A DNA stretch of 64,000 nucleotides from Parvicella tangerina (GTDB lineage: Bacteria > Bacteroidota > Bacteroidia > Flavobacteriales_D > Parvicellaceae). Under the pieces are notes generated by a model, which saw only the letters and a program-made list of their open reading frames with translations, had not been told where the DNA came from and ran no database searches. The position numbers and the translations under genes were made by a program. Where the stretch lies: contig NZ_OU015584.1 in the NCBI RefSeq assembly GCF_907165195.1, positions 2,862,978-2,926,977 of the forward strand, read 5' to 3'. This document shows positions 1-64,000 of this stretch, piece by piece; position 1 is the first letter of the stretch, and every line of letters begins with the position of its first letter.

Positions 1-33
1 GGCAGGTGCTCTATCCAGCTGAGCTAGTGAACC
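1..33 (-). tRNA. tRNA, 5' part only (cut by window edge)
   Basis: Read on the minus strand from position 33, the sequence gives a 7-nt acceptor strand GGTTCAC, then TA, a D-stem GCTC, a D-loop with AGCTGGATA, the closing GAGC, and the 5' side of an anticodon stem (CCTGC). This is the canonical first half of a tRNA. The anticodon, T-arm and 3' end lie before base 1, so the amino acid cannot be read. A consensus Bacteroidota promoter sits just upstream (52-81). Confidence 0.9.
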
Positions 34-51
34 ATCCTCTTTTGGAGGGTG

Positions 52-81
52 CAAAAATAGTATTTTTTTCTTTATCTCAAA
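52..81 (-). promoter_or_regulatory. Bacteroidota-type promoter of the tRNA
   Basis: On the minus strand TTTG (78-81) is followed after 18 bp by TATTTTTG (52-59), matching the known Bacteroidota -33 TTTG and -7 TAnnTTTG elements. The expected start point near 46 is about 13 nt before the tRNA 5' end. Confidence 0.6.
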
Positions 82-89
82 AAAATCTT

Positions 90-1055
90 TCATTTTTCAG
101 AATTCCAACCCAAAAAGCGTTTGAGACCAATCCATTGTCCAACAAAAAAGTTCGTTTTGTTGTAGGGGTTATGATCTATACCGATTTTACAAAACTCTTT
201 CGGATGTGCATACGTTCCAAACAATTTATCCCACCATATAAAGAAAGTACCATAATTTCTGTTGTAATCTTTTGCTGAAATGCTGTGATGCAATCGGTGT
301 GCAGCAGGGCTGATCAAAATGTACTTACCAACCCATCCCAGCTTCCAGTTTACATCAGAATGCAGTAAATACTGATAGCCCTCTCTGATCGCATTCAGGT
401 AAAACACCACTTCTAACAAATCATCTCCTCCAACCAAAGCATAAAACATACCTGCAAACAAAAAATAAATTGCGCCTTCCAAAACATGACCTCTGCTCGT
501 TGTTAAGAGTGTAAATTCTTCTGCAGAATGATGATAAGCGTGCAGTTCCCAAAAAGGTCTATAGTGCATGAATCGATGTTGTAGGTAATGTAACAGATCC
601 AAAAGAACAAAAACTACAAGCAATTTCAACCAATCATTTTCAATGTAATTCGACAAACTAAATTGAAAGTATTTCAAGAAGACACTTGCCAGAAAATAAC
701 TTAGTCCTAAAGACGCCACTAAAGAAAGTACATCGAAGATTCGAACCACACTTAGCAAATAACTCCAGATGTCATTCCATACAGATTGATCACTTCCTTT
801 GAACAATTTTCTCAGTCCACTTTTTTCCCACCCCAGCGCTACTAAATCAACAATTGCCGCTACCAAAAAAAGACCAATGGTGACAGCCGTAGCTTTTGTA
901 AAAACATCTGATAAGTTCGTTGCATCCAATATCAACTTCCAAAAACGTGATGGATCCTGCCACAAAACACTGATTTTTGGCCAATAGTAAACCAACATAA
1001 GAGGGATCGCAGACAATCCCAAAATGAATAATATGATGGTAACTTTCTTTCTCAT
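90..1055 (-). CDS. Sterol desaturase / fatty acid hydroxylase family membrane protein
   Basis: This 321-residue polytopic membrane protein carries the three histidine clusters of the fatty acid hydroxylase superfamily, which bind a di-iron centre: H156-x3-H160-x3-H164, H172-xx-H175-H176 and H253-xx-H256-H257. Hydrophobic segments lie near residues 5-25, 55-75, 105-130, 142-155 and 195-210. The family uses O2 to hydroxylate or desaturate lipids such as sterols, carotenoids or fatty acids; the substrate cannot be inferred here. It is monocistronic, between a tRNA and the divergent ppx gene. The start is the ATG at 1055, with a promoter-like element just upstream. Confidence 0.85.
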   Translation of the reverse strand: MRKKVTIILFILGLSAIPLMLVYYWPKISVLWQDPSRFWKLILDATNLSDVFTKATAVTIGLFLVAAIVDLVALGWEKSGLRKLFKGSDQSVWNDIWSYLLSVVRIFDVLSLVASLGLSYFLASVFLKYFQFSLSNYIENDWLKLLVVFVLLDLLHYLQHRFMHYRPFWELHAYHHSAEEFTLLTTSRGHVLEGAIYFLFAGMFYALVGGDDLLEVVFYLNAIREGYQYLLHSDVNWKLGWVGKYILISPAAHRLHHSISAKDYNRNYGTFFIWWDKLFGTYAHPKEFCKIGIDHNPYNKTNFFVGQWIGLKRFLGWNSEK

Positions 1056-1069
1056 AGATGAATCTTTTT

Positions 1070-1077
1070 CAAAACTA
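1070..1077 (-). promoter_or_regulatory. Possible -7 element for the hydroxylase gene
   Basis: The minus strand reads TAGTTTTG, a TAnnTTTG match. A start point near 1064 would give a leader of under 10 nt. No clear -33 TTTG lies at the usual distance, so support is limited. Confidence 0.35.
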
Positions 1078-1136
1078 CAACATCTAACAGTTCATACTGC
1101 AGGAATTCTTAACTTTAGACCACTAAATAGATTTAT

Positions 1137-2021
1137 ATGAAACTTGCTGCCATAGACATTGGTTCAAATGCTGTAAGATTACTCATCGAAGAAGCTATAA
1201 AAACAGGGAAGAATGATCACTATTTCAAAAAGATTTCGCTAACAAGGGTTCCTATTCGATTGGGTGAAGATGTTTTCACCGATGGCATAATCACTGATGA
1301 TAAGGCAAAAAAGTTAGTAAAGGCCATGAAGGCGTTTCGTTTTTTGATGGAAGCTAATGACGTTGAAGCGTTCAGAGCCTGTGCTACATCAGCTATGCGT
1401 GAGGCAATTAACGGAAAAGACGTTCAAAAACTGATTAAAAAAAATGCCAAGTTGAATGTGGAGTTAATCTCAGGAGAAGAAGAAGCCGATCTTATTTTTG
1501 GAAACTTTGACAATTCGAACTTTGAATTAGATAAAACAAAAACCTACCTCTACATAGATGTGGGGGGTGGTAGTACAGAGGTTACTTTGATTAAACGGGG
1601 AGAGCGTGTAGACTCCTATTCCTTTCGATTAGGGTCAGTACGATTGCTCAAAGACAAAGTCCCTGATTTTGTATGGGATGATGCATGCAAAAAAATCAAA
1701 AAACTGGTTAAAGGAGAAAGTAATGTAACTGCTATCGGAACTGGGGGAAATATTAACCGAATCCACAAGGAAAGCCGACACCGTTTTGGAGAAGAGATAA
1801 AAGTCTCCGAGATCAATAAGATTGTCAGTGAAATTGAAGAGTATACTTATGAAGATCGAATCAGAAAACTGAAACTTAAGCCAGACAGAGCGGATGTTAT
1901 TGTTCCTGCGGGCAAGATCTATTCAACATTCATGAAAGCAGGAAATTCAAAACGAATGATCGTCCCGAAGGTAGGGTTATCTGATGGAATCATTTCAAAG
2001 CTTTATGCTGAAAACAGCTAA
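1137..2021 (+). CDS. ppx: Ppx/GppA family phosphatase (exopolyphosphatase-like)
   Basis: A 294-residue cytoplasmic protein of the ASKHA fold. The N-terminus has the phosphate-1 motif (AAIDIGSNAVRLL, residues 4-16), the centre has the Ppx motif ISGEEEADLIF, and phosphate-2 is DVGGGST from D141. Family members remove terminal phosphate from polyphosphate or convert pppGpp to ppGpp. At about 300 residues it is the short form without the C-terminal HD-like domain of E. coli Ppx, so exopolyphosphatase versus pppGpp phosphatase cannot be decided. The next gene starts 2 nt after the stop codon, so the two are probably co-transcribed. Confidence 0.9.
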   Translation: MKLAAIDIGSNAVRLLIEEAIKTGKNDHYFKKISLTRVPIRLGEDVFTDGIITDDKAKKLVKAMKAFRFLMEANDVEAFRACATSAMREAINGKDVQKLIKKNAKLNVELISGEEEADLIFGNFDNSNFELDKTKTYLYIDVGGGSTEVTLIKRGERVDSYSFRLGSVRLLKDKVPDFVWDDACKKIKKLVKGESNVTAIGTGGNINRIHKESRHRFGEEIKVSEINKIVSEIEEYTYEDRIRKLKLKPDRADVIVPAGKIYSTFMKAGNSKRMIVPKVGLSDGIISKLYAENS

Positions 2022-2023
2022 TC

Positions 2024-3184
2024 ATGAATCGCTATACAGAAGTTACTCGTGAAAGTTGGTTGTCACGCTTGGGCAACTCCTTCAAAAACACGTTTGGAGG
2101 CATTATACTTTTTTTGGGTGCAATTGTTCTTTTATGGTGGAACGAGGGAAGAGCCGTCAAGACAGCAAAGGGACTGGAAGAAGGCTCAGAGCAGGTCCTT
2201 GTTTTGGATGAGCCGGTGTTTGATGAGAAGAATAATGACAAACTCATTCATCTACAAGGTTTAATAAACACGCAGGAAACTTTAGTTGATCATCAGTTCA
2301 ACATTAACGTACAAGCAATTAAGTTAAAGCGTACCGTAGAAATGTATCAATGGAAGGAAACCAGTAAAACTTCTACTCAAAAAAAAGTTGGAGGCGGAAA
2401 AGAAACGACTAAAGAATATAGTTATGAGAAAACCTGGTCTTCAAAACTTATCAACTCCAATCAGTTTGAGTACAGACAGGGACATGAAAACCCGAATAGT
2501 TTACCGTATGACAACATTGCACTATTTGCAACAAATCTATTTCTAGGAGATTTTTCAATGACCGAAGATATCATTGCTCAAATTGATAATTACGAAGGGA
2601 TTAAACTAACCGAAAAAAACGTACCAGCTGATGGAGGTGTGATCATTCAAGAGAGTGAAAATGATCAAACCCTTTCGAAAATGTTTCTGGGAAGCGGATC
2701 TACGAGTACCCCACAGATTGGTGATGTGAAAGTTAGCTTCTATCAAATCCCGTGTGGAGAATATAGTATTATTGCTCAACAAAATAATAAGTCGCTAAAA
2801 CCATTCAAGACTTCCACAGAGACCACTATTCTTATAGTATCTCCTGGAGACGTGAGTGCCAAAGAAATGTTCGAAAATGCCATAAGATCAAACACCGTGT
2901 TAACCTGGGCACTTCGGTTTGTTGGCTTTGGAATCATGTTCTTTGGATTATTGACCATGGCGAGCCTACTAACGACAATCGCAGATGTTGTTCCTCTATT
3001 TGGAAGTATTGTAAATCTGGGTATGAAGGTATTTGCTGGTGTGGTCTCCTTCTTAACCGCGATGTTGGTTATTGGAATTGCCTGGATTTATTACCGTCCT
3101 TTATTGGGAGGTATTTTGATTGCTGTAGGCATTGTAACCAGCCTATTCTTTTATAAGAAATCATTGGATAGTAAGTCAATCTAG
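2024..3184 (+). CDS. TMEM43 family membrane protein
   Basis: A 386-residue protein. One TM helix at about residues 25-42 is followed by the WWNEGRA motif typical of the TMEM43 (LUMA) family, then a roughly 240-residue soluble region, then three to four TM helices in the last 100 residues. Bacterial members have no established function; the eukaryotic protein is an inner-nuclear-envelope/ER protein. The start is 2 nt after ppx, and the 3' end overlaps the convergent lipoprotein gene by 9 bp, leaving no room for a separate terminator. Confidence 0.85.
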   Translation: MNRYTEVTRESWLSRLGNSFKNTFGGIILFLGAIVLLWWNEGRAVKTAKGLEEGSEQVLVLDEPVFDEKNNDKLIHLQGLINTQETLVDHQFNINVQAIKLKRTVEMYQWKETSKTSTQKKVGGGKETTKEYSYEKTWSSKLINSNQFEYRQGHENPNSLPYDNIALFATNLFLGDFSMTEDIIAQIDNYEGIKLTEKNVPADGGVIIQESENDQTLSKMFLGSGSTSTPQIGDVKVSFYQIPCGEYSIIAQQNNKSLKPFKTSTETTILIVSPGDVSAKEMFENAIRSNTVLTWALRFVGFGIMFFGLLTMASLLTTIADVVPLFGSIVNLGMKVFAGVVSFLTAMLVIGIAWIYYRPLLGGILIAVGIVTSLFFYKKSLDSKSI

Positions 3185-4399
3185 CCGATTCAAAAATTCC
3201 TTGTATTGAGAAGAAGAAATAAACTCGGGGTACTGAGCAAATTCGGCATCCCAATCAAATTCCGATATTTTAAAACTATCGTCCATTACTAACAACGCTT
3301 CTACTGCTTCGGTATATGCCTGCTTATTGATGTAGCTGTGAATCTTTGCCAAATGAAAGATCATTACTTCGCTATCTGTAGACAAGGATTTATTAAAATA
3401 AGCGATGGCACTTTCATAATCTTCCATTTCGAAGTAAACATTCCCCTTTAAGAAATCAATATAAACATCCTCACCAACCTCCTTCTCCAAGTTAGACAAT
3501 GCAATTAATGCCTCGCCATAACTCCCCTGAATGGACCGTAAATAGAATAGCGGTAACCACCTACCCTTCTCCATTATGGGAATTCTGTTAACTTCCTCAC
3601 TCAAATAACCTATCATCAACTTCGGACTACCCGAATTTTCACATATCACTCCTTGCAACTGACGGAACCTTTTCAATTCTAGATAATCATCAGGCAGTTG
3701 TTTTGTCAGCAGATATGCACTTTTTAGATCACCTTTTGAAAGATAATCGTTAAAACTAGCAACTAAGTTTTCAAACTTCTCGTATTCTTTGCTCCATTCA
3801 TCTCCCCATTTGCACCAAAAATCAACTTCGTCAGATAAAGATGTTCTTATCGATGATGCCGAACTATAATCGTAAATATCCTCAACATACAATTCTTCAG
3901 CATTTCCTACCAAATGAAATTCATAAATGGATAAACTCTGGGGTTGCTCAAAAACCCTAAAAACCACAACGTGCTTATCCTCCTCCTGATAGTAAGTAAT
4001 AAACCTAACATCAGCTCCTGAATGCGTCAAGTTCACAAAATCGTCAGCAAGACTGTATCGGGTCATCAGGGTATCGTAAACCTTCTTCCTAAATGGATCG
4101 TTATGAACCACCGAATTTTCCAGCGATTTCCAATCTACATAGCTCTTTAGATAGTTGATATTACTGTCCAAAAAAGAATAATGCAGTTCCTGAGCAAAGT
4201 TCACGCACTTTTCTTCTGTTAGCGGACCAACTTCTTGCGTGTTTTCTTCTTTTTCAGGTGAATTTTCACTTGTACACCCTAAAAAAATCAAAAGACATAA
4301 AAAACTAGATACCAGTGATATATCCGTTATTTTTCGTTTATTACCGTTTCTTTCCGAACAATTTCCGTTTAAATACGACTCACCTTTTTTTCTCATCAT
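3176..4399 (-). CDS. TPR-containing lipoprotein, function unknown
   Basis: A 407-residue protein with an unusually long charged N-terminus (about 25 residues), a hydrophobic stretch and the lipobox LIFLGC with Cys42, so lipidation and envelope location are likely. The first third resembles a secreted alpha/beta domain of unknown family. The C-terminal third contains TPR-like helical hairpins (FLKGNVYFEMEDYESAIAYF and following). Two ATG codons at 4399 and 4396 open the frame and no later start precedes the signal. The gene reads toward the TMEM43 gene and overlaps it at the 3' end. Confidence 0.75.
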   Translation of the reverse strand: MMRKKGESYLNGNCSERNGNKRKITDISLVSSFLCLLIFLGCTSENSPEKEENTQEVGPLTEEKCVNFAQELHYSFLDSNINYLKSYVDWKSLENSVVHNDPFRKKVYDTLMTRYSLADDFVNLTHSGADVRFITYYQEEDKHVVVFRVFEQPQSLSIYEFHLVGNAEELYVEDIYDYSSASSIRTSLSDEVDFWCKWGDEWSKEYEKFENLVASFNDYLSKGDLKSAYLLTKQLPDDYLELKRFRQLQGVICENSGSPKLMIGYLSEEVNRIPIMEKGRWLPLFYLRSIQGSYGEALIALSNLEKEVGEDVYIDFLKGNVYFEMEDYESAIAYFNKSLSTDSEVMIFHLAKIHSYINKQAYTEAVEALLVMDDSFKISEFDWDAEFAQYPEFISSSQYKEFLNRLD

Positions 4400-4473
4400 T
4401 TCTTTGCACCGTCAACATCGATGAAAACGACACTTTGTAAAATTAATTATTAAACCTTTAAACAAATTACGTT

Positions 4474-4806
4474 ATGCACAAATCAAATAACAAAGTACAA
4501 TTAATCGGAAATCTAGGCAAAGACCCAAAAATCATTCAATTGCACAACGGTACTTCCTTGGCAAAATTGGAGATTGCCATTAACAATGCGTATGAAACCC
4601 AATCAGGTGAGAAGATAAAGAAAACACAATGGTATACGCTTTCCGCATGGAATAAATTGGCTGAAGTAGTCAAGAATAAATTCAAAAAAGGTCAAGAAAT
4701 AAAAGTTGAGGGAAGTCTAAACACCAGAACCTACTTAGACAAAGCTGGCATTGTCAGACATATCACAGAGGTTAATTGTCATCGCATTGAATTAAACAGA
4801 GCGTAG
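4474..4806 (+). CDS. ssb: Single-stranded DNA-binding protein (short paralogue 1)
   Basis: A 110-residue OB-fold protein with the SSB signature: NKVQLIGNLGKDP at residues 6-18, the TQWYTLSAWNKLAE block near 50-65, then KGQEIKVEGSL. It ends right after the OB fold (IELNRA) and lacks both the flexible linker and the acidic DDDIPF-type tip through which housekeeping SSB recruits replication and repair partners. It should bind ssDNA but not those partners. It is paralogous to the gene at 5337; the two flank an S23-type gene. Confidence 0.9.
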   Translation: MHKSNNKVQLIGNLGKDPKIIQLHNGTSLAKLEIAINNAYETQSGEKIKKTQWYTLSAWNKLAEVVKNKFKKGQEIKVEGSLNTRTYLDKAGIVRHITEVNCHRIELNRA

Positions 4807-4840
4807 ATAAGACGCTGGACAATAGATTTTGGACGTTAGA
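4806..4840 (-). repeat. Heptanucleotide array, left copy (inverted)
   Basis: On the minus strand this reads as five consecutive 7-mers with consensus TCYAAAR: TCTAACG, TCCAAAA, TCTATTG, TCCAGCG, TCTTATC. It starts at the last base of ssb and ends about 11 bp before the S23 ATG. The same type of array follows the S23 gene in opposite orientation (5223-5271). Confidence 0.7.
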
Positions 4841-4851
4841 CTAGTTACGTG

Positions 4852-5205
4852 ATGCACAACTGTAAAGAACTTACGATTTGGTTAGACAGTTTTGAAATTG
4901 CAAAAGTTGTTTACGATTATTCTGCTCATATTCCGCAAAAGGAAGATTACGGACTAATCAGCCAAATGAGAAGATGTTCTGTATCAGTTCCGTCTAACAT
5001 TGCAGAAGGAGCCAGCCGAAGTTCAGATAAAAACTTTTGTCGCTTCCTTGAAATTGTATTGGGCTCATCATTTGAATTACAAACACAAATCGAGCTCAGT
5101 CAGGAGTTGTTCAAAATTGAATACGCAATGATTGATGAATTGTATTTGAAACTAACAAAAAACCAAAAAATGATACGCAGCCTGATCAACAAACTAAGAC
5201 TATAA
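4852..5205 (+). CDS. Four-helix-bundle protein (S23 / 23S rRNA intervening-sequence family)
   Basis: A 117-residue helical protein with the family core QMRRCSVSVPSNIAEGASR (residues about 41-59), followed by FCRFLEIVLGSSFELQTQIE. The family was named from proteins encoded in intervening sequences of 23S rRNA genes; most members, including this one, are free-standing, and related folds serve as Avd accessory proteins of diversity-generating retroelements. Its function here is unknown. A GTG directly before the ATG (4849) is an alternative start. The gene lies between two ssb paralogues and is bracketed by inverted heptamer arrays, which suggests it moved in as a unit. Confidence 0.85.
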   Translation: MHNCKELTIWLDSFEIAKVVYDYSAHIPQKEDYGLISQMRRCSVSVPSNIAEGASRSSDKNFCRFLEIVLGSSFELQTQIELSQELFKIEYAMIDELYLKLTKNQKMIRSLINKLRL

Positions 5206-5222
5206 ATCACAGAAGCCCAGAT

Positions 5223-5271
5223 TCCAAAATCCAACGTCAAGCGTCTAAAGTCTAAAATCAAATATCCAAAT
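5223..5271 (+). repeat. Heptanucleotide array, right copy
   Basis: Seven uninterrupted 7-mers: TCCAAAA, TCCAACG, TCAAGCG, TCTAAAG, TCTAAAA, TCAAATA, TCCAAAT. The consensus is TCYAAAR, the same as the left array but in inverted orientation. It begins 17 bp after the S23 stop codon. The region encodes no long frame. Confidence 0.8.
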
Positions 5272-5336
5272 CCCGAGCCTCAAGCAAGGGATCCCAACAT
5301 AAACATAAATATTTAATAACCCTTAAAATTTAAAAC

Positions 5337-5675
5337 ATGAATCATTTAAGAAACAGAGTTCAATTAATCGGAAACCTAGGTCAAAACCCTGAAGTCATTA
5401 ACCTTGAAAGCGGAAAATCACTAGTTAGAATGACCATTGCAACGAATGAGACTTACAAGAATCAAAAAGGTGAAACGGTGAAAGAAACCCAATGGCATAA
5501 CGTGGTTGCATGGGGCAATCAAGCAAAAATTGCTGAGCAATACCTCACAAAAGGAAAAGAGATCTGTATTGAAGGTAAATTGAGTAACAGAAGCTACACA
5601 GATAAAGATGGTGTAAAGCGCTACATTACTGAGATCGTTTGTCAGGAACTGCTCATGCTAGGAAGCAAAAAATAA
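5337..5675 (+). CDS. ssb: Single-stranded DNA-binding protein (short paralogue 2)
   Basis: A 112-residue OB-fold SSB (NRVQLIGNLGQNPEV, then TQWHNVVAWGNQAKIAEQYL, then KGKEICIEGKLSNRSY). It is clearly homologous to the gene at 4474 in both sequence and length. Like its partner it stops at the end of the OB fold (LMLGSKK) without the acidic C-terminal tip. A strong intrinsic terminator follows at 5724. Which of the two, if either, is the replicative SSB cannot be judged; a full-length ssb elsewhere in the genome is likely. Confidence 0.9.
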   Translation: MNHLRNRVQLIGNLGQNPEVINLESGKSLVRMTIATNETYKNQKGETVKETQWHNVVAWGNQAKIAEQYLTKGKEICIEGKLSNRSYTDKDGVKRYITEIVCQELLMLGSKK

Positions 5676-5723
5676 TCTGCACGATAGCGTACAGTTCATT
5701 AAACTGTATAACTACCCCTGAAG

Positions 5724-5759
5724 AACTCCTTCCGACAAACTGTTGGGAGGAGTTTTTTT
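5724..5759 (+). terminator. Intrinsic terminator after ssb paralogue 2
   Basis: AACTCCTTCC pairs imperfectly with GGGAGGAGTT around an 11-nt loop, followed by a run of seven T. Confidence 0.75.
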
Positions 5760-5852
5760 CTTAAATATTTGTTAAAATAAAAAGCTTCAAGCAGCATTAA
5801 ATTTTTTGGTTCGTCTTTTGTTTATACTTTTATACATGTAAAAAGGAGACCG

Positions 5853-7346
5853 ATGAGAAGAGTATTATTGTTAGGATTAGTTTTATCAGCATTTGTTTCG
5901 AATGCTCAATACAAACTTGATTTCAAAGTAGATGGTTTGAAAGACACCACAGTTTATCTCCTGAAATATCTCGGAGACAAACTATACTACGCAGATACAA
6001 CAGAGGCTAAAGGAGGTAAAGCTTCTTTTTCAAAACCTGATTACCCAGGTGGAGTTTATGCTTTTTATACAGGTGAAGGCTATTTTGAGTTCATCATGTC
6101 TGATCAAGACAAAGTGGTAAGCATTGAGACTTCCACTGAGAACTTCATTAAATACATGAATGTTAAAAAGTCTGAAGAGAATAAAGTCTTTTACCAATAT
6201 GTAAAGTTCATTGGCGATATGAAGCCAAAGTCGATGAAAATCGTTGAAGAAAGAGACCAGTTAGACCCTAAAAAAGACAAAAAGAAGATTCAGGAATTAA
6301 ATGATCAGCTTACTCAAATGGATAAGGAGGTAAAGCAGTTCCAAAAAGACTTAGTGAAGAAACATGAAGGGAAATTGGTCTCTAAGATTTTAAAAATGTC
6401 CATTGATATTCAAGTTCCAGAAGGACTAAACGACACCCTTAAAGGAGAGTATCTCAGAGAGCACTTTTGGGACAACACCGACCTTAAAGACCCTAGACTT
6501 GCCAGATCTCCTGTATTTGGTAACAAGGTTGAGTTCTATTTCCAAAAAATGATGCATCAGATTCCTGATACCATTGTTAGACATGCTTCTAAAATGGTGG
6601 ATCAGATTAAAGACAGTACAGACATGATGAAGTTTGTTTTGAACTACGTTCATGTTAACTACGAGACGTCTAATATCATGGGAATGGACGCTGTGTACGT
6701 GAAAATGTCTAAGAAATACTACTGTCCGCCAAACGAAAATAAGGCTTGGTGGTACCCAGAGGAAAATTTAACCGATCGCTGCGAAAAAGCTACCGCTTGG
6801 GAAAATTTAATCATCGATGCTACCGCTCCTAACCTCAGGTTGGCCGATACTACGGAAAAGAATTGGATCGATGTGCACAAGATCCCTAACAAACATAAGG
6901 TGATGATCTTTTGGGATCCTGACTGCGGACATTGTAAAAAGGAACTTCCCAAATTGAAAAAACTGTATACCGAATTGAAAGAAAAAAATGTCGATATCGA
7001 GTTTATCGGAATCGGTACTAATCTTGAGAACGAAAAATGGGTGGAATTCATCAAAGAAAAAGAACTGCCATGGATTAATATCTCTGACTTCCCGGACGCT
7101 AACAAGAATGCAGGCAAGTATGTCTATGAAATGGGGGTAACAGATTACCAAAGTTTGAACTTCAGAAAAACTTATGATATCTTCTCTACTCCACAAATTT
7201 ATTTACTGAATAAAGACAATGTGATCATCGGTAAAAGGTTAGACGCAAATAATTTGGCAAGAATATTGGAGAGAAGATTAGACATAACCATTGACTACAA
7301 GGAAGAACCTAAAGAAGATAAAAAGGAAAAACCTGTAGATCATTAA
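5853..7346 (+). CDS. Envelope thioredoxin-like protein (DUF4369/DUF5106 + TlpA-type domain)
   Basis: A 497-residue exported protein. It has a signal peptide (residues 1-18, cleavage near SNA|Q), an N-terminal beta-rich DUF4369-like domain, a central helical region resembling DUF5106, and a C-terminal AhpC/TSA-thioredoxin domain with active site CGHC at 358-361 (context FWDPDCGHCKKELP). Such proteins are thiol-disulfide oxidoreductases of the periplasm or outer membrane; the substrate is not known. The tail is Lys/Glu-rich. The start ATG is preceded by AAAAGGAGA, a Shine-Dalgarno-like sequence that is rare in this window. A small secreted-protein gene follows after 11 nt and probably shares the transcript. 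Confidence 0.85.
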   Translation: MRRVLLLGLVLSAFVSNAQYKLDFKVDGLKDTTVYLLKYLGDKLYYADTTEAKGGKASFSKPDYPGGVYAFYTGEGYFEFIMSDQDKVVSIETSTENFIKYMNVKKSEENKVFYQYVKFIGDMKPKSMKIVEERDQLDPKKDKKKIQELNDQLTQMDKEVKQFQKDLVKKHEGKLVSKILKMSIDIQVPEGLNDTLKGEYLREHFWDNTDLKDPRLARSPVFGNKVEFYFQKMMHQIPDTIVRHASKMVDQIKDSTDMMKFVLNYVHVNYETSNIMGMDAVYVKMSKKYYCPPNENKAWWYPEENLTDRCEKATAWENLIIDATAPNLRLADTTEKNWIDVHKIPNKHKVMIFWDPDCGHCKKELPKLKKLYTELKEKNVDIEFIGIGTNLENEKWVEFIKEKELPWINISDFPDANKNAGKYVYEMGVTDYQSLNFRKTYDIFSTPQIYLLNKDNVIIGKRLDANNLARILERRLDITIDYKEEPKEDKKEKPVDH

Positions 7347-7357
7347 AACCAACCAAC

Positions 7358-7750
7358 ATGAGAACGTTACTTACCACTTTTGCTTTTTTGTTAATATCCG
7401 CATTGTCTTTCGGCCAGATCGAGTTTGATAAGATTTATGCATCACCATCTGAAGATGGAGCAACTCAGTACTTGAGAATCTATGAAGATGGTTTAGTACT
7501 GATGGTTGCTACCAAAGATGACATTAGCCAGGTAAAAGAGTATTTCACGAAAGAAAGTGAAGGAAAAACAGGAGTTGTGCTTTACAAAAGTCAGTCAAAG
7601 ATTAAGGAAGGTAAAAAAGCTTCATTCGTACTTGAAAATGATGGCAATAAGATCAATTGCATTGCTCAGGGAATGGGCACAACCCTAACTCTTGTCATGA
7701 TGTCTCCAACCATGGGAAAACAACAAAAAGACTTTAAGGTTATTGAATAA
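7358..7750 (+). CDS. Small secreted protein, unknown function
   Basis: A 130-residue protein with a clear signal peptide (MRTLLTTFAFLLISALSFG, cleavage before QIEF). The mature part of about 110 residues is predicted to be beta-rich, with no Cys pair or other motif I recognise. It lies 11 nt after the thioredoxin-like gene and ends before a strong terminator, so these two genes form a bicistron and this protein may be a client or partner of the oxidoreductase. That link is inference from position only. Confidence 0.7.
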   Translation: MRTLLTTFAFLLISALSFGQIEFDKIYASPSEDGATQYLRIYEDGLVLMVATKDDISQVKEYFTKESEGKTGVVLYKSQSKIKEGKKASFVLENDGNKINCIAQGMGTTLTLVMMSPTMGKQQKDFKVIE

Positions 7751-7778
7751 TACAACAAAGACTTATTGATAAGTTCTG

Positions 7779-7810
7779 AACGCACCCATAAAAACTGGGT
7801 GCGTTTTTTG
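7779..7810 (+). terminator. Intrinsic terminator
   Basis: A perfect 10-bp stem AACGCACCCA / TGGGTGCGTT with a 7-nt loop, continuing into a T-rich tract (TTTTTTGTTTTTTT). It separates the upstream bicistron from fmt. Confidence 0.85.
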
Positions 7811-7838
7811 TTTTTTTGTGTTTACAAAACCTATTCGT

Positions 7839-8780
7839 ATGAGAATTGTTTTTATGGGAACCCCTGGGTTTGCAGTAGAAAGCTTGTCCGTTATCCACGA
7901 GAGTCGGCACGAGGTAGTAGGTGTTATTACAGCAACGGATAAACCTGCAGGTAGAGGCCAAAAGGTTCGGTTCAGCGAGGTGAAGCACTTCTCTTTAACC
8001 AATAACCTGAAACTACTTCAGCCTGCTAATCTCAAGGATGAAGCTTTTTTAAAAGAACTCGCCTCCCTTAACGCTGATCTTTTTGTTGTAGTAGCTTTTA
8101 GAATGTTACCAGATGTGGTTTGGCAAATGCCTCCAAAAGGAACCATAAACTTGCATGCATCTCTTCTACCTCAATACAGGGGAGCTGCCCCCATCAACTG
8201 GGCTATCATTAATGGCGAAAAAGAAACTGGAGCAACAACCTTTTTTATTGAAAAGCAAATTGATACAGGAAATATCATTGACCAAATAAAAGTTGACATC
8301 ACGGAGAACATGACTGCAGGTGAGCTTCATGACTTACTCATGGTTGACGGAGCTCAGTTATTACTTCATACAATTGATCAAATTGAAAAAGGCGAGGTAC
8401 AGCCCAAACGCCAGGATGACTTAACGCAGGGAGAATTGCGCAAAGCGTTCAAGATATTTAAAGATACTTGCAAGATTGACTGGTCAAAATCAGCTCAAAC
8501 TGTGCATAACCTAATCAGAGGACTTTCACCCTACCCCGCAGCTTTTTCAGAGATAGCAATTCAAAACAAAGTCAGCACAGTTAAAGTATTTAAAACAAAA
8601 GTAGAAACTACCAATGAATTAGCTGTTGGACATGTCAAGACCGACTACAAAACCTATTTACATGTTGGAACAGAAACAAATGACATAAGTATTCTTGAGT
8701 TACAACTAGCTGGCAAGAAGAGAATGAAAATTAGCGACTTTCTAAATGGATATAAAAATGATGAAATACGTTTTAGTTAA
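7839..8780 (+). CDS. fmt: Methionyl-tRNA formyltransferase
   Basis: A 313-residue cytoplasmic enzyme that transfers formyl from 10-formyl-THF to initiator Met-tRNA. The N-terminus is the canonical MRIVFMGTPGFAVESL. The catalytic Asn/His lie in TINLHASLLPQYRGAAP and the Asp in the IDTGNII segment; a C-terminal OB-like domain follows. The frame extends 7 codons upstream to a GTG, but the ATG at 7839 gives the conserved N-terminus. The last bases overlap the start of the esterase gene, suggesting translational coupling. Confidence 0.95.
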   Translation: MRIVFMGTPGFAVESLSVIHESRHEVVGVITATDKPAGRGQKVRFSEVKHFSLTNNLKLLQPANLKDEAFLKELASLNADLFVVVAFRMLPDVVWQMPPKGTINLHASLLPQYRGAAPINWAIINGEKETGATTFFIEKQIDTGNIIDQIKVDITENMTAGELHDLLMVDGAQLLLHTIDQIEKGEVQPKRQDDLTQGELRKAFKIFKDTCKIDWSKSAQTVHNLIRGLSPYPAAFSEIAIQNKVSTVKVFKTKVETTNELAVGHVKTDYKTYLHVGTETNDISILELQLAGKKRMKISDFLNGYKNDEIRFS

Positions 8781-9921
8781 GTTATATATATTATTACTCG
8801 TAGTTGTGAGCTACTGTCAAAATGGAGAGGTAGTTTCTATAAAAGGACTACAACACAACCCTGGCAACCTCAAAGGCTCCATCTACATTCCCCAAAAATT
8901 AGCGCACCATTCAAAGCAAAAGCCGCTTGTTGTCTTATTACATGGATGTGGGCAATCTCCTGAACAGCTGCTCTCCATTACAGGAATACAAAAATATGCG
9001 GACAGTTTAGGTTTTTACCTTCTCTTGCCAGAACAAAAAATCATCAATAACCCTAGCAAATGCTTTAACTGGTTTTATGAAAAAGACATTTCTCATCAGG
9101 AAGAAGGAGAATCCCGATCAATAATTGCTATGATCGATTATGCCGAAGGAAACTATCCTATTGATATTTACTCGGTTCATGTTATCGGGCTTTCGGCAGG
9201 AGCTGCAATGGCAAATGCCCTTTTGTTACATTACCCGAGGGTTTTCAATTCGGGCGCTATCATTGCTGGTGGACCAGTTGGTCTAGCCTCTAACCCAATT
9301 GAAGCCATGAAAGTATTGAATGGTAAGATTTCAAAAACTCAAGAAGAATATAAGACATCCTGCAGTCATTGTAATAGCGCAAGACGTTTCCCAAAAGTCA
9401 TGTTAATGCATGGAACAGAAGATATTGTTGTTTCACCTAACAACTTGAAAGAAGCAACCAAACAATGGTTAGGAATACTTGATGATGACGTAGCTGACTC
9501 CATACAAATCGATAGGTATTTAGAGGTTGAACAAATCACTACTACTATTTACATGGACAGCTTAGACCATGAATTATTAAAAACAGTCCGCATCAAAGGA
9601 CTAGGACATAAATATCCTCAAGCCAGAGGAGACTGCTACGGGAAATCAGGAGAAGATGGTTTACATGCTACTGAAATTGGTTATAACCTTACCCTTGATA
9701 TAATACACTACTTCGGTCTTGACAAGAGTAGGAAAAGTCCAAACCGCAAACAAGAACCTGATTGGGAGCATAAGTACGTCTCGTTAAAAAGATACTGCGA
9801 TGGCACGTATTATGAACTAGAAACCTCTACTGACACTTGTAATAGCAAACGTTTTGTAAACTATACAATTTCACAACTCAATGGATGCGCTGTTTCTGAT
9901 TACTTTTATATAAACAAGTAA
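8758..9921 (+). CDS. Secreted PHB-depolymerase-like esterase
   Basis: An approximately 387-residue alpha/beta hydrolase with a signal peptide (VKLYILLLVVVSYC then QNGE). It shows the features of the poly(3-hydroxybutyrate) depolymerase/feruloyl esterase family: oxyanion motif LLHGCGQ, a CFNWF segment, nucleophile elbow GLSAG (Ser about residue 146), an acid-region motif LMHGTEDIVVSPNN, and a His in GLGHKYP. The roughly 60-residue C-terminus holds two cysteines and has no recognisable sorting motif. The true polyester or ester substrate is unknown. The frame opens at 8746; ATGs at 8758 and 8761 give a better signal peptide, and all overlap the fmt 3' end. Confidence 0.8.
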   Translation: MMKYVLVKLYILLLVVVSYCQNGEVVSIKGLQHNPGNLKGSIYIPQKLAHHSKQKPLVVLLHGCGQSPEQLLSITGIQKYADSLGFYLLLPEQKIINNPSKCFNWFYEKDISHQEEGESRSIIAMIDYAEGNYPIDIYSVHVIGLSAGAAMANALLLHYPRVFNSGAIIAGGPVGLASNPIEAMKVLNGKISKTQEEYKTSCSHCNSARRFPKVMLMHGTEDIVVSPNNLKEATKQWLGILDDDVADSIQIDRYLEVEQITTTIYMDSLDHELLKTVRIKGLGHKYPQARGDCYGKSGEDGLHATEIGYNLTLDIIHYFGLDKSRKSPNRKQEPDWEHKYVSLKRYCDGTYYELETSTDTCNSKRFVNYTISQLNGCAVSDYFYINK

Positions 9922-9925
9922 AAAA

Positions 9926-9949
9926 CCCTGAAAACCTGCGAAAACAGGG
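9926..9949 (+). other. Hairpin downstream of the esterase gene
   Basis: CCCTG (9926-9930) and CAGGG (9945-9949) flank 14 nt, in a G/C-rich patch (to about 9963) that stands out from the AT-rich surroundings. There is no U-tract, so it is not a standard terminator. It may be an mRNA 3'-end structure or part of the HU control region. Confidence 0.35.
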
Positions 9950-9963
9950 GGATTTCGCCCTCC

Positions 9964-9994
9964 TTATTAACAAAGACCTCTATTTATTAACAAA
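9964..9994 (+). repeat. Direct repeat upstream of the HU promoter
   Basis: TTATTAACAAA occurs at 9964-9974 and again at 9984-9994. The copies are 20 bp apart, two helical turns, and lie 26-56 bp upstream of the HU promoter -33 element. The spacing suits a protein binding one face of the helix. Confidence 0.5.
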
Positions 9995-10019
9995 ATACCC
10001 GTTTTTTTAGCTGTATCGC

Positions 10020-10049
10020 TTTGATAGTAAGGGAATGCGCATATATTTG
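10020..10049 (+). promoter_or_regulatory. Promoter of the HU gene
   Basis: TTTG (10020-10023), an 18-bp spacer and TATATTTG (10042-10049) match the Bacteroidota housekeeping promoter. The predicted start point is about 35 nt before the HU ATG. Confidence 0.65.
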
Positions 10050-10091
10050 TTTTCGACAAGAGTTAATTATTAATTTTTAAAAACAAAAAAA

Positions 10092-10364
10092 ATGAACAAA
10101 TCAGAATTAGTAGATGCTATCGCTGCTGAGTCAGGATTGACTAAAGCAGATTCAGAAAGAGCTTTAAAAGGATTCATGGGAGCTGTACAAGGTGCTCTTA
10201 AGAAAGGAGACAGAGTTTCTCTAGTAGGATTCGGATCTTTCTCAGTTTCTAAAAGAGCTGCAAGAGAAGGAAGAAACCCTCAAACTGGAAAAACTATCAA
10301 AATCGCTGCTAAAAATGTAGTGAAATTTAAAGCTGGTTCTGAATTAGCTGACAAAGTAAACTAA
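10092..10364 (+). CDS. HU family DNA-binding protein
   Basis: A 90-residue histone-like protein (MNKSELVDAIAAESGLTK start) with the family core VGFGSFSVSKRAAREGRNPQTGK near residues 46-68, including the beta-arm RNPQTG that inserts into the minor groove. It compacts and bends DNA as a dimer. The gene is monocistronic with its own promoter and terminator. Its codon choice (AAA, GCT, GAA) looks optimised, as expected for a highly expressed gene. Confidence 0.95.
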   Translation: MNKSELVDAIAAESGLTKADSERALKGFMGAVQGALKKGDRVSLVGFGSFSVSKRAAREGRNPQTGKTIKIAAKNVVKFKAGSELADKVN

Positions 10365-10384
10365 TCCCGATTAGTAAAAACTTT

Positions 10385-10420
10385 AAAATCCTCTCGTCTG
10401 TAAGGCGAGGGGATTTTTTT
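10385..10420 (+). terminator. Intrinsic terminator of the HU gene
   Basis: AATCCTCTCG pairs with CGAGGGGATT (one wobble or mismatch) around a 9-nt loop and is followed by a T run. Confidence 0.85.
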
Positions 10421-10550
10421 ATACCCAAATTTTGGATGTTCATCTAAAACAACAAAAGGTTAACAATTAACTTTAAATTAGAATAAAGTAAAGTTATTAC
10501 TTCGCAACCAAATGGAGTTCAACTACGTCTCCATAATGAGATTAATTACT

Positions 10551-12419
10551 ATGAAAAAGATTTTAATTTTAGCCTTGTCCATTTTTTTAATGAACGCTTC
10601 CTATTGTCAAACTATTCTCTTCTCTGAAGATTTTGAGGATGAAGTGATTACAGACATGACGGGGGTAAGTTCTCAAGGAATTGGTTGGGTGGCTAGTTGT
10701 CCCTTATGTTCGGGACCTGGAGATATCTACGAGGTAAACACATTTGGAAGTATACTACAAGGTTTAAAAGGAAGTGATACGAATGGCCCAGCTACATTCA
10801 CCGCTTCTGGAATTGATGCTACAGGAATGTACGTACTGGTGTTAGAGTTTGATTATGAAAGTGATCCTTGGGTTGGCTCAGGAAGTAACAATTTGGAATG
10901 CAGTTCCGAATGCTCTGGGTGTTCAGGCGATCCTGCAGATATTCTTTCTTCAGGATGCCAAACTTGCTGGGATTTTCTTCACTGGGAAATAAGCACAGGA
11001 ACATTTACCGATGGAGGAATAGTTGTTGGTAACGACTGTAGTATTGCACCTAGCGGACATGTTATTTCTGACCCAGGGTGTGCGAGTCCGTATGATGGTA
11101 ATGGAAATTTAATCCCAGGAAACGACCCTTCCAATCTTACTTTAACCATAACAATGGCAATGTGGGCGAGTGATGAGGAAATGATTATTGATAATGTTGT
11201 GATAACTGGGTATACGAAATCAGAGGCAATTGCAGCAGGCTATCTTACAGATGCTGGAGACGACAACACGGTTGACCTATGCACATCAGTTGGAACACAT
11301 GATTTATTTGATGATCTTCTAGGGTCTCCTGATGCTGGAGGAGTTTGGAGCGGTCCAGGAACTACAACAAATGGAGATCAAGGAACACTTGACCTTTCAT
11401 CTCTGGTAACTGGTGATTATGAGTACATTACTTCTACTGGCGCAGGTTGTGAAGATACAGCTACCATAACTGTTACTAACCTCGGAGGTGGACCTAATGC
11501 TGGTGTTACCGGGGTCCAAAATATCTGTCAGGGGGAAACAATTACTGTCAGCGGAACGGGCACTGGAAACTATGAGTGGTCTGATGGTTCTACAGGGCCA
11601 ACGCTCAACATTAGCAGTGCGGGTAATTACTTCCTAGAAGTAAGTAATTCATGTGGTGTAGATACGGCATTCTTCAATGTAGGAGATCTGGGTGCATCAC
11701 CCGTTGGCGCAATTTCAGGAGATGAATTCGTCTGTGATCCATCAGCAACAACCACACTTATTGCTTCTGGTGGAACTTCATACGTTTGGTCAACCTCATC
11801 TACTAATGCTTCAGAAACATTTAGTGGCGGTGACAATGGTTATGTCTTGATTATGAATCAATGCGGTCAGGATAGCATTGCTTTTTCTATCAGTGATGAA
11901 ACCGTCTTGGCAGGATTCACATTAAGTGATTCAACTGGAGAAGAGCCTGTAACGATACAGACCACCAACATTTCTACAAATGCAACGGCTTACAGTTGGG
12001 ACTTTGGAAACGGTTCAGCTTCCACAGATGTATCCCCGCAGATTACCTTCGGTACAAGTGGTGATTATGTTGTTTCTTTGATCGCATCGAACTCATCATG
12101 TTCAGACACTGTGTCTGCCACAGTATTTGTTTATGATCCCGCTCCACTCGTAATACCAAATATATTTACGCCCAATGAAGACGATGTAAATGACCAGTTT
12201 AAGGTAGTACATTATTCAGTGGAAAGGTTTTCTGGAGCGATCTATAACAGATGGGGTCAGAAACTTTATGAAAACACAGATCAATATGTGTTTCAGTGGG
12301 ATGGATATAACGAAAGTGGTAAACCTGCACCTGAAGGAACATATTTCTATATTCTTGAGGCAACATTCAAAAATGGAGAAACGGAACAATTCTCCGGAGC
12401 TTTTGAGTTGGTCAGATAA
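10551..12419 (+). CDS. T9SS type B cargo protein with PKD and gliding-motility C-terminal domain
   Basis: A 622-residue secreted protein. The signal peptide is MKKILILALSIFLMNASYC; the frame extends 13 codons further upstream, but MKK at 10551 fits a signal sequence. The N-terminal 200 residues form a Cys-rich jelly-roll-like region (several C-x-x-C pairs), followed by Ig-like segments (NICQGETITVSG near residue 327) and a PKD domain (YSWDFGNGSA). The last 90 residues are a CHU_C/gliding-motility-associated domain: IPNIFTPNEDDVNDQF, YNRWGQKLYE, then PEGTYFYILEA. Such tails direct export by the type IX system and surface attachment. The 3' end overlaps the convergent DinB-like gene by 8 bp. 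Confidence 0.85.
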   Translation: MKKILILALSIFLMNASYCQTILFSEDFEDEVITDMTGVSSQGIGWVASCPLCSGPGDIYEVNTFGSILQGLKGSDTNGPATFTASGIDATGMYVLVLEFDYESDPWVGSGSNNLECSSECSGCSGDPADILSSGCQTCWDFLHWEISTGTFTDGGIVVGNDCSIAPSGHVISDPGCASPYDGNGNLIPGNDPSNLTLTITMAMWASDEEMIIDNVVITGYTKSEAIAAGYLTDAGDDNTVDLCTSVGTHDLFDDLLGSPDAGGVWSGPGTTTNGDQGTLDLSSLVTGDYEYITSTGAGCEDTATITVTNLGGGPNAGVTGVQNICQGETITVSGTGTGNYEWSDGSTGPTLNISSAGNYFLEVSNSCGVDTAFFNVGDLGASPVGAISGDEFVCDPSATTTLIASGGTSYVWSTSSTNASETFSGGDNGYVLIMNQCGQDSIAFSISDETVLAGFTLSDSTGEEPVTIQTTNISTNATAYSWDFGNGSASTDVSPQITFGTSGDYVVSLIASNSSCSDTVSATVFVYDPAPLVIPNIFTPNEDDVNDQFKVVHYSVERFSGAIYNRWGQKLYENTDQYVFQWDGYNESGKPAPEGTYFYILEATFKNGETEQFSGAFELVR

Positions 12420-12882
12420 CTAACTTTTTCAGTGCCATCATATAACCAAAGTGTAATCCTTCATGGGTATTGTTGAAGTTGATTACTTCTTCGACAGACT
12501 TTAGGGTGATATTATAGCTGGTGGTATATTCTTGAAAGGTCTTAAATAACCCCATCTTATAGTCTTCTCGAAGTTGAGCTATAGAGGTTATATACACCTG
12601 CTTAAATTCAGCAATTAATTCTTCTGAAATAACTTCTTTTCCTGTAGTTCCCTTTTTGAAAGGATCAATGAACTTTTCATCAACGCTGAGTTCCAAATCA
12701 GAAAGCCGATAACATAACAATTGCTGAACAGTAAGATTATGGACTGCATTCCACAAAATTGAATTGTTGAAACCCTCTGGAACTTTAATCAACTGCTCAT
12801 AAGACAACTCATCCAACAAATTGAGAACATTATTCCTAGTAACACCAAGAACTTCAAAGCTATAGCTTAATTCTGCAGTCAT
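12412..12882 (-). CDS. DinB-like family protein
   Basis: A 156-residue helical-bundle protein of the DinB/YfiT type. Putative metal-ligand histidines are H48 (WNAVHNL), and H139 and H143 in the segment NTHEGLHFGYM; the spacing fits the three-His site of this superfamily. Members act as metal-dependent thiol transferases or hydrolases, but the substrate is not predictable. The start is 1 nt after the oxidoreductase stop codon, so the two are probably one transcript. Confidence 0.8.
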   Translation of the reverse strand: MTAELSYSFEVLGVTRNNVLNLLDELSYEQLIKVPEGFNNSILWNAVHNLTVQQLLCYRLSDLELSVDEKFIDPFKKGTTGKEVISEELIAEFKQVYITSIAQLREDYKMGLFKTFQEYTTSYNITLKSVEEVINFNNTHEGLHFGYMMALKKLVI

Positions 12883-12883
12883 C

Positions 12884-14377
12884 CTAAAGTCGTTGTAATG
12901 GTGTACAAACTCCCTTCACGCAACTATAGCACTTCAATTTATCTTTAAAAACAGAAGACTTAAACACAGATTTATTCAACAACATTCTCAAGCATTCTTG
13001 AATACCCTCGATAATGGATGGGTGAGGGTGTACCATATCCGCTAACTCCTCAATGCCCTTGTTCATCTTGATCAAAAGCGCAACTGCTTGAATAGCACTA
13101 GATGCATGTTCTCCAATAGCACGCATCCCGAGTATTTTCATGTCATCATCATTTGTTACGATGATCTTAAAGAAGCCTTGCGTTTTTCTCATCGCAATGG
13201 CCCTGGCAATACAGGAATAATCAATCTTCACTACCTTAATATCAAGACCTTGCTCAGCACACTGTTTTTCATTGAGACCAACAGAAGCTACCTCTGGCTG
13301 AACAAACATGATCGTACTTACGTTATCATAAGACAATGGTGATGTTCTGCCTCCAAAGAGTCGTTCAACAGCATGACGTCCTTCACTCTCCCCAACATTA
13401 ACGAGCGCTAACCTTCCACTAGCATCACCTACGGCATATATGTTCGGAACGTTTGTTTGCGTATCAGTATCACCTATATGTCGACCACGCTTACTCATTT
13501 CCACACCAGCATTCTCCATATTCAAACCATCCACATTGAGTACCCTACCAATAGACAACAATGCTTTTTCGACACGTATTACCTCCCGTTTCCCATCGGG
13601 GTACGAAAGCTCATATTCTACTTCTCCATCTTTCTTATCCAAGCGTTCTAATTGTGCATTATGATGAATAACAACTCCTTTCTCTTTTAAATTCTTCTCA
13701 ACTACATCTGAGATATCATCGTCTTCAAAAGGAAGGATCTTATCTGCACGATCGATCAGGTGCACTTTCGTTTTACCAAAATTAGAAAATATGGTAGCAT
13801 ACTCACAACCAATTACACCTGCTCCAACAATAACTAAACTCCTCGGATAATCATCTATGTGATGAATCCCATCAGAAGTCATGATTATCTTTTCATCGAC
13901 ATCGCAATTAGGTAATTTTCTCGGCTTACTCCCTGTCGCGATGATTGTATTTTCTGCATAAATCTCTTTTACGTCTCCACTTTCCTTCTCGATTTGAATA
14001 ACATGTTTACTCTTGAAGCGCCCTAACCCTCGTTCATACTTGAGTATTTTATTCATCGCTTCTGCTTCCAGCAGCTTAATATGACAAGAGTATTGAAATT
14101 TCCGATCAAAGAGTGCCTCACTAACTGTCTTCTGCACTTCTTCCCAGCTCAGCTCAAACTTTCTACGCCCTACAGAAACAATAGATTCGTTAACATCATA
14201 GACGCGCTGGGAGACTTCCCACATCGTCTTGGAGGCCAATGCTCCATTATAAAGCCCAGCCCCTCCAACTTTATCCTTCTCAATCAGACAAACAGTTTTG
14301 CCAAAGTCTACCGCTCGCATAGCCGCAGCATATCCAGCTGGCCCCGCTCCTATCACACATAAATCGTATTTCTCCAT
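12884..14377 (-). CDS. Flavin disulfide-reductase homologue lacking the redox-active cysteine pair
   Basis: A 497-residue FAD/NAD(P)-dependent oxidoreductase of the dihydrolipoamide dehydrogenase/glutathione reductase fold. The FAD motif is GAGPAG (10-15), a second GxGxxG is in VIVGAGVIGCEYA, and the interface has HPHPSIIEG with the conserved His and Glu. The canonical active site GGTCLNxGCIPSK is here GGAGLYNGALASK: both catalytic Cys are replaced (Gly41, Ala46). The C-terminus instead ends in a Cys cluster, KCYSCVKGVC, about ten residues from the end. ATG 14377 is preferred to the upstream TTG 14428, which would add 17 residues before the Rossmann fold. It may be a transhydrogenase or quinone-type reductase rather than a lipoamide dehydrogenase. 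Confidence 0.85.
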   Translation of the reverse strand: MEKYDLCVIGAGPAGYAAAMRAVDFGKTVCLIEKDKVGGAGLYNGALASKTMWEVSQRVYDVNESIVSVGRRKFELSWEEVQKTVSEALFDRKFQYSCHIKLLEAEAMNKILKYERGLGRFKSKHVIQIEKESGDVKEIYAENTIIATGSKPRKLPNCDVDEKIIMTSDGIHHIDDYPRSLVIVGAGVIGCEYATIFSNFGKTKVHLIDRADKILPFEDDDISDVVEKNLKEKGVVIHHNAQLERLDKKDGEVEYELSYPDGKREVIRVEKALLSIGRVLNVDGLNMENAGVEMSKRGRHIGDTDTQTNVPNIYAVGDASGRLALVNVGESEGRHAVERLFGGRTSPLSYDNVSTIMFVQPEVASVGLNEKQCAEQGLDIKVVKIDYSCIARAIAMRKTQGFFKIIVTNDDDMKILGMRAIGEHASSAIQAVALLIKMNKGIEELADMVHPHPSIIEGIQECLRMLLNKSVFKSSVFKDKLKCYSCVKGVCTPLQRL

Positions 14378-14434
14378 GATCGAATGCTTGTAATTGGATA
14401 CCAAGTTACTAATTTTTGTAGATTGCAAAGGCGA

Positions 14435-15004
14435 TTAGAAAGAAATTCTCAGGGATAATCCAAGCGCAGAGACAGAACCCGTTTTCAGAACATCGGGCTG
14501 CAATCTAAAACTGAGGTCATCAGACGTATCAAAATGCATCAGATGGCCTTCAACATTAGCATCTATCAATTGCAATAAATAGATACCTAATCCACCAATA
14601 ATCGATAAATTTCGCCAACGATCGTATTGATCTTGATATACTTTTAACTGACTATCTGAAAGGTATGCATAGTCTGTGGAGACATAATTGTCGTCCAATC
14701 GATTGATGCGTTCATTCCTAAAACTCCGATAAGACTGCTGATTGGTATAAACGAAATAAATAGATGTTCCAACACCTCCATAAATAACCGGCAATTTCCA
14801 CCACAAGTTGTTTCGCTGCCCCTTTACCTTGTATACCTGATTATAAATCTGTCCCATTCCTGGGAAAATAGCTGATGCAACGAGGGATATTTTTGGTTTA
14901 TGCACGGAATCTAACTTCAATTGTTTTAGCGAATCCTTTTCCGCATCTTGACCAAAAGATGTCACAACAAGAGAAATAAAAACTACCAATACAACGAAAC
15001 GCAT
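14435..15004 (-). CDS. DUF5683 domain protein
   Basis: A 189-residue protein with a signal peptide (RFVVLVVFISLVVTSFG then QDAE), then the DUF5683 core SAIFPGMGQIYNQVYKVKG, two hydrophobic segments (about 67-87 and 130-150) and a basic central part. In Bacteroidota this family commonly follows parAB, as here (25 nt downstream of parB). The function is unknown; an envelope location is likely. Confidence 0.85.
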   Translation of the reverse strand: MRFVVLVVFISLVVTSFGQDAEKDSLKQLKLDSVHKPKISLVASAIFPGMGQIYNQVYKVKGQRNNLWWKLPVIYGGVGTSIYFVYTNQQSYRSFRNERINRLDDNYVSTDYAYLSDSQLKVYQDQYDRWRNLSIIGGLGIYLLQLIDANVEGHLMHFDTSDDLSFRLQPDVLKTGSVSALGLSLRISF

Positions 15005-15029
15005 AAGCCTTCAACGGGTGGACATTCAA

Positions 15030-15935
15030 TTAATTATCCAGTAAGTTTAGAATTTTATCTAAGTGCTCCTGATCAGAAAAGTCGATGGTGATCTTACCTT
15101 TTCCATTTTTATCTTGCACTACCTTTACCTTTGTCTTGAGATGAAAGGAAAGATTTTCCTGGAATTCCAGCACATTTTCAGGAAGCTTACCTTTTGATGC
15201 ATTTTTCTTTTCAACACCCAATTCCTCTTTCATCCTTCTCGCAAGGTCTTCCACTTTTCGAACACTCAATTGCTGATCAAGAATAGCACGATAGACTTTT
15301 ATCATTGCCTTTTCATCTGAAATACTTAACAAAGCTCGTGCATGTCCCATAGAGATCTTCTCATCTCTTATTCCGGCTTGAACTTCTACAGGAAGGTTAA
15401 GCAGTCTTAAGTAGTTCGTTACAGAAGCCCTACTTTTACTCACGCGCTCTCCTACTTTTTCCTGGGTGATATTACATTCATCAATGAGCCTTTGATAACT
15501 CAATGCTACCTCTATGGCGTTTAGGTCTTTTCTTTGAACATTCTCGATAATCGCCATTTCAAGCATGGTTTGATCATCAGCTGTTCTCACAAAAACAGGA
15601 ATTTCTTTTAAACCAGCTTCTTTTGAAGCCCTAAATCTTCGTTCTCCTGAAATAATCTGATACTTGTTATCAGCAATTTTTCTAACGGTTATGGGTTGAA
15701 TAACACCATGTAATAATATGGATTCTTTCAATTCCTCAAGAGCATCTTTATCAAAATGTGCTCGAGGCTGAAATGGATTCGCTTCAATTTGACTAATTGA
15801 CAAAAATGTTGTTCCCCCTTCTCCCTTCTGTTCTTTAGCAGAAGAAACGGCAGTTGATTTCGGAGTAACCGTGCTCGAAGAAGCATCCAACAAAGCTCCT
15901 AGCCCCTTTCCTAATGCAGGTTTCTTAGCACTCAT
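15030..15935 (-). CDS. parB: Chromosome partitioning protein ParB
   Basis: A 301-residue ParB/Spo0J. A disordered, Lys/Ser-rich N-terminus (KPALGKGLGALLDAS) probably contains the ParA-stimulating segment. The CTP-binding N-domain follows, with NPFQPR, the GERRFRAS motif near residue 98 and ENVQRKDLNAIEVA. Then comes the HTH domain (ITQEKVGERVSKSRASVTNYLRLL) and a C-terminal dimerisation domain. It binds parS and slides as a CTP clamp. The first 11 bp overlap the end of parA. No sequence close to the usual parS palindrome was found in the window. Confidence 0.95.
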   Translation of the reverse strand: MSAKKPALGKGLGALLDASSSTVTPKSTAVSSAKEQKGEGGTTFLSISQIEANPFQPRAHFDKDALEELKESILLHGVIQPITVRKIADNKYQIISGERRFRASKEAGLKEIPVFVRTADDQTMLEMAIIENVQRKDLNAIEVALSYQRLIDECNITQEKVGERVSKSRASVTNYLRLLNLPVEVQAGIRDEKISMGHARALLSISDEKAMIKVYRAILDQQLSVRKVEDLARRMKEELGVEKKNASKGKLPENVLEFQENLSFHLKTKVKVVQDKNGKGKITIDFSDQEHLDKILNLLDN

Positions 15936-16734
15936 CAGTTACTTCGTTTGAAGAAACAGCAACGGCAGACTTCTCACTCTTCGTGATCAATTCCTTTGCT
16001 AGATTCAAATAGTTAATTGCTCCTTTACAAGTGGCATCATGCATGATCACTGTTTCACCGTGACTTGGCGCCTCTCCTAATGTCGTATTCCTGTGGATCA
16101 AGGTATCAAAAACCAGTTGCTGAAAATGAGTTTTCACCTCTTCTACCACCTGATTTGCCAGTCTTAATCTTGTATCATACATCGTTAAAAGTAATCCTTC
16201 TATTTCAAGATCTGTATTCAATCTCGATTGCACAATCTTAACTGTATTTAATAACTTCCCTAGCCCCTCCAATGCAAAATACTCGCACTGAACCGGAATG
16301 ATCACTGAATCAGAAGCCGTCAAAGAATTTAGCGTAATCAGCCCTAAGGAAGGTGAACAATCAATGATCACATAATCAAACTGGTCTTTTACTTCGTCAA
16401 TTACGCGTTTCATGATGAACTCTCTACTTGGCAAGTTGATCATTTCAATCTCTGCACCCACTAAATCAATGTGAGCGGGTAATATGTAGAGATTCGGATT
16501 GTTGGTTTGTAAAATAAGATGATCCGCTTCTTCACCATTTATCAAAGCCTGATAAATACTTGCTTTAACATTAGTAGGATCAAAACCTACTCCAGATGTT
16601 GCATTTGCCTGAGGATCTGCGTCCACAATCAGTGTTTTCTTATCAAGGACACCAAGACTGGCGGCTAGATTAATAGCTGTTGTTGTTTTTCCAACTCCTC
16701 CTTTCTGATTAGCAACTGATATTACTTTTCCCAT
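15925..16734 (-). CDS. parA: Chromosome partitioning ATPase ParA
   Basis: A 269-residue MinD/ParA-type ATPase with deviant Walker A KGGVGKTT near residues 10-17, Walker A' VDADPQANAT and Walker B DYVIIDCSPSLG. It forms a DNA-bound gradient that moves ParB-parS complexes. parA, parB and DUF5683 are arranged as a minus-strand operon, with the MBL-fold hydrolase gene 9 nt upstream probably on the same transcript. Confidence 0.95.
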   Translation of the reverse strand: MGKVISVANQKGGVGKTTTAINLAASLGVLDKKTLIVDADPQANATSGVGFDPTNVKASIYQALINGEEADHLILQTNNPNLYILPAHIDLVGAEIEMINLPSREFIMKRVIDEVKDQFDYVIIDCSPSLGLITLNSLTASDSVIIPVQCEYFALEGLGKLLNTVKIVQSRLNTDLEIEGLLLTMYDTRLRLANQVVEEVKTHFQQLVFDTLIHRNTTLGEAPSHGETVIMHDATCKGAINYLNLAKELITKSEKSAVAVSSNEVTDEC

Positions 16735-16743
16735 ATTCTTAAA

Positions 16744-17424
16744 TTAAAATTCCGCAGACTCTCCTATTCCTAAAATCGTAAGTTCAATATCTGCTTCTTT
16801 GAACTTAGCTTTTGCCTGATCATGATCAATCTCAATAAAACCAAACGTATCAAAATGCATGGCTAGGACCTTATCCACACCAACAAACCCTGCGGCCAAG
16901 ATGGCATCATCTACCCCCATCGTAAAGTTATCTCCAATTGGAAGGATCGCAAAATCCAGATTAGTTTGAGCTGGGATCAACTTCATGTCCATGGTCAAAG
17001 CGGTGTCTCCCGCATAGTAAAAATTACCTTCATCCGTTTCAAATACAAATCCTCCAGGATTACCTCCACTCGACCCATCTGGCAAAGTAGAACTGTGAAC
17101 GGCATTTACATACTTAACTCGTCCAAAATCAAAATCCCAACTTCCTCCATGATTCATTGGGTGATAGTTCTCACATCCTTTTCCATTAAACCACATAGCG
17201 ATCTCGAAATTAGAAACAATTGTTGCACCGGTCCGTTTAGCGATCGACTCCACATCCGCAACATGATCTTCATGACCATGGGAAACGAAAATATAATCCG
17301 CCTCAAGCGAGTTAACGTCAATTTCCTTCGCCAATTCATTCGGTGTAATAAACGGGTCAAATAGGATTTTCTTTCCTTTGATCTCTACATAGATAGTTGC
17401 ATGTCCGAGGAATGTCATTTTCAT
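16744..17424 (-). CDS. MBL-fold metal-dependent hydrolase (UPF0173-like)
   Basis: A 226-residue cytoplasmic protein. Metal-binding motifs are SHGHEDHVAD near residues 49-58, a His in NAVHSS, the Asp in YAGDTAL and a C-terminal His in AMHFDTFG. It resembles the UPF0173/UlaG-like lactonase-type hydrolases; the substrate is unknown. It is the first gene of the likely hydrolase-parA-parB-DUF5683 transcript. Confidence 0.85.
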   Translation of the reverse strand: MKMTFLGHATIYVEIKGKKILFDPFITPNELAKEIDVNSLEADYIFVSHGHEDHVADVESIAKRTGATIVSNFEIAMWFNGKGCENYHPMNHGGSWDFDFGRVKYVNAVHSSTLPDGSSGGNPGGFVFETDEGNFYYAGDTALTMDMKLIPAQTNLDFAILPIGDNFTMGVDDAILAAGFVGVDKVLAMHFDTFGFIEIDHDQAKAKFKEADIELTILGIGESAEF

Positions 17425-17772
17425 AAGTAGGTCATTTTTTCTTCCTTACAAAATTAAGGGTCAACATGGCCAATTTCACGAAAAGACAGACTCAGTTTTA
17501 CACAGATTTCTGTTTAACTTATTGACTCGACACGAGTTATGAACAATTTTACCTCCAGGAAAATTCTTTAAATACTGATTAACAATTCATTAACATCAAA
17601 TCCAATCGTTGACAACCTTTGCATCATTCGCTTTAGCTCTACCCTAATTCAACGTGAATTCATTACGGGTTGTTTATAACTTAGACAACTAAGACACCAT
17701 TCCGTAGCTTCATCTTCTATTTTTGCAAACGTGTTATGTTACCTAAACACCAATAAAGAGTTATAAAGGACT
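17425..17772. other. Divergent intergenic region between the MBL hydrolase and gldF
   Basis: These 348 bp hold no plausible gene. The left part carries the probable hydrolase promoter. An inverted repeat ACTCG-ACA-CGAGT lies at 17525-17537, and a weak CTTAG-ACAA-CTAAG repeat further right. No confident gldF promoter or parS site was found. Confidence 0.6.
17449..17456 (-). promoter_or_regulatory. Possible -7 element for hydrolase-parAB transcript
   Basis: The minus strand reads TAATTTTG, a TAnnTTTG match, with a predicted start about 19 nt before the ATG at 17424. The -33 element is not evident. Confidence 0.4.
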
Positions 17773-18501
17773 GTGAAAGCACTTTACCTAAAAGAAATAA
17801 GAAGTTTTTTAAATTCCCTTGTGGGGTATATTGCAATAGCTGTATTCCTTACTACCACGGGAATGTTCTTGTGGCAGTTTTCTGGCCCTAACAACATTCT
17901 CAATTATGGGGAAGCATCGCTCTACTCTTTCTTTGCAATTGCTCCTTACGTATTCATGTTTCTGATTCCAGCGATTACGATGAGATCGTTTGCCGATGAA
18001 AAAAGAAACGGTACTATCGAAATCCTTCTGACTAAACCCATCAGTGATATTGGCATTATCTTGGCCAAATTCTTTGCGGGCAGCACATTGGTTTTATTTG
18101 CCCTTCTTCCTACCCTCGTTTATTATTATTCGATCATTCAATTGGGAGAAGTCAAAGGAAACATTGATCATGCCAGCACCTGGGGCAGCTACACCGGGCT
18201 ATTTTTACTTGGGATGACTTTTGTAGCCATCGGAAACTTCGCATCGAGCATTACCAAGAATCAAATTATTGCTTTCTTGTTAGCTGTTTTGTTAAGCTTT
18301 CTTCTTTATGTTGGATTCCAGTTTTTTGCTGAAAACTTTGTAGCACCGTGGGACCTCTTTTTTATCAAGCTGAGTATTCAAGAACATTTTGAAGGAATGC
18401 AAAAGGGAGTTATAGACTCCAGAGATGTAATCTACTATTTGGGAACGATCGTATTATTTCTTTTTAGCACGAAATTATCACTTCAAAGCAGGTTCTGGTA
18501 A
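17773..18501 (+). CDS. gldF: Gliding-motility ABC transporter permease GldF
   Basis: A 242-residue inner-membrane permease with six hydrophobic segments. It starts MKALYLKEIRSFLNSLVGYI and carries the ABC-2 type motif MRSFADEKRNGTIEILLTKP near residues 75-94. GldF pairs with GldG and the ATPase GldA in Flavobacterium, where the complex is needed for gliding, although the exact role is debated. The start codon is GTG; the stop overlaps the gldG ATG by 1 nt. No gldA is present in the window. Confidence 0.92.
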   Translation: MKALYLKEIRSFLNSLVGYIAIAVFLTTTGMFLWQFSGPNNILNYGEASLYSFFAIAPYVFMFLIPAITMRSFADEKRNGTIEILLTKPISDIGIILAKFFAGSTLVLFALLPTLVYYYSIIQLGEVKGNIDHASTWGSYTGLFLLGMTFVAIGNFASSITKNQIIAFLLAVLLSFLLYVGFQFFAENFVAPWDLFFIKLSIQEHFEGMQKGVIDSRDVIYYLGTIVLFLFSTKLSLQSRFW

Positions 18502-20354
18502 TGAAAAGAAGAAGTCCGAAATATCGCCATATTCTAGAGTTAATCATTTTGGTTGCTGTGATCTTTGTGGTTAACCTGATTGCCAGTTATAAATTTTATC
18601 GAGTTGACCTGACCGAAGATAAAATCCATTCTTTGCACCCCAAGACAATAGATTTTCTTGAACAGGAAGCGGCTGGTGTCATGGATGTTATCATTTACCT
18701 GGATGGAGAAGACCTACCTCCTGTGATTCAAAAATTCAGGCAAGCTATTAAAGACAAAATGGACGAATTCCAAGCATACGCAGGGAATAAGATCAAATAC
18801 AAGTTTGTAGACATTAACGAAGATCCTGAACTCACTAAAAAATATGTCAAGGATTTCGCCTCAAAAGGAGCCAAGGGAAATATCATCAATGTAAACAATG
18901 ACAGCGAAGTCTCTTCGGTAGTATTTTATCCTGTCGTAGAGTTGCGGTACAATAGTAATTCGGTTTTGATCGATTTCATGGACGACAAAATCAACGTAAG
19001 CAACCTTTACGTAGAGCAACAAGAGAAGTATATTGAGTATGAACTTCTCAAAGGCATGTTTAGAGCGACTGGTCAGCCTAGGTACACGGTCTCATTGCTT
19101 TATGGTAATCAGGAATTGACCAGCGCAGAAAATAGCTCCGTATATCTTGAACTGAAAGATTTTTATGTCATCGATACCGTCAAACTAATAGTCAAGAACG
19201 ATTCATTAAACAAAGAGTTTGTGGATTTCAACGCACTGAACAAAACAGATGTTCTTATCGTAGCAAGACCACTCAAGGCTTTCTCAGACATGGAGCTCCT
19301 TGCACTTGACCAGTATGTAATGAATGGAGGAAAAGTGATTTGGTCCATAGACATGGTGGATTCCCATGAAGACAGCCTAGCCATCCCTGGCAAATTCTTC
19401 ACCCAGTCAGAACCCATCAACGAAATGGTTACGCTGGAAAAAATGCTCTATAAATACGGTGCAGGGATCAAGCAGAACTTTATTTCTAATGCGATCTGCG
19501 CTCCTCAGATCAGATGGGATTTTAGAATTCAACCCTGGAATACGTATTACTATACCCCTTCGAAACAAACTAAGCAAATTTCCCCGATCATTGACCAATG
19601 GTATCCGCACCCCTGCGTAACGATGAATCGAGGCAACAATGACGGAAAAGGCTATGATGTGCTTACCAAAAATGTTGCGGACATTCGGTTAAAATATCCA
19701 AGTACAATTAACATCAATCAAGGAGCTGACGTAAAGAAAACAGTCATTCTTGAAAGCGATTTCAAACATCGTATTTTTCAAGCATATACTCGAATAAGGT
19801 ATGATGACGCGATTATCGTGGAGGATCTTACGGATATAGAACCCGCAGGCTCGTTTTTTAAGCCGCAGGAACCAAAACCCTACAAAGAACCTTTAGCCGT
19901 TTTACTGGAAGGAGAATTCCCTTCGTTTTTTAAAGGAATTGATGAAAGTCTTAAACAACAATTAGCCGATAAAGACAAAGAGTTTAAAGAAAAAAGTAAA
20001 CCAACCAGCATGATGATCATTGGTGACGGTGACTTCCTAAAGAATGACTTTGAACTAGACATTTATAATGGTAAAGTGACCCCGAAGATGATCAATGTGA
20101 ATGTAGATCCGATTTCAAAAGAGTTGCTCTACGGCAACACGGTATTTTTACACAATGTAATAGACAAAATGACGGGTAATGAATACCTCATTCCATTGCG
20201 TTCACGTGTTAATCCCATCCGCAAACTCAACCAGGAAGAGCTTAAGTACAATAAGAACAAATGGATATTGATTAATCTATTAGTTCCGTTTATCTTTGTG
20301 ATTCTGATTGGTGTGACTCAATGGTGGATCAGAAGAAGAAGATACATCTCCTAA
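18501..20354 (+). CDS. gldG: Gliding-motility ABC transporter component GldG
   Basis: A 617-residue protein with one N-terminal TM helix (about 13-32), a large extracytoplasmic domain of the ABC-type substrate-binding/auxiliary class (DVIIYLDGEDLP, DVLIVARPLKAFSDMELLALDQYV), and a C-terminal TM helix (WILINLLVPFIFVILIGV) ending in RRRR-like basic residues. It is translationally coupled to gldF (ATGA-type overlap). Confidence 0.92.
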   Translation: MKRRSPKYRHILELIILVAVIFVVNLIASYKFYRVDLTEDKIHSLHPKTIDFLEQEAAGVMDVIIYLDGEDLPPVIQKFRQAIKDKMDEFQAYAGNKIKYKFVDINEDPELTKKYVKDFASKGAKGNIINVNNDSEVSSVVFYPVVELRYNSNSVLIDFMDDKINVSNLYVEQQEKYIEYELLKGMFRATGQPRYTVSLLYGNQELTSAENSSVYLELKDFYVIDTVKLIVKNDSLNKEFVDFNALNKTDVLIVARPLKAFSDMELLALDQYVMNGGKVIWSIDMVDSHEDSLAIPGKFFTQSEPINEMVTLEKMLYKYGAGIKQNFISNAICAPQIRWDFRIQPWNTYYYTPSKQTKQISPIIDQWYPHPCVTMNRGNNDGKGYDVLTKNVADIRLKYPSTININQGADVKKTVILESDFKHRIFQAYTRIRYDDAIIVEDLTDIEPAGSFFKPQEPKPYKEPLAVLLEGEFPSFFKGIDESLKQQLADKDKEFKEKSKPTSMMIIGDGDFLKNDFELDIYNGKVTPKMINVNVDPISKELLYGNTVFLHNVIDKMTGNEYLIPLRSRVNPIRKLNQEELKYNKNKWILINLLVPFIFVILIGVTQWWIRRRRYIS

Positions 20355-20379
20355 CTTCTCAGAAGTAATCAAATAGTGT

Positions 20380-21438
20380 ATGAAAAAGATTTTACCTTTA
20401 ATAATACTGGTTATAGCATTAATTGTTGGTGGCATCTACGCCTACTCGTTGTATCAGTCAGAGAGAGAAGTGGCCGAAGAACCTTTATCAGACTTTAGCA
20501 TAAAAGATACTGCCAAAGTAGACAAGGTCGTCATTACAGAAAAAGACATAGGATCTATAACACTGCTAAGAAAGAAAAACGGATGGTTTATTGCTTCAAC
20601 TGGAGAAAAAGCTCAACCCTATAACATTAACCTGATCTTGGAAACTGCTTATCAGATACAAGTCAAGCAATCAATCTCTGAAGATGCAAAAGAAAATGTG
20701 ATTCAACAATTGGCCATCCGTCACAAGAAGGTGGAATACTTTTTTGAAGGAGAGGATGAACCTAAAAAAATATGGTATGTTGGTGGACCGACAAATGATC
20801 ACATGGGTACCTACATGCTACTAGAGGTTAGAGATCCTGAAACTGGAAAAATGATGCGTTCTCCTGAGCCCTTTATCATGCATAAGCCAGGTGTTTACGG
20901 CACACTTGACACCCGCTATTTCACCTCAATTAACGAATGGAAATTTCCCGGTGTCTTTATTTATAAACCTGGTGAAATTGCTCAAATTGAAGTTGAAAAC
21001 CATAAGGTTCCCGAGGATTCCTATAAAGTTGAGGTTACATCTGCCGGGAAAGTAAAACTACTTAATTGGGACGAAAGTCCTGTTGCTAAGTTTGACTCTT
21101 CCGCAGTAAAACATTTTGTCTCACACTACACAGAAATTTATTACGAAAGTGACGTAAAGCACTTAACTCCAGCTCAACAGGATAGCGTTCTTTCGCTTAC
21201 CCCCATCTTCACATTAACCGTTACCGATAAGAAAGGAGAAAAGACAGAAGCCAGAATCTGGGACAATTTCAACGAAACGGAATCTGGCGGATTAGCGATG
21301 GACATTGGACGTGCTTTATGCAGTGTAAATGGCAGTAATCAACTCGTAAAAGTTCAATATTATAGCTGGGACGTTTTGATGAAGCCTAAGTCTTATTTCC
21401 TACCAAAACAAGGAGTGGAGTATCAGTTTTCTAACTAA
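20380..21438 (+). CDS. DUF4340 domain protein (gldFG-associated)
   Basis: A 352-residue protein with an N-terminal signal anchor (KKILPLIILVIALIVGGIYAY) and two repeats of the DUF4340 fold (VDKVVITEKDIGSITLLRKKNGW; IAQIEVENH). Members usually sit next to GldG-like ABC components, as here (25 nt downstream), and are thought to be envelope accessory proteins. The role in gliding or secretion is not established. The gene overlaps convergent alkB by 8 bp. Confidence 0.85.
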   Translation: MKKILPLIILVIALIVGGIYAYSLYQSEREVAEEPLSDFSIKDTAKVDKVVITEKDIGSITLLRKKNGWFIASTGEKAQPYNINLILETAYQIQVKQSISEDAKENVIQQLAIRHKKVEYFFEGEDEPKKIWYVGGPTNDHMGTYMLLEVRDPETGKMMRSPEPFIMHKPGVYGTLDTRYFTSINEWKFPGVFIYKPGEIAQIEVENHKVPEDSYKVEVTSAGKVKLLNWDESPVAKFDSSAVKHFVSHYTEIYYESDVKHLTPAQQDSVLSLTPIFTLTVTDKKGEKTEARIWDNFNETESGGLAMDIGRALCSVNGSNQLVKVQYYSWDVLMKPKSYFLPKQGVEYQFSN

Positions 21439-22489
21439 CCGATAGCTTATCACTATACGCTTCTCGCAGCTTGTTCACCCTCGGGTTCATCACTTTAAAC
21501 CACAACGGAGGAACAAGGGACAACACCATCATACCAGGATAGCCTGTTGGCATTTGAGGAGAATCTTCATGATATCTTAAAATCTGATACTTTCTATTTG
21601 CCCGAAAATGATGATCACTATGTCTACTCAACTCAAAAAGAATTAATCGTCCTAGTGGATGATTACTGTTCCAACTATGAATAGGTAAAACTTTTCCGTA
21701 ACCGTGTTCACCTTTCTTTCTGCTTAATCCGTAATGCTCAATATAATTAACCGTTTCCAAAAGTAAGAAACCAAAAACAGCACTGATCAGATAGAACCCA
21801 GTCACGCGCCATCCAAAGCCCCAAGCAATTAGACCAATAAAACTAGCCTGAATGATGGTATACCAAATCATCTCATTCCTCCACGAAAACCACTTCTCCC
21901 CCATTCGGGATAGGCGAAAATTTTCAAGTTTCCAGGCAGAAATATAGCTCATGGTAACACTTCGAATCCAAAACATATAAAGCGGTTCATTATACCTTGA
22001 AGATGCAGGATCATCCTCCGTACTCACTTTATTGTGGTGCCCTCTATTGTGTTCAATAAAAAAGTGCATGTATTGAGAGGTTAATAACAACGACTTTGCT
22101 AAAAACTGTTCAAATTTAGACGTCCTGTGTCCTAACTCATGGGCAACATTAATGCCATAAACACCGCATGAAATTCCCAATATACTTATGTTCCCAACAA
22201 TCTCCCACCATTCAAGGTCATGGCTAAAAGAGAATAGAAACATAACCAACAAACCATAATGAAGAGGCACTGAAAGGTAAATCAAATAATCAAACACCCT
22301 ATCCTTGGCCATCACTTTTTCTTCTTCCTTCGATAAATTATACTTGGAACCTTCAAGCATTAATTCGATAAGTGGAATGAAGATAAAAGCATAAATGACT
22401 AACAGAAATGTTGTCCAACCGCCAAAGTACAGTCCAATGTACCCTATTGCAAGCGATAAATACGAGAATAGATATTTTAGATACTTCAT
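21431..22489 (-). CDS. alkB: Alkane 1-monooxygenase (AlkB-type)
   Basis: A 352-residue integral membrane di-iron hydroxylase. It carries all AlkB histidine boxes: H117-ELG-H121, E146-H147-NRG-H151-H152, NYIEHYGL with H252, and H290-SD-H293-H294-F. The KVSTEDDPA segment typical of true AlkB follows box 2. It oxidises medium-chain n-alkanes to 1-alkanols, using rubredoxin and rubredoxin reductase encoded elsewhere. The frame extends 34 codons upstream, but ATG 22489 gives the family N-terminus and leaves the -33/-7 promoter (22514-22544) outside the gene. Confidence 0.93.
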   Translation of the reverse strand: MKYLKYLFSYLSLAIGYIGLYFGGWTTFLLVIYAFIFIPLIELMLEGSKYNLSKEEEKVMAKDRVFDYLIYLSVPLHYGLLVMFLFSFSHDLEWWEIVGNISILGISCGVYGINVAHELGHRTSKFEQFLAKSLLLTSQYMHFFIEHNRGHHNKVSTEDDPASSRYNEPLYMFWIRSVTMSYISAWKLENFRLSRMGEKWFSWRNEMIWYTIIQASFIGLIAWGFGWRVTGFYLISAVFGFLLLETVNYIEHYGLSRKKGEHGYGKVLPIHSWNSNHPLGRLILFELSRHSDHHFRANRKYQILRYHEDSPQMPTGYPGMMVLSLVPPLWFKVMNPRVNKLREAYSDKLSVS

Positions 22490-22513
22490 AAACGATAAGC
22501 TTTGTTTACTTTG

Positions 22514-22544
22514 CAAAAGTATAGCAAACATTAGCAAAAACAAA
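22514..22544 (-). promoter_or_regulatory. Promoter of alkB
   Basis: On the minus strand TTTG (22541-22544), a 19-bp spacer and TACTTTTG (22514-22521) form a full Bacteroidota promoter, with a start about 20 nt before the alkB ATG. This supports the short alkB start. Confidence 0.65.
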
Positions 22545-22566
22545 CTACTTTTTTTAATTAGTTTAC

Positions 22567-23214
22567 ATGAAGTCATTTCAAATACCCACAACTAAAACGG
22601 CTCGTTTCTTTCAAATGGGCGAATTTAATGCATCTACCAAACGAGTAATTATTGCCTGCCATGGTTATGCACAGCTCGGAGAGTACTTCCTAAAATGGTT
22701 TGAAGGAATGGACCTTTCGGAAACTGTTGTTATTGCTCCAGAGGGCTTACACCGATTCTACTGGAAAGGATTCAATGGAAAAGTGGTTGCCAGCTGGATG
22801 ACTAAAGAAGATCGAGAAAATGACATTAAGGATTATTGTCTATTCTTAGACAACGTTTATGCACGACTCCCTATAACTAAAGAAATGCAAGTGATTGCTC
22901 TTGGATTTTCTCAAGGCGCAGCAACCATATCCAGATGGGCCGAGTTCACAACAAAAAAAATCCACCACCTCATCTTATGGGCAGGTGTATTTCCTGATGA
23001 CGTAGATGTTAAAAGCATCAATTTTAAGCTCGAAACTCCGGTACATGTTACTTTTGGTAATAAAGACGTCTTTTATAATGCAGAACAACTTGACCAACTG
23101 AAACAGTATCTCGATGATAAAAAATTGGACTATGAATTCTCAGCTTTCCAAGGGGAGCACAAAATTTATCCAGAACCGCTAAATAATCTACTCCAAAAAA
23201 TCCGTGCAACTTAG
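22567..23214 (+). CDS. Small alpha/beta hydrolase (carboxylesterase/phospholipase type)
   Basis: A 215-residue cytoplasmic hydrolase. Visible elements are IIACHGYAQLGE near residue 30, the nucleophile elbow GFSQGA near 117, the Asp in GNKDVF and the His in FQGEHKI. This fits the short carboxylesterase/lysophospholipase-like family (YpfH/Est type). It is divergent from alkB with 77 nt between the starts, so the two may be coordinately controlled, though no functional link is proven. Confidence 0.8.
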   Translation: MKSFQIPTTKTARFFQMGEFNASTKRVIIACHGYAQLGEYFLKWFEGMDLSETVVIAPEGLHRFYWKGFNGKVVASWMTKEDRENDIKDYCLFLDNVYARLPITKEMQVIALGFSQGAATISRWAEFTTKKIHHLILWAGVFPDDVDVKSINFKLETPVHVTFGNKDVFYNAEQLDQLKQYLDDKKLDYEFSAFQGEHKIYPEPLNNLLQKIRAT

Positions 23215-23293
23215 GCAACTTTATTAATTTTAGCCGATTACTTGATTAGACAACATTACAGACGAAAATTACGTCTTGTTAAAAACAGAAAAT

Positions 23294-25561
23294 ATGAGAT
23301 CTTTATACCTAGCGATTGCTTTGCTAATTTCCTTTTCAAGTGGAATGGCTCAAACCTCCAATATCTACATTGGAAACGGCACTCAATCGAACAGTAGCAC
23401 TGCGTATCCTGCCCCCTATGGAAACTGGTATTGGGGCGCCAAGCATCAAATCATTGTTTTGGCGAGTGAATTAACGGCTGCTGGAATGAGTGCAGGAGAC
23501 ATTTACGGACTTGGCTTTGATGTAGATCAAGCGAATGGAACACAATTAGATGGTTTCACTATTAAAATAGGGACTACTACTTCCACCCAATTTCAGTGGG
23601 GCTCAAATTTTCAAACTACTGGATTGACAACTGTTTTTGGCCCTGCTAACTATACAGAAACCAATGGAGTTAACATGCACAGCTTTTCGAGTCCTTTCAA
23701 TTGGGATGGAACCTCCAACTTGATCATCGATATTTGTTTTAACAACGCTAGCTTTACCAATAACGCCTCTACATTCTTCACGCAAACCACAGATGATATG
23801 GTGATGTATGAACGACAGGATGCAGCAAACGTGTGTAGCACAACAGGAAATGGTCAACGATCAAACCTAAGACCTAACCTTATTTTTGAATGGCAGGTTC
23901 CCAATATTCCTCCAGTTGCAGACTTTATTGCAAGCCCTACTGTTTCATGTTCAGGAGATATCCAGTTTACAGATCAGTCTACCAACTCTCCAACATCCTG
24001 GCTCTGGGATTTTGGCGATGGAAATACATCTACACAACAAAACCCAACGCATTCTTATACAACTACAGGAACTTATACAGTGACGTTAACGGCAACCAAT
24101 CCTTTTGGTAGTGACGATGAAATAAAAACCAACTATGTAGATGTTAATCTCTCAGGAGCTACTCCTACTACACCATCATGCTTACCCCAAACTGTAGACG
24201 GAACTCTTGGCTTTGGAATTACCAATGTAGAGTTTAACACCATTAATAAATCTTCTGGTGATGCGAGTGAAGGTTACTCTGACTTTACTTGTGATCAAAC
24301 TACGGTATATGCAGGTCAGTCATACACATTTACTGCATCACACAAGAGCCCAACCACCCATAATTGCACGGCTTGGATAGACTGGAATAATGATGGAGTT
24401 TTTAATCCAAATACAGAAGTAATTGCAAGTAGCTCGAGTGACACAACGACCACAGCTACAGTGATTATTCCCTCAACCGCTGTACTTAACACCATGTTAA
24501 GAATGAGGGTTATTGCAGATTACGACCTCAATGCGCAACCTACACCATGTTCTGACCCTGGTTATGGTCAGTGCGAGGATTACACGGTCATTGTTGAACA
24601 ATTAGCGCAGCCGCCCTCTTCTGATTTTACAAGTAATGTGGTTTACACCTGTGATGGAACGGTTGATTTTGAGGATCTTTCTACCAACATCCCTTATGCA
24701 TGGTCATGGAGTTTTGGAGATGGAGGAACAAGTGTAGCCAAAAATCCTACTCATACTTATACTTCAGATGGTGTTTATGATGTTCAGTTGATTACTACAA
24801 ATCAATACGGTTCTGACACCTTGCTTCAAACGGCCTATATTGAGGTAGCCACGGAATTTGATTTGACAGATGCTTCTTGCGAACCTATTACTCTATCCTA
24901 CTGTTGTGGATACGGAATTTACACGGTCTCACTTAACACAATTAACCATAGTTCAGGTGATGCTGCAGATGATTATCAGGATTACTCCTGTGAAAACAAC
25001 ACCACACTTCAAACGGGAAATACCTACTTAATGGAGGTAAGAACGGGTAGTCAAAACCCACAAGACACTAAAGCATGGATAGACTTCAACAACGATGGAA
25101 GTTTTGATGCCTCAGAGTTAGTTTTTGAAGAACTTAATGCGTATAATCCAACAGCCATGATAGCAATCCCGGCATCAGGTGTTGTGCTGGATACCTTTCT
25201 AAGAATGAGAGTTTCATCTGATGAAGTTGGAGCTTCTTTAGATCCTTGTGACAATAACTTTAGAGGTCAAACAGAAGATTATGGAGTAAAAATCGAAGAT
25301 GTAGATGGAGTGGCTGAATTCGACTCCAAAAATATCAATTTGTACCCCAACCCAAATAACGGAGCTTTCACCATTAGCTCCTCCGCTTTAATCAGCGAAA
25401 TCGAAGTTTATAGTTATATTGGTAGACTGCTTGATCGGAAAACTGGCATCAATGCAGATATGCTAAATTGGTCGAAAAGCAGCCTTCCTGCAGGACAGTA
25501 CCTCGTTGTAATTAAGTTCGCTGACCAGTCGAGATCAGTTCAAAAATTTACGATTAAATAA
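23294..25561 (+). CDS. T9SS type A cargo protein with two PKD and two GEVED domains
   Basis: A 755-residue secreted protein. The signal peptide is MRSLYLAIALLISFSSGMA (cleavage before QTSN). A jelly-roll-like N-domain of about 190 residues is followed by PKD1 (WLWDFGDGNTST), a GEVED domain ending GQCEDYTV, PKD2 (WSWSFGDGGTS), a second GEVED domain ending GQTEDYGV, and the T9SS type A sorting tail (NLYPNPNNGAFTIS ... VQKFTIK). GEVED and PKD modules are common in adhesins and secreted enzymes; no catalytic domain is evident, so adhesion or matrix function is the best guess. A TTG 6 codons upstream is a less likely start. The 1831-residue cargo gene follows after 11 nt. Confidence 0.85.
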   Translation: MRSLYLAIALLISFSSGMAQTSNIYIGNGTQSNSSTAYPAPYGNWYWGAKHQIIVLASELTAAGMSAGDIYGLGFDVDQANGTQLDGFTIKIGTTTSTQFQWGSNFQTTGLTTVFGPANYTETNGVNMHSFSSPFNWDGTSNLIIDICFNNASFTNNASTFFTQTTDDMVMYERQDAANVCSTTGNGQRSNLRPNLIFEWQVPNIPPVADFIASPTVSCSGDIQFTDQSTNSPTSWLWDFGDGNTSTQQNPTHSYTTTGTYTVTLTATNPFGSDDEIKTNYVDVNLSGATPTTPSCLPQTVDGTLGFGITNVEFNTINKSSGDASEGYSDFTCDQTTVYAGQSYTFTASHKSPTTHNCTAWIDWNNDGVFNPNTEVIASSSSDTTTTATVIIPSTAVLNTMLRMRVIADYDLNAQPTPCSDPGYGQCEDYTVIVEQLAQPPSSDFTSNVVYTCDGTVDFEDLSTNIPYAWSWSFGDGGTSVAKNPTHTYTSDGVYDVQLITTNQYGSDTLLQTAYIEVATEFDLTDASCEPITLSYCCGYGIYTVSLNTINHSSGDAADDYQDYSCENNTTLQTGNTYLMEVRTGSQNPQDTKAWIDFNNDGSFDASELVFEELNAYNPTAMIAIPASGVVLDTFLRMRVSSDEVGASLDPCDNNFRGQTEDYGVKIEDVDGVAEFDSKNINLYPNPNNGAFTISSSALISEIEVYSYIGRLLDRKTGINADMLNWSKSSLPAGQYLVVIKFADQSRSVQKFTIK

Positions 25562-25572
25562 AAACACACTCA

Positions 25573-28500
25573 ATGCTAAAAAAGCTTTCAGCACTCTTCT
25601 TAATTGGTGCTCTTACCATATCATCTTCTTATGCAACACACCTTGTAGGTGGTAGTATAGGCTACGAATACATTGGGAAATTTGGAGCAAATTATAGATT
25701 TAAGATCACCTTGATCACCTATACAGATTGTGGTCCTACTTCGCAGATTCCTGACCCGGAAGACCCAATTCAACCTGTTGGCATATACGAACATGAATTA
25801 CAAAATGATCCAACAGGAGGAGGAAACAAGGACTTTCTTACGGATCTTCAATTGAACCTGGTCAGCACAGAAACCATTGAACCTGATCAGCCCAGCAACT
25901 GTAGTATTGGAGCTAGCACTTGTATCAACAAAGGAGTTTATGAAGGAACGGTAGATCTTCCATTGAACTTCACAGGTTATCATGTAGTTTATGAAAGGTG
26001 TTGTAGAAATGGGTCTATTGTCAATTTAATAGCGGATGAATCCATGGCGTTTTACTGCTATATCGCTCCGCCTCTACTAGGTAATAGCAGCCCAGTATTT
26101 ACGGATGATCCAGTACCTTTTTTATGTGTTGGTGACACCACAACTATTCTTAACTCTGCCTATGATCCAGATGGTGACTTGTTAACTTTTAGCTTCGTCA
26201 CACCTTACGATGGCGAAGCAACAAATGTAAACCCAGCGCCAGCGCCACAAGCACCTTCTTTAGTTTGGCCAATTCAAGACGTAACTTACGCTCCTGGATA
26301 TTCCTTGCCTCAACCATTCGGTGCAGGCGGATACACCAACATAAGTGCCTCCACAGGGCTTACTACCTACTACCCTCCCGCAGTTGGAGATTATGTCGTT
26401 GCGATCGAAATAAAAGAATTTAGAAACGGTAATCTAATCGGAATCACCAGAAGGGATTTACAGTTATTAGTACTGAACTGTCCGAATAACCCTGCTCCAG
26501 TCCTTGATGCGAACTTAGGAACTACCAATACGGTTTTTAACGTAGAAGCAGGTGAAACGATTTGTTTTGATTACGGATATAATGACCCTAATGGAGACAG
26601 TGTGACGATCACCTCTTCAGGGGCGATATTTGACCCGCTACTAACGAACCCTGCTGCAACAATTAATTCACCAGTTTCTGACCTCGATACGGTAAGTACG
26701 GAATTCTGTTGGACCACGGACTGTAACCAAGCAAGAACTGCTCCCTATCAATTCCAGATCTCTGCCAGAGATAATGGCTGTCCGCCAAATGCAGCAAATA
26801 ATGTTTATGAAATTTATGTTGACCCTGTCCCTCCACCCACCTCAATAACAGGTGCCGATGTGGTATGTCAATTTGGTACGGAAACCTATACGACTCAGGC
26901 TATTCCGGCAACGAGTTATAACTGGTCTGTGACTGGCGGTAATATCGTTGCCGATAATGGAAGTTCCATTGATGTTGAATGGACGGCAGTAGGTGCTGCT
27001 AGTATTTCTTTAACTGCTGAGAATCAGTATGGTTGTCTATCAGAACCCATAGATTACGATGTTACGGTGACTCCAGCACCTACAGTAGAGGCTGGTAATG
27101 ACACCACAATCTGTTATGGTGATACAATTGACCTTGCAGGAACAACTACGGCAACACCTGGGTTTACTTCGTCCTGGTCCCCCAGCGCAACTGTTGATAC
27201 CCCGACAAGCTTGTCCACGGAAGCCTACCCAACAGACTCTACTTTATTTTACCTGACCATAGATATTGGTGGCGGTTGTTTTGGTATTGATTCTATTATG
27301 GTCAATGTTAACCTCCCAACCGTAGACGCTGGTGTAGATACTGTTCTTTGCTCAGGAGACTCCGTACAACTTCAGGGAACAGCTGACCCTGGCACTTTTG
27401 GTTGGACTCCTATTGCTGACCTATCTGACCCCGCAATCCTCGATCCATTTGCATCACCCAATAGTACCACAGATTATGTACTGGAACTGACTGACGGAAT
27501 TGGATGTACTAACTCCGACACCGTTAAAGTAACTGTCTCTACTGCTTTTACGCTAACGGTTAGTAATGACACTACAATATGCGATGGAGACTGTGCAAAC
27601 TTGCAGGCTTCTGGGGCAGTAGATTACGTTTGGAACACTCAAGTTACCTTGTCAGATTCGTTGATCGCAAACCCAGTGGCATGTCCAACCACAACTGAAA
27701 CCTATGAGGTTATTGGTTATGATGGCGTTTGTTCTGATACCGCTCAAGTAACTGTTACCGTTGGGGTGTCACCTCCAGTTGATGCTGGTTTAGATGTCGC
27801 TATTTGTGAAGGCGACACTATTCAACTATCTGCTTCTGGTGCGGTGAATTATGCATGGACCCCTTCAACAGGCCTTAGTGATCCCGCAATCGCGGATCCC
27901 GATGCAAATCCTTCGGTTACTACTGAGTACTTTGTTACTGGTTCAGATGCTCTAGGGTGTTCGGCAATTGACTCTGTAACTATTACCGTAAATCCAAATC
28001 CTATTGCAGATGCTGGAGAAGATAAAGGGATCTGCATAAGTGTTACGAATGGCACAACCGCTCCAACTGAAGTTCTGGACGGGAGTGGTTCTGGTGGAAC
28101 AGGAACATTATCGCCCTCGTGGACTCCAACGGGCAACTTAAGTGACCCGAGTATTTTCACCCCGATCTTTAACCCTCCTGCAGATACAGAATATGTATTG
28201 ACAGTAACGGATATAAATGGATGTACAGCAACAGACACCGTTCAAGTCACTGTTTTCGGTTCTGTTCCAACGGATGCGGGATCAGACACTACTATTTGTC
28301 CTGGAGACACGGTCACTTTAGGTGGAAATCCTTCTGCAGATGGAGTGAACACAACCTATCTATGGTCTCCTGCCGGTTTGTTAGATGATCCTACCCTAGC
28401 AAATCCACAAGCCTTCCCTACCACCACTACAATGTTCTACTTGAGCACAAATAATGATACGTGTAATGGACTTGACTCTGTGTTAATTACCGTAAGAACA

Positions 28501-31068
28501 CCTCCTGCTGTATTTGCGGGAAATGATGAAGACATTTGTATTAATGACACTGTTCAATTGAGTGCATCAGGCGCGTTAAGTTACGTTTGGAATGAGCAGA
28601 CCACACTATCAGACTCATTAATCGCTGACCCATTGGCATTCCCAACAATAACTACTAACTACGTTGTAGAAGGCGTGGATGCAGACGGTTGTACAAACAC
28701 CGATACTGTAGCCGTTAATGTAAACCCACTACCTGTTGTTAATGCAGGTTTGAACGATACGATTTGTTTTGGGGATACTACCCAACTAAACGCTGTAGGT
28801 GCCGTAAATTATGTATGGACACCCACGGATAGTATTTCTGATCCAAACATCAACAATCCTCTGGCATGGCCTTCAGCAACAACTGAGTACATCGTAGAAG
28901 GAACGGATGCAAATTCCTGCGTCAACACAGACACGGTGGAGATAACCGTAAATAGTCTACCTCTAGTGGATGCTGGTGCAAATGATACTATTTGTATTGG
29001 AGACACGTATCAACTTCAGGCATCTGGTGCAAATAACTACGTTTGGACACCATCTGCTGATCTTGACGATCCAACTATTGACAACCCTGTATCTAGTGCT
29101 ACAATCACCACAATGTTTTATGTTGAAGGTACTGATATCAATATGTGTGTCAATACGGATTCTGTAGAGATCTTCGTGAATGCGTTACCAGTTGTAGACG
29201 CAGGTGCTGATCCTACAATTTGCTTTAACGATAGCACTCAACTTACTGCAACAGGAGCAAACACGTATAACTGGACACCGACCTCTGGACTTGCGGACCC
29301 AACTTCTGGAACAACAATGGCATCCCCTTCAGACACAACCATGTACTATGTAACTGGTACTGATCTAAATGGCTGTCAAAACTTAGATTCTGTGCGGGTT
29401 AATGTCAACCCATTACCCGTTATGGATGCAGGGGTGAATGATACGATTTGCTTTGGAGATACGACCCAACTAAACGCTGTAGGTGCCGTTAATTATGTTT
29501 GGACACCCACGGACAGTCTTTCTGATCCAACCATTAGTAATCCTTTGGCATGGCCTGCTATTAGCACAACCTATATTGTGGAGGGAACAGATGTAAACAC
29601 CTGTGTAAATACAGATACTGTTGAAATAGTAGTAAACTCATTACCACTTGTTGATGCCGGACCAAATGACACCATTTGTATTGGCGACACCTATCAACTT
29701 CAAGCATCAGGAGCCAGCACATATATTTGGACGCCATCAGTTGATCTGGATGATCCCAGCATTAGCGACCCTATTTCAAGTGCAACCATTACAACCACCT
29801 TCCATGTTGAAGGAACGGATTTAAACATGTGTGTGAATAATGATTCTGTGGAGATCTTTGTCAACACATTACCTGCCGTAGATGCTGGTGTGGATATTCC
29901 AATTTGTATTGGAGATACTGCTCAGTTACAAGCAACAGGAGCCACAGATTATACCTGGACCCCAGCAACTAACCTTTCTAGCACTTCAATTGCTGACCCT
30001 ATGGCTTTTCCAAATGATACAACCATGTATTACGTCACTGGCGTTGACGGAAATAGCTGTTCAAATATTGACTCAATGACAGTAATTGTAAATCCACTGC
30101 CAGTAATTGATGCTGGTCCGGATCAAGATATTTGTATTGGAGGAAGTGCCAACTTATTAGCCACAGGCGCCAATACATATACATGGTCACCGTCTAGTAG
30201 TTTAGACGACCCCAATATTGATAACCCTACTGCTAGTCCTGATACAACACAATCTTACGTGGTTATCGGTACGGATATTAACTCCTGTATAAGCAACGAT
30301 ACGGTAACAGTAAATGTTTTCAGAATAGCAACAGACCCAGACACCTCAATATGTATTGGTGATAGTGTTCAGCTAAACGTATATGGTTCGGTAGGAAACA
30401 CTTACTCATGGACACCAACTGCCGGCTTGAGTGATCCTTCAATTGCCAATCCCTTTGCTGCTCCAACCACCTCTACTACCTACTATGTTTCAGTAAGCAA
30501 CGTTGCAGGTTGTACAGACCAGGATAGTGTGAACATAACTATCTTTAACGCACCCACCGCCTCATTCGACATGAATGTCGAACCAGGCTGTGAAGGCTCC
30601 TATGTTGACTTCACGAATACAAGTACAGATGGCATTGATTTCTTTTGGAACTTCAATGATGGGGAGACTTCTGAAGAAGAAAATCCAACCCACATCTTTG
30701 ATTACGGAAGTTCGATAACGGTTGACTTATCGGTAACAAATTCTAACGGTTGTGTGAGTACCGCAACGAATTCAGAGGTGATTCTATCCTTTGACGATTA
30801 CTACAGTATTACATTGCCCAACGTATTCACTCCAAATGGTGATGGAGATAACGACACTTTCAAAGTAACCGTTCCTGGAAGAATTTATGAATGTGTTGAT
30901 CTCACCATATACAATAGATGGGGACAAGTAATGTTTAAGAGTAGCGGAAACAATATCCAATGGGATGGTCACACCTCCGTTGGTGGAGCATGTCCAGAAG
31001 GAACCTACATGTACACATTAGATGTGAATGGTATGCAATACTCTGGAACACTCATGTTATTTAAATAG
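25573..31068 (+). CDS. Giant T9SS type B surface protein with about 15 Ig/PKD-like repeats
   Basis: An 1831-residue exported protein. After the signal peptide (MLKKLSALFLIGALTISSSYA) comes a roughly 450-residue conserved N-region (THLVGGSIGYEYIG..., typical of Bacteroidota surface proteins). About 15 tandem modules of near 76 residues follow, each opening DAGxDxxICxGDxxQLxA, with YxWTP in the middle and GTDxxxCxNxDSVxVxVNPLP at the end. Then come a PKD domain (FFWNFNDGETSE) and a CHU_C tail (LPNVFTPNGDGDNDTF, YNRWGQVMFK, CPEGTYMYT). It probably forms a stalk-like adhesin displayed through the type IX system. Each repeat carries two Cys (ICx and xxCxN), suggesting intra-repeat disulfides. A strong terminator follows. 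Confidence 0.85.
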   Translation: MLKKLSALFLIGALTISSSYATHLVGGSIGYEYIGKFGANYRFKITLITYTDCGPTSQIPDPEDPIQPVGIYEHELQNDPTGGGNKDFLTDLQLNLVSTETIEPDQPSNCSIGASTCINKGVYEGTVDLPLNFTGYHVVYERCCRNGSIVNLIADESMAFYCYIAPPLLGNSSPVFTDDPVPFLCVGDTTTILNSAYDPDGDLLTFSFVTPYDGEATNVNPAPAPQAPSLVWPIQDVTYAPGYSLPQPFGAGGYTNISASTGLTTYYPPAVGDYVVAIEIKEFRNGNLIGITRRDLQLLVLNCPNNPAPVLDANLGTTNTVFNVEAGETICFDYGYNDPNGDSVTITSSGAIFDPLLTNPAATINSPVSDLDTVSTEFCWTTDCNQARTAPYQFQISARDNGCPPNAANNVYEIYVDPVPPPTSITGADVVCQFGTETYTTQAIPATSYNWSVTGGNIVADNGSSIDVEWTAVGAASISLTAENQYGCLSEPIDYDVTVTPAPTVEAGNDTTICYGDTIDLAGTTTATPGFTSSWSPSATVDTPTSLSTEAYPTDSTLFYLTIDIGGGCFGIDSIMVNVNLPTVDAGVDTVLCSGDSVQLQGTADPGTFGWTPIADLSDPAILDPFASPNSTTDYVLELTDGIGCTNSDTVKVTVSTAFTLTVSNDTTICDGDCANLQASGAVDYVWNTQVTLSDSLIANPVACPTTTETYEVIGYDGVCSDTAQVTVTVGVSPPVDAGLDVAICEGDTIQLSASGAVNYAWTPSTGLSDPAIADPDANPSVTTEYFVTGSDALGCSAIDSVTITVNPNPIADAGEDKGICISVTNGTTAPTEVLDGSGSGGTGTLSPSWTPTGNLSDPSIFTPIFNPPADTEYVLTVTDINGCTATDTVQVTVFGSVPTDAGSDTTICPGDTVTLGGNPSADGVNTTYLWSPAGLLDDPTLANPQAFPTTTTMFYLSTNNDTCNGLDSVLITVRTPPAVFAGNDEDICINDTVQLSASGALSYVWNEQTTLSDSLIADPLAFPTITTNYVVEGVDADGCTNTDTVAVNVNPLPVVNAGLNDTICFGDTTQLNAVGAVNYVWTPTDSISDPNINNPLAWPSATTEYIVEGTDANSCVNTDTVEITVNSLPLVDAGANDTICIGDTYQLQASGANNYVWTPSADLDDPTIDNPVSSATITTMFYVEGTDINMCVNTDSVEIFVNALPVVDAGADPTICFNDSTQLTATGANTYNWTPTSGLADPTSGTTMASPSDTTMYYVTGTDLNGCQNLDSVRVNVNPLPVMDAGVNDTICFGDTTQLNAVGAVNYVWTPTDSLSDPTISNPLAWPAISTTYIVEGTDVNTCVNTDTVEIVVNSLPLVDAGPNDTICIGDTYQLQASGASTYIWTPSVDLDDPSISDPISSATITTTFHVEGTDLNMCVNNDSVEIFVNTLPAVDAGVDIPICIGDTAQLQATGATDYTWTPATNLSSTSIADPMAFPNDTTMYYVTGVDGNSCSNIDSMTVIVNPLPVIDAGPDQDICIGGSANLLATGANTYTWSPSSSLDDPNIDNPTASPDTTQSYVVIGTDINSCISNDTVTVNVFRIATDPDTSICIGDSVQLNVYGSVGNTYSWTPTAGLSDPSIANPFAAPTTSTTYYVSVSNVAGCTDQDSVNITIFNAPTASFDMNVEPGCEGSYVDFTNTSTDGIDFFWNFNDGETSEEENPTHIFDYGSSITVDLSVTNSNGCVSTATNSEVILSFDDYYSITLPNVFTPNGDGDNDTFKVTVPGRIYECVDLTIYNRWGQVMFKSSGNNIQWDGHTSVGGACPEGTYMYTLDVNGMQYSGTLMLFK
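28741..30108 (+). repeat. Tandem 684-bp super-repeat (3 x 228 bp, two copies)
   Basis: Inside the giant surface-protein gene, 28741-29424 and 29425-30108 are two copies of a three-module block (3 x 76 codons). Modules correspond 1-1, 2-2 and 3-3 better than to their neighbours. The third modules are more divergent. The opening ~100 nt of the first modules is nearly identical at DNA level, while module 2 differs at many synonymous sites. Confidence 0.8.
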
Positions 31069-31090
31069 AATCAACTGATAAATAATTAAG

Positions 31091-31124
31091 AGAGTCAATC
31101 ATATAGGTGATTGGCTCTTTTTTT
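31091..31124 (+). terminator. Intrinsic terminator of the giant surface-protein gene
   Basis: AGAGTCAATCA pairs with TGATTGGCTCT (one G-U pair) around a short loop and is followed by a T run. Confidence 0.85.
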
Positions 31125-31206
31125 ATTTAAAGTTTATCCTTAGAGAAGAAATCAAGTCAGGAAACAATGAGTTCAACGGAATCAATCATCCATTCACTTT
31201 ATCCAT

Positions 31207-31214
31207 TATATTTG
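31207..31214 (+). promoter_or_regulatory. Possible promoter -7 element of the PLP cluster
   Basis: TATATTTG is a perfect TAnnTTTG. No exact TTTG lies at -33. A start near 31220 would give a leader of about 60 nt containing AGGAGG (31246-31251). Confidence 0.45.
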
Positions 31215-31279
31215 ACAAAAATCATTCATGGAATACTGAAGCTATAGGAGGTTGTAGACTTCAATGATTCTAGTTTAAA

Positions 31280-32698
31280 TTGGAAAAAGAAAGCCGAATA
31301 ATATCTGACTTAGAGAAGCTACTTTCAGAAGGAGCTGATGAACGTATCTACTTAGATGATCAAGGATTGACCAAATACGGAACTCCCTTAATTCGTAACA
31401 ACTATATCAATAGAGGTTCCTGCACGTGCAGCGCTGCTCGTAACAATGACATCAAGTTAATGTATGAATTACTGGAAAGCCATAACTCCTCAACAGACTG
31501 GATCAGTTTAAAGCATACCATCGAAAAAGAATTAAAAGCTGAATTAGGTTGGGATGAACTTCATAATTTTGACCTCTTTTTTGCTCCTTCAGGGACAGAT
31601 TTAGTTTACTACCCTTTGCTTTTTTCTCAGCTATTGTCACCACACAAAAAGATTCAGAACCTCATCACTTGCATAGAGGAACTTGGTTCAGGAACAAGAC
31701 TGTCATCTCTAGGAAAATTCTATGCCAATCATAATCAATTTGGAGAAACTGTTGATAAGGGAGGCGATGTTATCCCAAACTTGGAAATCCAAACGCATTT
31801 CTTTCAGGCTAGGGATGAATTTGGGGATATCCGAAACAATGCGGTTTCGATTAGGAAGGTCATCAATGAACACCCTGAAGACTCCATTATTGTGAATCTT
31901 GTCTATGGAAGTAAATCAGGGATTGAAGATGACCTTAGAATGATCGATGAGATTAGCGCAAACAATGTGCAATGGGTCGTTGACATTTGTCAGTTTAGAC
32001 ACAGTCGTGAGATCCTCCATGATCTAATTTCTAAAGGTGCAATGGTAATGATTACAGGTTCAAAATTTTATGAATCATCCCCCTTTAGTGGGGCTTTGCT
32101 CGTTCCTAATGCCATTACACAACAACTTTTGAAAGTAACTGATTGGAATGCAGTAAACGGCTATTCTCGTATCTTCTCAAAATATGATGTTCCTCTTTCC
32201 TTAATGGACAAAGCTCCTTTCAAGGATAAAATCAACCAATCAGCCTTACTCAGATGGGCTTGTGCAATAGAAACCATGAGAGCTTTCAATGAATTGGATG
32301 AAAAAGATACTGAGGAGAAAACCAATCACTGGAGAGACAAGGTTTATCAACTTTTGAAAACCAGTAATACCATGGAGTTGATGCCTCATCAAGAGTTAAC
32401 CAATAATTCCATTGTTTCCTTCAGGGTTTACAAAAACAATAAGTACCTTAATCAAGAAGAGCTTCGATCATTATACTTTTCGATAGTCAAGGACTATTAT
32501 GGTGATAAACAGGAGTTTGAACATTTAACAATTGGTCAACCCGTAAGCTATGGTGAAAAAGCATTCCTTCGACTTGCGATTGGAGCCAAATCAATTCTAC
32601 AGTTTGTAAAGCAAGATGAAACTCAGTTTGCAACTGACGAAAAAATCATTAGTATACTAGAACAGAAAATAGCTGAATTTGAAATACATCACACCTGA
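31280..32698 (+). CDS. PLP-dependent fold-type I enzyme, family not recognised
   Basis: A 472-residue protein with fold-type I hallmarks: an APSGTDLVYYP segment (phosphate-binding turn, about 111-121), Asp235 in VVDICQFR to pair with the pyridine nitrogen, and Lys262 in MITGSKFYESSPFSG as the Schiff-base lysine, 27 residues on. The overall shape resembles class V aminotransferases, but the N-terminus (RGSCTCSAARNN) and the reaction are not ones I recognise; decarboxylase, lyase or transaminase are all possible. The frame opens with TTG at 31280, three codons after an in-frame TAG, and no earlier start exists. It overlaps the next gene by 20 bp, indicating coupled translation. Confidence 0.75.
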   Translation: MEKESRIISDLEKLLSEGADERIYLDDQGLTKYGTPLIRNNYINRGSCTCSAARNNDIKLMYELLESHNSSTDWISLKHTIEKELKAELGWDELHNFDLFFAPSGTDLVYYPLLFSQLLSPHKKIQNLITCIEELGSGTRLSSLGKFYANHNQFGETVDKGGDVIPNLEIQTHFFQARDEFGDIRNNAVSIRKVINEHPEDSIIVNLVYGSKSGIEDDLRMIDEISANNVQWVVDICQFRHSREILHDLISKGAMVMITGSKFYESSPFSGALLVPNAITQQLLKVTDWNAVNGYSRIFSKYDVPLSLMDKAPFKDKINQSALLRWACAIETMRAFNELDEKDTEEKTNHWRDKVYQLLKTSNTMELMPHQELTNNSIVSFRVYKNNKYLNQEELRSLYFSIVKDYYGDKQEFEHLTIGQPVSYGEKAFLRLAIGAKSILQFVKQDETQFATDEKIISILEQKIAEFEIHHT

Positions 32699-33857
32699 AA
32701 TAGCAGAACAATACTTCAATGACGCATTGAATAGTAAATTGATCAAAAGTTCCAAAGCGACAATTTTTTACGTTAAGGAAATCTTAGAAGATCGGCTGGC
32801 GTATTTACAAAGGGATTTCCCTAAGAATACATTGCATGCTATTGCCATAAAAACAAATAATCACCCAGAAGTACTAAAGCATATTGTTTCATTAGGGTAC
32901 GGCTTAGAGGCAGCCTCCTTAGAGGAAGTGGAGTTAGCCAAAGCAGCAGGTGCGGCTAATTTCAGGATCGTATTTGACTCTCCAGTCAAAACCCAAGAAG
33001 AAATCGACTTTATTGTCAAAGAATACCCAGGGATGTATGTCAATGCTAATTGTCTTGAAGAGCTTAAACGATATCCAGAATATCACGAACTAGCTCTAGG
33101 GCTTCGAATTAATCCATTGGTGGAGAACGATGCCAATGGAATTTTTGATGTATCTAATTCCACTTCAAAATTTGGTGTACCCATCTCACGAGAGCAAGAG
33201 ATTATTGACGCTTGTATCGAGCACAAAATATCTACTCTTCATTTTCACATAGGTTCTGGCATAAAAGATTTTAGTGCTAATGTTCGAGCCGCAAAAAAAG
33301 TAATTGCTCTGGCACACAAGATTGATGAAGTGAGAAAGAAAAAAAGTTTACGAGAAAGGATTACTACAATCGATATTGGCGGTGGAATCCAATTTGACCA
33401 AGAAGTTACTTCACAGTCCACAAAAGCGTTCGTAGCTGCACTTTTTCAGATTGATCATTTGGAGAATTACCAACTTATCACTGAGTTTGGAAGCTTCGTG
33501 CACAAGCATGCCAGTTTCATGATATCCAGGGTTGAATACGTAATCGATAACGGAGATGATATTCCAAATATCGCCTACTTGCATGTAGGAGCAGACCTTT
33601 TTTTAAGGAAGGTGTATGCTAACCTTGATATTAATTATCCCTATACTGTACTAGGTAAGAACAATTCATCTTCTGCAACGAAAAAGTATACTATTGTTGG
33701 TCCACTTTGTTTTTCTGGAGATGTGCTATATGAAGGAATCGAACTTCCAGAACTGAAGTCTGGAGACCAATTCGTCATGCTAGATATTGGAGCCAACACG
33801 TTCAGTATGTGGTCTGGACATTGTAGTAGAAAAAAAGCTCATTTTATTTTAATCTAG
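32679..33857 (+). CDS. PLP-dependent fold-type III decarboxylase (Orn/DAP/Arg decarboxylase-2 family)
   Basis: A 392-residue alanine-racemase-fold enzyme. Lys58 (AIAIKTNNHPE) binds PLP. Downstream come a glycine-rich HFHIGSG, the IDIGGGI loop, an EFG motif (ITEFGSFVHKHAS), Cys344 in GPLCFSGDVL and the C-terminal GANTFSMWSG. All catalytic landmarks of amino-acid decarboxylases are present. It resembles diaminopimelate-decarboxylase-like enzymes of natural-product pathways more than housekeeping LysA, whose full identity is not supported. The start is TTG at 32679, inside the end of the preceding PLP gene. Confidence 0.85.
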   Translation: MKYITPEIAEQYFNDALNSKLIKSSKATIFYVKEILEDRLAYLQRDFPKNTLHAIAIKTNNHPEVLKHIVSLGYGLEAASLEEVELAKAAGAANFRIVFDSPVKTQEEIDFIVKEYPGMYVNANCLEELKRYPEYHELALGLRINPLVENDANGIFDVSNSTSKFGVPISREQEIIDACIEHKISTLHFHIGSGIKDFSANVRAAKKVIALAHKIDEVRKKKSLRERITTIDIGGGIQFDQEVTSQSTKAFVAALFQIDHLENYQLITEFGSFVHKHASFMISRVEYVIDNGDDIPNIAYLHVGADLFLRKVYANLDINYPYTVLGKNNSSSATKKYTIVGPLCFSGDVLYEGIELPELKSGDQFVMLDIGANTFSMWSGHCSRKKAHFILI

Positions 33858-33897
33858 GACTTTTAAACATCTCTCTGCATTAGTTGTTTATAACACT

Positions 33898-34980
33898 ATG
33901 AAACTCCAAATCCTCCCCTTAATCTTCATCATCTTTTTCTACCATCAAGGTTATCTGACTCAGGCGAGTAAAAAAGGAGTAGAATACACTTTTGGTGAAA
34001 AACCTCCAGGATATAAACGACAAAGCAGGAAGAATCCAGAGATGTTTCAGGGATTCAAAGAGAAGAAGAATTATTTTGAGGGCTGGTACTTCAAAATGGT
34101 CTCGGGAGATCGAAATAGTGTGGTAAGTGTAATTCCTGGCATATCACTGTCAGAGGATGGATCAGAGCAACATGCATTTATACAGATCATCAACGGAAAA
34201 ACGGCACAAACCTATTATTACCGTTTCGATATTTCAGCATTTCATTTCTCATCAGAAGATTTCTCGGTTCGTATAGGTGAAAATCATTTTTCTAGTGAAG
34301 GAATCTCCCTGAACATTCAAAATGATACGACTAGCATCTCAGGAGAGATTAAAAATCACCATTGCACACCACTAAATGATCAGAGAAGCATAATGGGTTG
34401 GTATTATAAGGTTCCATTTATGCAGTGCTATCATGGTGTTGTAAGTCTAGATCATGATATTCAAGGTAGCCTTAAAATAAACGACAATTCATTTTCCTTT
34501 GACAATGGCAAAGGATACATAGAAAAGGATTGGGGAGAATCGATGCCTTCCTCCTGGATATGGATGCAATCGAACAATTTCAATACTCCAAACACATCAT
34601 TCATGCTCTCCATAGCAAACATACCCTGGCTGGGAAAAGAGTTCACTGGGTTTCTAGGGTTCATTCTCCTGGATGGAAGGGTAGAAACGTTTGGAACCTA
34701 CTCGAAATCAGACCTCAAAATTCAAGAGAATAAAGATACTATAGCAGTTACCATCACAACAAAGAATCGCATTTTAAAAATTGCTGCTACAAGAAGTGAG
34801 GCTGGTATGTTAGCCGCACCTGTTAAAGGTTCTATGGACAGGAGAATAGCTGAAAGTATAAATGCACAGCTTAACATCACTGTTTACGATCTAAACAACA
34901 CGGTTCTTTTCAGGGATAGTTCAAATACTTCTGGACTTGAGGTGGTAGGGAATCTGTCGGAGCTTAAAAAGATTAAATAG
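33898..34980 (+). CDS. Tocopherol-cyclase-like protein, exported
   Basis: A 360-residue protein with an N-terminal signal (KLQILPLIFIIFFYHQGYLT). The family landmarks are FEGWYFKMVSGD near residue 60, and GKGYIEKDWGESMPSSWIWM near 200, matching the conserved segments of plant and bacterial tocopherol cyclase homologues. Plant VTE1 closes the chromanol ring; most bacterial homologues have no known substrate. It lies 40 nt downstream of the decarboxylase gene and ends 1 nt from a convergent gene, so it closes the three-gene cluster. Export is unusual for a biosynthetic cyclase and may indicate a lipid-binding or envelope role. Confidence 0.75.
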   Translation: MKLQILPLIFIIFFYHQGYLTQASKKGVEYTFGEKPPGYKRQSRKNPEMFQGFKEKKNYFEGWYFKMVSGDRNSVVSVIPGISLSEDGSEQHAFIQIINGKTAQTYYYRFDISAFHFSSEDFSVRIGENHFSSEGISLNIQNDTTSISGEIKNHHCTPLNDQRSIMGWYYKVPFMQCYHGVVSLDHDIQGSLKINDNSFSFDNGKGYIEKDWGESMPSSWIWMQSNNFNTPNTSFMLSIANIPWLGKEFTGFLGFILLDGRVETFGTYSKSDLKIQENKDTIAVTITTKNRILKIAATRSEAGMLAAPVKGSMDRRIAESINAQLNITVYDLNNTVLFRDSSNTSGLEVVGNLSELKKIK

Positions 34981-34981
34981 G

Positions 34982-36118
34982 TTATCGCTTCCAAAATCTC
35001 AAATTAAAACTAGGCGGCTCTTCATTCTTCATTCGATCAAAGTACACCCAAATCGCAATCAGAGCGAAAATAGCGTTTGGCACCCACACTGCAAGAGCAG
35101 GAGACAACCCTACGTTTGTGGCTGCCACCGTGGTCATCTTCATAAAAAAGATGTAGGCAAAACTCACCAACAATCCAAAGAAAATACTTTTACCAACTCC
35201 TTCACGACTTTTTCTGGAAGCAACAGACAATCCAAGCAAGGTAAGCACATAAGCTGCAAATGGGTAAGCAGTGCGTTCATGAAGTGTTAATTCGATGCTT
35301 ACGACATTGTTGGCTCCTTTTTTTCTTTGCTTCTCTAAGTACTTCATTAACTCCGGAGTTGTCATAGCAACCATGGAGTTATTCTCAACCCCCAATTCTT
35401 TAATATTAAAATGAAGGGTGGTATCAACTTTCGAAATGAGCTGAACCACTTCACTCGAATCATTGATTTTTCTAATAAATACATTCGTAAAGGACCAGTC
35501 ATTGCTCAGACTATCTCCTATCGCAACGTGAACTTGCATGTCTTTGTACATCGTATACAGGCCGTTATCATCCATCTTCCAATTCTCCACCCACAACCTC
35601 TTAACAGAATTATCCAGAGGCGAATAGAGACTGTAATGCACAATGGTAGAGTCATCAATTTGCAAGTTGGTATTATCAATGGCATTAACTGGCCAAATGT
35701 ATTTGTTCTCAAAGTGAATCCGTTGTTTGTTCGCCTCTGGCACCCAATAATGATTAGACAACAAGGAGAACACTAGTAAAACCGTACTCACAATCAAGTA
35801 GGGTCTTGTAAATCTTCTGAAGCTCACGCCATTACTCAGTATGGCAATGATCTCACTGCGTTGTGCCATCATACTGGTAAAAAAGAGAACCGCTAAAAAA
35901 ATGATTAACGAACTAAACAAGTTCATGTAGTGAATGAAAAAGTAAGGGTAGTACTCAGTAATAATTTTCCAAACCGTCAAATCAGTATCGGGCTTGGTGA
36001 AGTCTCTTAATCGCTCGCTGATATCTATTACGATCGAAATACTCATCACCACAACGATCATAAAGATGTAGGTAAACAGGAATTTCCTTCCGATATAGAG
36101 ATCTAACTTCTTGAACAA
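34982..36118 (-). CDS. LptF/LptG family LPS export permease
   Basis: A 378-residue inner-membrane protein: two N-terminal TM helices (about 15-35 and 60-80), a third near 105-120, a central periplasmic beta-jellyroll (about 120-265), and three C-terminal TM helices. The N-terminal LDLYIGRKFLFTY and SEIIAILSNGVSFRRF segments are typical. It would act with LptB to extract LPS; LptF versus LptG cannot be fixed from the sequence alone. The start is 2 nt after the tgt stop codon, so the two genes are co-transcribed. Confidence 0.88.
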   Translation of the reverse strand: MFKKLDLYIGRKFLFTYIFMIVVVMSISIVIDISERLRDFTKPDTDLTVWKIITEYYPYFFIHYMNLFSSLIIFLAVLFFTSMMAQRSEIIAILSNGVSFRRFTRPYLIVSTVLLVFSLLSNHYWVPEANKQRIHFENKYIWPVNAIDNTNLQIDDSTIVHYSLYSPLDNSVKRLWVENWKMDDNGLYTMYKDMQVHVAIGDSLSNDWSFTNVFIRKINDSSEVVQLISKVDTTLHFNIKELGVENNSMVAMTTPELMKYLEKQRKKGANNVVSIELTLHERTAYPFAAYVLTLLGLSVASRKSREGVGKSIFFGLLVSFAYIFFMKMTTVAATNVGLSPALAVWVPNAIFALIAIWVYFDRMKNEEPPSFNLRFWKR

Positions 36119-36120
36119 GA

Positions 36121-37251
36121 CTACAGTCGATTTCTTAATTTTGGTACTATACTATCCTTCCAACTTGTAAAGTCACCTTCCAAAATATGGCGTCTAGCCT
36201 CTTTCACCAACCATAAGTAAAAAGCTAAATTATGAATACTAGCAATCTGACCGGCAAGTCTTTCTTTGGACACAAACAAGTGACGTACGTAAGCCTTTGA
36301 ATAGAAGCTATCAACAAAGGATGTCCCATTAGGATCTAACGGTTCAAAGCACTTTTCCCATTTTTTATTCTTCATGTTCATAATTCCCTCGGAAGTAAAA
36401 ACCATCCCATTACGAGCATTTCTAGTAGGCATTACACAGTCAAACATATCTACACCTAACGCAATATTTTCAATGATATTTTCAGGTGTACCCACCCCCA
36501 TTAAATACCGGGGTTTATCTGCTGGAAGAATATCACACACAATTTCAGCCATTTCATACATTTCCTCAGCTGGTTCACCAACAGAAAGCCCTCCTATCGC
36601 ATTTCCTTCTCTTTCAAAAGACGCAATTTTCTCTGCTGACTCCTTTCTCAGATCTTTATACGTACTTCCCTGCACGATAGGAAATAAGGTTTGATCATAA
36701 CCATACTTCCCTTCTGTCTCATCAAAACGATCACAACAACGTTTTAGCCAACGATGCGTCATCTCCATCGAATTTTTGGCATAAGAATACTCACAAGGAT
36801 AAGGTGTGCACTCATCAAACGCCATGATAATATCAGCTCCTATCGTTCGTTGAATATCCATCACCCCTTCAGGAGTAAATAAATGCCTCGAGCCATCAAT
36901 ATGAGATTGAAAAGTAACTCCCTCCTCCACTATCTTTCGAGTTCCAGAAAGTGAATAAACTTGATAACCACCACTATCCGTAAGGATCGGTCTTTCCCAG
37001 CCGTTGAATTTATGAAGTCCACCTGCTTGTTCTAATACATCCAGCCCAGGACGTAAATATAAATGGTAGGTATTCCCAAGAATAATCTGAGCTTTAATAT
37101 CCTCTTCTAACTCTCGCTGATGAACACCCTTAACGGAAGCTACTGTACCCACAGGCATAAAAATGGGAGTCTCAATTTTACCGTGTGCAGTTTCAATCAC
37201 ACCAGCCCGAGCTTTAGACTTTTCGTCTGTTTTGATTAAATCGAATTTCAT
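36121..37251 (-). CDS. tgt: Queuine/preQ1 tRNA-ribosyltransferase
   Basis: A 376-residue TIM-barrel enzyme that swaps guanine-34 for preQ1 in GUN-anticodon tRNAs. Catalytic motifs are clear: LTDSGGYQVYSLSG (Asp), the GGLSVGEP loop and DMFDCVMPTRNARNG. The C-terminal zinc site of E. coli/Zymomonas Tgt (C-x-C-xx-C ... H) is not conserved: DPNGTSFVDSFYSKAY has Gly, Ser and Asp at the three Cys positions, though the distal His (ASIHNL) is kept. ATG 37251 (MKFDLIKTDEKSKARAG) is used; the frame opens 3 codons earlier at a TTG. Confidence 0.93.
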   Translation of the reverse strand: MKFDLIKTDEKSKARAGVIETAHGKIETPIFMPVGTVASVKGVHQRELEEDIKAQIILGNTYHLYLRPGLDVLEQAGGLHKFNGWERPILTDSGGYQVYSLSGTRKIVEEGVTFQSHIDGSRHLFTPEGVMDIQRTIGADIIMAFDECTPYPCEYSYAKNSMEMTHRWLKRCCDRFDETEGKYGYDQTLFPIVQGSTYKDLRKESAEKIASFEREGNAIGGLSVGEPAEEMYEMAEIVCDILPADKPRYLMGVGTPENIIENIALGVDMFDCVMPTRNARNGMVFTSEGIMNMKNKKWEKCFEPLDPNGTSFVDSFYSKAYVRHLFVSKERLAGQIASIHNLAFYLWLVKEARRHILEGDFTSWKDSIVPKLRNRL

Positions 37252-37257
37252 ACGCGA

Positions 37258-37265
37258 CAAAGATA
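37258..37265 (-). promoter_or_regulatory. Possible -7 element of the tgt-lptG transcript
   Basis: The minus strand reads TATCTTTG, a TAnnTTTG match. The expected start point (about 37252) is at the tgt ATG, so the message would be nearly leaderless. No -33 element is evident. Confidence 0.35.
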
Positions 37266-37322
37266 GTTATTTGCTCCAACCATTTTACCTTAACTTTATG
37301 GCCTAGATAAAGGGTTACAATC

Positions 37323-37940
37323 ATGAAAATCATCTTATTCATCAGCTTACTTTGTTTGTTCCATAACCGATCAACGAGTCAGTTCTATGGAAGTCAATCA
37401 CTGAGCCATGTCCTCATCATGGACTACCCAAACGAGATTAGATTGCACAACAAGATTAAGGGGTCAAAACATTTTCTGGAAACAGAAGATGGAAAAACCA
37501 TTGACTACGACAAAACTTGCAACTGCTTTCTTTATTCTCCTCACGAACCAGGGGAAACATTACTGTTTCTCAAGAAAAATGATGCTTTTGTTGATTCTAT
37601 GGTATTCAATGTTCTACAAGATCCAGTTCCTGATGTAGTTTTTAATAAAAATCCTTTTCAAAATACGATCCAGTTCTCTGAGATTAACAATCTTGATGAG
37701 CTTACCTTAGATGCTGGGCTTGGTCTTTATAAATATGAAATTGTTTCTTTTCAAATGTTGGTTGTTGGATCAGGAGGCGTAAGAATATTATATTCAGATT
37801 CTAATCAGATCACGGATAAAATGAAATATGAGATTGAGTTGCTCTCCAAGGGAAGTTCTGTACAATTCAACAACATCACGCTGAAGCGGTCTGATGGTAA
37901 ATTCTTTGTATTGCGCAACATTTCCCTTCAGATCATATAA
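37323..37940 (+). CDS. Secreted protein, possibly GldM C-domain-like
   Basis: A 205-residue protein with a signal peptide (MKIILFISLLCLFHNRSTS, cleavage before QFYG). The mature part looks like two beta-sandwich domains; the second (DAGLGLYKYEIVSFQMLVVG) is reminiscent of the C-terminal Ig-like domain of GldM (PorM), a T9SS component. The match is by eye and weak, and no TM anchor is present, so it would be an orphan soluble module. It is monocistronic, divergent from tgt. Confidence 0.6.
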   Translation: MKIILFISLLCLFHNRSTSQFYGSQSLSHVLIMDYPNEIRLHNKIKGSKHFLETEDGKTIDYDKTCNCFLYSPHEPGETLLFLKKNDAFVDSMVFNVLQDPVPDVVFNKNPFQNTIQFSEINNLDELTLDAGLGLYKYEIVSFQMLVVGSGGVRILYSDSNQITDKMKYEIELLSKGSSVQFNNITLKRSDGKFFVLRNISLQII

Positions 37941-37953
37941 TGAATCAATGGAA

Positions 37954-37981
37954 GGTGCCGTCCTCGAGTTCGGCCGCTACC
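37954..37981 (+). other. GC-rich hairpin island in an AT-rich intergenic region
   Basis: GCCG (37957-37960) and CGGC (37971-37974) enclose a 10-nt loop with a CTCGAG palindrome, and outer GGT/ACC can pair across a bulge. Over 28 bp the G+C content is far above the surroundings. A 15-codon frame (37948-37995) also covers it. It lacks a U-tract. Confidence 0.4.
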
Positions 37982-38055
37982 CAAAACAACCTTAAATTCA
38001 AGAATAGTGTTCGATGGAAGTAATGATCACCTAATTTTTAGACTATTTCACAACA

Positions 38056-38134
38056 CTGTTAACATTCTTTAACAGGATTACGCTTTACAAAAAGCGTAAG
38101 AGTCACGATTTTTGTTGTAAAGAGAAAAACGCTT
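38056..38134 (+). promoter_or_regulatory. Inverted repeats in the moxR-bat leader
   Basis: CTGTTAA-6 nt-TTAACAG (38056-38075) is followed by a perfect 9-bp hairpin TTACGCTTT-ACAA-AAAGCGTAA (38078-38099). A second ACGCTT (38129-38134) can pair with the same AAGCGT. The two pairings exclude each other, which is an attenuator-like arrangement upstream of moxR. Confidence 0.45.
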
Positions 38135-38142
38135 AAAAGTGC

Positions 38143-39210
38143 ATGATTATGGAAAATGAAAATCCTACTTCAGGAATTACCGACTCGGGAACGCAGCAAA
38201 CAAGCGATAGTTCTCAAGTAGGGAATGATATTAGAGCAATAAACGAACTTATTCAAACAGAAAGCGCTTTCATCGACCTGATCAAGATGGAGATGAATAA
38301 GGTAATTATCGGACAACCTCAAATGGTTGAACGGTTACTAATCGCTTTACTCTCCAATGGACACATTCTACTTGAAGGTGTTCCTGGACTGGCAAAGACA
38401 CTTGCCATTAACACTTTGGCAAAAACGATTGAAGCTTCATTTAGTAGGATTCAGTTCACCCCCGATCTGCTACCTGCAGATTTGCTCGGAACCATGATTT
38501 ATAATCACAATAAGGAAGAATTTGTTTCTAAGAAGGGGCCTATCTTCGCTAACTTTGTTCTTGCTGATGAGATCAACCGAGCTCCGGCTAAGGTACAATC
38601 TGCTTTACTAGAAGCCATGCAGGAGAGACAAGTAACAATTGGTGATAGCACTTATGATTTGCCTGAACCTTTCCTAGTACTTGCAACGCAAAACCCCGTA
38701 GAACAAGAAGGAACGTACCCATTACCTGAGGCTCAGGTAGACCGATTTATGTTAAAGGTAGTGCTGGATTATCCGAAAAAAGATGAGGAAAAATTAATCA
38801 TTCGTCATAATGTTTCTTCTTCTGGGTTTCCAAAGCCCAACAAGGTGGTTTCTCCCGAAACAATACTAAAAGCCAGAGGAATTGTAAAACAAGTTTACAT
38901 GGATGAGAAGATCGAACAGTACATTGTAGATTTGGTTTACGCTACCCGAACTCCAAAAGACTACGGACTAGACAACCTGGAGCCTTTAATCGAATTCGGA
39001 GGTTCTCCTCGAGCCAGCATTGCGCTTGCAACTTGTGCCAAAGCGTACGCTTTTATCAAACGAAGAGGTTACGTGATTCCTGAAGATGTCAGAGCTGTCG
39101 CACATGATGTATTGCGTCACCGAATTGGTTTGACTTACGAAGCTGAAGCTGAAAATGTGAATACGGAAACCATTATCAATACGATTATCAATCGTGTTGA
39201 AGTTCCTTGA
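38143..39210 (+). CDS. moxR: MoxR-family AAA+ ATPase
   Basis: A 355-residue cytoplasmic ATPase: a 60-residue N-extension, Walker A GVPGLAKT, Walker B VLADEINRAP, sensor ATQNPVEQEGTYPLPEAQ and a C-terminal helical lid (SPRASIALATCAKAYAF). MoxR ATPases act as chaperones for VWA-domain proteins, encoded directly downstream. It is the first gene of the bat operon. An ATG two codons in (38149) is an alternative start. Confidence 0.93.
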   Translation: MIMENENPTSGITDSGTQQTSDSSQVGNDIRAINELIQTESAFIDLIKMEMNKVIIGQPQMVERLLIALLSNGHILLEGVPGLAKTLAINTLAKTIEASFSRIQFTPDLLPADLLGTMIYNHNKEEFVSKKGPIFANFVLADEINRAPAKVQSALLEAMQERQVTIGDSTYDLPEPFLVLATQNPVEQEGTYPLPEAQVDRFMLKVVLDYPKKDEEKLIIRHNVSSSGFPKPNKVVSPETILKARGIVKQVYMDEKIEQYIVDLVYATRTPKDYGLDNLEPLIEFGGSPRASIALATCAKAYAFIKRRGYVIPEDVRAVAHDVLRHRIGLTYEAEAENVNTETIINTIINRVEVP

Positions 39211-39283
39211 TTTTGACCTTGATAACTACTAAAAAGACGCACACCTAAGAACGTTTGACGTCTAAATGTCAACTGTCAAAAAA

Positions 39284-40150
39284 ATGGATACAAAAGAGCT
39301 CATAAAGAAAGTTAGGAAGATCGAGATCAAGACAAGAGGGCTGTCCTCTCAGGTTTTCTCAGGCGAATATCACTCTGCCTTCAAAGGAAGGGGAATGGCA
39401 TTTGCTGAGGTTAGAGAATATATGCCAGGCGATGAGATCAGAACGATCGATTGGAACGTAACGGCTCGTTTTAACACTCCTTATGTAAAGGTATTTCAGG
39501 AAGAGCGTGAGTTGACCATGATGCTACTCGTTGATATTTCAGGCTCTTCTGTATTCGGAACAAAAAATCAGTTAAAAAGAGAGTTGATCGCAGAATTATG
39601 TGCCGTACTTTCTTTTTCAGCCGCTCAAAACAATGATAAAATCGGAGTAATCCTATTTACAGATCAGGTTGAGCTTTTTATTCCTCCCAAGAAAGGGAAA
39701 AAACATATTCTTCGAATTATCCGCGAATTGTTAGAATTTGAACCGCAAAGCACGAAAACAGATCTCTCTCACGTCTTAAGACATTTTAATAATGCTATTA
39801 AGAAAAGATCAATAGCTTTTGTGATTTCAGATTTTATGGGATCAACGGGATTAGAAGAAGCGTTGAAAATCGTCAATAAACGGCATGACCTGATTGCGCT
39901 TCAGGTGAATGACCCCTTTGAAGAGGAATTGCCAAAATTAGGTCTCATTAACTTAAAAGATGCGGAAACAGGTGAATCTCAATGGATCAACACGTCTAGC
40001 AAGAAAGTGAGAACAAAATGGAAGGCTGAAGCGATCGCCCGAAATAAAAAATTGGCAAATAGTTTTAAAAAATCGGGAGTGGACTTTGTGAAGATTGAAA
40101 CGAACAAACCCTACATCATTCCACTAATGAACTTATTTAAAAGAAGATAA
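39284..40150 (+). CDS. DUF58 domain protein (VWA-like)
   Basis: A 288-residue cytoplasmic protein with the DUF58 signature (FSGEYHSAFKGRGMAF, PGDEIRTIDWNVTAR) and a VWA-like fold carrying a MIDAS motif DISGSS near residue 86. DUF58 proteins partner with MoxR. MDTKELIKKV at 39284 is taken as the start; an ATG 6 codons upstream (MSTVKK) is possible. The stop overlaps the next start by 1 nt. Confidence 0.9.
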   Translation: MDTKELIKKVRKIEIKTRGLSSQVFSGEYHSAFKGRGMAFAEVREYMPGDEIRTIDWNVTARFNTPYVKVFQEERELTMMLLVDISGSSVFGTKNQLKRELIAELCAVLSFSAAQNNDKIGVILFTDQVELFIPPKKGKKHILRIIRELLEFEPQSTKTDLSHVLRHFNNAIKKRSIAFVISDFMGSTGLEEALKIVNKRHDLIALQVNDPFEEELPKLGLINLKDAETGESQWINTSSKKVRTKWKAEAIARNKKLANSFKKSGVDFVKIETNKPYIIPLMNLFKRR

Positions 40151-41106
40151 TGTTGAAGTGGCTACATATCGTTTTCCTATTCTTTGCTGCACCAACTTTT
40201 GCGCAAACCGCCAGTTTGGTAACGGATGTCAACAAAATTGAGATTGGGGATCAAATTGACCTGAGCATCCGATTTACTTTTAATGCAAACATCAATCCCC
40301 AAGAGGTTATTTATCCCGATATTAAAGCAGGAAAATCTCTCAACGACACTATTGATATTATCGCTGTAAAGGATCCTAAAATTGAATCTACAACAGATAA
40401 TCAGGGAAAACCTCTTATGATTTGGCAACAAGACTTTAGTGTGGGCATTTATGCAGGTGGTAATATTCAAGTTGGTCCGTTCGTGGCAATCTATCAGGAA
40501 GATACAATAAGAACCAATGTTACGACTATTCAGGTTGCCGTTCCTCAGTTAGAAGAAGACAAAGGTTTTGTTGGGATCAAAGATATATCAACTGATCCGT
40601 ACACCTTTTGGGAAAAAGTACTGCTATGGATTAAAGAACACTGGGTAGCCTTATTGATTGTTTTACTGATTATCGTAGGAACCATTCTTACGGCTATTTA
40701 TATGAGAAGAAAACCTGAAGAGAAGAAACCTAAAGGACCAGTCATACCATTACCAATACAATGGATGAATCAGCTCGAGGAGATTGAGAAGCAGCAACTT
40801 TGGCAAAATGGAAAACACAAAGAATACTACATCGAAGTGACTGGTGTCATCCGAAAGTTTATTGAGTATAAGTATGACATTCAAGCGCTTGAACAAACAA
40901 GTCATGAAATTATCGACTCGTTGAGACTCTCCTCCATTGACCCGATGATGATGAATCGAATTCAGAATCTTTTTGCATTATCTGACCTGATTAAATTCGC
41001 TAAATCACTGCCAACACCCAAGGAAAACGAAGAGGCGATGAGCATTGCTAAAAGCATTCTTGCAGCTGAAATTCATTTACTCGACACGAAACAACAGGGC
41101 TCATGA
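40150..41106 (+). CDS. BatD-like membrane protein (Bat operon accessory)
   Basis: A 318-residue protein: a signal peptide (LHIVFLFFAAPTFA then QTAS), an extracytoplasmic beta domain of about 130 residues, one TM helix near residues 165-190 (WVALLIVLLIIVGTILTAIYM), and a cytoplasmic helical tail with KEYYIEVTGVIRKFIEYKY. The tail resembles the C-terminal part of the larger batD product here and of DUF4381 proteins. It is transcribed with moxR and overlaps the neighbouring genes on both sides (1 and 4 nt). Confidence 0.8.
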   Translation: MLKWLHIVFLFFAAPTFAQTASLVTDVNKIEIGDQIDLSIRFTFNANINPQEVIYPDIKAGKSLNDTIDIIAVKDPKIESTTDNQGKPLMIWQQDFSVGIYAGGNIQVGPFVAIYQEDTIRTNVTTIQVAVPQLEEDKGFVGIKDISTDPYTFWEKVLLWIKEHWVALLIVLLIIVGTILTAIYMRRKPEEKKPKGPVIPLPIQWMNQLEEIEKQQLWQNGKHKEYYIEVTGVIRKFIEYKYDIQALEQTSHEIIDSLRLSSIDPMMMNRIQNLFALSDLIKFAKSLPTPKENEEAMSIAKSILAAEIHLLDTKQQGS

Positions 41107-42119
41107 AGTTATTTGGTGAGACATATCAGTTTGCTGATGCTTGGGTATTATGGTTTTTATTGATCATTCCAATTCTTGTGGTCTTCTATATTTTCATTGG
41201 GAATCGGGAGGTGACGTATAAGACGTCTATTATACCTCAGGGAGCGACAGTTAACAGCGGTTTTGCTCGATTCATTAAGCCTTTTCTCTTTGGCTTGAGA
41301 ATGCTGGCGCTTACCTTCATTATTACAGCATTAGCAAGACCACAAATGTCAGCGGAGAGTCCTTCTTATGTTGAACAATACAAAGAAGGAATTGACATAG
41401 TCATTGCTTTGGATGCTTCTGGAAGTATGCTTGCCAAAGACTTTGAACCCGATCGATTCGAAGCATCCAAAGCAGTTGCGGAAGAATTCATTTCAAAACG
41501 TCCTAACGATAGAATTGGTCTGGTTCTTTTTGAAGGTGAGGCGTATACGCAATGTCCTTTGACGGGCGATCAGGATATTGTGACTGAACTGTTGAGAGAC
41601 GCAGAAATGCAAGTAGTTGAACCTGGTACAGCTATTGGAATGGGACTAGGTACTGCCGTGAACCGACTTCGTGACAGTGAAGCTGTAAGTAAGGTAATCA
41701 TTCTGCTTACGGATGGGGTGAATACACATGGAAAGATCCATCCACTTGCTGCAGCGGAGATGGCTAAAGAATTTGGCGTTCGGGTCTACACCATAGGCGT
41801 TGGAACAAATGGTAAAGCTAAGACTCCGGTTGCTATTGACTTTTCTGGAAAGTACATTTATGATTATGTTGATGTCGAGATTGATGAAGAAACGCTAAAA
41901 ACCATTGCGAATTCAACTGGAGGGAAGTACTTCAGAGCTACAGATAATAATAAGTTGGCAGCCATCTATGACGAGATCGATCAATTAGAAAAAGCAAAAA
42001 TCGAAACCATAGAGTACGAGATAGACCTCCCTGAAAAGAGTATGCCCTTAATCCTATTAGCTTTGGGATTAATCAGCCTAGAATTGATAACCCGATTAAT
42101 CTTTCGATCGCTATCATGA
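41103..42119 (+). CDS. batA: BatA, VWA-domain membrane protein
   Basis: A 338-residue protein: two N-terminal TM helices (about 13-30 and 57-78), an extracytoplasmic VWA domain with intact MIDAS (ALDASGSM near residue 101, later LTDGVNTHG), and a C-terminal TM helix (PLILLALGLISLELITRL). Bat proteins were named for Bacteroides aerotolerance; they form an inner-membrane complex whose mechanism is unknown. Start and stop overlap the adjacent genes by 4 nt (ATGA). Confidence 0.92.
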   Translation: MKLFGETYQFADAWVLWFLLIIPILVVFYIFIGNREVTYKTSIIPQGATVNSGFARFIKPFLFGLRMLALTFIITALARPQMSAESPSYVEQYKEGIDIVIALDASGSMLAKDFEPDRFEASKAVAEEFISKRPNDRIGLVLFEGEAYTQCPLTGDQDIVTELLRDAEMQVVEPGTAIGMGLGTAVNRLRDSEAVSKVIILLTDGVNTHGKIHPLAAAEMAKEFGVRVYTIGVGTNGKAKTPVAIDFSGKYIYDYVDVEIDEETLKTIANSTGGKYFRATDNNKLAAIYDEIDQLEKAKIETIEYEIDLPEKSMPLILLALGLISLELITRLIFRSLS

Positions 42120-43276
42120 ATCAGCAGAAGACATATCGTTATAATGTTTTGGCCTTTATCCTATCCTTATTGGTCATCGAACTTATTTTCTGGGGGATTG
42201 TCGCCTTCTTCTGGTATTATATTACTGAAAACGAGCCTTCTTTTAGATTCGAACACCGCTGGGTACTATATAGTGGCGGGGTGGCTCTCCCTTTATTAAT
42301 GGCATATCATGTCTACATTAAATGGTGGAGAAATAAAACGCTTACGAACTATGCAGATGAAAGATTGTTAGGCTTCCTTACAGAAGGCTTCAGCACCTTC
42401 AAAGGTATTCTGAAATACAGCCTTCTTCGCTTCGGAATTGCAAGTTTAATCATAGCGGGAGCAAACCCTCAATATGGCGAAAAAGAGCGAGAGGTCGTTA
42501 CCAAAGGAGTAGACATCATGATTGCTCTGGATGTCAGTTATTCGATGAATGCAGAAGACCTAGTGGTTGGAAAGTCCAGACTAGATATTGCTAAAAAGAA
42601 CATCTCCAAATTAATCGATCAATTACACGGTGATCAAATTGGCCTAGTCATATTTGCTGGAGATGCTTTTAAACAACTTCCTATCACTCCAGATTATAAT
42701 GTTGCTAAGATGTTTCTCGACTTTGTTGAGCCAGACCTCATCACTACACAGGGAACAGATATCGGAGCAGCGATTCAAACTTGTGCAGACTCTTTTGACC
42801 CGAACGACCCAACAAAAAAAGTTGTGATTGTGTTTTCTGATGGAGAAGACCATGAGGCTGCGGGCATACAAAAAGCAAAAGAAGTAAGCGAGCAAAACAT
42901 TGTTGTTCATACCATAGGTATGGGAACCACTGAAGGAGTTCCAATTCCCATGTTTAAGAATGGGAAAAAAGTAGGTTTTAAAACAGATCAAAATGGAAAC
43001 ACGGTGCTCACGAAGTTGAATGAAGATAATCTGATCGACATCTCCAATGCTGGAGGTGGAAGTTACACCAGGGCGCAAGGCTACAACGTTGGTTTAGATG
43101 GACTAATTGCGCAGCTTAACTCCATGGAAAAATCGGAGTACAATAAGGATAAGTACATGACCTATGCAGATCATTTCCAGCTCTTTCTCGCGATTGGGTT
43201 AATCTTATTATTATTAGATGTATTACTGACCGAAAACAAAGGATGGCAATTGGCAATCAAAACAACTGACAAATGA
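42116..43276 (+). CDS. batB: BatB, VWA-domain membrane protein
   Basis: A 386-residue paralogue of BatA with the same architecture: two TM helices (about 14-37 and 53-68), a further hydrophobic stretch near 105-115, a VWA domain with MIDAS ALDVSYSMNAED near 142 and VFSDGEDHEAAG, and a C-terminal TM helix. It overlaps batA and batC by 4 nt each, so the three are translationally coupled. Confidence 0.92.
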   Translation: MNQQKTYRYNVLAFILSLLVIELIFWGIVAFFWYYITENEPSFRFEHRWVLYSGGVALPLLMAYHVYIKWWRNKTLTNYADERLLGFLTEGFSTFKGILKYSLLRFGIASLIIAGANPQYGEKEREVVTKGVDIMIALDVSYSMNAEDLVVGKSRLDIAKKNISKLIDQLHGDQIGLVIFAGDAFKQLPITPDYNVAKMFLDFVEPDLITTQGTDIGAAIQTCADSFDPNDPTKKVVIVFSDGEDHEAAGIQKAKEVSEQNIVVHTIGMGTTEGVPIPMFKNGKKVGFKTDQNGNTVLTKLNEDNLIDISNAGGGSYTRAQGYNVGLDGLIAQLNSMEKSEYNKDKYMTYADHFQLFLAIGLILLLLDVLLTENKGWQLAIKTTDK

Positions 43277-44205
43277 TGCTAAGAACTTACATATTCCTTA
43301 CGTTCTGCTTTGTTATAATTGAAAGCGGAATCTCTCAGCGTGAAGATAAAATAACCTTCAATGAGGGGGTTAGTTCCTATCGAGATGGAGATTATGCTGA
43401 TGCGCAAAGTCGTTTTGAAGAAGCTTACCAGCGAAACAATAAAAACACAAGAGCATTGTATAATGCTGGAAATGCTGCCTATTTAAATGGTAAATTTGAA
43501 GAGGCTAATCAGTATTACACGGACTACGCAAAAGCAGCCAAGTCACCTGAAGAAATTGCAAAAGCTTATTTTAATCAAGGTAATACTTACCTACAACAAG
43601 CTGATGCTCTTGCGGCAGATCCATCCAAAGGACAAGACGCTCAAAAGCTTTATAAGAAAGCCGTGGGAAGCTATAAAAACGCTTTAAAAAACAATCCGTC
43701 TGATAAAGATGCTAAATACAACCTGACGTATGCGTTAAACAAGATTCAGCAGGAACAAAATCAACAAAATCAGGATCAACAAAACGATCAACAAGATCAG
43801 GAGCAGAATCAAGATGAGAATCAGGATCAGCAAAATGACCAGAACCAACAAAATGGTGATGGTGAAGGGGACAACAATCAAGACCAACAATCTGATCAAA
43901 ACCAGGACGAGCAAAATGACCAAAATCAGGAGGGTAATCAGGATGATCAGGAACAAGATGGTGATCAAAAAGAAAAGGAGAACAATGAGGGGGATCAAGG
44001 AGATCAGGAAGAAGATGAGAACCAAAATAGCGGGAATCAGGAGCAGGGAGATAATAAGGAAGAGCAACAAGCTCAGATTAGTCGTGCGCAAGCGGAACAA
44101 GACCTTGATGCTATCAATGAAGAAGAAGAGAACATTTTAAAACGAGTTTACGGAAGCAGAGGTGGCGAAAAGAGCGAAGAAGTAAGTTCTGGTAAAGATT
44201 GGTAA
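43273..44205 (+). CDS. batC: BatC, TPR protein with Gln/Asn/Asp-rich tail
   Basis: A 310-residue secreted or periplasm-facing protein: a signal peptide (LRTYIFLTFCFVIIESGIS), TPR repeats between about 22 and 158 (RALYNAGNAAYLNGKFEEANQ; KAYFNQGNTYLQQADA), then about 115 residues (about 159-273, 43747-44095) composed almost only of Gln, Asn, Asp, Glu and Gly, followed by a short helical end. The low-complexity tail is typical of BatC-like proteins but long here. Its repetitive DNA creates a long antisense frame that should be ignored. Confidence 0.88.
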   Translation: MMLRTYIFLTFCFVIIESGISQREDKITFNEGVSSYRDGDYADAQSRFEEAYQRNNKNTRALYNAGNAAYLNGKFEEANQYYTDYAKAAKSPEEIAKAYFNQGNTYLQQADALAADPSKGQDAQKLYKKAVGSYKNALKNNPSDKDAKYNLTYALNKIQQEQNQQNQDQQNDQQDQEQNQDENQDQQNDQNQQNGDGEGDNNQDQQSDQNQDEQNDQNQEGNQDDQEQDGDQKEKENNEGDQGDQEEDENQNSGNQEQGDNKEEQQAQISRAQAEQDLDAINEEEENILKRVYGSRGGEKSEEVSSGKDW

Positions 44206-44207
44206 AA

Positions 44208-45977
44208 ATGAAAACGTTGACCTACATAAAAAGTCTAACGGTAGTACTCCTGTTGAGTATGTACGTTAACACCGTGCACGGCCAGGATATTTACGTGGAT
44301 ATCTCTTGCACAAATCAGTATCCAGGAGTTGGAGAAAAAATTAAGCTATCCTACATTCTAAAAAAGAAGCTAAAGGGAGGAATGGCAACCATATCACATA
44401 GTGGAATAAACATTTCTAAACCCGACATGAAATCATTAAACGTAATTGATGAGGGTACAGAAGGGAGTTCATTTTCGTTTGGTGGCTTTGGAGGAGGCGG
44501 AGACATGCAAGTGAGCAAATACTCATTTATCCTTCAACCGACAACAGAAGGAGAAGTAAAACTTGCGCCATTCTCCTTCAAAATGAACGGAGAAACTTAC
44601 ACCTCAAAGTCTTTTACAATCCATGTGGGAAAAGGTGATCCAAATGCAACCATTGTAAAGAAAAACGCCAATTACTTCATTTCTATAGACGTTTCTAAAA
44701 AAGAATTGTACCCTGGGGAACATGCAGTAGTTACTTACACCATTTATAGTAGGTCTTCAAATATTTCACTTCAAAAAAGTGAATTCCCAATGTCGGATGC
44801 ATTCTGGTCTGAAGAAATTGACCCTGGTAAAAATGGGTTCGGTCAGACTCAGGTAAATATTGATGGTTATGCCTATCTTAAAATCCCAGTAAAAAAACAA
44901 GTTATTTTTGCCAAAGAGGCAGGCGTATTCGAAATCCCTCCTTGTTCTGCAGAGCTTGTAGTTGGCGGGGGATTTTTCTCTCAAGGAACCCTTGAAAAAC
45001 TGCAGAGTAACGCTCCTAAGCTCACAGTTAAATCACTTCCCTCTGGTGCACCAGATTCTTTTCAAGGACAGGTTGGTAAAGACTACGATTTGGAAGTCAG
45101 CTATTCCACCACAAAGTTAAAAGCTGGTGAACCTATTGATGTTATCATAAACCTAACTGGAAAAGGAAACCTGAACAAATTAGCTGCGCCTGAACTGAGT
45201 TTTCCGCTGGACTTTGATGCCTATGAGCCAGAAGTTAGCGGTAGTATTAACCTCTCCATGAGCAATGGTTTTTCAGGGAACCGAAAATTTAACTATCTGG
45301 TGATTCCTCGACATCACGGAACCTATGAAGTTCCTGCGTTTGAATATAGCTATTTCGACCTCGCTTCTAAAACATATAAAACCCTCAGCCATCCCGCCCA
45401 GACGATAGAAGTGGAAAAAAGCAACAATAGTACCCCAGCTACGGTCAATGGGGGAACGAGTACTCCAAAAGAAGATGTTGAGGTATTGAATGAGGAAATC
45501 AGACACATTGCTTACAACACAGAGCTGACCTCTTCTAAAACAACTTTTTTCAAAACAACGTTATTTTGGACAGGGTTAACCGTTCCTCTTGGACTAACGC
45601 TGGCAGGCTTTTTATTCGCAATCTTTCGACCAAAAGAAACGAAAAAAGATAAGAAAAAAACAGCCGGAAAGAAAGTCTTCAAGACCCTAAAAGCTGCTGA
45701 GCAAAAACTTTCAGCTCAAGACAATCTTGGTTTCTACGATGAACTTTACAAAGGCCTAATGCAATATTTATCTAATAAATTAGAAACGCCATTTAGTGAT
45801 CTTACAAAAGAATCAATCGTGGAAAAACTAGGCCATAAAGAACTTTCAAAAAGTGTCTTAAACATACTTGAAAGCTGCGAAATGGCTCGATATACACCTA
45901 TTTCTAGCGAGGGTGCGCAAGACACGATGAACAAAACCAAAAGTCTAATTCAACAAATTGAGAAACATGTTAGTTAA
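44208..45977 (+). CDS. batD: BatD, oxygen-tolerance-type membrane protein
   Basis: A 589-residue protein: a signal peptide (SLTVVLLLSMYVNTVHG then QDIY), several beta-sandwich domains (about 25-420), a TM helix near 460-480 (LFWTGLTVPLGLTLAGFLFAI) and a cytoplasmic Lys-rich helical tail with YDELYKGLMQYLSNKL. A Gly/Phe-rich loop (SFSFGGFGGGGD near residue 88) is visible. ATG 44208 lies 2 nt after batC; the upstream TTG at 44199 is less likely. The 3' end overlaps batE by 11 bp. Confidence 0.9.
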   Translation: MKTLTYIKSLTVVLLLSMYVNTVHGQDIYVDISCTNQYPGVGEKIKLSYILKKKLKGGMATISHSGINISKPDMKSLNVIDEGTEGSSFSFGGFGGGGDMQVSKYSFILQPTTEGEVKLAPFSFKMNGETYTSKSFTIHVGKGDPNATIVKKNANYFISIDVSKKELYPGEHAVVTYTIYSRSSNISLQKSEFPMSDAFWSEEIDPGKNGFGQTQVNIDGYAYLKIPVKKQVIFAKEAGVFEIPPCSAELVVGGGFFSQGTLEKLQSNAPKLTVKSLPSGAPDSFQGQVGKDYDLEVSYSTTKLKAGEPIDVIINLTGKGNLNKLAAPELSFPLDFDAYEPEVSGSINLSMSNGFSGNRKFNYLVIPRHHGTYEVPAFEYSYFDLASKTYKTLSHPAQTIEVEKSNNSTPATVNGGTSTPKEDVEVLNEEIRHIAYNTELTSSKTTFFKTTLFWTGLTVPLGLTLAGFLFAIFRPKETKKDKKKTAGKKVFKTLKAAEQKLSAQDNLGFYDELYKGLMQYLSNKLETPFSDLTKESIVEKLGHKELSKSVLNILESCEMARYTPISSEGAQDTMNKTKSLIQQIEKHVS

Positions 45978-46725
45978 ATTAAGTTTAATAATTAGCCTTT
46001 TGTTAAGCGTAGCTACTGGATTTTCTCAGCAATCTCCAGAGAAACTATTTGAGTTGGCGAATACAGCTTACGACAATCAGCAATATGACTCCAGTCTGAC
46101 GCTTTACAAAGCCATTGAAGAAAAAGGCTTAGTATCTCCTGAACTCTACCAGAACATGGGTAATGCTGCTTACAAATTGAATCTGGTTCCAGACGCTATC
46201 TACTATTTTGAGAAGGGACTCAAACTCAACCCAGGCAATGATGACTTAGAACACAACCTGAAACTCGCTCAGGAAAAACAAACGGATAAAGGAGGTGCCA
46301 CTTTCGATGCAGGCTTGAGTAGCTGGTTGAGTAAAGCTCTTGGCGGTACTTCAGACTTCTGGTCAATCCTTGCAGTACTATTTGCCGCCATAGGTGCGGT
46401 CCTGCTGTTAGCTTATTCTTTTATTAATCGCCAAGTAATTAGGAAAGTAGGCATAATTGGCGGCCCCATCTCATGGGGATTGACAGTAGTATTCGTGGGC
46501 ATTGCTTACTTGCAGTATAATGTTGCCAACAATACGGAATATGGCATCCTCTTCGAACCAAGTATTGAGGTAAGAAATGACCCTTCGGAAGCTGCGAGCA
46601 TTGCCTTTGTATTACACGAGGGTAGCAAACTTAAGATCTTAGACGAAAACGAAAAGTGGTACAAAGTTTCTTTTGATGCTAAGAAAGTAGGCTGGCTTCC
46701 TAAGGAGAGTTTAAAGGTAATATAA
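45967..46725 (+). CDS. batE: BatE, TPR + SH3-like protein
   Basis: A 252-residue protein with a signal peptide (LVKLSLIISLLLSVATGFS), TPR repeats (about 20-105: LYQNMGNAAYKLNLVPDAIYYFEKGLKLNP), two TM helices (about 130-150 and 165-185) and a C-terminal bacterial SH3 domain (HEGSKLKILDENEKWYKV ... GWLPKESLKVI). It is the last gene of the eight-gene moxR-bat cluster. The SH3 domain probably faces the periplasm and may contact peptidoglycan or partner proteins. ATG 45967 is used; a TTG 3 codons earlier is possible. Confidence 0.88.
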   Translation: MLVKLSLIISLLLSVATGFSQQSPEKLFELANTAYDNQQYDSSLTLYKAIEEKGLVSPELYQNMGNAAYKLNLVPDAIYYFEKGLKLNPGNDDLEHNLKLAQEKQTDKGGATFDAGLSSWLSKALGGTSDFWSILAVLFAAIGAVLLLAYSFINRQVIRKVGIIGGPISWGLTVVFVGIAYLQYNVANNTEYGILFEPSIEVRNDPSEAASIAFVLHEGSKLKILDENEKWYKVSFDAKKVGWLPKESLKVI

Positions 46726-46794
46726 GTCATTACTGAAACGCTCATCCTTCTCTGTTTCCATTAAAATAATTATATTCGCCACCCATTAAAAAAA

Positions 46795-46827
46795 TTGACT
46801 CAGAAATTACGAGTTGATGTATAATTG
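46795..46827 (+). promoter_or_regulatory. Possible promoter of the S46 peptidase gene
   Basis: TTGACT (46795-46800), 19 bp, then TATAATTG (46820-46827). It resembles both the Bacteroidota pattern (one mismatch at TTTG) and a classical TTGACA/TATAAT promoter. The start would lie about 20 nt before the ATG. Confidence 0.45.
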
Positions 46828-46851
46828 TAGTGTAAAATCAATATTTATAAC

Positions 46852-49047
46852 ATGAAGAAAATAACGTTGCTATTACTAGCTTTATTTACGTTTAATGCCA
46901 TTAGTGTGAAGGCTGACGAGGGGATGTGGTTGCCTCTTTTGATTAAGAGATTGAATTATGTAGACATGCAGGAACATGGTCTTCAGTTAACACCTGAAGA
47001 GATCTACTCTGTGAATCACGCTTCGCTGAAAGATGCAATTGTTGCCTTAGATGGTCGTTTTTGTACAGGTGAAATCATTTCTGACCAAGGATTGATGTTG
47101 ACGAATCACCACTGTGGTTATGGTTCTATACAAGCCAATAGTACTCCTGAGAATAACATTCTAACCAACGGGTTTTGGGCAAAAACGAAAGCCGATGAAA
47201 TCCCTGTAGACTTTACAGTATGGTTTCTCGAAAGAATGGACGATGTGACTTCAAGAGTTCTTGACGGTGTAACCGATGAGATGTCTGAAGGAGAAAGAAG
47301 TGGAAAAATCGATGCAAACATCAAAAAGATTAAAGAAGAAGAAGGTGATGAATTTGAAATTCAAATCAAATCATTCTACCATGGAAATGAGTACTACATG
47401 TTTAAGTACAACATTTTCAAAGATGTGCGTCTAGTAGGTACTCCTCCAGAAAGCATCGGTAAATTTGGAGGTGATACGGATAACTGGATGTGGCCTAGAC
47501 ACACAGGTGATTTTTCCATGTTTAGGGTGTATGCTGATAAGGACAACAAGCCAGCTGAATACTCAAAAGACAATGTACCTTATCACCCAAAACATCACTT
47601 GCCTGTATCTCTAGATGGAGTTAAGGCTGATGATTATGCCATGATATTGGGTTACCCTGGAAGCACTGACAGATACTTAACTTCTTACGGTGTTGAAGAA
47701 GCTGTAAATATTGAGCAGCCGTTGAGAGTGAAAATCAGACGAAAGAAGTTAGACATCATGGAAGAAGGCATGAATGCTGATCCGGATGTGAGACTGCAGT
47801 ATGCCTCAAAACACGCTGGTGTGGCAAACTATTGGAAATACTTCTTGGGTCAATCTAAGCAGTTGGTAAACAATAAAGTTTACGACAAGAAAAAGGCGAT
47901 TGAAGACAAGTTTTTAGCATGGGCTAAAGCTGATAAGGAGCGACAACAAAAATATGGTAATGCACTAAACCTTATTGCTGACTACTACAAAGAAAGCGAA
48001 CGTTTTGTTGTTCCGAACACCTATTTTGGCGAGGCAATTTTTCAAGGACCAGAGATCTTTGGTTTGATGCTAAACCACTTTGGATTCAGAAGTAGTATGA
48101 AAGCCGCATTGGATGGCTACGACAAAGAGAACGCGGATGCTTCTGAAGCGAAAATTGATGAAGCTGCTGCAGAAATATTAGAAGCAATGCCAGACTACTA
48201 CAAAGATTTCAATTTAGCGATCGACCAAAATACATTGGCGGCAATGCTGGATATGTACTATCACGAAGTTGATGAAGAATTTCATCCTGAGACGTTGACT
48301 TACATCGCTAACAAATACAAAAAAGACTTTAATAAGTTTGCGGAAAAGTACTACAAGAAATCTCCTTTTGCCTCTAAAGAAAGTGCAGAAGAATTTCTAA
48401 ATGACTTCTCAAGAAAAACAATTGAAAAAGATCTTTGCTACAAATTGGTTAATGAATTCATTGAGATCTACATTCAAAAAATTATCATTCCCGGACAAAC
48501 AATGAATATGAAATATGAAAAAGGGATGAGATTATTTGTTGATGGATTAAGAAAAATGAATCCGGATAAAGCGTATGCATCAGATGCAAACTCTACGATG
48601 CGACTAACGTACGGGAACGTTCTTCCCTACGAGGGTGCGGATGCAGTAAGATATCACTACATCACATCATTAGAAGGAGTTATGGAAAAAGAGGTTAAGA
48701 CTGATAATAAAACGCACGAGTTTTATGTAGAGCCTAAGTTGAAAGAACTCTATGAAAAGAAAGACTATGGAAGATATGCCATGGACAATGGAAAACTGCC
48801 AGTAGCTTTCTTAACTAACAATGACATTACAGGAGGGAACTCTGGTAGTCCAGTAATCAATGCTAAAGGTCAATTGATCGGTACTGCATTTGACGGTAAC
48901 TGGGAAGCGATGAGTGGTGACATCTACTTTGAGCCTAACCTTCAGAGAACTATTTCTGTCGACATTAGGTATACGCTTTTCATCATTGAGAAATTTGGTG
49001 GAGCAAAACACATTGTTGATGAGATGACTTTAGTGGGAGGAAAATAA
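46852..49047 (+). CDS. S46 family dipeptidyl-peptidase, DPP7-type
   Basis: A 731-residue exported serine peptidase with a signal peptide (KKITLLLLALFTFNAISVKA). The catalytic triad of family S46 is visible: His in LTNHHCGYG (H86/H87), Asp in FGGDTDNWMWPRHTGDFSMF, and Ser664 in TGGNSGSP. Eighteen residues after the Ser, where Porphyromonas DPP11 has Arg and DPP7 has Gly, this protein has Gly (FDGNWEAMSGD, Gly682), which predicts cleavage after hydrophobic rather than acidic P1 residues. It releases dipeptides in the periplasm for amino-acid nutrition. It is monocistronic with its own terminator. Confidence 0.93.
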   Translation: MKKITLLLLALFTFNAISVKADEGMWLPLLIKRLNYVDMQEHGLQLTPEEIYSVNHASLKDAIVALDGRFCTGEIISDQGLMLTNHHCGYGSIQANSTPENNILTNGFWAKTKADEIPVDFTVWFLERMDDVTSRVLDGVTDEMSEGERSGKIDANIKKIKEEEGDEFEIQIKSFYHGNEYYMFKYNIFKDVRLVGTPPESIGKFGGDTDNWMWPRHTGDFSMFRVYADKDNKPAEYSKDNVPYHPKHHLPVSLDGVKADDYAMILGYPGSTDRYLTSYGVEEAVNIEQPLRVKIRRKKLDIMEEGMNADPDVRLQYASKHAGVANYWKYFLGQSKQLVNNKVYDKKKAIEDKFLAWAKADKERQQKYGNALNLIADYYKESERFVVPNTYFGEAIFQGPEIFGLMLNHFGFRSSMKAALDGYDKENADASEAKIDEAAAEILEAMPDYYKDFNLAIDQNTLAAMLDMYYHEVDEEFHPETLTYIANKYKKDFNKFAEKYYKKSPFASKESAEEFLNDFSRKTIEKDLCYKLVNEFIEIYIQKIIIPGQTMNMKYEKGMRLFVDGLRKMNPDKAYASDANSTMRLTYGNVLPYEGADAVRYHYITSLEGVMEKEVKTDNKTHEFYVEPKLKELYEKKDYGRYAMDNGKLPVAFLTNNDITGGNSGSPVINAKGQLIGTAFDGNWEAMSGDIYFEPNLQRTISVDIRYTLFIIEKFGGAKHIVDEMTLVGGK

Positions 49048-49070
49048 CAACCACAAAACCAGAAAATAAA

Positions 49071-49099
49071 AACCGTTTACATTTGTAGACGGTTTTTTT
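49071..49099 (+). terminator. Intrinsic terminator of the S46 peptidase gene
   Basis: AACCGTTTAC and GTAGACGGTT (one G-U pair) around ATTT, then seven T. The T run directly touches the ATG of the next gene. Confidence 0.85.
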
Positions 49100-51022
49100 A
49101 TGTCCATCAAAAGCTACATAGCGCAAAACAAACTGCTAGTACTCATTATAATATTAGCTGGTATTCTTCGTTTTTGGAACTTCTTTGAAATTCCACTCAC
49201 ACACGATGAAGTAAGTGCACTGAACCGCACACACTTTGATCATTTTTCGGACCTCATCGAATATGGGGTTAAAGTAGACACCCACCCACCTGGAGTGCAA
49301 GTATTCACCTATTTATGGGTACAGACTTTCGGCTATGAACAATGGGTTGTAAAACTGCCTTTCATCCTTATGGGGTTAGGAAGTCTACTACTCGCCTATT
49401 CAATTTTCAGACGATGGTCTAACCAAACCGTTGCGTTATTAATCATTTCATTAATGGCCACTCTTCAATTCACGGTGATGTACAGCCAAATCGCAAGGCC
49501 TTATGTGAGTGGTATGTTTCTGGTTTTGTGTATGGTTTATTTTTGGGATAGATTGGTCAATCGCCCCGAAAAGAACTTCTGGAGAAACTTGATCCTAACA
49601 GGAGTTTTCGGAGCAGCTTGTGGATACAATCATCATTTTACTTTACTGGCAACTTTCTTAATTGGAGTTACTGGTGTTTTTTTCATCGACAAAAAATATT
49701 TAGTTAGGTATTTGACCTTAGCTATTTTGATCACGCTCCTCTATCTACCCAACCTTTCAATCTTTTTGCATCAATTAGATCGCGGAGGAGTTGGTGAATG
49801 GTTAGGAGCCCCTACCCCACATTATACCCTTGAATTCTTTCAATATGCGTCCAATCATTCCGTTCTGCTGAGACTTGTCATCGTTTTGCTCATTGCTGTT
49901 GGCATCTACAACTATAATCCTAACAATAAAAAAGCATTAAAGTGGGTTTGGGTTTCTGGAGCTTGGTTCTTTATGGTATTTGCCATCGGATACATCTATT
50001 CGGTTTATCGGAATCCTGTTCTCCAACACTCTATGTTGATCTTCTTCTTTCCTTTTCTGCTATTTGCGCTGTTCGGATGGATGCCAGATTTAAAAAAGAA
50101 AACGCAAGTATATTTAGTTCTTCTGGTATTATTTGCAGGAACTGCATCGCTCAGTATTCATCGTAAGCATTTTGAGATCTTCTACGCAAATCGTTATTTT
50201 CAAATGAAAGAAGATGCCGCTCATTGTGATCAAGATCGAACTTGTTTTGTATTTGCGACCTATACCCATTTTTTGGATATGAACTTCCCAAGAGCCATCA
50301 ACTTTCCATCAAATTATTTAGCCTGGGAAGAAAATGTAAACACTATTCAGGAATTTGAAGAATACCTCATTAATTCAGATAAAGACCAACTCTTCTTAGG
50401 ACACGTTGAACACTTCCCTAAAGAATTGATTGCTATTGCACATTACTACTACCCTAACCTTAAATGGGTAAAATATACAAGTGGTGCTGCCAGCTATTTG
50501 TTTTCAAGAGGCTGGAAGTATCAAGACTTAAGTTATCAGGAGATTGACGTTTTGAATGTACTCATCAACACAAGTGTACCAGACAAAATTAATTTTAACC
50601 CAAATAACGTAAGTAGTAATCAAAGCTATTTAGATACTAATGAATGGAGTGTTGGTCTGGAAGATATCGCCATGTATGGCATAGAACATGATTACGATCT
50701 GCTTTCAGTAATGGCCAAAGTAAAACTCTCGAAACCCAGCCAAAATATAACACTAGTTGCCGAATTTCCAGAGATGAGAGGTCTCGAACCTGTTTACTGG
50801 GCTGGTGAGTCTTCGAACAAGTATTTTTTTAATCCTCAGGATTCAACGGTAGTCATTCATACCACCTTCTCTTTTGATAATGTATACAGCAAAACCAAGT
50901 TCTTTCCTTCTTTAAAAACTTTTATCTGGAATATAGATAAGCAACCCTTTACGTTGCTGGAGTATAAAATCAAATTCTTTGAAGGGAATCGAAATAAGTA
51001 TTCGCTGTGGGAAGATTTCTAA
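49100..51022 (+). CDS. GT39-type membrane glycosyltransferase
   Basis: A 640-residue GT-C fold enzyme with about ten TM helices in the first 370 residues and a roughly 250-residue soluble C-terminal domain. The first extracytoplasmic loop has the acidic catalytic-site pattern TLTHDEV-like (PLTHDEVSALNRTHFDH) and a VDTHPPG motif. Such enzymes transfer a sugar from a polyprenyl-phosphate donor to a lipid, glycan or protein acceptor. The ATG follows a terminator directly, so the true start could be downstream or expression may rely on read-through. The 3' end overlaps the convergent beta-barrel gene by 4 bp. Confidence 0.85.
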   Translation: MSIKSYIAQNKLLVLIIILAGILRFWNFFEIPLTHDEVSALNRTHFDHFSDLIEYGVKVDTHPPGVQVFTYLWVQTFGYEQWVVKLPFILMGLGSLLLAYSIFRRWSNQTVALLIISLMATLQFTVMYSQIARPYVSGMFLVLCMVYFWDRLVNRPEKNFWRNLILTGVFGAACGYNHHFTLLATFLIGVTGVFFIDKKYLVRYLTLAILITLLYLPNLSIFLHQLDRGGVGEWLGAPTPHYTLEFFQYASNHSVLLRLVIVLLIAVGIYNYNPNNKKALKWVWVSGAWFFMVFAIGYIYSVYRNPVLQHSMLIFFFPFLLFALFGWMPDLKKKTQVYLVLLVLFAGTASLSIHRKHFEIFYANRYFQMKEDAAHCDQDRTCFVFATYTHFLDMNFPRAINFPSNYLAWEENVNTIQEFEEYLINSDKDQLFLGHVEHFPKELIAIAHYYYPNLKWVKYTSGAASYLFSRGWKYQDLSYQEIDVLNVLINTSVPDKINFNPNNVSSNQSYLDTNEWSVGLEDIAMYGIEHDYDLLSVMAKVKLSKPSQNITLVAEFPEMRGLEPVYWAGESSNKYFFNPQDSTVVIHTTFSFDNVYSKTKFFPSLKTFIWNIDKQPFTLLEYKIKFFEGNRNKYSLWEDF

Positions 51023-52524
51023 AGCTTGAAACCGATTCCGAAGTTGAGGCCTATATACCTGTACTTTATAGAAGTATTACTAAGTTGGTTTAAATAATAA
51101 GGTTCTAGATATAAAAAACCTTTATTTTCCTTAAACCACTTTCTTACTTGAAATGATACTCGATAATTTACCTTCACCTTATCTCGAGTAAATTCGTTCA
51201 ATTCTTCAAAAATCAAATTGCTTGTAGGTCCACCTCTCAAAAAACTTGCATTCACTCCTAATCCCGGGACAAAACTCCAGCTGCCGGAGTTGATCTTATA
51301 TCTAAAGTTAACAGGAATTGACAGCCAGGTATATGTTTGACTAAAGGATGCTATTGCCGCACTATCTGTTGTTACCGTGGTCGTATCGTAAACAGGCGTA
51401 TAAATGGTATCCCAGGTCATATTGATCGAATCCCAATAAGTAGAGGTCGTATAGGTAGAAACGAAAACCGAATCCTGACTTGTTTGTATGTTATGCGCAT
51501 AATCAAAAGTTTCTTCAAACTCTCGGAGGGATAAGCCAGCTCCTATAGTGAATTTATCAAAATGATAAGCAGCTTCCGCTCCAATAAAAAAGCGCGTTCT
51601 ACTTTGGTAGCTCAACGTATTTTCTGATAAGAATCTACTGTAACTTCCTGTAGGACCTCCAAATAAGGCAACCTCCCAATTTCCTTTCATGGGTTCTCTA
51701 GTAACGATGGAGTCCTTTATCACCACACTATCCCGAATCACAACAGAATCCCTTATGACTACAGAATCTCTAATAATAACTGAATCTTTATAGACTTTTA
51801 CCGTGTCTGTGAAAACATCATTGGCAAGTAATGATGAATCTATGACAGGAAGACCAGTATTGTTTAATGGCGATTCGTCATCAGCTAAAGAATGAGCAGA
51901 TTCTGGATCTTTTGTTTGATGATCTATTGAATTCCCAACACTTTCATTATCAGTATTCATTTCTGCTATGTCTGCAGAGTTATTCTCTGAAGATATTTGG
52001 TGATTTTTAGAATCATTTGTGCTTAATCCAGCATTATTTGAAGCTTGATTCAGTGATTTATTGTCTTTATAATGTGATTTAGCATGGTTACCAGACGCGC
52101 TTTCCTCTACAACACTCGAAGAAATAGAAGAAGGTTTATTTTGAGTTCCTTTGGTCATTGTTTCAACGATATCTCCTGCAGTAGAGGATGACCCACTCTT
52201 TAATTCATCAGCTAGTTCCTTTGCCTTTTCTTTGCTAAAGCCATCTTGTATCACCTCATTTACTTGGCTATTATCTTCCTCAATGATTAAACTGGATGCA
52301 ATTTCATCTTCCCAACCAGTCTCACTCAACAACCACGGGATGGAAACTGTACCAAAAACGAGTATCGCTCCTAACAGTCCCCAAAACCAAACTCCCTTCT
52401 TCTTCCCAAACTTCGCGTCCAAACGATTGTTTAGGTCATCTTTAAAGGCAGCAGGAATCTCAAAATTGCCAGTAGACAGTTTTTCATTCACTAATTGATC
52501 AATATTTTTATCTGATCCTTTCAA
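51019..52524 (-). CDS. Sigma-factor-coupled TM/beta-barrel protein
   Basis: A 501-residue protein with an unusual layout: a roughly 45-residue cytoplasmic N-terminus (AFKDDLNNRLDAKFGKKK), one TM helix (about 47-66, WFWGLLGAILVFGTVSIPWLL), an about 170-residue Ser/Asn/Asp-rich linker, five hexapeptide repeats DS(V/I)(V/I)x(R/K) (near 247-276), then a C-terminal outer-membrane beta-barrel-like domain (WEVALFGGPTGSYSRF ... YRYIGLNFGIGFKL). It overlaps the ECF sigma gene by 4 nt (ATGA), so it is probably the regulator or anti-sigma partner of that factor. The family is not one I can name. Confidence 0.7.
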   Translation of the reverse strand: MKGSDKNIDQLVNEKLSTGNFEIPAAFKDDLNNRLDAKFGKKKGVWFWGLLGAILVFGTVSIPWLLSETGWEDEIASSLIIEEDNSQVNEVIQDGFSKEKAKELADELKSGSSSTAGDIVETMTKGTQNKPSSISSSVVEESASGNHAKSHYKDNKSLNQASNNAGLSTNDSKNHQISSENNSADIAEMNTDNESVGNSIDHQTKDPESAHSLADDESPLNNTGLPVIDSSLLANDVFTDTVKVYKDSVIIRDSVVIRDSVVIRDSVVIKDSIVTREPMKGNWEVALFGGPTGSYSRFLSENTLSYQSRTRFFIGAEAAYHFDKFTIGAGLSLREFEETFDYAHNIQTSQDSVFVSTYTTSTYWDSINMTWDTIYTPVYDTTTVTTDSAAIASFSQTYTWLSIPVNFRYKINSGSWSFVPGLGVNASFLRGGPTSNLIFEELNEFTRDKVKVNYRVSFQVRKWFKENKGFLYLEPYYLNQLSNTSIKYRYIGLNFGIGFKL

Positions 52525-53057
52525 GCTGTTTTTAGACTTAATTGTTTTCTAATTTCTTTTCGAGCAGTCTTAATATGCCATTTAACTGTTTCATACGTTA
52601 TTTCTAGCTCCTCAGCAATTTCCTTATTCTTCAGTCCGTCAACGGCAAACAAGTTAAACACAACCTTGGTAGCGGGCGGTAATTGGTTTATCATCTTCAG
52701 CAATACTTCTGATGAAATGTGCTCATCAAGTTCATCATTGGCAACCACTTCTTGACTCACGTCATCATTCAGATCAAAAATTGCTTTGTACTTTTTACTT
52801 CTTCTGAAGTCATCGATGGCTTCATTGATAACGATTCGCTTTGTCCAGGAAAGAAAAGCTGTTCCCACTTTAAATTTATCAATCTTATCAATCACCTTCA
52901 TAAAAGCATTATTGACGATGGTCATCTGATCTTCTTGGTTTGATTTATACCGAACCGCGGTTGACATCAACACATCAAAAACATAGTTGTAGAGTGATAG
53001 AATGACCTTTCGGTCACCTCGTTTTATTTTCTTTATTGTTCGCTCATCAACTTGCAA
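52521..53057 (-). CDS. ECF-type RNA polymerase sigma factor
   Basis: A sigma-70-like factor of about 178 residues, with region 2 (LYNYVFDVLMSTAVRYKSN; AFLSWTKRIVINEAIDDFRR) and region 4 (INQLPPATKVVFNLFAVDGL; ELEITYETVKWHIKTARKEIRK). The frame extends to a TTG at 53087, but that start lies inside the terminator of the upstream gene, so TTG 53057 (then QVDERTIKKIKRGDRK) is preferred. It overlaps the downstream TM/beta-barrel gene by 4 nt, as expected for a sigma/regulator pair. Confidence 0.88.
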   Translation of the reverse strand: MQVDERTIKKIKRGDRKVILSLYNYVFDVLMSTAVRYKSNQEDQMTIVNNAFMKVIDKIDKFKVGTAFLSWTKRIVINEAIDDFRRSKKYKAIFDLNDDVSQEVVANDELDEHISSEVLLKMINQLPPATKVVFNLFAVDGLKNKEIAEELEITYETVKWHIKTARKEIRKQLSLKTA

Positions 53058-53065
53058 GTTCGGGG

Positions 53066-53100
53066 AAGAAAAAAGATTCCACCCCAAAGATAGGGTGGAA
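53066..53100 (-). terminator. Intrinsic terminator of the PKD cargo gene
   Basis: On the minus strand TTCCACCC-8 nt-GGGTGGAA is a perfect 8-bp stem followed by TCTTTTTTC. It lies 17 nt after the PKD-gene stop codon and covers the first codons of the extended sigma-factor frame. Confidence 0.8.
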
Positions 53101-53117
53101 CCTAAGTATTATCTAAA

Positions 53118-54485
53118 TTACTCTTTGATCAACTTTATATTTCTACTAGAGCCAGTAGCCTCATCCTGAATATTTACAATATAAACTCCCTTTGGGTGCT
53201 GCTCAATGTTCATATCTAGGACATTCTGACCTGTAGTCAATTGTATTGAATTAGACTCAATCACCTGACCAACATAGTTGAGAACAGAAATCTTAAACGC
53301 TCCATTCTGAGAGAGATCTATACTCAAGTTGAATTGCCCATTGTTAGGGTTAGGATACAGCTTTGCCTCTTCAACTACATCTATATCTTCTACAGCTGCA
53401 AACTGACCTGCAGGAGAGACACCTAATACTGTTCCATTCGCTTTAACCACTACGTTGATGGTATCACAATAAGTACTTGTGCATGATGAGCCATCTGTCA
53501 CTGTTAAGCACAACTGATAATTCCCAATTGTTGTATAGGTGTGAATCGGATAAGTTTGCGTACTCGTATTTCCATCTCCAAAATCCCAATAGTAACTGAG
53601 GTTGTTACCTGTAGACATGTTCCATGCATAATAAACACCTGCATTCAAGCTATCCTGAAATAAATAAAAGTCAGCATTGCAAGACACGGGTGAAACAACC
53701 GTATAAGAATAACATTGCGTATCAGAGCATCCCATTGTAGAATCTACAACCGTTAAGCAAACTGTATACGTTCCAGGAGCATTGTATTGATGCCAAGGAT
53801 AAACCTGAGATGAAGAAGTTCCATCACCAAAATCCCAATAATAGTTGTAGTTAGCAGAATACGTATCAGGAATGCCATAAAGGTAGCCAGAGCTATCCAC
53901 TAACATTGCAGACGCATCGCAATTTCCACCAGGGTTACTGCCAGCTGTAGTTATCGTTATATTATTGCACACTGTATCAGCACAGTTTGAACTATTCCAT
54001 ACGGTCAAACATACGGTATATGTCCCGTTAGACGAATAGGTATGCATTGGGTCTGCTGAGTTAGATGTATTTCCATCTCCGAAATCCCAATAATAAGAAT
54101 AGCCTGTTCCCATCTGACTAGATTGAAAATAAACGCTTCCCGTAGAATCAGGGTAAGAAGTAAAGCTAGCATCACAAGTAACTGCAAGGCCAGAAACCAT
54201 GATCGAATCACAATAGGTATCGGTACACTGAGAAATTGAGTCATAAACCGTTAGGCACACATTATATGCTCCGTTTGAAGCATAGACGTTTGTAACCGTC
54301 TGACCATAAGCCGTATTGCCATCACCAAAATCCCAGTAATAATCTCCGTAAGTACCGGGGTTTGTAAACACGTAAGTCCCCGTTGACGGATTCGTTGAAG
54401 TAAAAGTTGCGTCACAGGTCTGTGCGCTAACACCTCCCATAATAAGGGTGGTCAAAAATAATGTAAAGAGTTTAATCGTTTTCAT
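53118..54485 (-). CDS. T9SS type A cargo protein with four PKD domains
   Basis: A 455-residue secreted protein: signal peptide MKTIKLFTLFLTTLIMGGVSA, then four PKD domains, each with YYWDFGDGN/T and a repeating Cys pattern (CDA at the start, VCLTV or LCLTV, then C-x-D-x-x-C near the end), and a type A sorting tail (KLYPNPNNGQFNLS ... NIKLIKE). It probably serves as a surface adhesin or scaffold; no enzyme domain is visible. An 8-bp G tract lies 50 bp upstream of the start. It ends in a strong terminator. Confidence 0.85.
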   Translation of the reverse strand: MKTIKLFTLFLTTLIMGGVSAQTCDATFTSTNPSTGTYVFTNPGTYGDYYWDFGDGNTAYGQTVTNVYASNGAYNVCLTVYDSISQCTDTYCDSIMVSGLAVTCDASFTSYPDSTGSVYFQSSQMGTGYSYYWDFGDGNTSNSADPMHTYSSNGTYTVCLTVWNSSNCADTVCNNITITTAGSNPGGNCDASAMLVDSSGYLYGIPDTYSANYNYYWDFGDGTSSSQVYPWHQYNAPGTYTVCLTVVDSTMGCSDTQCYSYTVVSPVSCNADFYLFQDSLNAGVYYAWNMSTGNNLSYYWDFGDGNTSTQTYPIHTYTTIGNYQLCLTVTDGSSCTSTYCDTINVVVKANGTVLGVSPAGQFAAVEDIDVVEEAKLYPNPNNGQFNLSIDLSQNGAFKISVLNYVGQVIESNSIQLTTGQNVLDMNIEQHPKGVYIVNIQDEATGSSRNIKLIKE

Positions 54486-54534
54486 ATCGTATAGTTTTGT
54501 TCTTTGTTAGTTATAACGAGGAACTTTATCCAGA

Positions 54535-54542
54535 GGGGGGGG
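54535..54542. repeat. G8 homopolymer tract upstream of the PKD cargo gene
   Basis: Eight consecutive G (C8 on the coding strand), about 50 bp before the ATG at 54485, in an AT-rich region. Tracts like this can change length by slippage and alter promoter spacing. Confidence 0.5.
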
Positions 54543-54608
54543 AGAAAATTTAATTATTTTTTTCTTATCCTCTATTTTAGACGAAAACGATAGGGTAAAG
54601 TTGTCTAC

Positions 54609-55133
54609 TTAAGCCATTCCTTTTTGAAAATCCGCTTTCACTTTCTCTAGCGCAATTTCGGTAGGGAGTTTTTCAAGTTTAGCAACAATTTCAAAAATAG
54701 CACTACTTAACTCCACACCTGTAGCATGTTCACTCATTTGTTGTGCTGCCATATTGATAATTTTAATGCTCTCTTCTTTAGCCATCTTTAGTTGAGACCA
54801 ACTTCTCTGTGACATATAAATCTGCTGCACCATGTTGTGATTATATTCTTCTCGAATATTCTTTAGCAATTCACCATGCAGTCGATTTGCGCTCATACCA
54901 GGTGTATGTACACGCATAATCAAGTTGTTTGGATCGATACGCTCCAGATAAAGTGCTGCCCTCTCATAAGCTTGTATTCTCAATGGAATATAATCTTTCC
55001 GCGCTAAAGCTCTATTCTCCTCTTGCTTCAACTTTTTCTCTCTTTCAAAGAAAGTCTTCATCATGTAATACGTGATCGCAAATACCACAACCGAGGGAAT
55101 GGTATATTTCAATAAATCAATAATCTCTTCCAT
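54609..55133 (-). CDS. Membrane-anchored helical protein of unknown function
   Basis: A 174-residue protein with one N-terminal TM helix (about 8-26, LKYTIPSVVVFAITYYMM), then a charged, mostly helical region (FEREKKLKQEENRALARK, QAYERAALYLERIDPNNL). It looks like a conserved Bacteroidota family (close to a DUF I recall as DUF7935), but I do not recognise a function. It lies 61 nt downstream of the DEAD-box helicase gene, in the same orientation. Confidence 0.7.
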   Translation of the reverse strand: MEEIIDLLKYTIPSVVVFAITYYMMKTFFEREKKLKQEENRALARKDYIPLRIQAYERAALYLERIDPNNLIMRVHTPGMSANRLHGELLKNIREEYNHNMVQQIYMSQRSWSQLKMAKEESIKIINMAAQQMSEHATGVELSSAIFEIVAKLEKLPTEIALEKVKADFQKGMA

Positions 55134-55194
55134 ACTGCTTTTTGAAAAGTATAATTACAAATGTAGAAAATGGAACGAATTAATCGTGGGTAAG

Positions 55195-56976
55195 TTACTT
55201 TCTTCCTTTTCTTCTTCCCCCCTTCTTACCTCCAGACCTTCTCTTTCCGGTTGGTTGATCTCCTCCTCTACTTCGGTCTTTGCCTCCTCTTTTACCTTTA
55301 CTCTTTCCTCCACCGCCTTTTCCGGCTAACTCAATCTTCATTCGCTTACCATCGTAGTCCATATTCGCTCCACGATCAAGAATTACATCCTTGTGCTGGG
55401 GATCTGCGTCAAAAAACGAGAATTCATTAAACAGGTCTATTCGTCCTATATCAGCAGACGAAATCCCTGTTTCGTTGCAAACCAACCGAACAATTGCTCC
55501 CTTATTCAATCCAGCTGATAACCCTAGGTTAACAAAGAACCTCTCTTTGTTATCATCTCTTCCTTTACCACGGCCTCTGCCTCGATCTCTTCCTCTGCCA
55601 CCATCTCGGTCTCTTCCTCTATCACGTCCTCTACCTTCATCTTTACCTTTAGGATCAGCATTTAAATCGCCTGAACGCTCGTAATACTCCAAGAACTTAT
55701 TGAACTCCGCCCCCACAAACCGTTTGATTAATTCTTCTTTTGAATAATCTTCAAACAACTCCATGATCGTTGGTAAATAGTCATCTATCTGATCTTCCTT
55801 TATCTCAATGCGCTTGATATTATCGACTAAAGCAAACAATTGCTCTCTACAGATATCTTCTCCACTCGGCACCTCTTCCAAAGAAAACTTCTTCTGAATA
55901 ACCTTCTCTACTTGCTTGATTCGATAAACCTCCTTAGGAGTAACGAACACTAGAGAAACACCATGCTTACCAGCTCTTGCTGTACGACCACTTCTGTGTG
56001 TGTAGTTCTCTATATCATCAGGTAGATTGTAGTTGATCACGTGTGTAATATCATCTACATCTATTCCTCTTGCTGCTACATCGGTAGCAACCAAAATCTG
56101 CAAAGTTTTGTCACGAAACTTCTCCATCACCTTGTCTCGTTGCATTTGTGACAAATCTCCATGAAGAGGTTCTGCGTTATATCCATCACGCATTAGCTTA
56201 TCAGCAACTTCTTGAGTCTCTCTTTTGGTTCTACAGAATACCAATCCGTAGATGTTCGGGTTGATATCCAGCACTCTTTTTAGCGCGTAGTACCTGTTTC
56301 TGTTTTGAACACAATAGTATTCGTGCGTAATATTTTCATTGCTTGAATTCTTACTTCCCACAGTAATCTCAATCGGATTCTCCATGTAAGTCTTTGCAAT
56401 TTTTGCCACGTCCTTAGGCATTGTAGCAGAAAACAACCAAACTGACTTATCTTCTGGAGTGCCGTCCAATATACTATCAATATCTTCTTTGAAGCCCATG
56501 TTCAGCATCTCATCAGCCTCATCCAACACTACGATCTCTACATCTTTAAGGTTCACTAACCTTCTCTTGATCATATCGATCAATCTTCCTGGTGTAGCTG
56601 ACACAATCTGAGCACCGCGTTTGATCTCTCTCGCTTGTTTGTCAATGCTTGCTCCACCGTAGATGGTTGCCACCTTAGCATTCTTATGATACTTTGCAAA
56701 GTCCTGAATATCTTTTGAGATCTGGACGCATAATTCTCTGGTCGGAGCAATCACTAATGCCTGCACATGACTTTTATTAAAGTCAACTTTCTCAATCATC
56801 GGTAATCCAAACGAAGCCGTTTTTCCAGTTCCTGTCTGTGCTAAACCTACTAAATCTCGTTCTGTTTCTAATAATTGAGGAATGGCTTCTTCCTGAATCT
56901 GGGTTGGCTTTTCAAACCCTAGATCGTTTAGTGCTGAAAGCGTTTCTTCGCTCAGCCCAATTTCACTAAATTTCAT
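55195..56976 (-). CDS. DEAD-box RNA helicase with DbpA-type RNA-binding domain
   Basis: A 593-residue RNA helicase. In order: Q motif (FEKPTQIQEEAIP), motif I (AQTGTGKT), Ia (PTRELCVQ), II (DEADEML), III (SATMPK), IV-V (VATDVAARGIDV) and VI (HRSGRTARAG). After about residue 440 comes an Arg/Gly/Asp-rich linker (RGRDRGRDRDGGRGRDRG), then a DbpA/CsdA-like RNA-binding domain (FVNLGLSAGLNKGAIVRLV) and a basic Gly/Lys/Arg tail (GKRRSGGKKGGRRKGRK). It resembles cold-shock DEAD (CsdA) proteins for ribosome assembly or mRNA decay. Confidence 0.9.
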   Translation of the reverse strand: MKFSEIGLSEETLSALNDLGFEKPTQIQEEAIPQLLETERDLVGLAQTGTGKTASFGLPMIEKVDFNKSHVQALVIAPTRELCVQISKDIQDFAKYHKNAKVATIYGGASIDKQAREIKRGAQIVSATPGRLIDMIKRRLVNLKDVEIVVLDEADEMLNMGFKEDIDSILDGTPEDKSVWLFSATMPKDVAKIAKTYMENPIEITVGSKNSSNENITHEYYCVQNRNRYYALKRVLDINPNIYGLVFCRTKRETQEVADKLMRDGYNAEPLHGDLSQMQRDKVMEKFRDKTLQILVATDVAARGIDVDDITHVINYNLPDDIENYTHRSGRTARAGKHGVSLVFVTPKEVYRIKQVEKVIQKKFSLEEVPSGEDICREQLFALVDNIKRIEIKEDQIDDYLPTIMELFEDYSKEELIKRFVGAEFNKFLEYYERSGDLNADPKGKDEGRGRDRGRDRDGGRGRDRGRGRGKGRDDNKERFFVNLGLSAGLNKGAIVRLVCNETGISSADIGRIDLFNEFSFFDADPQHKDVILDRGANMDYDGKRMKIELAGKGGGGKSKGKRGGKDRSRGGDQPTGKRRSGGKKGGRRKGRK

Positions 56977-57045
56977 CTATCTATTTTCTTTTCAAAAAAT
57001 CAGATGAAACTCCCTGCCACATCCAATTTCTTCATTTACGAGCGA

Positions 57046-57053
57046 CAAAGGTA
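57046..57053 (-). promoter_or_regulatory. Possible -7 element of the helicase gene
   Basis: The minus strand reads TACCTTTG (TAnnTTTG), giving a leader of about 65 nt. No exact -33 TTTG was found. Confidence 0.4.
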
Positions 57054-57274
57054 AACGAATAACTCGTGCTCTCCTACTTTTTAGACGAATGCTTGAATTA
57101 CTCCCTCGTAGCCAGCTATTTACCTGTGATATAAAGAAATGTTTAAACCAATATGTTTATGTTGTTAAAAACAAACACCGAAAACTCCGCAATTCTTAAG
57201 TAAATATTAACGGTTTTCATCTTTCCTTCTCATACATATAAAATTGAGTAAAGATTCGGTTGTAAGCGACAAAA

Positions 57275-57282
57275 TATCTTTG
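57275..57282 (+). promoter_or_regulatory. Possible -7 element of the phosphoesterase gene
   Basis: TATCTTTG matches TAnnTTTG, 13 nt before the ATG, so the transcript would have a very short leader. The -33 element is not convincing. Confidence 0.45.
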
Positions 57283-57295
57283 TAGAAAACTAATA

Positions 57296-58147
57296 ATGAG
57301 AAAATTAGATAAAGTTGTTATTTCTGACGTTCATCTCGGGACGTACGGTTGTCGGGCCGAAGAACTACTTAACTACCTCCGCTCCATTGACCCTAAAACC
57401 ATCATTCTGAATGGTGACATTGTAGATATTTGGCAATTTAGTAAAAGATACTGGCCAAAATCTCACAACGCAGTGATACAGCACCTTATGAAATGGCTGA
57501 ACGAAGGTAAAGAAATCTTCTATGTAACAGGCAATCATGATGAAATGCTTAGAAAGTTTGTAGGGGTGCGATTTAATAATTTTCACCTGGTAAATAAAAT
57601 CGTACTCCCGCTTGAGAATGGTCAGAAAGCCTGGATCTTCCATGGAGATGTTTTTGACGTTACCATGCAGTACTCAAAGTGGTTGGCTAAACTTGGAGGT
57701 AAAGGATATGACTTACTTATCATGTTGAACTCCGTTATCAACTTCTTTTCTGTTAAGTTGGGAAGAGGAAAAATCTCTTTATCTAAGAAGATTAAAAACA
57801 GTGTTAAGGGAGCTGTAAAATACATTAACAACTTCGAACAAACAGCAGCCGATATCGCAATAGAAAAAGGATATGACTACGTGATTTGTGGGCACATTCA
57901 CCAGCCTGAGAAGCGAAAAATTAAAAACAATCACGGAGAGGTTAAATACCTCAATAGTGGAGATTGGGTTGAGAACTTAACTTCTTTAGAGTATCACAAA
58001 GGGAAATGGTCTATTTTTCACTATGAGCAACACAAAAGGAAGTTCGCTATGTCTGCAAAACCAATTGTGCACGAAAATGCCAAAATGCTATTTGCGAATC
58101 TACTCGTAGAAATGGGCATTGAAACAGAGAAGATCTCAGTCAATTAA
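57296..58147 (+). CDS. LpxH-like metallophosphoesterase
   Basis: A 283-residue calcineurin-like phosphoesterase with all metal motifs: SDVHLGTYG (D11, H13), NGDIVDIW, TGNHDEML, FHGDVFD and GHIHQPE. It is related to UDP-2,3-diacylglucosamine hydrolase (COG2908) but longer than E. coli LpxH, so the substrate (lipid A precursor or another pyrophosphate) is not certain. The acyltransferase gene follows after 38 nt, suggesting a shared role in membrane-lipid synthesis. Confidence 0.82.
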   Translation: MRKLDKVVISDVHLGTYGCRAEELLNYLRSIDPKTIILNGDIVDIWQFSKRYWPKSHNAVIQHLMKWLNEGKEIFYVTGNHDEMLRKFVGVRFNNFHLVNKIVLPLENGQKAWIFHGDVFDVTMQYSKWLAKLGGKGYDLLIMLNSVINFFSVKLGRGKISLSKKIKNSVKGAVKYINNFEQTAADIAIEKGYDYVICGHIHQPEKRKIKNNHGEVKYLNSGDWVENLTSLEYHKGKWSIFHYEQHKRKFAMSAKPIVHENAKMLFANLLVEMGIETEKISVN

Positions 58148-58185
58148 TCACTTCTTTAATTTACAAACTACCAAAACTAACCACT

Positions 58186-59979
58186 ATGGAAGAATTAGTT
58201 TCTATAGATGACATTAAGCAAGTAACAGGCTTCAAACGTGAAGGATTTGCTAAATTAACTTCAAAGACATTAAAACTAGGGGCCATCAATGAACTGTATG
58301 CTCAGTTACCTAAAGAAGATCCCGTTAAGTTTATCGATTCGCTGCTAGACTTACTAGGAATTCAAATCGAGATAAGCGAGGAGAGTTTGAACAATATTCC
58401 TTTAGAAGGTGGATTTACGACTATTGCAAACCATCCTTTTGGTGGGTTGGATGGAATTATCTTACTAAAAATCATTCTCGCTAAACGTCCTGATTATAAA
58501 ATCATGGCGAACAAATTACTTACTCGAATCCAGCCGTTAAAAGAAGTGATTGTGCCAGTAAATCCGTTCGATCAAATTGAGGACAGTAATTTTTCTGGAT
58601 TACGAAGAACCATTGAACTGATAGGTAAAGACACACCTGTTGGGTTCTTTCCTGCGGGTGAGGTTTCTAGTTGGCATTCTGACAAGCGGAAAGTAACGGA
58701 TAAGCCTTGGAACAAATCGGTTGTTAGAATTTTGCATAAGGCTCAAAAACCTATTCTACCTGTTTATTTTGACGGACAAAACAGTCCGTTATTCTATAGT
58801 TTGGCAATGTTACATCCAGTACTTCAAACAGCAAAGCTGCCTTCTGAGTTAACCAACAAAAAGAATAAAACGATTAAAGTCATCATTGGAAAGCCAATAA
58901 CGAAAAGGGAGCAAAAGGCTTTTTCTAACGTTGAGAAATTCTCAAAATATCTGAGAACCCGAACCTATTGCTTAGGGGCAAATATCAATCACCAGAAGTT
59001 CTATAAACACAAAACCGAAAAAAAGCCGGTTGTCACTAAAACTTTTGAATCCATTGAGCCATTTCTTCCCAAGGAAGAGGTTGCTTTATTGGTAAAACAG
59101 CTGCCTTCAACAACATTACTTTTTGAGAGCAATAAATATCAGGTTTATTGCGCTTGTTCAAAAGACATGGGAGCCTTGATTGATGAAATCGGAAAACTAA
59201 GGGAATATACCTTCAGAGCAGTAGGAGAAGGAACTGGCAAATCAAAAGACATTGACGAGTTTGACCTCTATTATAACCATCTGTTCATTTGGGATCAGGA
59301 CGAACAACAAATCGTTGGATCCTACAGAATTGGAGATGGCGGACAAATCTTCAACCAGTTTGGTAAGCATGGTTTTTATGTGAGTACTCTTTTCAAGTGG
59401 AAGGACAATTTCAATGAGGTTCTTGCCCAATCTGTGGAGCTAGGACGATCATTTGTTCAGCCGGCTTATCAGAAGACTCCTCAGAGTTTATTCTTGCTAT
59501 GGAAAGGAATACTTTACTTTCTGTTAAAGAACGATCACTGCAGATACCTCGTTGGTCCAGTTTCAATTAGCAACGACTACAGCAAGGTATCTAAATCATT
59601 GATCATAAAATACATTCGTAAAAACTACTTCAACAATTACTGGGCTAAGCATATCAAAGCAAGAAGAAAGTTTAGGTATAAACTTAGAAATTCAGATATT
59701 GAGATCAGTGATTTGGATGCAAACGATTTAGACAAACTGGATAAGATTATTGAAAATGTAGAGCCGAATCACTTCAGAATTCCCATTCTGCTCAAAAAGT
59801 ATCTTAAGCAAAATGCCAAGTTCATCGGATTTAACCTCGATCCTGCTTTTAATGATTGTCTGGATGGACTAATTCTATTAGATCTAAGAGAAGTAGATGT
59901 GGACACGGTTTATGCACTTTCAAAGGAAATGAACGATGAGAATATCATCGCTAGAATTCAGAAGTTTCAGGTTAATTAA
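58186..59979 (+). CDS. olsF: OlsF-like fused double acyltransferase
   Basis: A 597-residue protein. The N-half is a PlsC-type acyltransferase with the catalytic NHPFGGLD motif (H83, D88) and FPAGEVSSW. The C-half (after about 330) resembles GNAT/OlsB-type N-acyltransferases (LREYTFRAVGEGTG, QQIVGSYRIGDG). This layout is that of OlsF, reported to make ornithine (amino-acid) lipids in one protein in Serratia and Flavobacterium. Ornithine versus glycine or other aminolipids cannot be told. The final 4 nt overlap a convergent gene. Confidence 0.78.
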   Translation: MEELVSIDDIKQVTGFKREGFAKLTSKTLKLGAINELYAQLPKEDPVKFIDSLLDLLGIQIEISEESLNNIPLEGGFTTIANHPFGGLDGIILLKIILAKRPDYKIMANKLLTRIQPLKEVIVPVNPFDQIEDSNFSGLRRTIELIGKDTPVGFFPAGEVSSWHSDKRKVTDKPWNKSVVRILHKAQKPILPVYFDGQNSPLFYSLAMLHPVLQTAKLPSELTNKKNKTIKVIIGKPITKREQKAFSNVEKFSKYLRTRTYCLGANINHQKFYKHKTEKKPVVTKTFESIEPFLPKEEVALLVKQLPSTTLLFESNKYQVYCACSKDMGALIDEIGKLREYTFRAVGEGTGKSKDIDEFDLYYNHLFIWDQDEQQIVGSYRIGDGGQIFNQFGKHGFYVSTLFKWKDNFNEVLAQSVELGRSFVQPAYQKTPQSLFLLWKGILYFLLKNDHCRYLVGPVSISNDYSKVSKSLIIKYIRKNYFNNYWAKHIKARRKFRYKLRNSDIEISDLDANDLDKLDKIIENVEPNHFRIPILLKKYLKQNAKFIGFNLDPAFNDCLDGLILLDLREVDVDTVYALSKEMNDENIIARIQKFQVN

Positions 59980-60722
59980 AACTTACCAAAACTCCATCCG
60001 AGTTTAAGCTGATATGCGATATGAGGGAAGAACCCTTTGCCTGATTCAAAGTTTTTCCCCAATAGCTCTTTTTGTGAGGCAGGCCACCGTGAATCTCCCC
60101 CCAGCCTATTCTTGGGATAACTGGAAATAAACTGCAATCCTACACCAATACTCTGATCAATTGTAATTCCGTATTTCTTTACACATTGGTAACCCACCTT
60201 TACATCTATAATTCCCGCTTTTCTGTTAACAGAATAATCATTTTTGTAGTATTCTCCTCCATTGTCTCCAGGGACATTTTCAGAGCGTAAAGTTTCAGTA
60301 GTTTGAAATGAAGTTTGACAAGCTACGTAATATCCTGAGTTTTCATGTTTCTGCGTTTTGTACTGAAAAATATGTGGCCAAAAAAGTAATATAGCTGGCT
60401 CAAATAGTTCATACTTCCCCAGATAATGCTTTATTTCTAATTGACCTTTAAAACCATCGGTTCCTTGACTGTGAATAGCAAATAAGCCTGAGTGTTCCCC
60501 TCCTTTTATCCAACCAACATTGACTGTTATACTTTTTTTATTTTTCAAGTAAACTTCAGCTCCTGCATTGTAAGTAACTGTTCCAAACTGAAAAGAAGGA
60601 ATCAAACCTACCATATCAGAACTTAGTGTTACCCTTTTGCAAGAACTGAAATCAGTATCTTCCTGACTAAAAAGATTAGTTCCTAAAAGGAGAAGCAATA
60701 AAACCAAGCTGAAGACCCTCAT
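59976..60722 (-). CDS. Outer-membrane-like secreted protein, unknown function
   Basis: A 248-residue protein with a signal peptide (MRVFSLVLLLLLLGTNLFS then QEDT). Alternating hydrophobic/polar strands and a C-terminal strand ending in LKLGWSFGKF suggest a small beta-barrel of about eight strands. Cysteines are few. The family is not recognised. It is convergent with the acyltransferase gene and divergent from the response-regulator gene. Confidence 0.65.
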   Translation of the reverse strand: MRVFSLVLLLLLLGTNLFSQEDTDFSSCKRVTLSSDMVGLIPSFQFGTVTYNAGAEVYLKNKKSITVNVGWIKGGEHSGLFAIHSQGTDGFKGQLEIKHYLGKYELFEPAILLFWPHIFQYKTQKHENSGYYVACQTSFQTTETLRSENVPGDNGGEYYKNDYSVNRKAGIIDVKVGYQCVKKYGITIDQSIGVGLQFISSYPKNRLGGDSRWPASQKELLGKNFESGKGFFPHIAYQLKLGWSFGKF

Positions 60723-60855
60723 ACCATTTTACTTTCTTGCAAGGTATAAGTATAGATTTAAAAAAATATTCAGGAAATTAAAAACACGTACTTTACGATT
60801 ATTAAAGAAGCGTAAACCTTTTCTTTCCTTCGGCACGATATCTGAGCTAAATCTT

Positions 60856-60863
60856 TAAATTTG
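60856..60863 (+). promoter_or_regulatory. Possible -7 element of the response-regulator gene
   Basis: TAAATTTG matches TAnnTTTG, 18 nt before the ATG at 60882. An inverted repeat TTTACG-13 nt-CGTAAA (60792-60816) lies upstream and may be an operator. Confidence 0.45.
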
Positions 60864-60881
60864 TAACACAACTTGAAGATT

Positions 60882-62054
60882 ATGGCAAAGACGAAGATAT
60901 TAGTGATTGATGATGAGCGTCCGATTAGGAGTACGCTGAAGGAGATCTTAGAATTCGAAAAGTTTGAAGTGGATACGGCCGAAGATGGAGAGATTGGTCT
61001 TCACATGATCACTAAAGAGAAGTATGACCTTGTACTTTGTGATATCAAAATGCCTAAAAAAGATGGAATGGAAGTCTTGGCCGAAATCATGGAGAAGGGG
61101 GTTGATGTTCCTGTAGTTATGATCTCAGGCCATGGAAACATTGAAACAGCAGTTGAGGCGATCAAGAAAGGAGCCTATGATTTCATTCAGAAACCTCTGG
61201 ATCTTAATCGTACGTTGGTAACCTTAAGAAATGCGCTTGAAAGGGAAGACATCGTTAAGGAGAATAAAGTGCTTAAGCGAAAAGTCAGCAAAGGAAAAAT
61301 CACTGATATCATTGGAGAGTCTGAACCGATCATGAAGATCAAAGAGATGATCAACAAAGTGGCTCCTACAGATGCGAGAGTGTTAATCACTGGTCCTAAT
61401 GGAGCTGGAAAAGAGTTGGTTGCCCGTCAATTACACGAACGCAGTGAAAGAGCAAAAGCTCCCTTTATTGAAGTCAATTGCGCTGCAATTCCTTCTGAGT
61501 TAATAGAGAGCGAACTGTTTGGACATGAAAAAGGATCCTTTACCTCTGCGCACAAAATGCGCCAAGGTAAATTTGAATTGGCTGATGGAGGATCACTTTT
61601 TCTGGATGAGATTGGCGACATGTCGGCCTCTGCTCAAGCCAAGGTACTTAGAGCATTACAGGAAAATAAAATAACCAGAGTTGGTGGTGACAAGGAAATT
61701 AAGGTTAACGTGCGAGTTTTTGCAGCAACCAACAAGGATCTTCCGAAAGAAATAGAAGAAGGAAATTTCAGAGAAGATTTGTATCACCGCCTAAATGTAA
61801 TTCCAATTGATGTACCACCACTCAACGATCGAAAAGATGATATTCCTCTTCTTGCTGATCATTTCTTGCAAATGATCTGTGAAGACCAGGGTGTTCCAAT
61901 GAAAGAAATTACTAAAGATGGCATCAAAGCGCTTCAAAACGTGGATTGGACAGGAAATATCCGAGAGTTAAGAAACATCATAGAAAGATTAGTTATCTTA
62001 TGCGAGGATAAGATCAAAGGTGCTGACGTAGAACTCTATGCAAACCGAAAATAA
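60882..62054 (+). CDS. Sigma54-activator-like response regulator without a DNA-binding domain
   Basis: A 390-residue protein: a receiver domain (IDDE with D10/D11, phospho-acceptor D54 in VLCDIKMPKKDG, QKPLDL), then an AAA+ sigma54-interaction domain (Walker A GPNGAGKE, ELFGHEKGSFTSA, Walker B GGSLFLDEIGD, the R-finger region DLYHRLNVIP). The sigma54-contacting GAFTGA loop is altered to GSFTSA (218-223). The protein ends at the helical lid (NIRELRNIIERL) and lacks the usual Fis-type HTH. It may act off DNA or through another partner. ATG 60882 is used, with TTG 60873 less likely. It overlaps the next gene by 17 bp. Confidence 0.88.
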   Translation: MAKTKILVIDDERPIRSTLKEILEFEKFEVDTAEDGEIGLHMITKEKYDLVLCDIKMPKKDGMEVLAEIMEKGVDVPVVMISGHGNIETAVEAIKKGAYDFIQKPLDLNRTLVTLRNALEREDIVKENKVLKRKVSKGKITDIIGESEPIMKIKEMINKVAPTDARVLITGPNGAGKELVARQLHERSERAKAPFIEVNCAAIPSELIESELFGHEKGSFTSAHKMRQGKFELADGGSLFLDEIGDMSASAQAKVLRALQENKITRVGGDKEIKVNVRVFAATNKDLPKEIEEGNFREDLYHRLNVIPIDVPPLNDRKDDIPLLADHFLQMICEDQGVPMKEITKDGIKALQNVDWTGNIRELRNIIERLVILCEDKIKGADVELYANRK

Positions 62055-63552
62055 GGTTACCCTATTCAGAAAATATTGGGTCGACCTCACTTTTCTTTTT
62101 GTGGTGATCCTACTTTTCTTTTTGTTTGGCTACTACAACCACTTTAGTGATGGTCCTGGAGGAATTCACTACATCAGACAAACGGATAGTTTAGCTTTTA
62201 TAGATCACTATCAAGAGAATGACTACAATTTCTTTAAACCGGGCACACTGAATTTAGATAGTGAAGACGGAAATGCCGCATGTGAGTTCCCAGCAATCTA
62301 CTATTTAACTTCATTCCTATATGCGGGATTTGGAAAACACTTCTTCTTCTTAAAAGCAATTAATCTACTTATTTCACTCTACGGGCTTTTTCACCTACTT
62401 AAACTTGCGGAAAAACTTCTGAAAGACAAGGTTTATGCAATCTTAGCAACACTTTTCTTCTTCACTTCAACCATTTATAACTACTACATCTTCAATTTTT
62501 TACCTGATGCTGCAGCACTTGGCTTGACCTTGATAGGTTGGCATCTCGCATATATAGCATATCAAAAACGTTCAGCATCCTGGCTAAAACCCTTTATTTT
62601 ATTCACTTTGGCAGGGTTAATCAAAGTAACTTATTTTATATCCCCAATAGCAATTGTTGGCTTCCTACTTTACGAAAACCTTCTTGATAAAAAAAGGCTC
62701 CATTCATTGCTTCCTTTACTAAAATGGTTCGGAATAAGTACCCTTATCATTGTGTTATGGAATCTGTACGTAGTCTTCTTTAACAATTATTATGAGACTG
62801 AATATTTCACTATTGGAGCACGTCCGATTTGGGGGATGCCTGAATCAGAAGTGTCAAAGACCTGGGATCATATTTTCAACTATTGGTTTACCGACTATCT
62901 GGCACACTCATCTCATCACCTGATCTGGGCAGTTCTGGTACTTCAGTTGGTTTTCATTAAGAAAATTAAAAAATATGCCGTCCTATTAGGGTTGTTATCC
63001 TTAGGTGCTATCTGCTATTTCCTGTTATTCTTCTCTCAATTCAAAGATCACGACTATTATGCATTGACACTTTTCCCTATCCTAGCTGGCCTACTCATTG
63101 GTGGTATAGCAATGATTAAAGTATTAACCCAGAACAAAATAATTCACCTCACCACCAAAGCATTATTAACCGTGATCATACTAACTGGAATCAACTACTC
63201 TAGAAACAAAGTTTACAACCGACTAGAAAACAGAGACAACGTAATTTCCAATATGGGAATCCATCTGGAAACGCAAAAAGAGGCTGTTGAAAAGGTCATT
63301 CCTGAAGAAAGTAACCTCTTGATCATTGAAGACCTCTCCAAAAACGGAGGCTTTATCTCCCTTGACCGAAAAGGATGGACCCTACCTTCCACAGAATATT
63401 TTACGAAAGATACCTTGGATCACTATCTCAATAACAACCTTGATTTCATCATTTCGTACCGACACAATTCCTCGAAATTAGATCCACTGATCAAATCTTA
63501 TTCTGAGGTGCTTTGTGACTCCTTAATCACAATTGTTAAAGTCGAGCCATAA
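62038..63552 (+). CDS. Membrane glycosyltransferase (GT-C/ArnT-like)
   Basis: A 504-residue polytopic membrane protein with about ten TM helices. The first long extracytoplasmic loop has RQTDSLAFIDHYQEN, the Asp-containing catalytic loop typical of GT39/ArnT-like enzymes, with FFKPGTLNLDSEDG following. The soluble C-terminal part is about 110 residues. It probably uses a lipid-linked sugar donor. The start ATG lies within the response-regulator 3' end, so its expression is coupled to that gene. Confidence 0.8.
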   Translation: MQTENKVTLFRKYWVDLTFLFVVILLFFLFGYYNHFSDGPGGIHYIRQTDSLAFIDHYQENDYNFFKPGTLNLDSEDGNAACEFPAIYYLTSFLYAGFGKHFFFLKAINLLISLYGLFHLLKLAEKLLKDKVYAILATLFFFTSTIYNYYIFNFLPDAAALGLTLIGWHLAYIAYQKRSASWLKPFILFTLAGLIKVTYFISPIAIVGFLLYENLLDKKRLHSLLPLLKWFGISTLIIVLWNLYVVFFNNYYETEYFTIGARPIWGMPESEVSKTWDHIFNYWFTDYLAHSSHHLIWAVLVLQLVFIKKIKKYAVLLGLLSLGAICYFLLFFSQFKDHDYYALTLFPILAGLLIGGIAMIKVLTQNKIIHLTTKALLTVIILTGINYSRNKVYNRLENRDNVISNMGIHLETQKEAVEKVIPEESNLLIIEDLSKNGGFISLDRKGWTLPSTEYFTKDTLDHYLNNNLDFIISYRHNSSKLDPLIKSYSEVLCDSLITIVKVEP

Positions 63553-63627
63553 AACTTGTAACATTTCATGAATGCCTACGTTGAAAGGCATCTGTAGTTT
63601 GAAGCAACCATCTAGGAAGGAAAACGT

Positions 63628-63651
63628 TAGTATGTAAGTACTTACATACTA
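63628..63651. promoter_or_regulatory. 24-bp perfect palindrome, likely operator
   Basis: Half-sites TAGTATGTAAGT and ACTTACATACTA are exact reverse complements with no spacer. The palindrome ends 9 bp before a TAAATTTG -7 element, so it covers the expected -33 region. This is the geometry of a repressor operator of the TetR or MarR kind, though the regulator is not encoded in the window. Confidence 0.7.
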
Positions 63652-63660
63652 GTTTAATAG

Positions 63661-63668
63661 TAAATTTG
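63661..63668 (+). promoter_or_regulatory. -7 element of the edge gene
   Basis: TAAATTTG matches TAnnTTTG, 14 nt before the ATG at 63683. The -33 position falls inside the palindrome. Confidence 0.5.
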
Positions 63669-63682
63669 TAGTGAACTACCTA

Positions 63683-64000
63683 ATGCAGAAATGGCTATAC
63701 TTCATACTCTTTGTTTTACCGTTAGTACACGGTAGCAAAGGCTATACGCAAGAATCCTCTGCAAGTTTTATCCGTAATGAAGGACAGTGGGATGATTACA
63801 TCGACTACAAATTACCCCTGAATTCTGGAGATATCTACTTTGAAAAAGACCAGATCATGTACTCCATTTACGATAAGTCTCTATATGGCAAAGCAAAGCA
63901 TGGAAATTACGAGAAGGACTATATTCCAGGGCATGCCTACAAAACATCCTTTTTGGCTTCTAACCCAAGCGCACGATATATCTTAGGTAAAGAAAAAAAC
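63683..64000 (+). CDS. Secreted surface protein, N-terminal part (cut by window edge)
   Basis: The first 106 codons of an open frame that continues past base 64000. It starts MQKWLYFILFVLPLVHGSKG (a signal peptide, cleavage near YTQ), then FIRNEGQWDDYIDYKLPL and GDIYFEKDQIMYSIYD, the conserved opening of large Bacteroidota surface proteins with 'NxGQW' motifs (DUF7948 type), which often end in T9SS tails. The rest, including any sorting signal, is outside the window. A palindromic operator-like element precedes it. Confidence 0.8.
   Translation, partial: MQKWLYFILFVLPLVHGSKGYTQESSASFIRNEGQWDDYIDYKLPLNSGDIYFEKDQIMYSIYDKSLYGKAKHGNYEKDYIPGHAYKTSFLASNPSARYILGKEKN

Follow-up and report, generated by a model that had tools for sequence, protein, structure and literature searches.

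The described systems that most resemble the locus analysed here are the intervening sequences of 23S rRNA genes in Coxiella and Leptospira, which contain an S23 open reading frame (ORF; PF05635) between complementary bounding sequences. In passages of Warrier et al. (PMC4990558), the Coxiella element has three tandem heptamers before its S23 ORF (two in some strains), has complementary termini and is excised by RNase III. The same passages state that PF05635 proteins have no known function and describe the 2gsc protein as a homopentamer, while a passage of another paper gives PF05635 and the DGR protein Avd as homologous (PMC10053308).

Short arrays of heptamers have also been described away from rRNA genes. 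Cyanobacterial heptanucleotide repeats are named STRR (PMC5088731), and TAACTGA heptamers are described in a passage by MacGregor (PMC4679880). According to passages of Rehm et al. (PMC4692102), Xanthomonas GGGAATC heptamers come mostly in four units and form 70 and 75 inverted pairs, and Nostoc has similar repeats with few inverted pairs. These passages treat them as simple sequence or quadruplex repeats that are generally unassociated with mobile elements. In Xanthomonas, 83% of the heptamer repeats of Xcc lie in the same gene context in Xac, an argument against frequent movement there, and the main text makes no mention of S23 (PMC4692102). Our literature search, at the level of titles and abstracts plus passages and with few subscription journals and preprints, found no report of a connection between S23 and heptamer arrays outside rRNA.

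The window, the whole stretch of DNA analysed, is 64 kb of the Parvicella tangerina genome. It contains an intact S23 (23S_rRNA_IVP) gene encoding a four-helix bundle of 117 aa (4852–5205, plus strand; PF05635, E = 2.7e-31), which lies between two ssb paralogues on the same strand, ssb1 upstream (4474–4806; PF00436, E = 3.4e-26) and ssb2 downstream (5337–5675; PF00436, E = 6.7e-35). An earlier note on this DNA had placed five minus-strand heptamers (4806–4840) and seven plus-strand heptamers (5223–5271) around the S23 gene, and both arrays can be read directly at those positions. The left array comprises, on the minus strand, TCTAACG, TCCAAAA, TCTATTG, TCCAGCG and TCTTATC, and the right array, on the plus strand, TCCAAAA, TCCAACG, TCAAGCG, TCTAAAG, TCTAAAA, TCAAATA and TCCAAAT. 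The right array has a lag-7 identity of 0.69, a value reached by none of 20,000 shuffles, and no other lag-7 segment of the window scores as high (20; runner-up, 12). The left array is worn, with a lag-7 identity of 0.46 (shuffle p = 0.012) and a lag-7 segment score that never attains 9. The inverted orientation that the note proposed holds, with 19 of 24 bp identical between the arrays, a score matched by 3 of 5,000 random 35-mers from the window. The consensus is nearer TCYARMR than the TCYAAAR given in the note, and the left array has the consensus TCYARMR on the minus strand.

The locus therefore shares with the rRNA intervening sequences an S23 ORF with complementary bounding sequences and, as in Coxiella (PMC4990558, in the passages cited above), tandem heptamers beside that ORF, but it lies between protein genes and not inside a 23S rRNA gene. 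S23 is the sole gene between the arrays, with no transposase, recombinase, nuclease or reverse transcriptase gene. A congener (L124) has a tandem ssb pair separated by a 38-bp spacer, without element or array. By reading, the gene downstream of this pair is the counterpart of the gene after ssb2 in the window, and the spacer is similar to the host DNA to the right of the window element. The L124 arrangement supports the proposal that the block was inserted between the ssb genes. We conclude that the block is probably a one-gene mobile element of about 0.45 kb, an S23 element, of the same kind as the S23-encoding 23S rRNA intervening sequences. It would have inserted directly behind the ssb1 stop codon (TAG, 4804–4806), the final base of which is the first base of the left array, and transcription of ssb probably reads through into it.

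The AlphaFold model of the window S23 protein (pLDDT 95.6) is a four-helix bundle, and its matches in the PDB include 2gsc, which is the S23 protein of Xanthomonas campestris xcc0516, and 2rld, with five chains each. A more distant similarity in fold is to chains D, C and E of 8ube and 8ub7, two entries for DGR ribonucleoproteins; we take these chains to be Avd (TM-score 0.73–0.76; Foldseek E-values 0.33–0.66). In contrast to a DGR, however, there is no reverse transcriptase near the window element: the RVT_1 matches in P. tangerina are at 1.88 and 3.94 Mb, and the element is at 2.87 Mb. The S23 family is carried by 27 of the 60 genomes searched, P. tangerina included, which has nine PF05635 genes. 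RVT_1 matches are found in 11 of these 27 carriers and in 4 of the 33 non-carriers; a reverse transcriptase is thus enriched in carriers, but with 16 carriers lacking a match we rejected it as an obligatory partner of S23. The S23 most similar to that of the window among the relatives (61% identity, branch support 98) belongs to a congener (L012), where its gene follows that of a thiolase and its word is related to the window's. A search of phage records with the S23 protein gave no match. We tried 15 pairs of S23 genes for dN/dS, of which three were saturated and one (L306/L322) had no synonymous change. Ten of the 11 remaining pairs gave ratios of 0–0.17, and one pair with few changes gave 0.56. 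The S23 ORF is under purifying selection.

We extended the analysis of the arrays to other S23 loci. The flanks of the P. tangerina S23 genes are mostly periodic arrays of differing words (for example TTAGCAC, GTAAAAC and TTGATAG), so our scoring was based on the period instead of the word. Among 78 of 94 distinct S23 ORFs from P. tangerina and its relatives, after exclusion of incomplete and short-flanked ORFs, autocorrelation at lag 7 is 0.385 upstream and 0.418 downstream, whereas most other lags give about 0.30. The signal is echoed at lags 14, 21 and 28, and there is a second peak at lag 8. The best lag is 7 in 35 upstream and 43 downstream flanks of the 78 and 8 in a further 17 and 16. 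Segments scoring at least 12 in the 156 flanks number 56 at lag 7 and 18 at lag 8, compared with 0–3 at each of lags 4–6 and 9–12. In a spaced 360-kb sample of P. tangerina, by contrast, segments of this score number one at lag 7 and two at lag 8, as against 19, 9 and 12 at lags 6, 9 and 12; the lag-7 segment and one of the lag-8 segments are arrays between neighbouring genes without S23.

The same period is seen more widely. In 78 loci with sufficiently long flanks, taken from the best 80 of at least 587 public-genome loci that match one peptide pattern, lag 7 is best in 53 upstream and 51 downstream flanks. By record title, these best 80 loci are mostly from Bacteroidota but also from Planctomycetota, Patescibacteria, Acetothermia/Bipolaricaulota, KSB1 and Campylobacteraceae, although many are from metagenome bins, in which single taxon assignments may be wrong. 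In 22 loci on viral contigs, counting near-duplicates, lag 7 is best in 20 upstream and 14 downstream flanks. We then assembled 168 distinct elements, leaving out seven near-duplicate viral loci, repeated proteins, and short-flanked and short ORFs. A 7- or 8-bp array with a score of at least 9 is present on at least one side in 140 of these and on both sides in 77, and neither side has such an array in 28. S23 genes thus bear arrays far more often than chance would give, an association that the earlier note had proposed to test for, and the S23-free alleles described below mostly lack arrays. The single TCYAAAR motif that the note regarded as the S23-linked signal was rejected, because the word differs from element to element; what is conserved is the period of 7 (or 8) bp, the inverted layout and the length. 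The idea of a mobile or repeat-recognising module is thus supported in part, but not in the form of one motif common to S23 elements.

The two arrays of an element are matched to each other. When the left flank is compared with the inverse of the right flank in the 78 loci of the first set, the mean score is 25.3 for flanks of the same element and 15.5 for flanks of different elements (maximum of 10,000 permutations, 17.7), and in 47 of the 78 loci the element's own match exceeds the 95th percentile of mismatched pairs. Unit length also agrees, with 7/7 in 63, 8/8 in 13 and a mixed arrangement in one of the 77 two-array elements. The strand read inwards is G-rich: in the 168-element set, G exceeds C in 83 left arrays and is exceeded in 12, and on the right C exceeds G in 91 and is exceeded in 17. 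The upstream gene is codirectional with S23 in 64 of 70 loci called and the downstream gene in 57 of 72, as raw counts with no baseline.

One member of the family lies within an rRNA gene itself. On an Azospirillum plasmid, an S23 element (L313) with inverted GGACAGA-type heptamer arrays is located inside a large-subunit rRNA gene (RF02541, 2529 bits), and the classical rRNA intervening sequences thus look like the same kind of thing. Taken with the heptamers of the Coxiella sequence, the L313 arrays indicate that intergenic and ribosomal elements have a common layout. The intergenic elements could accordingly be mRNA intervening sequences, in which the arrays are kept as a transcript stem that RNase III cuts around the S23 ORF and any binding of S23 to the arrays is secondary. 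The position of L313, the excision of the Coxiella sequence and the codirectional neighbours all agree with this explanation, as does the RNA duplex energy, which is −37.0 kcal/mol for matched left and right arrays and −25.0 kcal/mol for mismatched ones. However, the mismatches between arrays in the 168-element set comprise 132 G.U and 141 A.C, and duplex strength does not differ between sense and antisense (paired p = 0.89). With G.U not in excess over A.C, we rejected selection for a sense-RNA stem; the S23-element arrays differ from what the rRNA intervening sequences would lead one to expect in showing no sign of such selection. The lack of an RNA signature in the mismatches points instead to matching that is kept at the DNA level or by copying. 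In addition, three plasmid elements (L303, L304 and L305) lie between genes of the opposite strand. We consider an mRNA intervening sequence unlikely.

The arrays could alternatively act as three-frame translation stops that allow the element to enter gene 3′ ends harmlessly, because a period of 7 or 8 bp places the stop codon of a word in all frames. Of 42 left arrays, 31 begin within 15 nt of the upstream stop codon, and in one plasmid locus (L309) the cas10 stop lies inside the left array. Sense-strand left arrays have stops in all frames in 55 of 103 cases, against 44.2 expected from shuffled words, but this enrichment is small and the antisense control has a similar excess (29 against 20.6). 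We rejected the stop cassette as weak on these grounds; it also leaves the match between right and left arrays unexplained, and we regard it as highly implausible.

Returning to the S23 element as a mobile unit, the arrays have a median length of 32–33 nt, or 4.6–4.7 heptamers, and the 8-bp arrays centre on 35 nt. A pentameric ring would match arrays of this size at one unit for each subunit. In the mechanism that we propose, the ends of the element would be the two inverted arrays, each repeating about five times a word that is 7 bp long, or 8 bp in some clades, and that differs between elements. A ring of five S23 subunits would bind one array, with about one unit per subunit, and binding to both arrays would mark the ends of the element and pair them. 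Host or other functions acting in trans would then let the element, and derivatives of it that lack S23, insert behind or near gene 3′ ends, the insertion route presumably not being encoded in the element. The copies may be kept similar to one another by slippage within an array and by strand switching from one array to the other.

Unit length, 7 or 8 bp, changes 16 times on the S23 tree, against a minimum of 21 in 300 shuffles, and the suggestion in the earlier note that S23 might act on the heptamers fits this association. Word similarity rises from about 0.04 below 45% S23 identity to 0.37 at 70–80%, with words tracking S23 similarity only above about 60% identity. Across all pairs the Mantel correlation between word and S23 protein (rho = 0.086) was below the largest of 500 permutations (0.103). 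Common descent explains both the clustering of unit length and the trend of word with identity as well as recognition does. In one group with S23 proteins that are 70–72% identical and the same heptamer (L164 compared with L191 and L177), both L164 arrays are turned round with respect to the gene, an arrangement that inversion of the interior would produce.

Plasmids provided comparisons with S23-free alleles. We examined 12 of 20 plasmid records with S23 hits, ten of them cyanobacterial; 11 of the 12 loci have an array of score at least 9 on one side or more and eight on both sides, and one (L303) has none. Host gene names outside annotated records are from reading of translations, with sdhA, sdhB, thiolase, succinyl-CoA ligase and the Mur ligases checked against Pfam. 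S23-free alleles with 85–95% identity were available for four host sites, with one to three records per site. At the first site the element (L310) is inside a host ORF and has displaced its last 12 codons: the host protein now ends in MQKQS, whereas the S23-free allele L320 runs 12 codons further to end in ELDDF (the empty-site comparison being with L319–L321), and the displaced tail is partly readable as DNA beyond the far side of the element. At the second, L309 lies between cas10 and cmr3 with its right array abutting the next start codon, and the S23-free counterpart (L314) has a short spacer without an array. The third element (L304) is between nrdA and nrdB on the opposite strand, and the S23-free allele (L318) has no array. 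At the fourth site, elements L306 and L322 enter at the stop codon of a TraM-like gene. One of three S23-free alleles here (L315) has no array, another (L316) has arrays of a related word and the third (L317, 1680–1720) has an AATTCAA array directly behind the TraM-like gene, with another word and another downstream gene. No target duplication was evident at the plasmid sites, where short stretches of spacer differ or are missing.

The arrays thus mostly come with the S23 element. This bears on the possibility that S23 genes parasitise existing heptamer repeats, having inserted into, or been kept beside, ordinary genomic arrays. Arrays without S23 do occur in P. tangerina and at the TraM site (L316 and L317), and passages of Rehm et al. 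(PMC4692102) record those of Xanthomonas and Nostoc with no S23 link. Nevertheless, S23-free alleles have no array at three of the four host sites, nor does L315 at the fourth; two-sided arrays are mutually inverse and equal in unit length; and the 360-kb P. tangerina sample has one lag-7 array that scores at least 12. This explanation is weakened by these observations and now seems very unlikely.

Two cyanobacterial plasmid S23 genes in cas operons (L302 and L309) bear inverted arrays. A survey of cas loci lists, in the passage available, 18 S23-family genes as a function of interest (PMC3936711). The S23-free allele of L309 fits these genes being passengers rather than CRISPR components.

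Genomic copies of the words are not restricted to S23 genes. The window word has 58 four-unit matches at 13 places in P. tangerina (runs less than 3 kb apart merged), whereas its reversed control has none. An S23 match is present at the window's place alone, and some of the other 12 are mini-elements. The outcome that the note had named as counting against it, arrays with no S23 association, is thus seen in part for this word. At 3161 kb, two gene-less mini-elements (L351, 1030–1720) that are 81% alike flank a Mur-ligase C-domain ORF by murD-like and ftsW-like genes; each consists of five heptamers, a loop of 16–19 bp and five inverted heptamers. A third pair of inverted window-word arrays is at 3204 kb. 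MITEs and REP/RAYT systems are short inverted elements dispersed in trans by the protein of another gene. S23 elements share with them such dispersed gene-less inverted relatives, but their ends are arrays of variable word and not a fixed palindrome, and the window arrays enclose no transposase gene. The words of two other S23 loci (L001 and L007) are likewise dispersed in P. tangerina, with reversed controls giving two (L001-type) and three (L007-type) matches, and that of the P. tangerina S23 L002 is not dispersed in that genome.

The window word also accompanies other genes. Arrays of it lie near one end of a multicopy ORF family of about 230–266 aa (MAKxKG..G.xGxxxF..NG; L345, L347–L350 and L353), two members of which had no Pfam match, and direct arrays flank a tyrosine recombinase gene (L346, 1011–2056). 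By reading, the word is found beside an MNT/HEPN pair as well. The arrays are therefore not exclusive to S23. Three stretches of P. tangerina are rich in arrays (C1, 2525900–2527700, 3913100–3915100 and 1617100–1617400), and in the first of these, three different heptamer words are next to one another, as nesting of elements would produce.

S23 elements resemble IS elements and transposons in having empty sites in relatives (L124; L319–L321, L314, L315 and L318), but they differ in having no transposase or recombinase gene of their own and no near-identical copies within a genome. In 19 of the 20 genomes that encode at least two full-length S23 proteins, the best within-genome identity is 0.21–0.66, and in the remaining one it is 0.82. 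With copies this dissimilar, transposition was not caught in the act. Moreover, the six S23 proteins at a site between sdhA and sdhB fall within one clade and five of the nine at a thiolase site within another, a distribution also compatible with ancient vertical inheritance followed by losses. The S23 genes could thus be old, immobile residents that were gained long ago at few sites and often lost, the arrays being slippage by-products in tolerated spacer. Purifying selection on S23 and the conserved positions of the Xanthomonas repeats (PMC4692102, in part) favour this explanation, together with the site-linked clades and the low within-genome identity. It does not readily account for the insertion within a coding sequence of which closely related plasmids have S23-free alleles, nor for the sdhA–sdhB element being present in two of the four species examined in the window's genus and absent in two. 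At the thiolase site in P. tangerina, a different S23 with 8-bp arrays is followed by what is left of an L012-type S23, its C-terminal part and its right array, and the layout is common to several phyla, plasmids, viral contigs and a 23S rRNA gene. We therefore regard immobile residents as distinctly unlikely.

Set beside the cyanobacterial and Xanthomonas GGGAATC repeats, the S23 arrays share the 7-bp period and the small number of units, and the cyanobacterial plasmid S23 genes are themselves flanked by heptanucleotide arrays. It is possible, and we suggest it tentatively, that S23 elements form an unrecognised mobile class spanning many phyla, plasmids, viral contigs and rRNA genes, in which a pentameric ring reads inverted, variable 7- or 8-nt arrays at about one unit per subunit and gene-less derivatives are mobilised. 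Such a class could be the source of many cyanobacterial, Xanthomonas and Bacteroidota heptanucleotide repeats and the parent of the S23-type rRNA intervening sequences, with the cas-operon S23 genes as passengers. Three puzzles would then be joined: the rRNA intervening sequences, the heptanucleotide repeats of cyanobacteria and xanthomonads, and the scattered S23 genes of operons, among them those in cas loci. Tying PF05635 to inverted arrays of constant period and variable word gives the family a testable nucleic-acid partner, and the match between a pentamer and about five units per array yields a concrete structural prediction. The elements would also point to mobility without a known transposase.

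A second gene family has flanks of a comparable kind. GxxExxY (PF13366) genes are often bordered by inverted quasi-periodic arrays of 8–10 bp (L228–L253), and one lies behind ssb in a congener (L125, 1–820). The possibility that the same heptamers also serve these genes was rejected, as the best period is 8–10 bp in 11 upstream and 13 downstream flanks and 7 bp in none and one, respectively (23 of 26 loci used). The GxxExxY family is present in 11 of the 60 genomes, all 11 of which also carry S23.
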